Part shown: positions 1 through 37,107 of the stretch, piece after piece
How positions within the stretch are numbered: the stretch's first letter is position 1
Layout: every line of letters starts with the position of its first letter
DNA from: Patescibacteria group bacterium
GTDB taxonomy: Bacteria; Patescibacteriota; WWE3; JAUXAW01; JAYEID01
NCBI GenBank assembly: GCA_034659915.1
Contig: JAYEID010000024.1
Location: 1-37,107, forward strand
Length of the DNA: 37,107 bases
Direction of reading: 5' to 3'
Notes under the pieces: generated by a model
Databases searched by the model: none
What the model was told of the DNA's origin: nothing
Seen by the model: only the letters and a program-made list of their open reading frames with translations
Program-made: the position numbers and the translations under genes

Positions 1-1
1 T

Positions 2-94
2 CTTGAATCTGGGGCACAAAGATCGAAACTTGAAGAGGCAATGGCCCCTTTTGTGGTTGGCAGTGCGAGTTTTATGAAAAAGTGTGCTGCCTGA
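2..94 (+). CDS. possible 3' end of an unidentified gene (5' part outside window)
   Basis: One plus-strand frame is open from the left edge to a TGA at 92-94 and would give the last 30 residues of a protein ending in FMKKCAA. I do not recognise it. It is followed by a weak terminator-like hairpin, which fits a gene end, but so short an open stretch can occur by chance. Confidence 0.35.
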   Translation, partial: LESGAQRSKLEEAMAPFVVGSASFMKKCAA

Positions 95-136
95 CCTTTT
101 TAATGACCTATGGGGTAAGCTACCTAGCCTATATTT

Positions 137-163
137 GAGTATATAATGTACTCCTACTTTTTT
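137..163 (+). terminator. weak terminator-like hairpin with T-run
   Basis: GAGTA (137-141) can pair with TACTC (149-153) around a 7-base loop, and six T residues follow at 158-163. The stem is only 5 bp, so this is a weak candidate for terminating the partial upstream gene. Confidence 0.3.
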
Positions 164-178
164 AGTCATTATAAGAAC

Positions 179-208
179 TTGCTAATACCCTGCCTCTTCT
201 TGTATAAT
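179..208 (+). promoter_or_regulatory. sigma70-type promoter of the PsbP-like gene
   Basis: A perfect -10 box TATAAT (203-208) lies 18 bases after a -35-like TTGCTA (179-184). Only 11 bases separate the -10 box from the ATG at 220, so the transcript should start a few bases before the start codon and be almost leaderless. No Shine-Dalgarno sequence is present. Confidence 0.7.
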
Positions 209-219
209 TAAGTATAGTT

Positions 220-927
220 ATGGAAAATAAAGCACTTCTCCTAGGTTTAGTCCTCTTTTTTATTGGTGTTGCTTTTGCTTTTCTTTCTGGATTTGGTATT
301 TTTTATCTTTTGGATCAGGATTCTTCTCTAAAAAGCTTTTTTGGACTCCAAGAACCAACAACTGTTCAAAGAGAAGAAGAGCTCCCAGAACAGGAAGGTT
401 TTTTGGAGGAAGAGTCAACCCCCTCTGTAGAACCAGAGTCACCAGCAGCTATTCCTTCTGCTGAACAGGAGGGCTCTCTGGAAGTTTGTGAGGATTGGAT
501 AAGCTATACAAATAGTAGATATAATTATCGCTTTAGTTATAATCCCGATTGGATGTTTAATAATGATATGCCTGGATCATTAAAGGATGAAAGGATTGTT
601 TTGCAGGGTGATATTTCAGAAAAGGGCTGGCCAAGTATTGGGATTAACTCTCAGGAATTTGAAACTGAACCGGAGACAATTGCTGAGTTAAAGGCAGTGT
701 TGGAAGATACGTGGGGTGGAACAGCCTCTCTCAGTGAGATTGAGTTTGGAAAAAATAATATTCCTGCAGTTGAAGTTACTACAGAGGATAGCCCGCAGGC
801 ATATGCTATAAGCAATTACTATTTTATTCATGATGGTGAGTACCTTCTTTTGAGTTTTAATGATATTTCAAGTTCTGAAGCCCAACAAATTTATAATTGC
901 TTTCTTCAGGAGTTTGAGACTTTATAG
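220..927 (+). CDS. membrane-anchored PsbP-like domain protein
   Basis: The 235-residue product starts with a single hydrophobic segment (about residues 5-31). An acidic, Pro/Glu-rich linker follows (about 45-88), then a globular domain from Cys90 that begins CEDWISYTNSRYNYRFSYNPDW. That YTN..Y.YRFSYNPDW opening resembles PsbP/MOG1-like domains found in small anchored proteins of candidate-phyla bacteria. The protein is probably tethered outside the cell by its N-terminal helix. Its function is unknown. The ATG is supported by the TATAAT box just upstream. The next gene starts 12 bases downstream on the same strand, so the two are probably co-transcribed. The membrane anchor and linker are clear; the family call is by resemblance. 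Confidence 0.7.
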   Translation: MENKALLLGLVLFFIGVAFAFLSGFGIFYLLDQDSSLKSFFGLQEPTTVQREEELPEQEGFLEEESTPSVEPESPAAIPSAEQEGSLEVCEDWISYTNSRYNYRFSYNPDWMFNNDMPGSLKDERIVLQGDISEKGWPSIGINSQEFETEPETIAELKAVLEDTWGGTASLSEIEFGKNNIPAVEVTTEDSPQAYAISNYYFIHDGEYLLLSFNDISSSEAQQIYNCFLQEFETL

Positions 928-939
928 ACTTTTTAGCTT

Positions 940-2094
940 ATGAAAAAACATTTTATTTTACTTGCAGCTTTTGTTTTGGCTTTTTTCCTCCCCATGCCTG
1001 TTTCGGCGCGGGTGGTTTCTTCTGAACAATTGGTAGCTATTTCTGCTGATGAAGTAGTTGAAGATGATTTTTATATAGCAGGTCCCCAAATTACTGTAGC
1101 TGGAACAGTTGAGGGGGATCTTTATGTAGCAGCCGGCGCAGTTACTGTTTCGGGAGAGGTTTTGGGAGATGTTTTAGCTGTTGGTGGCAATGTTAGAATT
1201 ACGGGAGTTGTGGGTGATGACCTAAGAGTTGGAGGTGGTGTAGTTGAAGTTGAGGGGGCGGAAATCGGCGATAGTGTCACTGTTTTGGGTGGAACAGTAA
1301 GGATGGATGAAGAAACTAGTGTGGGTGGTGGTGTTAATTTCCTAGTGGGAAGTGCAGAAATAGGTAGTGATTTGGGGCGCGGACTTACTGGTGGTGCAGG
1401 GAGTGTAACCATTAGCGGTAGTGTGATTAGGGACCTTGATGTGGCAGCAGGTATTGTTTCTCTGGTGGACAACGCTAAGGTGGGTGGTGATGTTTATTAT
1501 CAAGCTGATGGTGAGATACGTATTGCGCCTGAAGCGACAGTTTCGGGAGAGATTAAGAAATTTATTTCTGAGGGGGTATTTATTAGTCCGGAAGGTTTTA
1601 GGAGATTTCAAAGGGTTGTACGTTCTGGGCTTCGCGCTTTGCGGTTTGTTTCTTTTCTTTCCGCTTTGTTGGTGGGTAGCATATTTGTTTATGTGTTTTC
1701 GGGTGCAGCAAAAGAGGTTTCGGGGGAAATTATTGAAAGTCCGTGGAAAAGCTTACTTTGGGGGCTTTTAGCTCTTATTATTTTTCCACTTGTACTTTTC
1801 TTGCTATTTATTACTATTTTGGGCATACCTTTGGCTTTTGTTCTTGCGGCAGCCTTGGTATTGGGAGTCTACCTGGCGAAAATTTTTGTGGGGCTTGTTT
1901 TGGGCAGTGCTATTTTAGAGTTGTTTGAAGGTATGGAGTATAATATTTATCTCTCACTAGCTTTGGGTTTAGCTGCTTATTACATTTTGGGTGCTATTCC
2001 TATTTTGGGCTTTTTTGTTTCAATGCTTACAACTTTTGTTGGCCTCGGTGCTCTCCTTATTTACTTTCGTGACCGTCTCCGCCCTGCTGCTTAA
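940..2094 (+). CDS. secreted polymer-forming (bactofilin-like) membrane protein
   Basis: The 384-residue product has a signal peptide (residues 1-23, ending PVSA-R). A long Gly/Val-rich region (about 45-205) follows, made of repeated short strands such as GTVEGDLYVAAGAVTVSGEV, the pattern of a right-handed beta-helix in bactofilin/polymer-forming proteins. The last 160 residues hold several strongly hydrophobic segments (about 232-256, 270-310, 318-345 and 348-375). It therefore looks like an exported beta-helix anchored by a C-terminal membrane domain, probably a cell-envelope scaffold. It lies 12 bases after the PsbP-like gene and is likely translated from the same mRNA; no strong ribosome binding site is visible. 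The exact role is unknown. Confidence 0.75.
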   Translation: MKKHFILLAAFVLAFFLPMPVSARVVSSEQLVAISADEVVEDDFYIAGPQITVAGTVEGDLYVAAGAVTVSGEVLGDVLAVGGNVRITGVVGDDLRVGGGVVEVEGAEIGDSVTVLGGTVRMDEETSVGGGVNFLVGSAEIGSDLGRGLTGGAGSVTISGSVIRDLDVAAGIVSLVDNAKVGGDVYYQADGEIRIAPEATVSGEIKKFISEGVFISPEGFRRFQRVVRSGLRALRFVSFLSALLVGSIFVYVFSGAAKEVSGEIIESPWKSLLWGLLALIIFPLVLFLLFITILGIPLAFVLAAALVLGVYLAKIFVGLVLGSAILELFEGMEYNIYLSLALGLAAYYILGAIPILGFFVSMLTTFVGLGALLIYFRDRLRPAA

Positions 2095-2419
2095 GGTATT
2101 TAGTACAAATACCCAGGTATCAAGTATTCAGTAATTGGAGACTGGTAACACGTTACTCGTTATTAGTTATACGTTACCCGTTATGCGATATCCGTCCGCT
2201 ATCGGCAATTAACAATCAACAATAAGCAATTATCTCCTATTTCTTATCTTCTATTTTTTTATCTTTTGTTCCTTTGTCTTTAAATTATGTTTCTATGATC
2301 TATGCTTTTATGTTCCGAATTCTTTAAATATGGATCCTGCCTTTCTGCTTACTAGTTGCTAGTTACTAATTACTAATTATCAGCCACACGCTATTGCCGA
2401 GTGTTATAATGGGTTTTGT
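2095..2419. repeat. intergenic region of degenerate word repeats upstream of mutS
   Basis: No gene is visible in these 325 bases. The sequence is built of slightly varied short words such as GTTACTCGTTATTAGTTATACGTTACCC and runs like CTAGTTACTAATTACTAATTATC. The reverse complement uses the same vocabulary as the gaps at 4943-5247 and 26332-26863 (for example GGAGATA, GAAATAG, GAGACTGG). TCCGCTATCGG near 2189 recurs inverted near 15980 as CCGATAGCGGA. The mutS -10 box lies at the right end. Confidence 0.6.
2405..2410 (+). promoter_or_regulatory. -10 box of mutS
   Basis: A perfect TATAAT lies 9 bases before the mutS ATG, so transcription should begin at or within a few bases of the start codon. 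A clear -35 box is not visible and there is no Shine-Dalgarno sequence. Confidence 0.6.
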
Positions 2420-4942
2420 ATGATCATTGATAATCTAGATCAGTTGGAATTTAAGACTCCGATGATGCAGCAGTGGTTACAGATCCGGAAAAAATATCCG
2501 GGTTGCCTTCTGCTTTTTCGTCTTGGTGATTTTTATGAACTTTTTCTTGGGGATGCAAAAGTTTCGGCAGAGATTCTGGGTATTGCTTTAACTACCCGTA
2601 ACCGTGGGCGGGATGGACGTGTACCTATGTGTGGTATTCCTTATCATGCCTTGGATACTTATTTAGGGAAATTAATTAAAGAGGGGTACAAAGTTGCTAT
2701 TTGTGAGCAGGTAGAAGATGCTTCCGAGACTAGTGGAATGGTGGATCGAGAAGTTGTTCGCGTGGTTACTCCAGGAACAGTTTTGGATGAGAAAAATCTT
2801 TCTCAAAAGGAAAATAATTATATTTTGGGAATAGAGATTGCAGGGCAAGAGGTGGGTTTGGCTTATGCTGATCTTAGTACTGGTGAAATTTACATTCACG
2901 AAATTACAGCGACTGATTTAGAAAAGGATTTGGTAGCAGAGGTATTGCGAATTCATCCTTCCGAAGTTATTTCTTCTCACAGAAATTATAATAATGCCCA
3001 AGTTCTTCGCGCACTTCGAGCTGTGCCGGAAGCTAATATTTATCCCTATGATAATTGGGAACAGCAAACAAGAAGTTATGCTAAGAACCTCAGAAACCAT
3101 TTTGGTGTAGTAACCTTTGAAGGGTTTGGGTTAGATAAGGTTGAAAATGAAGTGGGACTTAAAGCTGCAGCTGCTCTTTTGGGTTATTTAAAGGAAACTC
3201 AACACAGTGCTTTGCCTCATATTAAGAAGTTGACACCTTTTTGGACTGGTAACTATATGCAGCTAGGAGCTACTACTATTGCCAATTTGGAGCTTTTTAC
3301 TACCCTGCGGGGGCAACGGGGAGCAACTTTGATTGATGTATTAGATTATACTCACACAGCTGCTGGAGGGCGTAAGCTGCGGAAGTGGTTACTAAAGCCC
3401 TTACAAGATGTAGAGAAAATTAAGCAAAGATTGACTGCGGTTGGCTTACTAAAAAGTAATCCAAAACAGAGAGGAGAGGTGCAAGAAATTTTAAGTCAAA
3501 TTTTGGATATTGAACGCCTTCTTTCTCGTATTTCTGTTGGTACGGCTAACCCGCGGGATTTAGAGGGTTTGAAAGTCTCTTTTCTCAATGTAAAAAGGCT
3601 TTCCAATTATCTTTCTCAGAATTTGGAGCCATTAGCGTATCTTTTGTCAGAAAGTGTGGTGGAAGGTACGGAACCCCTGATTGACTTGTTAGAATCTTGG
3701 GTAAGGGAGGAGCCCCCGGCAACCCTTGCAGATGGGGGCTATATTGGTGATGGTGTAAATGTGGAGTTAGATGAGCTTCGTGATGTGTTGGAGGGTGGTC
3801 GGGAGTGGTTGGAAAAATTTGAAAAAAGGGAAAAATCTCAGACAGGCATATCATCTCTTAAGGTAGATCAAAACAAGGTTTTTGGGTTTTATATTGAGGT
3901 TAGTAAGGCGAATTTAGATAAGGTTCCGGATACTTATATTCGGAAACAGACGTTGACTAATTCCGAACGGTTTATTGTTCCAGAGCTAAAAGAGCGGGAA
4001 GAAGTTGTTCTCCAAGCTGAGGAAAGAATTAAGAAGCTTGAGCGCGAGCTGTTTGAAAAATTGTTGGGCAAGATTTTGGAACATGTGGATGCGGCGCAGG
4101 AAGCTGCTAATTGTTCAGCAAGGATTGATGTTTTTGCTAGTTTGGCTGAAGTTGCAGAGAAGAATCGCTACGCACGTCCAGAAGTTGTGGTGGGGGGATC
4201 TTTGGAAATTAAGGATGGGCGCCATCCTGTGATTGAACAAATGCAAAGTGACCGCCCCTTTGTTCCCAATGATACGAGTTTGGAAAAAGAAGGGGCGCAA
4301 GTCTTGCTAATAACTGGTCCGAATATGGCTGGTAAGTCAACGTATCTTCGCCAAACTGCTTTAATTACCTTGCTTGCCCAAATAGGTAGTTTTGTTCCGG
4401 CAAAAAAGGCGCAAATACCTATTCGCGACCAGATTTATACTCGGGTAGGTGCTTCTGACAATTTAAGTTTGGGGCAAAGTACGTTCTTGGTTGAGATGGT
4501 AGAGACAGCAAAGATTCTTAATAATTGTACTGATAAAAGTTTGGTTATTTTTGATGAGATTGGCCGTGGGACCGGTACTTTTGATGGAATGAGTATTGCT
4601 TGGGCAGTGATTGAGTATTTAGTTAAGAATAAGGATAAATCTGCTTTTACACTTTTTGCTACGCACTATCATGAGTTAACAGTTTTGGCAGACAAGTTTC
4701 CGGAAATAAAAAACTTGGAAATGGCGGTGGATAAAGAAAAAGATGAGATTATTTTCTTGTATAAAGTAGTAAAAGGTAGTGCTTGGCAAAGTTACGGAGT
4801 AAAAGTTGCTAAACTAGCTGGTCTCCCCTCCCCTGTGGTGGAGAGAGCAGAAAAAGTTTTGCAAAGAATTAAGAAAAACCAGGAGAAAATTTCCCTCCGG
4901 GGTGCACATGAGGATGATCGGCAGATTAGTTTGTTGGAATAG
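2420..4942 (+). CDS. mutS: DNA mismatch repair protein MutS
   Basis: The 840-residue, full-length MutS recognises mismatches and passes the signal to MutL through ATP-driven clamp formation. The mismatch-reading motif is GDFYELF with Phe38 and Glu40, matching the family Phe-X-Glu. The N-terminal mismatch-binding and connector domains are followed by the helical lever/clamp core (about 260-560). The ATPase carries Walker A GPNMAGKST (633-641), a Walker B ending in Asp712-Glu713 (VIFDEIGRGT), and the ATHYHEL signature. The ATG sits 9 bases after a TATAAT box. mutL lies downstream on the same strand, but a 305-base repeat-filled gap separates them, so they are neighbours rather than a tight operon. 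The length and every hallmark motif fit. Confidence 0.97.
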   Translation: MIIDNLDQLEFKTPMMQQWLQIRKKYPGCLLLFRLGDFYELFLGDAKVSAEILGIALTTRNRGRDGRVPMCGIPYHALDTYLGKLIKEGYKVAICEQVEDASETSGMVDREVVRVVTPGTVLDEKNLSQKENNYILGIEIAGQEVGLAYADLSTGEIYIHEITATDLEKDLVAEVLRIHPSEVISSHRNYNNAQVLRALRAVPEANIYPYDNWEQQTRSYAKNLRNHFGVVTFEGFGLDKVENEVGLKAAAALLGYLKETQHSALPHIKKLTPFWTGNYMQLGATTIANLELFTTLRGQRGATLIDVLDYTHTAAGGRKLRKWLLKPLQDVEKIKQRLTAVGLLKSNPKQRGEVQEILSQILDIERLLSRISVGTANPRDLEGLKVSFLNVKRLSNYLSQNLEPLAYLLSESVVEGTEPLIDLLESWVREEPPATLADGGYIGDGVNVELDELRDVLEGGREWLEKFEKREKSQTGISSLKVDQNKVFGFYIEVSKANLDKVPDTYIRKQTLTNSERFIVPELKEREEVVLQAEERIKKLERELFEKLLGKILEHVDAAQEAANCSARIDVFASLAEVAEKNRYARPEVVVGGSLEIKDGRHPVIEQMQSDRPFVPNDTSLEKEGAQVLLITGPNMAGKSTYLRQTALITLLAQIGSFVPAKKAQIPIRDQIYTRVGASDNLSLGQSTFLVEMVETAKILNNCTDKSLVIFDEIGRGTGTFDGMSIAWAVIEYLVKNKDKSAFTLFATHYHELTVLADKFPEIKNLEMAVDKEKDEIIFLYKVVKGSAWQSYGVKVAKLAGLPSPVVERAEKVLQRIKKNQEKISLRGAHEDDRQISLLE

Positions 4943-5247
4943 GAAATAGGAAATAAGGAATATTAAGTACCAAATTTCAAATTCCAAGTTCCAAACAAGG
5001 AAACAATGAATTGGGATGGCTAATTTTTGCGAATTTAATAACAGCGAATTGATGCGAATGGGAAGGAAGAGACTGGACCTGAAAGTCCTTTAGGGTCTGC
5101 GGATGCAGTCCCTAAAGGTCTTGGTAGAGAAAGGAGAGATTGAAGAGACTGGAAACAAGAAATAGAGGCTAAATTTTAAATGACTGCCAGAATCGCGGAA
5201 GGTGGAGAGCGGAAAGCGGTTGGCGGTTAGCTGTCGGCTGATTTATT
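4943..5247. repeat. intergenic repeat block between mutS and mutL
   Basis: No gene is visible here. From left to right it contains A-rich word repeats (GGAAATAGGAAATAAGGAAT, then AAATTTCAAATTCCAAGTTCC), a GCGAATT word cluster (about 5028-5059), a structured hairpin element (5075-5128), and a 39-base tail (5157-5195). The tail matches 26635-26673 at 34 of 39 positions. The right end is GC-richer, with GCGGAAAGCGGTTGGCGGTT. Hairpin and tail occur in the same order in the gap at 26332-26863. Confidence 0.7.
5075..5128 (+). repeat. structured intergenic element, copy 1 (strand arbitrary)
   Basis: CCTTTAGGG (5087-5095) pairs perfectly with CCCTAAAGG (5110-5118). After a single T-T mismatch (5096/5109), CTGC (5097-5100) pairs with GCAG (5105-5108), leaving a GGAT loop. 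GGACCTGAAAGTCC precedes the stem and GGTCTTGGTAGA follows it. The leading GACCT could instead pair with AGGTC (5116-5120), giving an alternative fold. Copy 2 lies at 26527-26580. Confidence 0.7.
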
Positions 5248-7011
5248 ATGAAAATTAAAAAATTACCTTCTAGTTTAATAGATAAAATTGCTGCTGGTGA
5301 GGTTGTAGAGCGTCCAGCTTCGGTGGTAAAGGAACTGGTTGAAAATGCGCTGGATGCTGATGCTAACTTTGTAAAAGTTGAAATTAAAGGGGGAGGAAAA
5401 GATAGTATTTTAGTTCGAGATGATGGTGTAGGTATGGATCGGGAAGATGCAAAACATGCTTTCGAGCGCCACTCTACAAGTAAACTCTCTTCGGTGGAAG
5501 ATTTGACTTCAATAAAAACTTTTGGGTTTCGAGGGGAGGCTCTTTCTTCTATTGCTGCTGTTTCTAAAGTGGTTTTACAAACTAAAGAGCGTGGTTCGGT
5601 GGAAGGTACACAGATTGTTATTACAGGGGGTAAAATTGATAGGGTTTCCTCCTGTGCACATCCAGAAGGTACTACAGTAAAAGTCTCCAATCTTTTTTAC
5701 AATATTCCTGCCCGGAGAAAATTTTTGAAAACTAGCAGGACAGAGTTTAAACATATTCGGGAATGGTTAACTGCACAAGCCGTAGCTCTTTCCGAAAATG
5801 GATTTTCCCTTTCTCACAATGGGCGAGATATTTTACACTTTCCAGCTGAGCAAGGTCAGGAAGAAAGAATAGAGGAAGTGTTGGGCAGCTTAGAGGACTT
5901 TGTTCCTGTTTCTGGTGAATCAGATTATACAAATTTGGATGGTTTTGTTTCTCTTCCGGGAAAAGCAAGAAAAAGAAGGAAAAACCAATATTTATATGTA
6001 AATGGGCGTTACCTAAGAAATAAGACAGTAGGAGGAGCTTTGCGTAAAGCATATAGTGATCTGCTCCCTTCTTCTCTTAACCCTCCGTATATTATGTTTG
6101 TGGATGTTCGGGAAGATTTGGTTGATGTAAATATCCATCCGCGGAAGGAAGAGATTAAATTTATTAATTCAAGTAGGGTGTATAATTTAGTTTTAAATTC
6201 TGTGAAGACAGCGCTCAGCATGAGGTTGGAGCAGGGTGGTTCTGACTTTTCGGTGCGGTTGGAAAATGTTCAGAAGTTGTCTAGCCCTCGGAAAAGGACT
6301 GGCGTAGCTAAGGATAGGGGTTTTTCATTTGATTCTCAAGAGAGACCTATTTCAAGAGCTACAGTTAAGCCCGTGGATATTTTGGATAGGATTAGAGACC
6401 AGGAACAAGTTGATGATTCTTTTCCTATTTTACAAATTGCCAATCTTTATTTGGTGGTTGCTAAGGAGGACGGTGTGCTTCTTATAGACCAGCATGCAGC
6501 GGAGGAAAGAATCTTGTTGGAGGAGTTTTTGGCACGGTATAAAAGTGAAAAGGAAAAAGGAGCTGGTCAGAAGCTTCTTATACCGCAGGTTTTTGAACTG
6601 GATAAAGAAGATTTTGGGATTTTAGTTGAAAGTGAGAACATTTTAGAGAGACTTGGTTTTGAATTTGAACTGAGCGATGAAGAAGGCTTGGTAAAATTAG
6701 TAAGCGTGCCTGCTGTGCTTGCGGAACGGGAAATAAAGCCCATACTCTACGGATTTCTTGATGATTTGAGTGAGGATCAGAATTTTGGGGATAGGGAGAC
6801 TACTGTGGCTCCGCAAGTTTATGACACTTTGGCTACGCTTGCTTGCCGTTCTGCAGTAAAGAAAGGAGATAGACTTAGTCTGCGGGAAAAAGAAAACATA
6901 GTGAACCGTTTGCAAAGCTTAGATTCACGGGGAGCTACGTGCCCACACGGAAGACCAACATGGATAAAGCTGTCCCTTTCTCGGCTTGATAGTATGTTTA
7001 AAAGAGCCTAG
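5248..7011 (+). CDS. mutL: DNA mismatch repair protein MutL, endonuclease type
   Basis: The 587-residue MutL couples MutS recognition to strand incision. The GHKL ATPase half shows ENALDADA (about 31-38), DDGVGMD and GFRGEALSS (about 93-101). The C-terminal half carries the metal-dependent nicking motif DQHAAEERILLE (414-425), an exact DQHA-X2-E-X4-E match. It also has the accompanying ACRSAVKKGD (from 532) and CPHGRPT (565-571) motifs. This is the endonuclease-proficient class used where MutH is absent. The ATG begins the conserved MKIKKLPSSLIDKIAAGEVVERPASV start; no ribosome binding site or clear -10 box is visible. Confidence 0.97.
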   Translation: MKIKKLPSSLIDKIAAGEVVERPASVVKELVENALDADANFVKVEIKGGGKDSILVRDDGVGMDREDAKHAFERHSTSKLSSVEDLTSIKTFGFRGEALSSIAAVSKVVLQTKERGSVEGTQIVITGGKIDRVSSCAHPEGTTVKVSNLFYNIPARRKFLKTSRTEFKHIREWLTAQAVALSENGFSLSHNGRDILHFPAEQGQEERIEEVLGSLEDFVPVSGESDYTNLDGFVSLPGKARKRRKNQYLYVNGRYLRNKTVGGALRKAYSDLLPSSLNPPYIMFVDVREDLVDVNIHPRKEEIKFINSSRVYNLVLNSVKTALSMRLEQGGSDFSVRLENVQKLSSPRKRTGVAKDRGFSFDSQERPISRATVKPVDILDRIRDQEQVDDSFPILQIANLYLVVAKEDGVLLIDQHAAEERILLEEFLARYKSEKEKGAGQKLLIPQVFELDKEDFGILVESENILERLGFEFELSDEEGLVKLVSVPAVLAEREIKPILYGFLDDLSEDQNFGDRETTVAPQVYDTLATLACRSAVKKGDRLSLREKENIVNRLQSLDSRGATCPHGRPTWIKLSLSRLDSMFKRA

Positions 7012-7093
7012 ACGAGTCTTCTGGGTGAATTTGCTCTAGCCTGGTACAATTTTGTAATTGTCACGGAAAGTGAATACTGAAAAGGAGGTTATG

Positions 7094-7516
7094 ATGAATA
7101 GCAAGCCGTATTTTGATGTGTATTTTTCGTGTTGGCCTACCCCCTCAGAAGATGATGTGTACTCATCGTTGCTGGCTCAAGAGGTTCTCAAAGTTTTGGC
7201 TTCTGCGGGTTTTGAAGTTTTTGCAGCGCATCTGGTTCCGTGGGTTATTGATAGGAGAGAAGAAACAGCTTCTTGGCAGCTTTTGGTCTTAGAAAAGTCA
7301 TCTGTTTTGCTGGTGTATGCGGGGAAGGAGTGTTTATGGACAGGGATAGAAATAGCCTTTGCTTACTTTTTAGGCATGCCAATTGTGATTTTTCAAGAGA
7401 CTAACGGACAGCGCTTAGATGCTCGTTTAGACAACATAATAACCTCTGTGATTAATTACAACAATACGAGGGCTCTTAAAGAGCCTCTTTTGTTTGTTGT
7501 TAACGAAGTTACTTAG
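7094..7516 (+). CDS. putative nucleoside 2-deoxyribosyltransferase-like protein
   Basis: About 140 residues, no signal peptide. The segment LVLEKSSVLLVYAGKECLWTGIEIAFAYFLGMPIVIFQE resembles the core of nucleoside 2-deoxyribosyltransferase-like folds, where a Glu in a T..E.A.A..LG.P motif acts as nucleophile. The early strand PYFDVYFSC also fits that Rossmann-like start. The frame is open from a TTG at 7058, but AAAGGAGG (7081-7088) points to ATG 7094 (5 bases after it) or ATG 7091. It stands alone between mutL and a convergent gene. If the call is right it would act on deoxynucleosides or a related nucleotide signal; the activity is inferred from weak similarity. Confidence 0.5.
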   Translation: MNSKPYFDVYFSCWPTPSEDDVYSSLLAQEVLKVLASAGFEVFAAHLVPWVIDRREETASWQLLVLEKSSVLLVYAGKECLWTGIEIAFAYFLGMPIVIFQETNGQRLDARLDNIITSVINYNNTRALKEPLLFVVNEVT

Positions 7517-7596
7517 AGGTTGACTCACGACTATACTGCGAGCGGTAGTTTGGCAACGTTGTGCCCTATCGCTCGCCTATTCTTTTAGTTTCCAAA

Positions 7597-8286
7597 CTAT
7601 CGTAAGCGGGAGAAAAGGCGAACTGCCCATCCAAATAAGCTAAATCCGCTAGAAAGGTCTTGTACCTCTTCTTCTAAAGCTTCGTTTGCCTCTTGAATGT
7701 TTTGGATCATGTTCTGAATATTTGTTCTTGCTTTGGCATCTTCCACCTCGCCTTGAATTTCATAGAGGTTTTTAGCTCTTTCTTCGTTTTGCTCCTTTAT
7801 TATCCTTAGTTTTTCTATTGCGTCTTGATTAGGTCCAAACAAGAATTTTCTCCAACCTGTTCGTTTTTCTGCCTCTTCTAATCCTTCTTGCGCTCTAGTT
7901 GCTGCTTCTTTCTGCCTTTGTGCTACCTTACTAATTTCTTCTCTAATTCCTCCTTCAAACTGTTTGCCTTGTGCTAACAAAGCTTCTGCAGTTTTAGCCA
8001 CTTCACTCATCATTTCCCGGGCGCGCCTGCTTCTCCGCCCATTGTCTTGGGTAGTAGCAGATTCTGTTCCTGTAGTTTCTTGAACACTTTCTTGGGTTTG
8101 AATTTGGATTTGGACATCTTCCCCTTCGTTTTGGGTTTGCTGTTGAACCTCTTCCTTTACCTGCCCTGGATCTTGGATAGGTCTATTACCGGTCTCTTGT
8201 TGTTCATTTATTTGGGCAAATGCAGGAGCTGTAAATAATAGAGTTATAGCAGTTGTTGTAAGTAGTGTTTTTGTTATGTTTTTCAA
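7597..8286 (-). CDS. secreted coiled-coil protein of unknown function
   Basis: The 229-residue product begins with a signal peptide (MKNITKTLLTTTAITLLFTAPAFA-Q, residues 1-24). A Gln/Glu-rich low-complexity stretch (about 25-80) follows, then a mostly helical, charged region with coiled-coil character (about 85-210). It ends in SGFSLFGWAVRLFSRLR, which could touch the membrane. The start codon is TTG, chosen because AGGAGG lies 9 bases upstream. No known family is recognised. It is probably exported and may bind surfaces or other envelope proteins, but nothing in the context fixes a role. Confidence 0.65.
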   Translation of the reverse strand: MKNITKTLLTTTAITLLFTAPAFAQINEQQETGNRPIQDPGQVKEEVQQQTQNEGEDVQIQIQTQESVQETTGTESATTQDNGRRSRRAREMMSEVAKTAEALLAQGKQFEGGIREEISKVAQRQKEAATRAQEGLEEAEKRTGWRKFLFGPNQDAIEKLRIIKEQNEERAKNLYEIQGEVEDAKARTNIQNMIQNIQEANEALEEEVQDLSSGFSLFGWAVRLFSRLR

Positions 8287-8346
8287 ATTTTAACACCTCC
8301 TTTCAAGCGTGGTTCTATTTTAGAACTTGGAAAATTTTTTTCAAGT

Positions 8347-9033
8347 TTAAAGAAAACCCTCCTCAACAAAGCTTAGAAAATCTTCTTGAGTTACAATAAC
8401 ATGATCTGCTATTTTTATCCCCAGGATTTTGCCTGCTTTACATAGCCTTTGGGTAAGATCTTTGTCATTTTTGCTGGGGGTGGGGTCTCCCGAGGGATGG
8501 TTATGGGCAATAATTACAGACGCAGCAGAATTTTTAATTGCGGGAAGAAATATTTCGCGGGGGTGGGCTAATGATGAATCTAAAGTTCCTATGGATATAG
8601 TTTCAATTGAGAGAATGTAATTTCTAGCGTTTAAGCAGACAAGGGTGAAGTGTTCTTTCTTTTTATCTCCTATTTTTGTTTTTAGCGCGTTGAATATATC
8701 GCGGGGGTTTTCAATTTTTTTGCCTATGTTTCGAGAGTAATTGGTAGACCTCTCCCCTAGCCTCAGAGCTGCTTTTATTTTACAAGCAGTAGCAAAGCCA
8801 ATACCATTGACTTTTTGCAGCTCTTTTAGACTAGCTTTTTTAATATTTTGAAGGTTTCCAAACCGAGAAAGCAAGTTTTGTGCAATTTGCAAAACATTTT
8901 GACCTTCCCTCCCCTTTTCAATAATTAGAGCCAGGAGTTCTTGAGTGGAAAGGTTTTCGGCACCCAATTCTTGGAGCCGTTCCCGTGGTCTTTCTTTTGC
9001 AGGCAGGTCGTGTAAGGTATAAACCCGGGACAT
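8347..9033 (-). CDS. radC: RadC family JAB/MPN domain protein
   Basis: The N-terminal part is a UPF0758-type helical region beginning LPAKERPRERLQELGAENLS, with a helix-hairpin-helix (KVNGIGFATACKIKAAL). The C-terminal JAB domain carries the metal site HNHPSGDPTPSKND. Despite its name, the family's role in DNA repair is unproven; a metal-dependent hydrolase or DNA-associated role is inferred. The frame is open to 9051, but a TATGAT box at 9040-9045 and the family start MSRVYTLHDLPAKER favour ATG 9033. The operon context gives no further clue. Every family hallmark is present. Confidence 0.9.
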   Translation of the reverse strand: MSRVYTLHDLPAKERPRERLQELGAENLSTQELLALIIEKGREGQNVLQIAQNLLSRFGNLQNIKKASLKELQKVNGIGFATACKIKAALRLGERSTNYSRNIGKKIENPRDIFNALKTKIGDKKKEHFTLVCLNARNYILSIETISIGTLDSSLAHPREIFLPAIKNSAASVIIAHNHPSGDPTPSKNDKDLTQRLCKAGKILGIKIADHVIVTQEDFLSFVEEGFL

Positions 9034-9039
9034 ACTCAT

Positions 9040-9045
9040 ATCATA
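9040..9045 (-). promoter_or_regulatory. -10 box of radC
   Basis: On the minus strand TATGAT ends 6 bases before ATG 9033. The spacing matches the near-leaderless pattern of other genes here. No convincing -35 box is seen. Confidence 0.4.
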
Positions 9046-9095
9046 GCACAAGTAATTGCACCTTTTTCTATTGTTTGATTTTTAGTGGTGAGAAA

Positions 9096-9350
9096 TTATC
9101 CGCGCTTGGGGCGTGCTTCGCTAACTTTAATGTTCCGACCATCATGTTCAGTTCCATCAAGCTGCTCAATAGCTGCCTTTGCTTCTTCTTCTGTGCTCAT
9201 TTCAACAAAACCAAATCCGCGAGAACGGCCGCTTTGTCTATCACTGATAACTTGGGCACTTTCTACAGTACCGACTTCAGAGAAAAGCTCTTTTAAATCA
9301 CCATCAGTAACATTATAGTCAATGTTACCAACATAAAGTTTCTTGTTCAC
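9096..9350 (-). CDS. single-RRM RNA-binding protein, copy 1
   Basis: A small (84-residue) protein made of one RNA recognition motif. RNP2 is LYVGNI near the N-terminus and RNP1 is RGFGFVEM near the middle; the aromatic residues that stack on RNA are kept. The start is GTG 9350, eight bases after AGGAGG; the GTG at 9359 overlaps that ribosome binding site and is unlikely to be used. Such proteins resemble the cold-inducible Rbp proteins of cyanobacteria and other bacteria and bind single-stranded RNA. A paralogue lies at 10205-10540. Confidence 0.9.
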   Translation of the reverse strand: MNKKLYVGNIDYNVTDGDLKELFSEVGTVESAQVISDRQSGRSRGFGFVEMSTEEEAKAAIEQLDGTEHDGRNIKVSEARPKRG

Positions 9351-9359
9351 AAATATCAC

Positions 9360-9565
9360 CTCCTTATTTTTTATTTTCTTTCAGTTCTCCTCGGAAAAAT
9401 TGCCTTTGGGGTCGAAAGAAGTATAACTGTTAATGGTTAGTAGCTTAGCATACAAGTTCTAATTTGTAAATACGGTGACAATGGGTAAGGTTTTGACCTG
9501 TTTATATTTCCAAATGCAGGATACTGTGAGACCCCCTTCAACTAGGGGTAAGCTTCTTAGAGTAA
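9360..9565. other. intergenic region upstream of RRM copy 1
   Basis: No gene is visible. The right part is the 5' leader of the RRM gene on the minus strand. I could not place a convincing promoter, although a long leader of up to about 200 bases would suit a cold-shock-type gene. I see no terminator for the membrane-protein gene that ends at 9566. Confidence 0.4.
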
Positions 9566-10186
9566 TTAATTTACTCTTATAGGTTGATTGATCCTATTAC
9601 TAAAACTTTTCTTGTATTCTTTTCCTTGTCGGAAGAATAGGTATGAGAAATAGAAGAGCAAGGGACTTACTGACCAGGCAATTAATGGTACTTTGTGGAG
9701 TGCAAAAAGGAGAGATAAAATAAATCCCGCCAAAAAATTATCCATTGCGCCAAAAACCAAGATATAGTAGGAGATTTTTTTCTTATAGAACTGGTGTGGA
9801 ACATAGTATATCAAGGCACCGATTAACGAGCCTAGTCCTAGAATTCGCCAATACCTTGAAGTTAGTTCAAACATCTGGAGAAGTTCTTGCGGAGCAACTA
9901 GTAAGAATATTCCCCAGGGGAAAATGAGGAGAAGGAGATTAACAGAGAGCACAGTTTTGAACCATGCTAGAAGGCTTTCCGGTTTTTTTAGGCGAATTTC
10001 TTCTTCTTTAAGAGTTAGGTAAACAAAAAGGGCATAGAAAGAAAGAATAATCCAGCTTTCATAGGCCCAAAGCCTCCGCGCAAGCATACTTGAGCGAGGT
10101 GTTTTTAAGAAGTGTCCAAAAGCGTAGAACAAACCGCTTAGAAAGAAAATATGTAAAGACCAAAAAAATAGTTTTTTTGCTTTCAT
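9566..10186 (-). CDS. multi-spanning membrane protein of unknown function
   Basis: 206 residues with about six hydrophobic segments (roughly 7-26, 44-60, 75-97, 112-131, 139-162 and 165-187) separated by short basic loops, plus a basic C-terminal tail (KEYKKSFSNRINQPIRVN). No family motif is recognised. It starts 18 bases after the second RRM gene on the same strand, so the two are probably one transcript. No strong ribosome binding site is visible. Confidence 0.6.
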   Translation of the reverse strand: MKAKKLFFWSLHIFFLSGLFYAFGHFLKTPRSSMLARRLWAYESWIILSFYALFVYLTLKEEEIRLKKPESLLAWFKTVLSVNLLLLIFPWGIFLLVAPQELLQMFELTSRYWRILGLGSLIGALIYYVPHQFYKKKISYYILVFGAMDNFLAGFILSLLFALHKVPLIAWSVSPLLFYFSYLFFRQGKEYKKSFSNRINQPIRVN

Positions 10187-10204
10187 TACCTAGGAATTGC
10201 AATT

Positions 10205-10540
10205 TTACCTCATATAAGGTATGCCCTCTTCGTCTAAATCTGGTGTTTCCAGGTTGCTGTCGGAATCACTTCCATTTTCATTCTCCGAGTCTTTTTTTGG
10301 TTTAGCTTCTTCTACTGTTAGTGTTCTGCTCTGAAATTCTTTTTGGTGAAAAAGCTCAATTGCTTTTTTTGCTTCTTCTTTGCTAGACATTTCGACAAAG
10401 CCAAATCCGCGTGATTTGCCGCTGTCTCTGTCTTTTATTATTTCCGCACTGACTACAGTTCCTGCTTTCGCAAAGCGTTCTTGGAGATCTTCTTCAGTAG
10501 TTTCAAAATCAAGATTTCCTACATATAGTTTTTGGCTCAT
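10205..10540 (-). CDS. single-RRM RNA-binding protein with acidic tail, copy 2
   Basis: 111 residues. RNP2 is LYVGNL (residues 5-10) and RNP1 is RGFGFVEM (about 44-51). Unlike copy 1, it continues after the RRM into an acidic Ser/Asp/Glu-rich tail (about 84-111, ending DLDEEGIPYMR), which could tune RNA binding or recruit partners. AGGAGG lies 7 bases before the ATG. The two RRM proteins are clearly paralogues and differ mostly in this tail. The membrane-protein gene follows 18 bases downstream. Confidence 0.9.
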   Translation of the reverse strand: MSQKLYVGNLDFETTEEDLQERFAKAGTVVSAEIIKDRDSGKSRGFGFVEMSSKEEAKKAIELFHQKEFQSRTLTVEEAKPKKDSENENGSDSDSNLETPDLDEEGIPYMR

Positions 10541-10584
10541 AAACTCACCTCCTTGTTTAGATGTAAGCTGTTATATATTAACAT

Positions 10585-10629
10585 AAAGAAAAGAGAAAGG
10601 GATAGCTTGGCTGGTGCCAACGCTATCCC
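10585..10629 (-). terminator. intrinsic terminator of the FAD oxidoreductase gene
   Basis: On the minus strand GGGATAGC, a bulged G, TTGGC, loop ACCA, GCCAA and GCTATCCC form a 13-bp stem, followed by TTTCTCTTTTCTTT. It starts 12 bases after the stop codon. A near copy of the same hairpin terminates the lipoprotein gene at 13694-13732. Confidence 0.85.
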
Positions 10630-10640
10630 TGTTGTGTTGC

Positions 10641-11987
10641 TTACTGTAGTTCTTTTCCTATTCCTCTAGCTGCAATGATCCCCATTGCTGCTGCACCAAC
10701 AATCCCACGCGAATTTCCTGCCCCGTCGCCAGCAACAAAGAGATTTTCAATCTTAGTTTCCAATTGAGTATTGGTTTCAATCCTTGCTGCGTAGCGCTTG
10801 AGTTTTGGCGCGTAAAGAAGAGTTCTGTTGGTGTTTAGTCCCGGAATTACGTTGGAAAGCATGCTCAAAGCCTCTTTGATGTCGGTGACAACGCGATGTG
10901 GTAGTGCCATGCTTATATCACCTGGTGTGACATCTGTTAGCGTGGGAACAAGATCGCTCCGGCTCTTTTCTAGCCGATGCCATGTTGAGCGTCTGTTCCT
11001 TCGTAAATCCCCTAGGCTTTGTAAAAGCGGCTTCCCCCCTCCAATAGTAGTAGCCAAGCGTGCGATGGATTCTCCGTAATCTGAGGTACTTTCTACTGGC
11101 TGTGTTAGGTTTATGCTTACTAACAAAGCAAAGTTGGTGTTTGGTGAGTTGCTGTCTCGCAGTGCGTGGCCATTTACACAGACATAGCCTCCATCGTAGG
11201 TTTCGCTAACCACCAGCCCGTTTGGCGAGACGCAAAATGTTCTTGCGCGATCGTCGTAGGTTGGTGTCCTAATGTAGAATTTAGGGTCGTAACAAATGTT
11301 GGTGATGGGTTCCATAATAATGCTTGGTACCTCGACCCTGACCCCAATGTCTACTGGGTTATGGTGAATGGTAAGGTTGTGTTTTTCTGCGAGGTGGCAC
11401 GTCCAGCTGCAACCTGTCCTGCCAGGAGCAAGGAGGACAAAATCGGCTTTGGTAAAGCCCTCTTTGGTCAAAATTCCAGCTACTGTATTCCTTTGAGTAC
11501 TAATATCGGTTACCTTAGTTTTTAACTGGAATTCTACTCCGCTTTTCCGGAGGTTGCGGGCGAAGGTGCTTACAAGCTCTACCAGATGATCGGAACCAAT
11601 GTGAGCTTGCCTTATAGGCAAGAATTTGAATCCTGCCTCTGCAGCTCTTCTTTCCAAGGTACGGACCTTTTCCTTCTCAGTGGAAATTACTTCTACTCCG
11701 TATGTCTGGAAAACAGTTTCGATGTGGTTTACCAACTTCCAAGCGTCCTCGTAAGACATAAATTTGAAGAGGTCGCCTCCAATTTGGGGATGGAAGTTTA
11801 ACTTCCCATCAGAAAATGTGCCAGAGCCACCAATGCCGTGAAGAAGATCAAAAGGATCGTCTCTTGATCTTGCAGTTACCTCTTTGCCTTGGTCAAAGAC
11901 AACAATGCGTAGGTTTGTATTTTGAGCTAGTTCTTGTGCAGCGAAAAGCCCGGCTGGACCTGCGCCAACGATTCCCACTGTTTTCAT
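10641..11987 (-). CDS. FAD-dependent oxidoreductase (COG2509-like)
   Basis: 448 residues beginning with an FAD-binding Rossmann motif GIVGAGPAGLFAA (about 5-17) and followed by IGGSGTFSDGKL. It ends with the second FAD contact region LFVAGDGAGNSRGIVGAAAMG. This matches uncharacterised NAD(FAD)-dependent dehydrogenases of the COG2509 type; the substrate is unknown. An AAGGAG ribosome binding site precedes the ATG. It is the last gene of a minus-strand run guaA(PPase)-xpt-oxidoreductase, which suggests but does not prove a link to nucleotide metabolism, and it ends at a strong terminator. Confidence 0.8.
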   Translation of the reverse strand: MKTVGIVGAGPAGLFAAQELAQNTNLRIVVFDQGKEVTARSRDDPFDLLHGIGGSGTFSDGKLNFHPQIGGDLFKFMSYEDAWKLVNHIETVFQTYGVEVISTEKEKVRTLERRAAEAGFKFLPIRQAHIGSDHLVELVSTFARNLRKSGVEFQLKTKVTDISTQRNTVAGILTKEGFTKADFVLLAPGRTGCSWTCHLAEKHNLTIHHNPVDIGVRVEVPSIIMEPITNICYDPKFYIRTPTYDDRARTFCVSPNGLVVSETYDGGYVCVNGHALRDSNSPNTNFALLVSINLTQPVESTSDYGESIARLATTIGGGKPLLQSLGDLRRNRRSTWHRLEKSRSDLVPTLTDVTPGDISMALPHRVVTDIKEALSMLSNVIPGLNTNRTLLYAPKLKRYAARIETNTQLETKIENLFVAGDGAGNSRGIVGAAAMGIIAARGIGKELQ

Positions 11988-12043
11988 TTTTGTTCTCCTT
12001 CTTCTTATTCCTATTCCTATTCTAGCTGTGCAGGTGAGGTGTA

Positions 12044-12077
12044 GGAGATAATCCCTTCTGTTGACAGGACTATCTCC
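12044..12077. other. hairpin between xpt and the oxidoreductase gene
   Basis: GGAGATA (12044-12050) pairs with TATCTCC (12071-12077), with an inner CTGT/ACAG stem. Four T residues follow on the plus strand only, whereas both neighbouring genes are on the minus strand. It is therefore not a normal terminator for xpt and may act as an mRNA processing or stability structure. Confidence 0.5.
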
Positions 12078-12098
12078 TTTTGTTGGTTGTAACTTAGG

Positions 12099-12695
12099 CT
12101 AGTTTGCAATTACAATTTCTCTTCCTGGTTGAGGGTCTATTCTTTCTATAGTAGCTAGAGAAACAATGGGTGTATTGGTACTAACTTTGGTACGTAGGAG
12201 CTTCCGCCCGCCCTCGAAGCTTTTCTCAATCAAAGCTCCAATGCCAAGCAGTTCTGCTTCAGCCTGTTTGACAATGCGAACCAAGGCGGCAATTGTTTTT
12301 CCTGTAGCTAGGAAGTCGTCAATGATTAGGACACGGTCAGCTGTCCCCAATTGGTCTCCGGAAACGGCAAGCATTACCTCGCTTTCTTTGGTATGTAAGG
12401 GGGCGCTTGTTTTATAGATTTGCCCGGTCATGGTGATGGGGATCTTTTTACGGGCAAAAAGCAAGTCCACGCTTAGGAGGCTTGCTGTGAGCAGACCAGG
12501 TCCAATACCAGAGGTTTCTGCAGTGAGGACAACGGTAGGTCCTGAGTTTGCACTGCGAAATATGCTGGCAAACCGACAGGCGCATTCGAATATCAGTGGT
12601 GCATCAATCCTATGGTTGACAAACCCTGCTACGTTGAGGATCCCTGATCCTTGGTTTTTTGCCTCTTCTCTAATCCTTTTTTTAAGTGCTTCCAT
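12099..12695 (-). CDS. xpt: xanthine phosphoribosyltransferase
   Basis: 198 residues, the usual Xpt length. The protein opens MEALKKRIREEA, has NVAGFVNHRIDAPLI, the ETSGIGPGLLTA loop, LLFARKK, and the PRPP-binding motif VLIIDDFLATGKT. IEKSFEGGRKLL near the C-terminus also fits the Bacillus-type Xpt family. The enzyme converts xanthine and PRPP to XMP. AAGGAG precedes the ATG. It lies 11 bases after the GMP synthase subunit gene, whose product turns XMP into GMP, so the pair forms a xanthine-to-GMP salvage route. No purine riboswitch is recognised upstream. Confidence 0.92.
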   Translation of the reverse strand: MEALKKRIREEAKNQGSGILNVAGFVNHRIDAPLIFECACRFASIFRSANSGPTVVLTAETSGIGPGLLTASLLSVDLLFARKKIPITMTGQIYKTSAPLHTKESEVMLAVSGDQLGTADRVLIIDDFLATGKTIAALVRIVKQAEAELLGIGALIEKSFEGGRKLLRTKVSTNTPIVSLATIERIDPQPGREIVIAN

Positions 12696-12706
12696 TCTAA
12701 TTCTCC

Positions 12707-13654
12707 TTAGTTGTATTCAATAGTTGCTGGGGGTTTGGGTGTTATTTCGTAGAGCACGCGCGTTACGCCTTTGACTTCTGTAGTGATTTTGCCTGCTATT
12801 CGCAGCAGTAATCCAAAGGGAAGGATTGTTGGGCGAGTTGTTAGAGCATCCTTGCTGTCCACAACGCGGATTGCCATTATGTGTCCAAAGCCTCGTTTGT
12901 TGTTTTCCAGAACACCGCGCGCCTTGCCTGGTAAGAGTACGGGAAAGGCTTGAAAGGGCTGTTCGGGACTTGTTTGTATTTCTTTGATGAGCTTTTCTAC
13001 AATGACAGTGGCTTGCCTTACTAGGGTTACCTTTTCTGGTGTGATTTCTTGGCCTCTTGCTACTCGGAGTAGCAACCCTGGTCCTGGAAAAGGCATCCGC
13101 TCTGTGAATTCTGGCGGCAAGCCTAGTGCGCGCCCAACTATGCGCACCTCATCTTTGTAGAGCGCTGCAACCGGCTCAAGAACTTTCAGGCTAAAATCCT
13201 TTTCGAAGTCTATTCCTACGTTGTGCTGTTCTTGTCCCTTTTCTGCTTCTTGGGTATCTGCTTTGATGGTTCCCTGGACAAGATAGGATGCGTTAACCTT
13301 TTTCAATGCCTCTCCAAAAACTTGGTAGAATACAGTGCGGAAAATTAGTCGCTGCTGAGTGGGTTCAGTTACTCCGGTCAAGGCATCAAAGAACCTGTCC
13401 GCGACTTGGACCAGTTCTACTTTCAGTCCGAGTTCCTTAAGCATTGCCACAACTTGTTCCGGTTCTCTTTCCCTCATAAAGCCGGTGTCAATGAAGATAA
13501 CGGTGAGTTGGTCTCCAATTGCTTTGTTTGCTAATGCTGCACAGGTTGTGCTATCTACGCCACCAGAACAGGCACAAATTGCTTTCCCTTTCCCTACTCT
13601 GGTTTGGATTTCTTCCACTTGTTCTCGAATGAGGCTGTTCACATCGCCCAACAT
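12707..13654 (-). CDS. guaA: GMP synthase, ATP-pyrophosphatase subunit only
   Basis: 315 residues covering only the synthetase half of GuaA. The P-loop SGGVDS is at 30-35, followed by FIDTGFMRERE, GTIKADTQE, ERMPFPGPGLLLRV, and the dimerisation region ending KPPATIEYN (usually KPPGTIEWE). The glutamine amidotransferase half, about 190 residues in bifunctional GuaA, is absent and no separate subunit is seen in the window. The enzyme either uses free ammonia or a partner encoded elsewhere, as in archaeal two-subunit GMP synthases. GGAG precedes the ATG. It is the first gene of the guaA-xpt-oxidoreductase run. Confidence 0.9.
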   Translation of the reverse strand: MLGDVNSLIREQVEEIQTRVGKGKAICACSGGVDSTTCAALANKAIGDQLTVIFIDTGFMREREPEQVVAMLKELGLKVELVQVADRFFDALTGVTEPTQQRLIFRTVFYQVFGEALKKVNASYLVQGTIKADTQEAEKGQEQHNVGIDFEKDFSLKVLEPVAALYKDEVRIVGRALGLPPEFTERMPFPGPGLLLRVARGQEITPEKVTLVRQATVIVEKLIKEIQTSPEQPFQAFPVLLPGKARGVLENNKRGFGHIMAIRVVDSKDALTTRPTILPFGLLLRIAGKITTEVKGVTRVLYEITPKPPATIEYN

Positions 13655-13693
13655 TATTCAGATCTCCTTCCTGGCTAGTTTTCCAATTTGAAT

Positions 13694-13732
13694 TAAAGAA
13701 TAAGGGATAGCTGGCGCTTGCCAAGCTATCCC
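13694..13732 (-). terminator. intrinsic terminator of the PNP-BMP lipoprotein gene
   Basis: On the minus strand GGGATAGC, bulged T, TGGC, loop AAGC, GCCA and GCTATCCC form a stem of about 12 bp, followed by TTATTCTTTA. The stem and the preceding ACAACA are shared with the terminator at 10585-10629. It also sits in front of the guaA subunit, separating that operon from the lipoprotein gene. Confidence 0.8.
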
Positions 13733-13754
13733 TGTTGTAGTTTCCCAGTTTCTG

Positions 13755-15239
13755 CTATTCTGGGATCTGACCGACGACGCCTTCCACGAGCCAGTCGAAG
13801 GAAAGCAATTCCTCGTCGGACATGGTCTCTCCATCTGTGACCCGTAATGCACCGGAGTTGTCCTTGATCGGGCCGGTGAAGGGGTGCAGTTCGCCGCTTA
13901 GGATCACCTCCTTGGCAGCGTTCACATCGTTCCGGACCTCTTGCGGTACCATGTCGCCGAAAGGTGCTAGTTCCATGATCCTGTCGGACATGTGGCCCCA
14001 ATAGGCATGTGTTTCCCACTCACCGTTGTAGGCCTTTTCTACAGTGTCTACATAGTAGACGCCCCAATCCCAGATCGGTGCGGTGAGGACTGCGTCCGGT
14101 GCCACATCTTGTGAGATGGCGTTGTAGCCAATGGCGTAGACCCCTGCTTCCTGAGCCAGCTTGTCCGGCTCGGTGGAGTCAGACTCGCGGGCGATGACAT
14201 CGGCCCCAGTGTCGAGCAGTGCCTGTGCTGCCTCGCGCTCGGCGGGTGGGTTGAACCAGTCCATGATCCAAACTGGATGGACTTCCACTTCTGGGTTCAC
14301 GGACTGCGCGCCGAGGGTGAGAGCATTCAGGTTACGCACTACCTCGGGAATTGGGTACGGGGCGACGTAGCCGAGCACATTCGATTCAGTCATGTGCCCC
14401 GCGGTGATCCCCGCCAGGTACCAGCCTTCGTAGCCACGGCCGTCGTAAATGCTTACGTTCTCAGCCGTTTTATAACCTGTGCAGTGCTCGAAGAGAACAT
14501 CTGGGTATTCTTCGGCTACTTCCATGACCGAGTCCATGTAGCCGAAAGAGGTAGCGAAGACCATATCGTAACCCTGGTTGGCGTATTGTTCGATGATACG
14601 AGTGGCGTCGGGCCCTTCCGTAACCAGCTCGCTGTAAGCGGTTTCTACATAGGGCAGTTCTTCCTCCAGCTTGAGGCGGCCTTGGTCGTGTGCGTATGTC
14701 CAGCCCAGGTCTCCGACGGGACCGACATGGACGTAGGCAACGCGGAAGGGCTCCTTGCCTTCTTCAGCTTCTTGAGGTACCTCTCCCGTTGCCCAGGCCT
14801 TTACGAAGACATCAAGTACCTTGGCACTGTTATCTGCTGCCAACTGGAAGAAAACCCCAATCAAGTTTTCGCCGGGTCCCCCGCCTGCTAGATCCGAGTT
14901 GGAGCGGAAAGCTAGAAACGGCACATTGTTGCGATATGCAACGTGGGCAACTGCGGCCGTTTCCATATCTAGGCAGTCCGCTTGGAACGTGTCCCAGACG
15001 TACTTTCTGTAGTCGGCGTTGTCGACAAAGGCTTGTCCGGAGACGCCATTGCCTCCGACCTTGACCATTAGCTCGTGATCTATGCAAGCTTCTTCTGTGC
15101 ATTCTTTGAGATCAACTGCGTCCGCAACCTTCTCGGCGACAGCCAGCATTTCGGGGTCTGCTTCGAACCAGAATATTTCTTTCGAAGCATCCGGCTCGCC
15201 GCCTGCCTGTACGCTTCTGACCGTTTCTGGGTACATCAT
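13755..15239 (-). CDS. C-terminal piece of the PNP-BMP lipoprotein, after the internal TAG
   Basis: The frame resumes right after the TAG; the first ATG in it is at 15239. It carries the second half of the phosphorylase domain and the whole BMP domain (for example VGDLGWTYAHDQGRLKLEEEL). No ribosome binding site or signal peptide precedes that ATG, so independent expression of a working surface protein is unlikely. Confidence 0.65.
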   Translation of the reverse strand: MMYPETVRSVQAGGEPDASKEIFWFEADPEMLAVAEKVADAVDLKECTEEACIDHELMVKVGGNGVSGQAFVDNADYRKYVWDTFQADCLDMETAAVAHVAYRNNVPFLAFRSNSDLAGGGPGENLIGVFFQLAADNSAKVLDVFVKAWATGEVPQEAEEGKEPFRVAYVHVGPVGDLGWTYAHDQGRLKLEEELPYVETAYSELVTEGPDATRIIEQYANQGYDMVFATSFGYMDSVMEVAEEYPDVLFEHCTGYKTAENVSIYDGRGYEGWYLAGITAGHMTESNVLGYVAPYPIPEVVRNLNALTLGAQSVNPEVEVHPVWIMDWFNPPAEREAAQALLDTGADVIARESDSTEPDKLAQEAGVYAIGYNAISQDVAPDAVLTAPIWDWGVYYVDTVEKAYNGEWETHAYWGHMSDRIMELAPFGDMVPQEVRNDVNAAKEVILSGELHPFTGPIKDNSGALRVTDGETMSDEELLSFDWLVEGVVGQIPE

Positions 15240-15323
15240 GCCATAGTTGGGGAACAGCGGATCCTCGTACGGGAATTCGCCGTCGATCTCGCGTGCAAGG
15301 CGGGATTCCCTGTATTGTGCCCA

Positions 15324-15782
15324 CTAAGCGGGCACGAGCACCGTACCGATCCCGTACCGGGGATCAGGATTGACGCCGCCGGATATGCCTGAGAAGATCA
15401 AGTGTGAAACGTTGAAATAGTCGAACAGTACTTGGGTTTCCATTGCGGCGTTTACCATTGAAACGCCCGACTCCACAATCACTACGTCTTGACCGTGAAC
15501 TGTACCCAAGTGGTAGGTTTGGCCTTTAATCACCTTAGTCTCTTGCACATCGGTGAACTTCAGCACCGCTTCCAATTCGGCACCAAATGCTGACATGCTG
15601 GCCAGCCTAGGCTTCCTTGGCGAGGGTGTTGCTTCAACGATCTTTTCGACCTCGATTTCCTTCTCGACAATGCGGGTTACTTCTACGACCTTTGGCTCTG
15701 GCGGGGCACATGCTGTGAGCATACCGACCAGAACTACGAGTGTGAGTAGCACGGCTGTCAGTTTCTTCTTGCGGCCGGACAT
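15324..15782 (-). CDS. N-terminal piece of the PNP-BMP lipoprotein, ending at the internal TAG
   Basis: Read as a stand-alone gene this gives 152 residues: lipoprotein signal (MSGRKKKLTAVLLTLVVLVG, Cys25), linker, and only the first half of the phosphorylase domain. It would lack the Met-Glu and Asp residues that hold the nucleoside, so a protein ending here should be inactive. Confidence 0.7.
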   Translation of the reverse strand: MSGRKKKLTAVLLTLVVLVGMLTACAPPEPKVVEVTRIVEKEIEVEKIVEATPSPRKPRLASMSAFGAELEAVLKFTDVQETKVIKGQTYHLGTVHGQDVVIVESGVSMVNAAMETQVLFDYFNVSHLIFSGISGGVNPDPRYGIGTVLVPA

Positions 15783-16363
15783 GAGTCTTTCCTCCTTTGA
15801 GGTTTTGGGGAGCCTTATACTCCCAGGTTGGGTTCGACTTTGGGTGCTTTTACGCCTTTCTTTCTTATCCCTTTTGTGCTACCTCCTTTCTGTAGTTTGA
15901 GTATTATGTATATTTATGAACGCAGTTAAAGGTTATGAACGCGTTATTTGTTAAAGTGCGAAGATAGGATTATCGCGAATCCGATAGCGGATTTCCGCAG
16001 ATATAAGTTTAGGCCTTTTTAGGCATAAATTTAGGCGCCCGTGGGGGCGCCTCTATTGCGTACGGAAATTCAATGAAAAGAATATCCAAATTTTGTTGCT
16101 ATTTTATTAGATCCATAAAAGGTTTCTTCCGGCAGGTAGAAGAATATTATTCTGGTGAAATGCAAATCTACGCGAATGGAAATGCGTTCAGGAACGCGTA
16201 CCCAAATTTACGCGAATATTGAGTACTTATTTCTAGTTTAAGGTAATCATATGGTAAATGGGGTGTCAAGAAGATGAACTCCTATTGTGCTAGGTTGCTT
16301 GTAATCTTGCGTGTTTTGCCCGCCGCATTCCCCAGCCCCAGGGGCTTCCCCTGCGACGGAGGT
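15783..16363. other. 581-base intergenic leader region of the lipoprotein gene
   Basis: No gene is visible. On the minus strand the last part is the lipoprotein leader: a GGGAG/CTCCC hairpin near 15812 and a second AGGAGG near 15890 with no start codon at a suitable distance. Farther out are CCGATAGCGGA (about 15978), a strong GC hairpin (16033-16052), and a cluster of CGCGAAT words (about 16170-16220) around a GCGTT/AACGC hairpin. Near 16335, CAGGGG and CCCCTG form another hairpin. No known riboswitch is recognised. Confidence 0.5.
16033..16052. other. GC-rich hairpin
   Basis: AGGCGCCC (16033-16040) pairs with GGGCGCCT (16045-16052) around a GTGG loop, a perfect 8-bp stem. Neither side has a clean T-run, so it may be a structural or regulatory element rather than a terminator. 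Confidence 0.55.
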
Positions 16364-16894
16364 CTAAGTTCTAAAAACCGGTAACTTACCAAGAAAAATG
16401 GGGTTGGCGATGTTATTAATTTCTTCGTTTCCTTGTTTCAACACCACAGCGTTGGCAATTACCTCTCCCCCACTCTGCTCAATCAGCTCATCCATTACTT
16501 TTAGAGTTCTGCCAGTGGAGACTACGTCGTCAACTACCAAAACCTTTTTGCCTTTTATGAAGTTTGCATCGGGACCGTTAAGAACTAAAGTTGGTTTCTT
16601 CTCTAGAGTTTGGGGATTTGTCATATAGCCGTGAATCTTTTTTCGGCAAACTATGTAGCGCTTGTGTCCTAATTTTTTTGCTAGAGAATGTAGCAAAGGA
16701 ACGACTTTTACCTCAGGACCAGCAATAATATCAAAATTCAGGTCTTTTACTTTTTTTTGAAGATTATAAGCAGTTGCTTCTACTAGCTCAGCGTCGCCAA
16801 GGAGATTGAAGGAGGCAATTTTTATGTTGGGTCCCAAAGCAACAACTGGTAGTTTACGAGTAAGACCGCAAAGTTTTAGAGTATAAAAGTCCAT
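16364..16894 (-). CDS. type I phosphoribosyltransferase, APRT-like
   Basis: 176 residues from ATG 16894. The PRPP-binding motif is VLVVDDVVSTGRTL. The upstream segment GPEVKVVPLLHSLAKKLGHKRYIVCRKKIHGYM resembles adenine phosphoribosyltransferase-like enzymes (pattern G.E.K..PLA..LA..LG...Y.V.RK). The frame extends upstream to 16978 but would overlap the DUF1846 gene; a TACAAT box at 16905-16910 favours ATG 16894. It probably salvages a purine base with PRPP; which base is uncertain, and an orotate or other specificity is possible. Confidence 0.75.
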   Translation of the reverse strand: MDFYTLKLCGLTRKLPVVALGPNIKIASFNLLGDAELVEATAYNLQKKVKDLNFDIIAGPEVKVVPLLHSLAKKLGHKRYIVCRKKIHGYMTNPQTLEKKPTLVLNGPDANFIKGKKVLVVDDVVSTGRTLKVMDELIEQSGGEVIANAVVLKQGNEEINNIANPIFLGKLPVFRT

Positions 16895-16904
16895 TGTTTG
16901 AAAT

Positions 16905-16910
16905 ATTGTA
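16905..16910 (-). promoter_or_regulatory. -10 box of the phosphoribosyltransferase gene
   Basis: On the minus strand TACAAT ends 10 bases before ATG 16894. It overlaps the region just past the end of the DUF1846 gene. No clear -35 box or Shine-Dalgarno sequence is seen. Confidence 0.4.
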
Positions 16911-16932
16911 ACACGGGTTTTTAGTGCTAGTC

Positions 16933-18447
16933 CTAGAATATGTCGGTTTTGGTTGGTCTGGCATCTGTTGTAGCCCAAATTCCCAGTTTGTGGAGTGCGT
17001 TCCTGTTTCCACTTCCAAGTTGATGGGTAGTGTGTAAAGGCAATCCTGCTAATTTAGTTGTTTGTTTCAAAGCTTTTTTTGCTAATGGATTTGTTGTTTT
17101 CCCTAGAGATAGGGTTAGGAGTACTTCATTTGCGTTCAGGTTGGCAGCGCTTTCGCCTAATGTTTCTTCCTTGAAATTGGTTAGGTTTTTGATAATATCT
17201 TCTGGAATTAAATCAATTTCGTCAGGTATTTTTGCTGATTCTTTTAGAGCATTAAGAAGAACTGCTGCTTCGGCGTGCATAAGTCGAGAGTTTTTCCCTG
17301 TTACTATTTTTTCATTTGGAAGCTCTAAAGCAGCTCCGCAGTATATACCTTGATTGCCTTTGTCTTTTTGCTTTTTTGCTTCTGTTGCTGCGTTTCGAGC
17401 AGGTTCTACTACTGCTCTGTCTGTTTCTTTCAAGTTTAGTTTTCCCATTAAAGTTTTCATTCTTTGGAGAGTTTCTTCTTTTTCTGTTCCTTGCAAAAAA
17501 CCTTCGTGGTAGCGGAAGTAATAGAAAACTATTTCTTGTTTTGCAGCTTCGCGTGTCTCTTTGTCATTAATAATTCCTTCTTTTAGTTTGTTTATTCCCA
17601 TTTCGGTAGGAGAACTATAGCTTAAGCTGTTTCCCTTCGGAAACAACTGATCAAGGATGTTTTTGATTATGGGGAAAGCTTCGATATCGCGGTTGTAATT
17701 TACTGCCTGTTCCTTATGGGTGTTAAGGTGGAAAGGGTCAATAGCGTTTTTATCACCCAGATCTGCGGTAGAAGCTTCGTAGGCAATGTTGACTGGATGG
17801 TTTAGTGGCAAATTCCAGACAGGAAACGTTTCTAGTTTTCCGTAGGCTGCGTGCTTGCCCTGCTCTCTTTCATGGTATAGCTGACCAAGGCAGGTAGAGA
17901 GCTTTCCGCTGTTGCCTCCCGGACCGTTGACCACTACGATTGGTTTTTTTACTGGGATGTAGGGGTCTTTACCAAATCCCTTTTTGCTAAGAATTTTTTC
18001 AATATTATCTGGGTAGTTTCTTATTTCGTTGCGAAAGTAAATTTTGTATCCAAGGTTTGTAAGGTGTTTTCCAAAGTCTTTTGCATCCTCTTCACCCTCG
18101 TATCTATTTATTGCTACCAGTGGCTTGCCTAGCCCCATTTGGCTAAATTTTTCCAAAGCTCTGAGCGCGAAGTCGCCGTAGGTTAGGTTAAAATCGCTAC
18201 GTAATTTACCTCTTTGTAGGTGCTTGGCACTAACGCAATAAATTATTTCCAGGTCCTTTTTAAGATTTTGAAGAAGCAAGATCTTCGCTTTGGGGTCATA
18301 ACCAGGAAGGGTTCTTGCCGCATGGTAGTCAGCTAGTAGTTTTCCCCCTATTTCTAGGTAAAGCCGCTCCTCAGCTTGGGCTAATCTTTTTCGAATTGCA
18401 GCTTCTTCTGCTTCTAAGTATTTTTTTGTTGAAAAACATTTTTTCAT
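16933..18447 (-). CDS. DUF1846 (UPF0371) family protein
   Basis: 504 residues, the usual length for DUF1846 proteins. Diagnostic segments are EIGGKLLADYHAARTLPGYDP, CVSAKHLQRGKLRSDFNLTYG, RYEGEEDAKDFGKHL, VVVNGPGGNSGKLSTCLGQLYHE, KLETFPVWNLPLNHPVNIAYEA and DLGDKNAIDPFHL. The VNGPGGNSGKLST stretch looks like a phosphate-binding loop. The family has no firmly known reaction. The gene is preceded by the terminator of the small gene at 18517, so it may have its own promoter near 18450. Its 3' end lies 38 bases before the start of the APRT-like gene. Confidence 0.9.
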   Translation of the reverse strand: MKKCFSTKKYLEAEEAAIRKRLAQAEERLYLEIGGKLLADYHAARTLPGYDPKAKILLLQNLKKDLEIIYCVSAKHLQRGKLRSDFNLTYGDFALRALEKFSQMGLGKPLVAINRYEGEEDAKDFGKHLTNLGYKIYFRNEIRNYPDNIEKILSKKGFGKDPYIPVKKPIVVVNGPGGNSGKLSTCLGQLYHEREQGKHAAYGKLETFPVWNLPLNHPVNIAYEASTADLGDKNAIDPFHLNTHKEQAVNYNRDIEAFPIIKNILDQLFPKGNSLSYSSPTEMGINKLKEGIINDKETREAAKQEIVFYYFRYHEGFLQGTEKEETLQRMKTLMGKLNLKETDRAVVEPARNAATEAKKQKDKGNQGIYCGAALELPNEKIVTGKNSRLMHAEAAVLLNALKESAKIPDEIDLIPEDIIKNLTNFKEETLGESAANLNANEVLLTLSLGKTTNPLAKKALKQTTKLAGLPLHTTHQLGSGNRNALHKLGIWATTDARPTKTDIF

Positions 18448-18458
18448 CTTAATATTTT

Positions 18459-18496
18459 GAAAAGGGAAAAGCCCAGGCTTCCGGAGAGCCTAGGCT
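18459..18496 (-). terminator. terminator after the small gene at 18517
   Basis: On the minus strand AGCCTAGGCT pairs with AGCCTGGGCT (one G-T pair) around a 7-base loop, followed by TTTTCCCTTTTC. A second CCCC/GGGG hairpin lies just upstream at 18501-18516. The ATG of the DUF1846 gene is 12 bases after the T-run. Confidence 0.7.
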
Positions 18497-18516
18497 GATG
18501 CCCCTACTCGGCGGGG

Positions 18517-18783
18517 TCACGTTTTAATAATGTTGATGCCAAGTAATTTGCAAATCCCGCAAAGGACTAGTGACTTTGGGCAATTTGCAGTTAGCAATTC
18601 TTCAGGAGCTGCGATGTTGATAGTAAGCACTCTTTTCTCCTGAAGTTTGTAGCCATTCCTTCCTAGGATAACGGCGAGTGAGTCACTTCGGCGGCTTGCC
18701 TTGCTAGGAATGGCTAGTGCGTCTATACCAGAGCTTTTTAGGAAGCTTTTTATCCGTCTAGCTTCTGTTCTTAGATTTGCCAC
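18517..18783 (-). CDS. small protein of unknown function behind a two-terminator leader
   Basis: 88 residues from GTG 18783. The frame is open to an ATG at 18813, but AGGAGG sits six bases before GTG 18783 and the upstream ATG abuts a terminator T-run. The protein is basic at its N-terminus (ANLRTEARRIKSFLKSSGIDALAIPSKASRR). It continues DSLAVILGRNGYKLQEKRVLTINIAAPEELL and ends with CPKSLVLCGICKLLGINIIKT, where three Cys could matter. No family is recognised. Its promoter and leader lie in 18784-18935. Confidence 0.55.
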   Translation of the reverse strand: MANLRTEARRIKSFLKSSGIDALAIPSKASRRSDSLAVILGRNGYKLQEKRVLTINIAAPEELLTANCPKSLVLCGICKLLGINIIKT

Positions 18784-18815
18784 TTTTTCCCTCCTCTGTT
18801 CTATTTTCGGCATTT

Positions 18816-18848
18816 AAAAACCCAATCTCGCCGGCTTGGCGGATCGGG
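18816..18848 (-). terminator. second leader terminator, adjoining the small gene
   Basis: On the minus strand CCCGATC and CGCC pair with GGCG and GATTGGG, an 11-bp stem with one bulged A and loop AAGCC, followed by TTTTT. It lies between the promoter at 18906-18935 and the GTG start, so the gene can be expressed only by reading through it. Confidence 0.7.
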
Positions 18849-18854
18849 ATTAAG

Positions 18855-18900
18855 AAAAACCCAGAGCTGTTGCGGTGAAAAAGCCATCCATTGCTCTGGG
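18855..18900 (-). terminator. first leader terminator, beginning at the predicted transcript start
   Basis: On the minus strand CCCAGAGC (18900-18893) pairs with GCTCTGGG (18867-18860), followed by TTTTT (18859-18855). The loop contains an ATG that opens a 13-codon frame, MDGFFTATALGFS, ending with TAA at 18852-18850. The predicted transcript starts within a base or two of the stem. Confidence 0.65.
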
Positions 18901-18905
18901 AATAC

Positions 18906-18935
18906 AGAGTAGCAAGATTTTTTTTACCTTGTCAA
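18906..18935 (-). promoter_or_regulatory. promoter of the two-terminator leader
   Basis: On the minus strand a perfect -35 box TTGACA (18935-18930) is followed after 18 bases by TACTCT (18911-18906), a weak -10 match preceded by TTGC. It is the only perfect TTGACA among the promoters I could place. Confidence 0.55.
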
Positions 18936-18958
18936 GTATAAACGCAGCAGGTTCTAGT

Positions 18959-18988
18959 TTGGTTGTTATTTTGGGTTTTGTTTATGAT
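18959..18988 (+). promoter_or_regulatory. promoter of the glycosyltransferase gene
   Basis: TTGGTT (18959-18964), an 18-base spacer and TATGAT (18983-18988) precede GTG 19001 by 12 bases. It diverges from the minus-strand leader promoter, with about 24 bases between their -35 boxes. Confidence 0.5.
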
Positions 18989-19000
18989 AAAGTTAATAAT

Positions 19001-20077
19001 GTGAAGCGCGTATTAATTTTTACAACTAGCATGGGGCATAGGAGCATTGCCGAGGCGGCGCGCGCTGCTTTTAAAGAGGCGGGTTGGCGGGTGAAGTTGG
19101 TTTCTTTCGAGTTTCGTGAGGCTACTTTGCAGTATTATCCTGCTTACAAATTGTTTCCTACTTTGAATAAAGTTGGTTTTGAACTTACCCAAAACGGAAA
19201 GTTCGAAAATTTATTTAGAAAAATCTTTAAGGTGCGTAAGCTGGGTAAGCTAGAAAATGTTGTTAAACGTTTTGAACCGGATTTAGTTCTTTCCACCTAT
19301 TTTCTTTACAATCCCCCCTTGGAAAAACTTGCGAAAGAATGTAAGTTCAAGCTTTTTAATTATGTTTGCAACCCACGCACTTTCCATCCTTTGGAACTTT
19401 CTAAGAAGGCTCATTTGAATTTGGTATACGACGAAGAAGCTCGAAAACGAGCTTTGGAATTGGGCGTGGCCGATGAAAAAGTAAAAGCAATTGGTTGGTT
19501 GGTTCGCCCGCGATTTTATGAAGTAGAAGAAATCCCTGGCGAGTTATTTACACTTACAGTCAGCGCAGGCAGTTTAGGTGCGCAGGGATTTGTTAAATTT
19601 TTACCGATCTTTTCGAAACTGAGTAAACCAATCCACCTTAATCTCATTGCTGGGAGCAACAAAATGCTCTTTAACATTTTCAAGAGTTACCAAAAGATGA
19701 CCCGGGCTTTTGAGGACTTTGTTCAAAACAAGAATGAAGTCGAAGTATATGGTTTTACAGAAGAAATAGATAAGCTGATGGCCCAGTCCCATGTTGTGGC
19801 GGGCAAAGCCGGCCCTAATCTTTTGTTTGAATCCGTAGCTGTAGGAAGACCATTCCTTGCTCTTTCCCACATCCCTGGCCAAGAGGACGGTAACTTAGAA
19901 ATCATCGACGAAAAAAACCTCGGTTGGGTTGCCGAACAACCTTCCAAGGCAAGAGAGATTCTGGAGTTACTTATGGAAGCTGTGACTTTTTTTGAAGAAA
20001 AGAAAAAAGCGCTTGAGGAGGAAAGGTCTTATATTAGAACGGTACAAAGAAATCTGATCAATTATGCTGTCAGATAA
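19001..20077 (+). CDS. MGDG synthase-like glycosyltransferase (GT28/MurG fold)
   Basis: 358 residues from GTG 19001, which begins with VKRVLIFTTSMGHRSIAEAARAAFK, the N-terminal signature of monogalactosyldiacylglycerol synthase-type enzymes (TTSMGHG-like). The C-terminal half shows SAGSLGAQGFVKFLPIF and the sugar-nucleotide binding stretch AGKAGPNLLFESVAVGRPFLALSHIPGQEDGN. It probably transfers a sugar from a nucleotide donor to a lipid at the inner membrane. The frame is open upstream to 18875, but that part overlaps the minus-strand leader and is not conserved-looking. A palindrome begins three bases after the stop codon. Confidence 0.8.
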   Translation: MKRVLIFTTSMGHRSIAEAARAAFKEAGWRVKLVSFEFREATLQYYPAYKLFPTLNKVGFELTQNGKFENLFRKIFKVRKLGKLENVVKRFEPDLVLSTYFLYNPPLEKLAKECKFKLFNYVCNPRTFHPLELSKKAHLNLVYDEEARKRALELGVADEKVKAIGWLVRPRFYEVEEIPGELFTLTVSAGSLGAQGFVKFLPIFSKLSKPIHLNLIAGSNKMLFNIFKSYQKMTRAFEDFVQNKNEVEVYGFTEEIDKLMAQSHVVAGKAGPNLLFESVAVGRPFLALSHIPGQEDGNLEIIDEKNLGWVAEQPSKAREILELLMEAVTFFEEKKKALEEERSYIRTVQRNLINYAVR

Positions 20078-20080
20078 GCC

Positions 20081-20105
20081 TAGATAAACGCATTGCGTTT
20101 ATCTA
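20081..20105. repeat. REP-like palindrome, left copy
   Basis: Two 12-base arms (TAGATAAACGCA and its exact complement) surround a single T. The flanking AGC (20077-20079) and GCT (20107-20109) can extend the stem past one mismatch. An identical 25-base palindrome lies on the far side of the transposase gene. Confidence 0.9.
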
Positions 20106-20106
20106 A

Positions 20107-20126
20107 GCTGTTCACACAGCATTTTT
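20107..20126 (+). terminator. weak terminator of the glycosyltransferase gene
   Basis: GCTGT and ACAGC form a 5-bp stem with loop TCAC, followed by ATTTTT. The larger palindrome just before it may help. Confidence 0.4.
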
Positions 20127-20148
20127 GTCTGAATTAAGATATGAATAG

Positions 20149-20907
20149 ATGAGAAGAAAAACATCTTTTACATGTGGTGGTATATACCATATTTACACTC
20201 GTGGGATAGATGGAAAGGTAATTTTCCCTGATTGGAGCTGTTATGAATATTTTACTTCGTTAATGGAACACTGCTTAAATTATGATTATCCTTATAGTTC
20301 TCTTAAGCAGCGTCTGAAAAAGGCTCAAACCGACATGGAGAGACAACTGATTTTGAGTCAACTAGAAGAGAAAGGGATTTCCTCTCCGGTAGACATATTT
20401 TGTTTTTCAATTATGCCTACGCATCCCCACCTGATTGTGCAACAGAAAGAAGTTAATGGCGTAACTAATTTTTTTCATCGCGTTTTTACTTCATATTCAC
20501 GTTATTTTAATCTTCGCCAGGAAAGAAAAGGTTCTCTTTATGAATCTGCTTTTGAGGCCGTATGTGTGGAGTCGGATCAGCAACTAATTCATCTTAGCCG
20601 CTATCAGCATATCAACCAAAAGGCCCTTGGCCTAAACACAGTAGAGGAACTTTCTGATTACCCTTGGTCTTCTCTTTCTACGTATTTGGGGGAAAGGGAA
20701 ATCTCATTTGTTGATCCCGATCCCATACTTTCTTTTTTTTCTGGTCCGGAGGAGTATGCTGATTTCGTTTCAGCAGAAATTGATGAATATGAGCCTTTAC
20801 GGATAGCAGGTGTTGCAATTGATGACGATTTTGGGTGGTTTGCGAGGTTCCGTGCATTAGAAGAAGCGCGGAAGAAGGAGTTAAGGGAGGAGTTCAAATT
20901 GTTGTAG
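20149..20907 (+). CDS. REP-associated tyrosine (Y1) transposase, RAYT/IS200-like
   Basis: 252 residues. The N-terminus FTCGGIYHIYTRGIDGKVIF is the usual opening of Y1 transposase domains. The HUH metal motif is THPHLIV (in IMPTHPHLIVQQ), and the catalytic tyrosine is likely in FTSYSRYFN. It is followed by the family stretch LYESAFEAVCV and HLSRYQHINQKALGL..EELSDYPWSSLSTYLG. Such enzymes nick and rejoin single-stranded DNA at hairpin ends. Here the gene lies between two identical palindromes, the layout of a REP-associated transposase that acts on its own REP hairpins. The C-terminal region beyond the transposase domain is acidic and not recognised. Confidence 0.9.
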   Translation: MRRKTSFTCGGIYHIYTRGIDGKVIFPDWSCYEYFTSLMEHCLNYDYPYSSLKQRLKKAQTDMERQLILSQLEEKGISSPVDIFCFSIMPTHPHLIVQQKEVNGVTNFFHRVFTSYSRYFNLRQERKGSLYESAFEAVCVESDQQLIHLSRYQHINQKALGLNTVEELSDYPWSSLSTYLGEREISFVDPDPILSFFSGPEEYADFVSAEIDEYEPLRIAGVAIDDDFGWFARFRALEEARKKELREEFKLL

Positions 20908-20914
20908 GGACGGG

Positions 20915-20941
20915 CTAGATAAACGCATTGCGTTTATCTAG
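20915..20941. repeat. REP-like palindrome, right copy
   Basis: The same 25-base palindrome as at 20081, extended here by a C-G pair to 27 bases. It is followed by a further partial repeat GTTTATCTA. It begins 7 bases after the transposase stop codon and also sits just past the gyrA stop, so it may serve as a two-way terminator. GTAGGGACGGG lies directly in front of it. Confidence 0.9.
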
Positions 20942-20962
20942 TGTTTATCTATCTCAGGTTGG

Positions 20963-23518
20963 TTATTGAGGAGAAGCTAAGGCAGCAACCTGATCGTTCT
21001 TGGAGAGCCGCATAACACGAACACCTTGAGTTGCGCGTGATAACTTAGATATTTCATTGGGGTTGAGTCTTATAACGTGACCTTCTTCAGAAATTAGGAA
21101 CAAATCTTCTACTTCGGGCACAAGAATCTTGCTTTCTGTTATTTTTCCTGTTTTTTCTTTTACTCGCATAGCAATGACCCCCTTCCCTCCCCTACCCTGC
21201 AGTGGGTATTCTGAAAGGGGTGTTTTCTTACCGTAGCCTTTGTTGCTAATGGTTAAGAGCAAGCCTTCTTCTCTTTGTTTGCCAGGTTTGACTACATTCA
21301 TGCAAAAGACTTGGTCGCCTTTGTTGAGAGTAATTCCCTTTACTCCGGAAGTGTTTCTACCCATGGAGCGAGCTTCTTTTTCCTGAAATCGAATTGATTG
21401 TCCTTGCTCAGTAATGAGGATAATTTCGTCTTTACCACTAGTTGCTTCAACATTAGCTAGCCGGTCTCCGTCTTTGATATTAATAGCAATAATGCCCCCA
21501 CGTCTTATATTTTCAAATTCAGAAAGTTCAGTTCTTTTCACTAACCCGTTTTTGGTTGCAAAAGTCAGATATTTTGCATTGCTTCCTTTTGTAAGAGGTA
21601 CAATAGCTACGACCTCGTCCTCAGGTGAAAGGTCAAGAACATTAACAATAGCTTTGCCGCGTGCTGTCCTTCCCATTTCTGGAAGTTGAAATCCGCGTAC
21701 TTGATGGACATTGCCCCTAGCGGTGAAGAAGAATATAGTGTCTAGAGTGGATGCGGATTTTAGATTAATTACATAATCATCTTCTTTGGTTTTCATTCCA
21801 ATAACACCCTTTCCGCCTCTCTTTTGGGATTTGAAGATTTGGGGTTTGACTCGTTTCACATAGCCGCCTTTGGTTAGTGTTATTAAAATGTCTTCTTCTT
21901 GAGTAAGGTCTTCATCAGCAAATTCGCCTGGCTTGCCTGGGTGTACTGTTGTTCTTCGTGTATCTCCATAATCTTCTTTGAGTTTTTGAAAGTCTTTCTT
22001 AGCTTGTTTCATTACTTTAACTGGTTCTTTAAGGAAGGTCTCGTGTTTATCAATTTGTCTTAGTATTTCTTCTAGCTCATTTTCAATTTTTTCTCGTTCC
22101 AACTTGGCTAAGCGTCGTAATCGCATATTAAGAATAGCTTGGGCCTGCATTTCTGTAAGCTCAAAATTTTCAACCAAGTTTTGTTTTGCTACATCAGCGC
22201 TTTCACTGTTCCTAATAGTTTCTATAACTTCGTCTAGGTGGTCGAAAGCAATTTTTAGTCCTAGTAAAATGTGTTCTCTTGCCCTCGCTTTGCGGAGGAG
22301 ATAAATGGTTTTTCTTGTAAAGACATCTTTCCGCCAGCGAAGCAGTTCCTGAAGAATCATTTTAAGAGTGAGGGTCTTAGGCTCACCTCTTATTAACCCC
22401 ACCATATTGGCGTGGAATGCAGTTTGAAGTCGGGTGTTTTTGTAAAGTTGATTGAGAACTTTTTGGGGGCGAGAATTTCTCCTTGTTTCCACTACAATTC
22501 TAAGCCCTTCCCGGTCAGATTCATCACGAAGATCGGTTATATCTTCAATAACTTCGTCCCTTACTAATCCAGCGATTTTTGCTACTAGACGAGCTTTATT
22601 TTGTTGGTAAGGGATTTCGGTGAAAATTATTGCGTGTTTTCCATTGCTAATATCTTCAATTTCTGCTCGGGCGCGGTTTACAATCCTTCCTTTTCCAGTT
22701 GCGTATGCTTTGATTATCTCCTCTTTGTCATAAATTTCTCCGCCAGTAGGAAAGTCAGGACCTTTTATGAATTCCATAAGCTTTTCTACAGTTACATCGC
22801 TGTCAATTTCAAAGTCTTGACCTATTTCGCTTTCCTTTCCATCAAAAGTTTTGTAAGTATAGCCTATTTCCTTTTTGTCTATTTTGATGGTATCAATCAT
22901 ATGGCAAAGAGCATCTACTACCTCGTTGAGATTATGTGGAGGTATATTAGTAGCCATGCCCACAGCAATACCAGAGGCACCGTTTAACAAAATATTGGGA
23001 AGTAAGGAGGGTAAAACTTCAGGTTCTTTAGTTGAGCCAGAGTAGTTGTCTATGAAAGGAACTGTTTCTTTATCAATATCGCGGAGAAGCTCCTCAGAAA
23101 TAGAAGCTAGCCGAGCTTCGGTGTAGCGCATTGCTGCAGCTGAATCTCCGTCCAAAGAACCAAAATTCCCCTGCCCATCGACTAATGGGTAGCGCAAAGA
23201 AAATTCTTGTGCCATTCTCACCAGTGCGTCATAGACTGAAGTATCACCGTGGGGGTGGTATTTTTTAAGTACTTCACCTACTACTGCAGCACTCTTTTGG
23301 TAGCGACTACTAGGTCCAATTCCCTGATCGTGCATTGCGTAAATAATCCTTCTTTGTACTGGTTTTAGGCCGTCGCGTACATCAGGAAGAGCTCGGGAGA
23401 CAATTACGCTTAAAGCGTAGTCTAAATACGATCTCTCCATCTCATTGATAATGGAAGAAGGCTGAATTTTTTCAGCAACTTTGTTTTTTGTTTTGGTCTG
23501 ATCTTCTTTTTTAGCCAT
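20963..23518 (-). CDS. gyrA: DNA gyrase subunit A
   Basis: 851 residues. The catalytic tyrosine is Tyr132 in AAMRYTEAR. The quinolone-region sequence is [17 protein letters not shown], where Thr93 occupies the E. coli Ser83 place and Asp97 the Asp87 place. The GyrA-box QKRGGKG in the C-terminal beta-pinwheel marks it as gyrase rather than topoisomerase IV. A second RGGKG occurs later in [13 protein letters not shown]. The subunit cuts and religates DNA and wraps it for negative supercoiling. It follows gyrB on the same strand after a 93-base gap of CATAACAA-type repeats. Confidence 0.97.
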
Positions 23519-23611
23519 GATTGTTCATTTAATCATATAAACATAACAACATAACAACATAAGACGTTGGTTCTTGTATGTTTTTATGCTCTATGCTCTT
23601 GTGTTTTATGT

Positions 23612-25782
<2,171 letters not shown>

Positions 25783-26331
25783 TTAGACTTTTAGTTTTCG
25801 GATTCTTTTCTTTTTTGGCTTTTGTTTTTCTTGTTGTTTTGCTTTTTCTGCTTTTGATTCTCCCTTTTTTTCTTCCTGTTTTTTTTGGTCTGATTTGCCA
25901 GATGAGATTTGCTTCTTGTCCTCCTGAAAACCTTCTTTACCCCAACTCTCCTCTTCAAAAAGGTGGCAACAGGGAGGATTTCCACAAACACCAACTTTGT
26001 TAGTGGTGCAACTGAAATTATAGCTTGCTTTGTCCAAGTTTTCGGAAGCTGGATCTTTCAACCAGGTGCTACAGCAAAGCTTTAAGCCGCATTTTCCTAT
26101 CCCGCCAACCTTCTGAGCTTTTTTGCGGGGGCTTATTTGTCTTAATTGGATGTTAGCTTGGAGGACGCGCCGAAGTTCAGATTCTAGGTTTTTGAGTTCT
26201 TTCTTTTCGGAACTTGAAAAGAAGAAGACGATGGTTTCTTCCTCTTGTTTAGCTCCCAAAATATTGATTTTTAGCTTGTTCTTTTTTGCTAGTTCCTCGC
26301 AAATTTCCAATGCTTCTTCTTCTCTAAACAC
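25783..26331 (-). CDS. RicT/PSP1-type iron-sulfur protein
   Basis: 182 residues. The core ELRRVLQANIQLRQISPRKKAQKVGGIGKCGLKLCCSTWLKD matches the PSP1 domain of Bacillus RicT (YaaT), including the Cys motif C-G-x(3)-C-C. A second Cys cluster (GVCGNPPCCHLFE) follows. The Cys residues would bind an Fe-S cluster. The N-terminal region is shorter than in RicT and the tail (about 135-182) is Lys/Glu-rich. In Bacillus, ricT lies beside holB; here holB is also next, but 532 repeat-filled bases separate them. RicT works in an RNA maturation complex; that role is inferred for this protein. GTG start, 6 bases after TATAAT. Confidence 0.85.
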   Translation of the reverse strand: MFREEEALEICEELAKKNKLKINILGAKQEEETIVFFFSSSEKKELKNLESELRRVLQANIQLRQISPRKKAQKVGGIGKCGLKLCCSTWLKDPASENLDKASYNFSCTTNKVGVCGNPPCCHLFEEESWGKEGFQEDKKQISSGKSDQKKQEEKKGESKAEKAKQQEKQKPKKKRIRKLKV

Positions 26332-26337
26332 AGCTTA

Positions 26338-26343
26338 ATTATA
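26338..26343 (-). promoter_or_regulatory. -10 box of the ricT-like gene
   Basis: On the minus strand a perfect TATAAT ends 6 bases before GTG 26331, so the mRNA is predicted to be leaderless. No -35 box is clear. Its presence shows that the gene need not depend on transcription from holB. Confidence 0.55.
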
Positions 26344-26498
26344 ACATAAAACAAGGAAGTTTGCTGATAGTTAATTGCTAATTGTTGAGATATTAGATTA
26401 AAGGATAAAAAATAGTAAATAGAAAATAAAGAATTAAAGAAAAAAAGAAAAAGAATATTAGAGATAAGAGACTGGAGACTCGTAACTCGTAACTGGAC

Positions 26499-26520
26499 CT
26501 ACCTGCCTGCCGGCAGGTAG
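26499..26520. repeat. palindrome inserted in structured element copy 2
   Basis: CTACCTGCC pairs perfectly with GGCAGGTAG around a TGCC loop. It interrupts the GGACC lead-in of the structured element relative to copy 1, so it looks like an inserted small palindromic unit. Confidence 0.75.
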
Positions 26521-26526
26521 GGACCC

Positions 26527-26580
26527 GGACCTGAAAGTCCTGCGGGGTTTCGGGATCGAATTCCCGGAGGTCTTGGTAGA
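26527..26580 (+). repeat. structured intergenic element, copy 2 (strand arbitrary)
   Basis: It has the same length and layout as 5075-5128. The 32-base stem-loop is 26539-26570. CCT pairs with AGG, then CGGG with CCCG, a G-T pair, the T-T mismatch (26548/26561), TTCG with CGAA, and a GGAT loop (26553-26556). One G-G mismatch is unique to this copy. The lead-in GGACCTGAAAGTCC and the trailer GGTCTTGGTAGA are identical to copy 1. Confidence 0.7.
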
Positions 26581-26727
26581 CTGGAGACGGGAAACACGTA
26601 ATAAGAGATAGGAGATAGAGAATAAATACTAAATAAGAAATAGAGGATGAATTTTAAATGACGGATAGAATCGACCGCAATGTCGCAGTTTATTGCAGGG
26701 GACTCTTCGGCCCTGTGCAGACTTGGA

Positions 26728-26813
26728 CCTCAGAGTGACGGCTACAATTTATTGTCATTCTGAGGAGTTTGCGAATGACGAAGGCGTGCTGAGCGGGGTC
26801 TGTTCAGAATGAC
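26728..26813. repeat. small inverted-repeat (MITE-like) element
   Basis: CCTCAGAGTGAC (26728-26739), its near-complement GTCATTCTGAGG (26754-26765) and TCAGAATGAC (26804-26813) form overlapping inverted repeats. GTCATTCTGA and TCAGAATGAC make a 60-base unit with 10-bp termini. The GTCATTCTGAG..AAGAATG word type is widespread as a non-coding repeat in bacterial genomes. Confidence 0.6.
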
Positions 26814-26863
26814 TGCTATAACCGCTGAAAGCGGAGGGCGGAGTGCTTACTGGCGTTTTGCGG

Positions 26864-27574
26864 TTAAGATTTGTTCTCGTTGGAGGGCAAGCTAAGGAGA
26901 AAGGTTTCCAGCACCAGTTGTGGGGAGACATTGGTTTTTTCGATAAGATTAAAAAGATCAAGCCCTTTTCTAATGTGAGGTTCTATTTCCGGGGCGGCTC
27001 CCGATTCTTTTTGGAACATTAATTCCCGTAAGGTTAGTATCCAGATGGAAAGGATTCTTTTTGCGTGTTCCTTATCTTTCACCAGTTCTTTATTTTCTTC
27101 TGCCCACTTGAGGCGCTGGTGATATGGACTTTTAAGCAGTTTTCTGAAGCCGTCTTTCAGCTCTTTTTTTTCTTCCTCTCTGTATTCTTGTTTTTTTAGC
27201 TTTATTATTTTGCAGCGTGAGATAATTGTGGCAATAATGTTTTGAGCATGGTTAGCAGTTATTACTATTTGGCAATTTCCTGGGGGTTCTTCTAGAGTCT
27301 TTAATAGTGCGTTTTGGGCCTCTTCTGTCATGTTTTGACCTTCAAGAATTAAGGCCTGCTTTGTTTTGTTTTGGTGGGGTGTGAAATGCAATTTTTTTAT
27401 TAATGTTCGGATATCATCAATTCCAATTGAGCTGCTTTCTTTGTTATTTCCCAGAATAGATAGATCGGGGCTTGGTTTTATTTCTTTAATATCTAGAACT
27501 TCTTTGGCCTTTTCTTTCCTACTTTTGCAGTTTCCGTTAAGGATTAGTTGTGCATGGGTTGATTTCTTTTGCAT
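26864..27574 (-). CDS. holB: DNA polymerase III delta-prime-like clamp-loader subunit
   Basis: 236 residues. The AAA+ signature of delta-prime is present in MTEEAQNALLKTLEEPPGNCQIVITANH and in the SRC motif (ISRCKII). The N-terminal nucleotide site is incomplete and no Walker A is seen, as expected for delta-prime, which does not hydrolyse ATP. It starts without the first helical part of longer HolB proteins. In the holoenzyme it helps load the sliding clamp. The ricT-like gene lies next on the same strand, as in Firmicutes. Confidence 0.85.
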   Translation of the reverse strand: MQKKSTHAQLILNGNCKSRKEKAKEVLDIKEIKPSPDLSILGNNKESSSIGIDDIRTLIKKLHFTPHQNKTKQALILEGQNMTEEAQNALLKTLEEPPGNCQIVITANHAQNIIATIISRCKIIKLKKQEYREEEKKELKDGFRKLLKSPYHQRLKWAEENKELVKDKEHAKRILSIWILTLRELMFQKESGAAPEIEPHIRKGLDLFNLIEKTNVSPQLVLETFLLSLPSNENKS

Positions 27575-27624
27575 ATCTATATCTTATCCGCTGCTTGAAT
27601 CAGCTACAAGGGTCTGGTAGATTG

Positions 27625-27654
27625 TTGACTAGGAACTAAGTTTTTTATTAACCT
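27625..27654 (+). promoter_or_regulatory. promoter of the pil operon
   Basis: TTGACT (27625-27630) and, after 18 bases, TAACCT (27649-27654) precede the pilB ATG by 10 bases. The -35 box is good and the -10 box weak. Confidence 0.45.
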
Positions 27655-27664
27655 GTTTCTGCCC

Positions 27665-29608
27665 ATGCCTAAGTTTAAAAATACAGAAAAAGCAAAACAG
27701 ATACAGCAAGAAGAGAGGACCGAGACTCGTACTGAAGAAGTATCCCCAAAGGTTAAAGACGAATCTAAGCAGGATACCCCGCAAACCCCAGAAACCTCTG
27801 TAGAGAAAGATTCTCCTGATTTGGTTGTTCCTAGAGGAAAGTATGACACATTTGGAGAAGTTCTTTTGGCTGGAGGTTTGATTACAGAAGCTCAGAAAGA
27901 TGAACTCCATTTAGAATCTGTAAATTTGGGAAAATCTGAGGTTGAATTGGTTCAGGAGAAGGATTGGCTTAGTTCTAAGGAATTTGCTAAAGCAAAGGCT
28001 AAGTTTCTTGGCGTACCTTTTGTTGAGATTGCTGGACAATCAATTCCGCAAGAGATTTTAGAATTAGTACCAGAGCCTACAGCTAAGAATTACGGTGTAA
28101 TACCTTTGGGGAAGAAGGGTGGAGAACTACAAGTAGCAATGCTGGATCCACTTGATTTGCCAGCTGTGGAGCTGTTAGAGCGGCGGAGTGGTGTGAAAGT
28201 TAAGCCTGCGTTGGCAGAAAAGGGCGATTTGGAAGCAGCCTTGGAACGGTTTTACGGTGAGGAAAAAGTAGAGGCTGAAATTTCTGAGGCAGTGGAAGCA
28301 GCGGCACCTAAAGCTACTACTAAGATTGAAGAACGAATAAAGAAAATGGAAGATGCGGATAAAATTATTCGTGAAGCACCAGTTTCGCGAATTGTTTCTC
28401 GCTTGTTAGAGTATGGTGTAAAAGCACGGGCTTCTGATATTCATATTGAGCCTTTGGAAGATCGGACTAGAGTGCGTTACCGAATTGATGGTGTGCTGCG
28501 AGAGCGGTTTGAGCTGCCGCGGCGGATTCATTCCTCTATTGTTGCAAGGGTAAAAATCCTTTCTAGGTTACGGTTGGATGAACGAAGATTACCTCAAGAT
28601 GGTCGGTTTAAGATTGAGGTTGGTGAGATAAAAGTTGATCTTCGAGTCTCTATTGTTCCCACCGTTTTTGGGGAGAAGGTTGTAATTCGATTTTTGGAGG
28701 AAACAGGCAATATTATGAGTTTGGAAGAATTAGGTCTTTTTGGAGTCTCATTGCGAAGAATTAAAAATGCTATTAAGCAGCCTAACGGTATTATGTTGGT
28801 AACTGGTCCTACAGGTAGTGGTAAAACTCTTACTCTGGCATCTTCTATTACTACTATCAACGATATAGGCGTAAACATTGTAACTTTGGAAGATCCGGTG
28901 GAAATTAAGTTGGAAGGGGTTACTCAAATTCAGGTTAATCGTGAGGTGGGCTTGACCTTTGCCTCTGGCTTGCGTTCTATTCTCCGTCAGGACCCTGATA
29001 TTGTGATGGTGGGTGAGATTCGTGACCAGGAGACAGCAGAGTTGTCTATTCACGCAGCGCTGACTGGTCACCTTGTATTTTCAACTTTGCACACTAATTC
29101 AGCAGCTGGCGCGCTTCCGCGGATGTTGGACATGGGTGTAGAGCCATATCTTCTTACTTCTACTGTAAATGCGGTAGTTGCCCAACGTTTGGTACGTACA
29201 GTTTGCAAGAAATGCAAGAAACCGTACCACCCACCTAAAGAAGTTCTTGACCAGGCAAAAGATATTTTGGGCGAGAAACTTTTTCAAGAAAACGCTAATA
29301 AGAATGATGAGGGTAAATATGTTTTTTGGAAAGGCGAAGGTTGTGAGCATTGTGAAGGATCCGGATATAAGGGCCGCACTGGTATTTTTGAAGTATTGGC
29401 TGCTTCTGATCCTGTTTCCAGGTTGGTTTTGGAGCGACAACCTACCCAGGCAATAGAAGAGCAAGCAATAAAAGAAGGTATGGTCACTTTACGCCAAGAC
29501 GGATTCCTTAAGGTTATTCAAGGTTCTACAACACCGGAGGAGGTTCTTCGCGTTACCCGGGACGAAGATGTTGAGGAAGAAAGTGACGAAAATGCAAGCA
29601 ATGTTTAG
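27665..29608 (+). CDS. pilB: type IV pilus extension ATPase PilB
   Basis: 647 residues. A charged, disordered N-terminal stretch (1-55) is followed by the GSPII_E N-domain (about 58-205). The ATPase has Walker A GPTGSGKT (381-388), the Asp box in TLEDPVEIKLEGV, Walker B IVMVGEIRD, and the His box. Two CxxC pairs (CKKCKKPYHPP and CEHCEGSGYKGRTG) make the zinc-binding insert typical of PilB/GspE. The hexamer powers pilus assembly at the inner membrane. pilT follows 83 bases downstream with its own promoter, then pilC. Confidence 0.96.
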   Translation: MPKFKNTEKAKQIQQEERTETRTEEVSPKVKDESKQDTPQTPETSVEKDSPDLVVPRGKYDTFGEVLLAGGLITEAQKDELHLESVNLGKSEVELVQEKDWLSSKEFAKAKAKFLGVPFVEIAGQSIPQEILELVPEPTAKNYGVIPLGKKGGELQVAMLDPLDLPAVELLERRSGVKVKPALAEKGDLEAALERFYGEEKVEAEISEAVEAAAPKATTKIEERIKKMEDADKIIREAPVSRIVSRLLEYGVKARASDIHIEPLEDRTRVRYRIDGVLRERFELPRRIHSSIVARVKILSRLRLDERRLPQDGRFKIEVGEIKVDLRVSIVPTVFGEKVVIRFLEETGNIMSLEELGLFGVSLRRIKNAIKQPNGIMLVTGPTGSGKTLTLASSITTINDIGVNIVTLEDPVEIKLEGVTQIQVNREVGLTFASGLRSILRQDPDIVMVGEIRDQETAELSIHAALTGHLVFSTLHTNSAAGALPRMLDMGVEPYLLTSTVNAVVAQRLVRTVCKKCKKPYHPPKEVLDQAKDILGEKLFQENANKNDEGKYVFWKGEGCEHCEGSGYKGRTGIFEVLAASDPVSRLVLERQPTQAIEEQAIKEGMVTLRQDGFLKVIQGSTTPEEVLRVTRDEDVEEESDENASNV

Positions 29609-29633
29609 CTTGGCTTGTGTTGTCAACTACTTT

Positions 29634-29662
29634 TTGACTTCTTGTGTTTTACAAGGTAAACT
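29634..29662 (+). promoter_or_regulatory. internal promoter of pilT
   Basis: TTGACT (29634-29639), a 17-base spacer and TAAACT (29657-29662) lie in the 83-base gap between pilB and pilT. The spacer holds a small CTTGT/ACAAG hairpin. pilT could therefore be made apart from pilB. Confidence 0.55.
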
Positions 29663-29691
29663 TTGCTTAGTAAGTTAGAAATTACCTGCCT

Positions 29692-30747
29692 ATGGACGAG
29701 CAATTAGAAGAACTTTTAGACATTACTATTAATGAAGGGGCTTCGGATCTACACTTAACCGTAGATGCCCCTCCTACTGTGCGAGTTGCTCGTGAGCTTA
29801 CACCGCTTGCTGATTACGAAAACCTCTCCCCTGAAGATACTGCAAGAATTGTTTTTTCTCTTTTAGACACAGAGCAGCAAGAACGGTTGAAGGTTAATAG
29901 AGAATTAGATTTTTCATTTACTTATAGTGAGGCTAGGTTTAGGGTCAATGCCTACTACAGTATGGGTTCCGTGGCTGCTGCTTTTCGAAGAATCCCTTTG
30001 GAAATCCCAGATATGGATAAGCTCCATCTTCCCGATATTTTGAGAGACTTTTGCGAGCTTCCGCAAGGTTTTGTTTTAGTCACTGGTCCAGCTGGACAGG
30101 GTAAATCTACTACTATTGCTTCTATGCTGGATAGGATTGCGCGAACACGTGCTGTGCATATTATTACTATTGAAGACCCTATTGAATATGTTTTTGAGCA
30201 TAAGAAAGGTTTAGTTAATCAAAGAGAGATGCACGAAGATACTTTAGCTTGGGATGTGGCTCTTCGCACTGTGCTGAGGGAGGACCCGGATGTGGTTTTT
30301 GTAGGAGAGATGCGGGATTACGAGACAATTTCTTCAGCTGTGACTATTGCGGAAACTGGTCACTTGGTATTTTCCACACTTCACACTAATTCTGCAGCTC
30401 AGACTATTAACCGAATAATTGATGTTTTTCCTGAGGAAGAGCAAAAACAGATTCAAACCCAACTAAGCTCTACTTTGGAAGCTGTAGTTTCCCAACGGTT
30501 AGTACCTGCTATTGGAGGCGGTTTATACCCAGCGTGCGAAATTCTTCTTTCTAGCGCCGGAATTAGAAATATTATTCGGGAAGGTAATGTTCACCAAATA
30601 GATAATGTTATTAGTACTTCTTTGGAGCAAGGGATGGTTTCTCTGGACCGCGCATTGGCTCGGCTGGTAAAGGAAGGTAGAGTTGAGGCAGAGGTAGCAA
30701 GGAGATTTACTTTAAAACCTCAGGAGCTTGATCGATTGTTAAGATAA
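29692..30747 (+). CDS. pilT: type IV pilus retraction ATPase PilT
   Basis: 351 residues, PilT length. Walker A is GPAGQGKS (132-139), whereas PilT usually has GPTGSGKS; the GxxxxGKS frame is intact. The Asp box is TIEDPIEYVFEHKKGLVNQREM, and Walker B is DVVFVGEMRD. The retraction motif GIRNIIREGNVHQIDN corresponds to the AIRNLIRE signature. The motor disassembles pili at the inner membrane. pilC starts 9 bases downstream. Confidence 0.95.
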   Translation: MDEQLEELLDITINEGASDLHLTVDAPPTVRVARELTPLADYENLSPEDTARIVFSLLDTEQQERLKVNRELDFSFTYSEARFRVNAYYSMGSVAAAFRRIPLEIPDMDKLHLPDILRDFCELPQGFVLVTGPAGQGKSTTIASMLDRIARTRAVHIITIEDPIEYVFEHKKGLVNQREMHEDTLAWDVALRTVLREDPDVVFVGEMRDYETISSAVTIAETGHLVFSTLHTNSAAQTINRIIDVFPEEEQKQIQTQLSSTLEAVVSQRLVPAIGGGLYPACEILLSSAGIRNIIREGNVHQIDNVISTSLEQGMVSLDRALARLVKEGRVEAEVARRFTLKPQELDRLLR

Positions 30748-30756
30748 TTTCAATCA

Positions 30757-31965
30757 ATGCCAACTTTTAAGTATGTTGCAAAGGATAGTCAAGGAGCCAC
30801 TAAAAAAGGTTCGGTAGAAGCGAGTAACAAAGCCCGCGCAATTGCGGTAATGCAGGAAAGAGGGCTGATACCTATTTCAATTCATCCCAAAAGAGAGTTT
30901 TTGGATCTTAGCTCCTTAAAAAAGAAGCTTTCGGGAGTAACCCAGAAGGAAAAGGTTGTTTTTACTCGACAGTTGGCAACTATGGTCGGTGCGGGCCTTC
31001 CTCTTACTCAGGCTTTATCTATTTTGCGTGACCAAGCTGGAGATACACCTTTTGGAGATATTTTAGAATACATTGTGGGGGAGGTTGAAGGGGGAAAACC
31101 GCTTTCGGAAGCAATGCGTAAGTTTCCGGATGTTTTTTCTTCTACTTATACGGCTCTAGTAGAAGCTGCGGAGGCTTCTGGTGCTATAAAGAAGGTACTT
31201 TTGCGTTTAGCGCAAAATTTGGAAAAAGAGAATGAATTGCGGCAGAAAATTAAAGGCGCTCTTTTTTATCCGGCAATGGTTCTGACAGCAATGGTTGGCG
31301 TAGCAATTCTGCTTTTGGTATTTGTGATACCGCAGCTTAAGTCTATTTACACTAGCTTTGATGCGGAGCTTCCCATTGCTACCCGTTTCTTTTTGGGTGT
31401 TTCAGATTTTGCTGTTAAACGCTGGTGGTTGGTAATAGCTTTAGTTGCCGGCTTAATTTTTGCCTTTCGTTGGTTTCGAAATACAGAACGGGGACGATAT
31501 TTTACAGATGAATTAGTGCTGAAGCTTCCTATTTTTGGACCTTTGGTTAAGCAGATGGAGTTGGTGGAGATGACTCGAACCCTGTCACTGCTGCTTACTA
31601 GTGGTGTGCCAATTTTGGATTCTTTGAACATTGTATATAACGCTACTGAAAATGTAATGTTTAGAGATGCATTGGGTGATGCACGGGAAATTGTAAAACA
31701 CGGAGAATCATTGGCAGCGCCTATTTCCGGTTCTGAGTACTTCCCTCCCCTAGTTTCCCGTATGATTCGAGTTGGGGAGGAAAGTGGTGAGCTGGGCGAA
31801 GTTTTGCTTAAGGTGGCTGAATATTTTGAAGGTGAGGCAGAGCATACGGTGGAAAATTTAACCACAGCGTTGGAGCCTGTTATTATGATTATACTGGGTG
31901 TGGGTGTGGGTTTTATGGTGTTGTCAATTATCATGCCCATTTATAACCTGACTAGCCAATTCTAG
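30757..31965 (+). CDS. pilC: type IV pilus inner-membrane platform protein PilC
   Basis: 402 residues, with the two tandem T2SSF domains of the family: the first shows VFTRQLATMVGAGLPLTQALSIL and the second MTRTLSLLLTSGVPILDSLNIV. Each is followed by a hydrophobic helix, with the last near the C-terminus (IIMIILGVGVGFMVLSIIMPIYNL). It connects PilB/PilT to the growing pilus. It starts 9 bases after pilT. Its stop codon runs straight into a tandem repeat array. Confidence 0.96.
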   Translation: MPTFKYVAKDSQGATKKGSVEASNKARAIAVMQERGLIPISIHPKREFLDLSSLKKKLSGVTQKEKVVFTRQLATMVGAGLPLTQALSILRDQAGDTPFGDILEYIVGEVEGGKPLSEAMRKFPDVFSSTYTALVEAAEASGAIKKVLLRLAQNLEKENELRQKIKGALFYPAMVLTAMVGVAILLLVFVIPQLKSIYTSFDAELPIATRFFLGVSDFAVKRWWLVIALVAGLIFAFRWFRNTERGRYFTDELVLKLPIFGPLVKQMELVEMTRTLSLLLTSGVPILDSLNIVYNATENVMFRDALGDAREIVKHGESLAAPISGSEYFPPLVSRMIRVGEESGELGEVLLKVAEYFEGEAEHTVENLTTALEPVIMIILGVGVGFMVLSIIMPIYNLTSQF

Positions 31966-32115
31966 GAAGAGATGATCACGGAAAAGAGGAGGAAGAGATG
32001 ATCACGGAAAGGGGAGGAAGAGATGATCACGGAATTTCCGTGATAATCTTTGTTCTGTTCTGTGACATTTTCTTTTCTGTGATAATCTCTGTTCTGTTCC
32101 GTGACAATCTTTGTT
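31965..32115. repeat. inverted tandem-repeat array between pilC and the pilin gene
   Basis: Three direct copies of GGAAGAGATGATCACGGAA begin at 31965, 31991 and 32016. They are followed on the same strand by about five variants of the opposite sequence, TTCCGTGATAATCT, at roughly 22-base spacing. The third copy and the first inverted one form a hairpin with 13 of 14 pairs (32021-32049). The array starts on the last base of the pilC stop codon. Confidence 0.8.
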
Positions 32116-32158
32116 TTATTCAGTGCTAATCTCTTTTGGAAGGGGGTGAAAATATAAC

Positions 32159-32650
32159 TTGAAAATTAAAGAATATTTAAGAGAACACGAAAAAAGTGGT
32201 TTTACTTTGGTTGAGCTTTTGGTGGTTATTGTAATTATTGGTATTTTGGCAACTGGTGTTTTGGCTGCTATTAACCCTATTGAGCAAATTCGCCGTGGCC
32301 GGGATACTGTACGTCAGTCTGCTGCGCGAGAGGTAATGTCTGCTGCAGAACGCTATTATGGTACGCATAATGGTTATGGTGGGACATGGCAGATGGATGC
32401 GGCAACCGATATCAAACACGATTCTGCCATAATTACGGATCTGATTGATGCGGAAGAACTGCGCTCTGGTTTTAGTGAGAGAAGTCCAATTCAGGAAGAG
32501 GAACTTTCGTACTACATTGACAGTACTAGTGAAGAGATTCGAGTGTGTTTCCAGCCAGAGTCAACTACTTTCCTCGATCAGGCAACCTGTGAAGATCCTT
32601 CTTGTTCAGCAGATGGGAATGATTGGTATTGTGTACCTGACTCTGGTTGA
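32159..32650 (+). CDS. type IV pilin 1
   Basis: 163 residues. Class III signal: a short charged leader (MKIKEYLREHEKSG) is cut before Phe15, giving FTLVELLVVIVIIGILATGVL with Glu at mature position 5. The helix continues through the RRGRDTVRQ segment. The C-terminal part has several Cys (VCFQPE, TCEDPSCS, YCVP), likely disulfide-linked. TTG start with GGGGGTGA about 10 bases upstream. It may be the main pilin, since it directly follows pilC and is closed off by a strong terminator. Confidence 0.9.
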   Translation: MKIKEYLREHEKSGFTLVELLVVIVIIGILATGVLAAINPIEQIRRGRDTVRQSAAREVMSAAERYYGTHNGYGGTWQMDAATDIKHDSAIITDLIDAEELRSGFSERSPIQEEELSYYIDSTSEEIRVCFQPESTTFLDQATCEDPSCSADGNDWYCVPDSG

Positions 32651-32687
32651 TAGCGTTTGTGTAAAGTATGGCTTAATAAAAAGAAGC

Positions 32688-32723
32688 CCGGGCGGATTTT
32701 GGGTTCGTCCGGTCTTTTTTTTT
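32688..32723 (+). terminator. strong terminator after pilin 1
   Basis: CCGGGCGGA (32688-32696) pairs with TTCGTCCGG (32704-32712), a 9-bp stem with two G-T pairs, and nine T residues follow at 32715-32723. It lies 38 bases after the pilin stop. Confidence 0.85.
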
Positions 32724-32763
32724 AATCTTTTCTACTTTTCCGAGCATAATAAATTTATAAACT

Positions 32764-33618
32764 ATGTTTGATCTTGTTTTGCTTTTTGTAATTGGCTGTT
32801 GCGTTGGCTCATTTTTAAATGTGCTTATTGACCGCCTTCCTAAAGGATCTTCTATTCTGGGTCGTTCTTATTGCGAAAATTGCAACACTCCCCTAGCCTG
32901 GTTTGACCTTATTCCTGTTTTTTCTTTTCTGTTTTTGTGGGGGCGGTGTCGGTATTGTGGTGAGAAAATCCCGTTTAGGCTCCCGCTTGTAGAGTTTCTT
33001 ACAGGAGTGGGGTTTGTGGTGGTTGCAGTGGTATCAGCGGATTCAGTGGCTTCAATGGATTCAATGGCCTCAGTGGTTTCAGGGAGTGGTTTGTTGGGGC
33101 TGGTGACACTGTTAAATTTGTTTATACTCTTGGTTTTATTTTGTTCTTTTTTGGTTCTTTTCTTTACTGATTTGGAATACGGGGTGCTGCCAGATGTGAT
33201 TGTTTTTCCGGCAACAGTGTTGGTTGTTTTTTGGCGTTTTTTCCTTCCTTTCTTTTATACTAAATACGAGATACTAGATACTGAATACTGGTTGATAATT
33301 CTGAAACAATATGGTGTCCCTGCCGTTTCTTTGGCGGGCTTCTTTATGATTCTAATTTTGATTACTCGCGGCCGGGGAATGGGGTTTGGTGATGTAAAGC
33401 TCGGGTTTTTAATGGGTTTGGTTTTGGGTTGGCCAGGTACCTTGGTGGGTTCTTTTTTAGCCTTCTTGTCTGGTGGGGTAGCCTCTGTTATTCTTTTGAT
33501 TAGTGGGGAAAAAAAGTTTGGTCAGCAAGTCCCTTTTGGACCTTTTCTTATAACTGGAACAGCAGTTGCTGCGGTGTACGGCAGCGTTATTTGGGAGTGG
33601 TACCTCAGTTTTTTATAG
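32764..33618 (+). CDS. pilD: prepilin peptidase PilD
   Basis: 284 residues, an integral membrane aspartic peptidase that cuts prepilin leaders and methylates the new N-terminus. The N-terminal part has the zinc pairs CENC and CRYC around a loop, and the catalytic motif GFGDVKLGFLMG lies in the C-terminal half. About eight hydrophobic segments are visible. Two unusual stretches lie in loops: six 9-base units (33031-33084) and TKYEILDTEYW near 33260-33290. The pilin genes around it are its substrates. Confidence 0.94.
   Translation: MFDLVLLFVIGCCVGSFLNVLIDRLPKGSSILGRSYCENCNTPLAWFDLIPVFSFLFLWGRCRYCGEKIPFRLPLVEFLTGVGFVVVAVVSADSVASMDSMASVVSGSGLLGLVTLLNLFILLVLFCSFLVLFFTDLEYGVLPDVIVFPATVLVVFWRFFLPFFYTKYEILDTEYWLIILKQYGVPAVSLAGFFMILILITRGRGMGFGDVKLGFLMGLVLGWPGTLVGSFLAFLSGGVASVILLISGEKKFGQQVPFGPFLITGTAVAAVYGSVIWEWYLSFL
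33031..33084 (+). repeat. in-frame 9-base repeat inside pilD
   Basis: Six units of the pattern [A/D/V]-S-[A/M/V/G], as in DSV ASM DSM ASV VSG, sit in a loop between membrane segments. The length of this kind of repeat can change by slippage without breaking the frame. Confidence 0.75.
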
Positions 33619-33628
33619 CAGTCGAAAA

Positions 33629-33664
33629 GAATAGTAAAGTATGGTAAAGATGTGGTAAAGAATT
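33629..33664 (+). repeat. left GTAAAG repeat of the S23 insert
   Basis: GTAAAG occurs three times at about 10-base intervals (33634, 33644, 33655). The opposite word CTTTAC occurs twice on the far side of the gene (34074 and 34084). Confidence 0.7.
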
Positions 33665-33675
33665 GTTAGGAAGAT

Positions 33676-34068
33676 ATGAAAGAAGGAAAAATCAAGGATT
33701 TTACAGATTTGGAAATCTGGCAGCTTGGTAGAAAGCTGACGAGTTTGGTTTATGAAATAACGAAGTTGCTTTTGAAAAAGGCTCCTGAGGAAAAGTGGAT
33801 TATGGTTGAACAGGTGCGAAGAGCTGTACATTCCATTTGTGCAAATATAGCTGAAGCTTATGGTCGTTATCATTTTGCGGATAGCTTAAATTTTCTTTAC
33901 CATGCACGCGGTTCTTTGAAGGAGGTTAAGAGTTTCCTTTTGCTAATCGGATCTTTATATCCTTCTCTTGAAGATTTATGTAATGAAGGAGAGGTAATAG
34001 CTGACCGTTTAAATGTTAAGCTTAATAATTATATTCAGAGCACCAGAAATAGATTGAACAAAACTTGA
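33676..34068 (+). CDS. four-helix bundle protein (S23 / IVP family)
   Basis: 130 residues, all helical. The family opening is FTDLEIWQLGRKLTSLVYEITKLL, and the core motif is VRRAVHSICANIAEAYGR, typical of TIGR02436/S23 proteins first found in intervening sequences of 23S rRNA genes. The function is unknown. The gene is bracketed by GTAAAG-type repeats in opposite orientation and interrupts the pilin cluster between pilD and pilin 2, so it looks like a passenger. AGGAAG lies just before the ATG. Confidence 0.9.
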   Translation: MKEGKIKDFTDLEIWQLGRKLTSLVYEITKLLLKKAPEEKWIMVEQVRRAVHSICANIAEAYGRYHFADSLNFLYHARGSLKEVKSFLLLIGSLYPSLEDLCNEGEVIADRLNVKLNNYIQSTRNRLNKT

Positions 34069-34069
34069 C

Positions 34070-34100
34070 TATACTTTACAACACTTTACAATACTTTTCT
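34070..34100 (-). repeat. right GTAAAG repeat of the S23 insert (inverted)
   Basis: CTTTAC occurs at 34074 and 34084 with a third variant CTTTTC at 34094, at 10-base spacing. This is the inverse of the left repeat. Confidence 0.7.
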
Positions 34101-34133
34101 TCTTTTTTGCGAGGGGAGGTGTCTTTTGAACAA

Positions 34134-34604
34134 ATGACTTTACTTAAAAAATGTAAAAACAATGCTGGGTTTACACTTATGGAGCTTCTTATTGTTATTG
34201 TAATTATTGGGATTATCGGTGGGCTTGGTGGCGGCTATTATCTAACATCACTTAGAAGGGGGCGGGATGGAAAAAGATCAGCGGATCTCAATAACTTGCG
34301 AAATGCTTTGGAAATGTATTATTTGGATAATGAGAATACTTACCCAAACCCTACTGGTGGTTTAGGCAGTTATACATCTGTTTCAAATTTGGAAAGCGAC
34401 TTAGTTAGTGGTAGTAGTCAATATATTAAAGTGCTGCCTACTGACCCGCAGGAATCTCAGGGTACTGAGTATTTGTATAGTTCTAACGGTAGCTGTTATT
34501 GCATTTCAGCAGATATGGAAATGGAAGAAAGTGCGAGAACTGAATTTGGCGACTGTACCTGTCCAGACGTTCATGATAATTGTTATTTAGTTACCTGCCC
34601 CTAG
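34134..34604 (+). CDS. type IV pilin-like protein 2
   Basis: 156 residues from ATG 34134, with leader MTLLKKCKNNAG cut before FTLMELLIVIVIIGIIGGLGG (Glu at mature position 5). After the helix comes SLRRGRDGKRSADLNNLRNALEMYYLDN, a pattern shared with pilin 3. The end is Cys-rich: SCYCISADMEMEE, DCTCPDVHDNCYLVTCP. The frame is open upstream to 34065, but that part overlaps the S23 gene. GGGGAGG lies 14 bases before the ATG, rather far. Confidence 0.85.
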   Translation: MTLLKKCKNNAGFTLMELLIVIVIIGIIGGLGGGYYLTSLRRGRDGKRSADLNNLRNALEMYYLDNENTYPNPTGGLGSYTSVSNLESDLVSGSSQYIKVLPTDPQESQGTEYLYSSNGSCYCISADMEMEESARTEFGDCTCPDVHDNCYLVTCP

Positions 34605-34672
34605 GGACATACGCTAATTTACGCGAATGGGGTGCGCGAATTCACGCGAATTTAAAAAGGTGATTTTTGTGG

Positions 34673-35206
34673 ATGCTTATTATGCATGGTTTGTTAAAAA
34701 ATTTAAAATTTAAGATTGTCAATTATTCCCGGGGGTTTACTCTGTTGGAAATGACAATAACTATAGCTATTATTGGTTTTTTGGTTGGGGTTGCTTCTTT
34801 GAGTTATTTAAGTGTGTTAAAAAGTGGTCGTGATTCTGCTCGACAAAGTGATTTGAGAAGAGTTCAGAGTTCGCTGGAAATGTATTATTCTGATAATCAC
34901 TCGTATATTGATGCAGGAAACTGTGCGGCACCTGGGGGTTGGATACCTTTAAGTGATCTCTATGATGAATTAGTTGTTGGTGGACGTTACATAGATGAGC
35001 TGCCTTGTGATCCTTTGGATAATAATAGTATTGCGCCTTGTGATGCTGATGACGACTCGCGCTACTATTATTGCGCAGCACCTAACAACTTATGTTATTG
35101 TTTGGCAGCAAAAATGGAAAGAGATACTGCTGAATATGTGGAGGGCGGGTGTGATTCTAATCCCCCGGAGATTGATGAGACTTTTTATTACTTAACGTGT
35201 CCGTAG
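34673..35206 (+). CDS. type IV pilin-like protein 3
   Basis: 177 residues from ATG 34673 (a TTG at 34667 is the alternative; AAAAAGGTGA precedes both). The leader ends YSRG, then FTLLEMTITIAIIGFLVGVASL. The body DSARQSDLRRVQSSLEMYYSDN and the tail LCYCLAAKMERDT...FYYLTCP align with pilin 2, so these two are paralogues. Upstream 34612-34655 has ACGCGAATT-type intergenic words. Confidence 0.85.
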   Translation: MLIMHGLLKNLKFKIVNYSRGFTLLEMTITIAIIGFLVGVASLSYLSVLKSGRDSARQSDLRRVQSSLEMYYSDNHSYIDAGNCAAPGGWIPLSDLYDELVVGGRYIDELPCDPLDNNSIAPCDADDDSRYYYCAAPNNLCYCLAAKMERDTAEYVEGGCDSNPPEIDETFYYLTCP

Positions 35207-35229
35207 GTTCTGTAAGCTGTTTTTTTACT

Positions 35230-35718
35230 ATGAATAAAGATTTTGGATTTACACTAATTGAACTTCTTGTGGTGGTTGCGCTTATTGGTATTCTTACCGC
35301 TATAACCCTTCCCTACTTTGGTGACTTTGCCCGAAGCCAAACTCTTAATCAAGGTGTGGAGCAAATTAAATCGGATTTGCGTACAGTTCAAAACAGGGCT
35401 CAGAATGGTATTGACAAAAAGGACGGAAGTACGGAATATTTTTGGTGGGGAGTAGATTTTGATTCTGGCTCTGGTAGTTATAGGTTAGTTCAGTCAAGTA
35501 ATGACGAAAACAACCCTAGTGATGATATTGAGGTGAGAAGAGAAAAAAGTCTCCCGGAGGATGTGGAAGTTCAGAATGATGTTACAATTTGGTATAAGAT
35601 GGTGACAGTTGAAGTTTATGTTGATAATATTGCTTTAGATGATTCAACAGATATTAGTGTTTCGCTTGGAAGTATGAGTCGGAGTGTTACTGTTACTGCT
35701 GGTGGCGAGGTAAATTAG
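35230..35718 (+). CDS. GspH/FimT-like pseudopilin
   Basis: 162 residues from ATG 35230, leader MNKDFG before FTLIELLVVVALIGILTAITLP. The globular part NQGVEQIKSDLRTVQNRAQNG and the beta-rich tail (YKMVTVEVYVDNIALDD...SRSVTVTAGG) fit the GspH/FimT group of minor pseudopilins. The start overlaps nothing, but its frame is open to 35197 inside pilin 3. Confidence 0.8.
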   Translation: MNKDFGFTLIELLVVVALIGILTAITLPYFGDFARSQTLNQGVEQIKSDLRTVQNRAQNGIDKKDGSTEYFWWGVDFDSGSGSYRLVQSSNDENNPSDDIEVRREKSLPEDVEVQNDVTIWYKMVTVEVYVDNIALDDSTDISVSLGSMSRSVTVTAGGEVN

Positions 35719-35726
35719 GTTAAACT

Positions 35727-36200
35727 ATGGAACTTTTTAGTTTTTTGAAAAAACGTTTAATAATTGATTGCAAAGAGGAAGGACAGTCGTTGGTAGAGAT
35801 TATTGTTTCTGTTGGATTGGTCTTTGTGGCAGTTGCAGCTCTTTTAGCTTTGGTTGCAATGAGTATGCGCGGGTCTGGTTTTGGTACTACCAAGGCGCGG
35901 GCTGCCAAACTTAGTAATGAACACATGGAGAGAATACGAGCATATCGTGATACTGTGGGGTGGGCTGCTTTTTTTGAGGAAATGACAGATAATTGTATGG
36001 GCCAACCTTGCTATTTAAGCGAAAACCTAAGTTTAAACTCTGGTGGAGTTGGTACCTCCAACCCTTTTGGTTATTATTTTCAAGTTGAGCAAATTGCCGG
36101 TGCTACAGATAGGCTCCGCATTTTGGTCAATGTTAATTGGGGTGAGCATGGCTCAGATAGAAATATATCTGCGAAAGCTATTCTTACTGATTGGCGGTAA
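35727..36200 (+). CDS. PilV-like minor pseudopilin
   Basis: 157 residues. The leader MELFSFLKKRLIIDCKEEG precedes QSLVEIIVSVGLVFVAVAALLALV, where the Gln at +1 replaces the usual Phe and Glu sits at +5. The body is beta-rich with two Cys (NCMGQPCYL). It starts 8 bases after the previous gene. It is the last pil gene of the cluster and converges on pheT with a 20-base gap. Confidence 0.8.
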   Translation: MELFSFLKKRLIIDCKEEGQSLVEIIVSVGLVFVAVAALLALVAMSMRGSGFGTTKARAAKLSNEHMERIRAYRDTVGWAAFFEEMTDNCMGQPCYLSENLSLNSGGVGTSNPFGYYFQVEQIAGATDRLRILVNVNWGEHGSDRNISAKAILTDWR

Positions 36201-36220
36201 TTTGGGAACTTGGGTTGCTG

Positions 36221-37107
36221 CTAGACACTTCCTGTTAGTTCTGCTTCAAATTTTTCTTTTACAGTTTTCACAATTTTTTTTCGTAGTGGTCTAATATCCT
36301 TGTCTGAAAGAGAACCTTTTTCTGAGTTGTATTCAAGGGTAAAAGTGATCCGCTTCTTTTCTTGTTTTTTCAAAGAGTTGTCTTGGTAAATAGTTTTTGC
36401 TGTCACTTCTGTCTGGTAATCTTGGTTTGCTAATTTTTCAATAGTTTTCTTTATATTGCCAACCAAAGATCTTTCCCCTACTTCAAAAGTAAGGTCTTCG
36501 ATGACAGGAGGATGCGGAGAAATTGGTTGGTATGTTTTAAATTTTCTTGCATTTTCTAACAGATTGTTAACCTCAAGATCGAAGCCGGCAATTCCCTTTT
36601 CAATTTTGAAATTTTCTTGAACAGTTTTTTTAATTATTCCAAGCTGTCCAACCTCAAGCAGTTCTTCATTACCAGCAAGAATTTTTGCACTTGCATTCTG
36701 CTTCCAAAATGGACTTTCTTCTGTAAGTGGCTTGAATTTAGTATTTTCGACTCCTAGCTTAGCTAAAAGAGCTTCAACCGTACCTTTTAACTGGTAGAAA
36801 GAGCTTTCTTCGTCTTTTCCTGTCCTTAAGCCAGCTAATTTCCACGATTCGGTTGGTAGTTTGTTGTTCTTGCTGGATGTGAAGGTTCGAGACAATTGGA
36901 AAATCGCTGGGTTCTTGTGCCACTTTTGGTTTTGGGAATAGATTCTTAGGAGTTTGGGAACCAGACTGGGTCTTAAAAGTGTTGCATCTTCTGTTAGGGG
37001 GTTTTGAACTCTTAATGTATTTTTGAGCTCTAAGTTTGCATTTCGCAATTCACTTTCATTTGTGAAACTTGTAGTTTTAACTTCTGTGTATCCCCAACCT
37101 TCAAGAT
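36221..37107 (-). CDS. pheT: phenylalanyl-tRNA synthetase beta subunit, C-terminal part (5' end outside window)
   Basis: The frame is open across the right edge and its codons continue with LEGWGYTEVKTTSFTNESEL before the first start candidate at 37048, so the gene continues beyond the window. That edge sequence matches the GF.E..TYSF region of the PheT catalytic-like core, followed by NPLTEDATLLRPSLVPKLL. The C-terminus holds the anticodon-binding FDX-ACB domain (KTYQPISPHPPVIEDLTFEV). PheT pairs with PheS to charge tRNA-Phe. Nearly 296 residues are seen here. Confidence 0.93.
   Translation of the reverse strand, partial: LEGWGYTEVKTTSFTNESELRNANLELKNTLRVQNPLTEDATLLRPSLVPKLLRIYSQNQKWHKNPAIFQLSRTFTSSKNNKLPTESWKLAGLRTGKDEESSFYQLKGTVEALLAKLGVENTKFKPLTEESPFWKQNASAKILAGNEELLEVGQLGIIKKTVQENFKIEKGIAGFDLEVNNLLENARKFKTYQPISPHPPVIEDLTFEVGERSLVGNIKKTIEKLANQDYQTEVTAKTIYQDNSLKKQEKKRITFTLEYNSEKGSLSDKDIRPLRKKIVKTVKEKFEAELTGSV

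Follow-up and report, generated by a model that had tools for sequence, protein, structure and literature searches.

The 54-nt hairpin element between mutS and mutL in this Patescibacteria genome probably belongs to a lineage-restricted set of palindromic DNA repeats, scattered over the genome, whose mode of action resembles that of REP sequences or palindromic MITEs. The family to which it belongs, so far found in one small bacterial genome, is most likely a new REP-like mobile palindrome. The window, by which we mean the whole stretch of 37,107 nt that was analysed, contains two of its copies.

Copy 1 (5075-5128) lies in the interval between mutS (2420-4942) and mutL (5248-7011), co-directional with both genes, and is recognized by the covariance model R1 with an E value of 6e-22; the sequence at G000:C23:2485-2538 is identical to it. 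Copy 2 (26527-26580; R1 E value 6e-21), a member of the TGCGGGG/TTCG subfamily, has as neighbours an ORF at 25783-26331 and a holB-like ORF at 26864-27574, both on the minus strand and antiparallel to the element. Both copies are of the short form and lie on the plus strand. The sequence-only reading had proposed two copies at these positions with identical ends, GGACCTGAAAGTCC and GGTCTTGGTAGA, a 32-base stem-loop with a T-T mismatch in each (located at 5087-5118 and 26539-26570), and five named compensatory pair changes between them, all of which are correct. It did not mention two departures in copy 2, where one T-A pair is replaced by a G-G mismatch and one G-C pair by G-T.

Copy 1 reads GGACCTGAAAG T CCTTTAGGG T CTGC GGAT GCAG T CCCTAAAGG T CTTGGTAGA, and its predicted fold is ..(((...(((.(((((((((.((((....)))).))))))))).))))))... 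in bracket notation. The element begins with GRACCTRA, of which ACC at 5077-5079 could pair with GGT/GAT at 5123-5125; these outer pairs are weak (85% of cells paired, with no double change) and, lacking covariation, may not exist. Further inward are a lower stem (AAG at 5083-5085 with CTT at 5120-5122), which covaries as RAR/YTY, and the main stem, whose 5' side CCTTTAGGG (5087-5095) pairs with CCCTAAAGG (5110-5118), as indicated by alignment, covariation, and fold alike. The T-T mismatch is formed by positions 5096 and 5109 and encloses the upper hairpin CTGC-GGAT-GCAG (5097-5108), in which the stem covaries, the loop varies, and the top covarying pair is located. At the conserved 3' end, T-CTT-GGT-AGA (5119-5128), positions -14 to -1 mostly carry more than 1 bit, and the flanks drop. 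The folding energy of copy 1 is 13 kcal/mol below the mean of its dinucleotide shuffles; folded as RNA, copies 1 and 2 have z scores of -4.5 and -2.5, respectively, and folded as DNA, -6.3 and -3.0.

Searching the 0.81-Mb genome with covariance models, as the sequence-only reading had suggested, revealed a family far beyond chance, with about 20 copies and best E values of about 1e-22 to 6e-22. A search with the 14-mer lead-in gave six places; one model (A2, R1) was built from six sequences and another (R2) from 16, and R2 recovers the set found by R1. The copies in this one genome are intergenic, occur on both strands, and have sharp ends, a fixed fold, and two size forms; the ORFs that overlap four of them are short and probably spurious. 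The short form of about 54 nt is represented by 13 sequences at 14 places, and the long form of about 83 nt (82-85) by five clear copies, at C23:3782, C10:64287, C13:86605, C10:59077, and C23:3605. In the long copies, the 5' strand of the main stem is followed by 27-30 nt (e.g. GCGGTACCACATTGGGTACACCCCTTTGGG) before the upper hairpin starts, and these nucleotides are predicted to form an extra arm. This arm is present in some members and absent from others within at least four stem subfamilies, with short GG(G) repeats at the junctions. A disrupted copy of about 135 nt with a nested palindrome inside lies near C12:47069, and a truncated 5' half of the element adjoins C10:11940. At the disrupted locus (L059, G000:C12:46990-47160), it is a long copy that is split, and the nested palindrome is about 58 nt long (AACAGCACCACCGCAGTACTACGTAGAGTACACGGCAGGCGTAGGGTACGTCCCTTCG). 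Only 19 bases separate the copy at C3:5058 from the contig end, and over its final 52 nt it is identical to C12:55887; it looks chimeric between two subfamilies and may be an assembly artefact, for which reason it was left out of the pair counts.

Conservation was assessed on a hand alignment of 18 distinct sequences, and pair statistics on an alignment of 16. Both bases of the T-T mismatch are T in 18 of 18 distinct sequences, as invariant as the T preceding CTT at the 3' end (18/18) and the T-A pair adjoining the mismatch (18/18). Two families are distinguished by position two of the lower main stem, which is either a T-A pair or a G-G mismatch, the latter in 12 of 18. The apical loop, in contrast to the GGAT that the sequence-only reading had taken as fixed, comes in eight kinds in the 18 sequences (GAAT, CTTGT, GGAT, GTAC, CCTGT, GAA, GAAC, and AGAT); that reading had itself counted loop variation in further copies against its proposal, and this part of it falls. 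Its central proposal, that the stem is kept by pairing rather than by letters, stands, since pairing is held across the roughly 20 copies, all with an unchanged T-T mismatch where distinct sequences were aligned.

In the 16-sequence alignment, standard pairs occupy 92.0% of cells, versus 82.7% in shuffles, double-change cells number 39 versus 13.8, and the covariation score is 0.394 versus 0.203, with far lower values for slid registers. The number of pairs showing any double change is not above that in shuffles (7 versus 6.0), so that the support from covariation rests on how often changes match. Against a tree-based null modelled on R-scape, the program that the sequence-only reading had suggested, the five best among all column pairs are helix pairs, one of which is individually significant (E < 0.02); that it is only one reflects the little power of 18 related sequences. 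Tree inference gives about 16 double changes between standard pairs and 12 breaks. Beyond either end of the 54 nt, conservation drops and the flanks differ, apart from a weak purine-rich GRRAC directly upstream. Together, these data support a folded nucleic acid.

The intergenic regions containing the copies are ordered mosaics of shared modules, arranged in constant order and in the same direction as the element. Upstream modules are GCGAATTGATGCGAATGGGAAGGAAGAGACT, CTGCCTGCCGGCAGGCAGGGACTC, or CTCGTAACTCGTAACTGGAGACTC, and downstream modules are GAAAGAAAAGATTGAAGAGACTGG, TAAATAACAAATT.., or ATGAATTTTAAATGACGGATAGAATCGACC... In the window, a separate flanking palindrome, GGACCTACCTGCCTGCCGGCAGGTAGGGACCC (26495-26526, plus strand), precedes copy 2 and is a module also found 5' of other copies, and the downstream module ..AAATAGAGG..AATTTTAAATGAC..AGAATCG (5160-5195, plus strand) is common to 26638-26673 (repeat D3). 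The mosaics at 4943-5247 and 26332-26863 (loci L053-L067) also include a palindrome, CTGCCTGCCGGCAGG, and a repeat of the GTCATTCTGAGG/GGATCCTTCGACAAGCTCAGGATGAC type. Flanking modules often travel along with the element in the same order and orientation, and part of its spread may thus have occurred via larger pieces. The flanks of the copies contain no obvious target-site duplication.

Such surroundings bring to mind an explanation that we regard as unlikely, namely that the hairpin is a passive module of recombining intergenic DNA with no mobiliser of its own, spread by duplication or gene conversion, its paired changes having been produced by template switching at quasi-palindromes. The ordered mosaics that share the element's orientation are what it predicts, deletion of the arm between short repeats would fit replication slippage, and the chimeric look of the contig-end copy is in keeping with recombination, although with its last 52 nt equal to C12:55887 this copy may owe its form to the assembly. 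However, template switching would be expected to have removed the T-T mismatch, present in 18 of 18 sequences, as well as the G-G mismatch, which persists in 12 of 18. Moreover, the upstream and downstream modules vary independently of each other and of the element, which indicates that the hairpin behaves as an independent unit.

The compensatory changes do not discriminate between RNA and single-stranded DNA. Good folding as RNA would suit selection for an RNA fold, in either a small non-coding RNA or an element that regulates or stabilizes transcripts, and so would the position of copy 1 between mutS and mutL, both of which run in its direction. We nevertheless consider such a structured RNA improbable. 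Orientation relative to flanking genes is random, about 8 copies having the same and 7 the opposite direction (binomial P 1.0). Selection acting on RNA is expected to favour G-U; on the conserved strand, with the doubtful outer pairs excluded, the stems contain 7 G-T and 5 C-A errors (P 0.77, small numbers), so that neither strand is favoured as RNA. The element ends in GGTCTTGGTAGA without the T-run (U-run) that an intrinsic terminator would have 3' of the hairpin, no promoter-like sites beyond chance were found near it, and Rfam gave no match at gathering score within the window, the sole match being at chance level (E 9.7). In addition, a hairpin matching the family's model lies inside the coding sequence of glmS (see below). 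Intergenic scatter, mixed orientation, equal G-T and C-A errors, and the lack of a U-run and of an Rfam match make DNA likelier than RNA. Hammerhead-like, T-box-like, and tRNA-like readings of the element, which were based on sequence resemblance, were dropped for want of Rfam support.

It is very improbable that the 54-nt unit descends, as a degenerate end or core, from a larger transposon (for instance of IS200/IS605 type with a nested arm) whose full form is lost or unassembled: the longer forms (83 nt and, with the nested palindrome, about 135 nt) and the truncated 5' half beside C10:11940 could be read in this way, but no copy flanks a transposase gene and model searches detected no pair of distinct left and right ends enclosing a gene.

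For the dispersed DNA palindrome that we favour, the genome offers candidate mobilisers in the form of six Y1 (PF01797) RAYT-type genes, four of them above the Pfam PF01797 cut-off. All six proteins have HUH and SRYxH motifs, the latter with the catalytic tyrosine, and a RAYT-like YHIYNRG start. One of these genes is in the window (20149-20907, plus strand); its product carries both motifs, scores just below the curated PF01797 cut-off, and, with HPH, is the most diverged of the six at the second histidine pair. The 54-nt family is not concentrated near RAYT genes, with 1 of 20 copies within 1 kb (P 0.34), the nearest being 0.93 kb away with one gene in between. A RAYT protein is a putative mobiliser of the family. 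Identical 26-nt palindromes, CTAGATAAACGCATTGCGTTTATCTA, are located on both sides of the window's RAYT-type gene (20080-20105 and 20915-20940) and are likely the ends of an element carrying it; a similar hairpin, CTCTAGATAAAC, is found 3' of the copy at C18:9546. Elsewhere in the window, a 23S rRNA-intervening-sequence-type protein gene (33676-34068; PF05635, E 1.4e-21) is situated among pilin and secretion genes.

Mobilization might proceed as follows. Single-stranded DNA, exposed on the lagging strand or during repair, would adopt the hairpin fold. Its shape, together with a small number of unpaired bases, would be recognized by a protein, most likely a RAYT-type Y1 HUH transposase, which would nick the hairpin and copy or move it. 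Selection by such a hairpin-reading protein would keep pairing and the T-T mismatch while the letters drift. The extra arm would have been lost, repeatedly, by slippage or deletion between the short GG(G) repeats at its base.

Weak model matches led to a second, distantly similar family of hairpins, H, with the core GGARAAACCTCCGGGGTTTCTGCRGATCCAACCCCGGAGGTTGGGGAA and variable outer stems, at C13:87906, C13:153732, C13:154642, C13:176953, C13:179108, C2:44874, C2:45923, C2:53413, C14:23482, and C18:25726 (loci L076-L085 and L026). Most H copies are inside open frames and are read in frame (e.g. AAGETSGVSADPTPEV), giving peptides such as AAGETSGVSADPTPEVGE. Comparison with solved homologues places one in a 20-odd-residue insert of GltX and two within the two GlmS inserts at residues 135-169 and 441-483. 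In-frame insertions of REP sequences in genes are known (PMC6006769, PMC3733652). H copies do occur near RAYT genes, 3 of 11 being within 0.7 kb (P 0.0006). The glmS hairpin at C13:153732, which has the same T-T mismatch as the 54-nt family and matches its model with E values of about 1e-5 to 2e-6, is the sole sequence link between the two families. A scan of GTDB genomes with the H core gave no match, the source genome with its known copies possibly lying outside that collection. Three other large structured repeats, at C10:57676, C14:10565, and C18:28095 (loci L047, L049, and L050), have a GTACCACnnnGGGTAC arm in common, surrounded by GAGCCC or GGGGCTC and followed by ..CCTTTCAGGTnC.., and may represent a third hairpin family; two of the three adjoin tRNA-like sequence.

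A wider and rather speculative proposal, to which we assign a low probability, is that these families represent a tag-less REP-like class with a modular third arm, in which the transposase reads the hairpin shape and the T-T mismatch; the 54-nt family would then be related to the in-frame family H, with one family of shape-reading enzymes behind both extragenic and coding palindromes.

Model searches found no homologue of the 54-nt family in 44 other genomes of the class, the nearest other genome compared sharing only the order with the source genome. With the 15 best candidates per genome scored, there was likewise none in 379 other genomes of the phylum, which gave one weak match, nor in a set of 380 other genomes from the nearest relatives, which overlaps the 379, so that the searches covered roughly 380-760 other genomes. 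The weak match, in genome G173 (E 9e-5), proved to be a perfectly paired, AT-rich hairpin directly after a short basic-protein gene, probably an unrelated terminator. Viral contigs gave no match to degenerate patterns covering 11 of the 18 copies, and plasmid and phage collections none by blastn.

If the reading as REP-like mobile DNA is correct, a very small, gene-poor genome carries hairpins that are kept by their fold rather than their sequence and that do without the tag by which REP sequences are defined, and target choice by a Y1 transposase on the basis of shape and mismatch alone becomes testable. The GltX and GlmS hairpins would then be such elements that have entered the coding sequences of essential genes, in a lineage remote from Rickettsia.

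Like the REP sequences mobilized in REP/RAYT (TnpAREP) systems, the family consists of short imperfect palindromes of similar size that are dispersed, intergenic, and species-specific, with drifting stem sequences and stem mismatches, in a genome with Y1 transposases; its 54-nt short form at about 20 intergenic places falls within the 20-65 nt of dispersed, extragenic imperfect palindromes that count as REP sequences. REP sequences are themselves species-specific (PMC6006769), and REP-derived DNA oligomers also contain T-T mismatches (PMC7709200). By definition, however, a REP carries an unpaired GT[AG]G (or CGTC) tag immediately upstream of the foot of its hairpin (PMC3733652, PMC3686654, PMC6006769), a tag that is absent here from both strands, the reverse strand starting with TCTACCAAGACC; the 54-nt family is therefore not filed as a REP element. 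It further differs in that it comprises only about 20 copies, which are not arranged as inverted pairs, shows no significant clustering near RAYT genes, and has an optional third arm. Atypical structures beside TnpAREP subclass 2.6 genes (PMC6006769) resemble the family in general features, being tag-less hairpins with copies elsewhere in the host genome; unlike them, the 54-nt copies flank no transposase gene. With palindromic MITEs and Rickettsia palindromic elements (RPE), the family shares a non-autonomous, palindromic, and scattered nature; in contrast to these, it is confined to intergenic DNA, and neither terminal inverted repeats nor target duplications were recognized. Family H, for its part, resembles RPEs in its in-frame insertion into genes.
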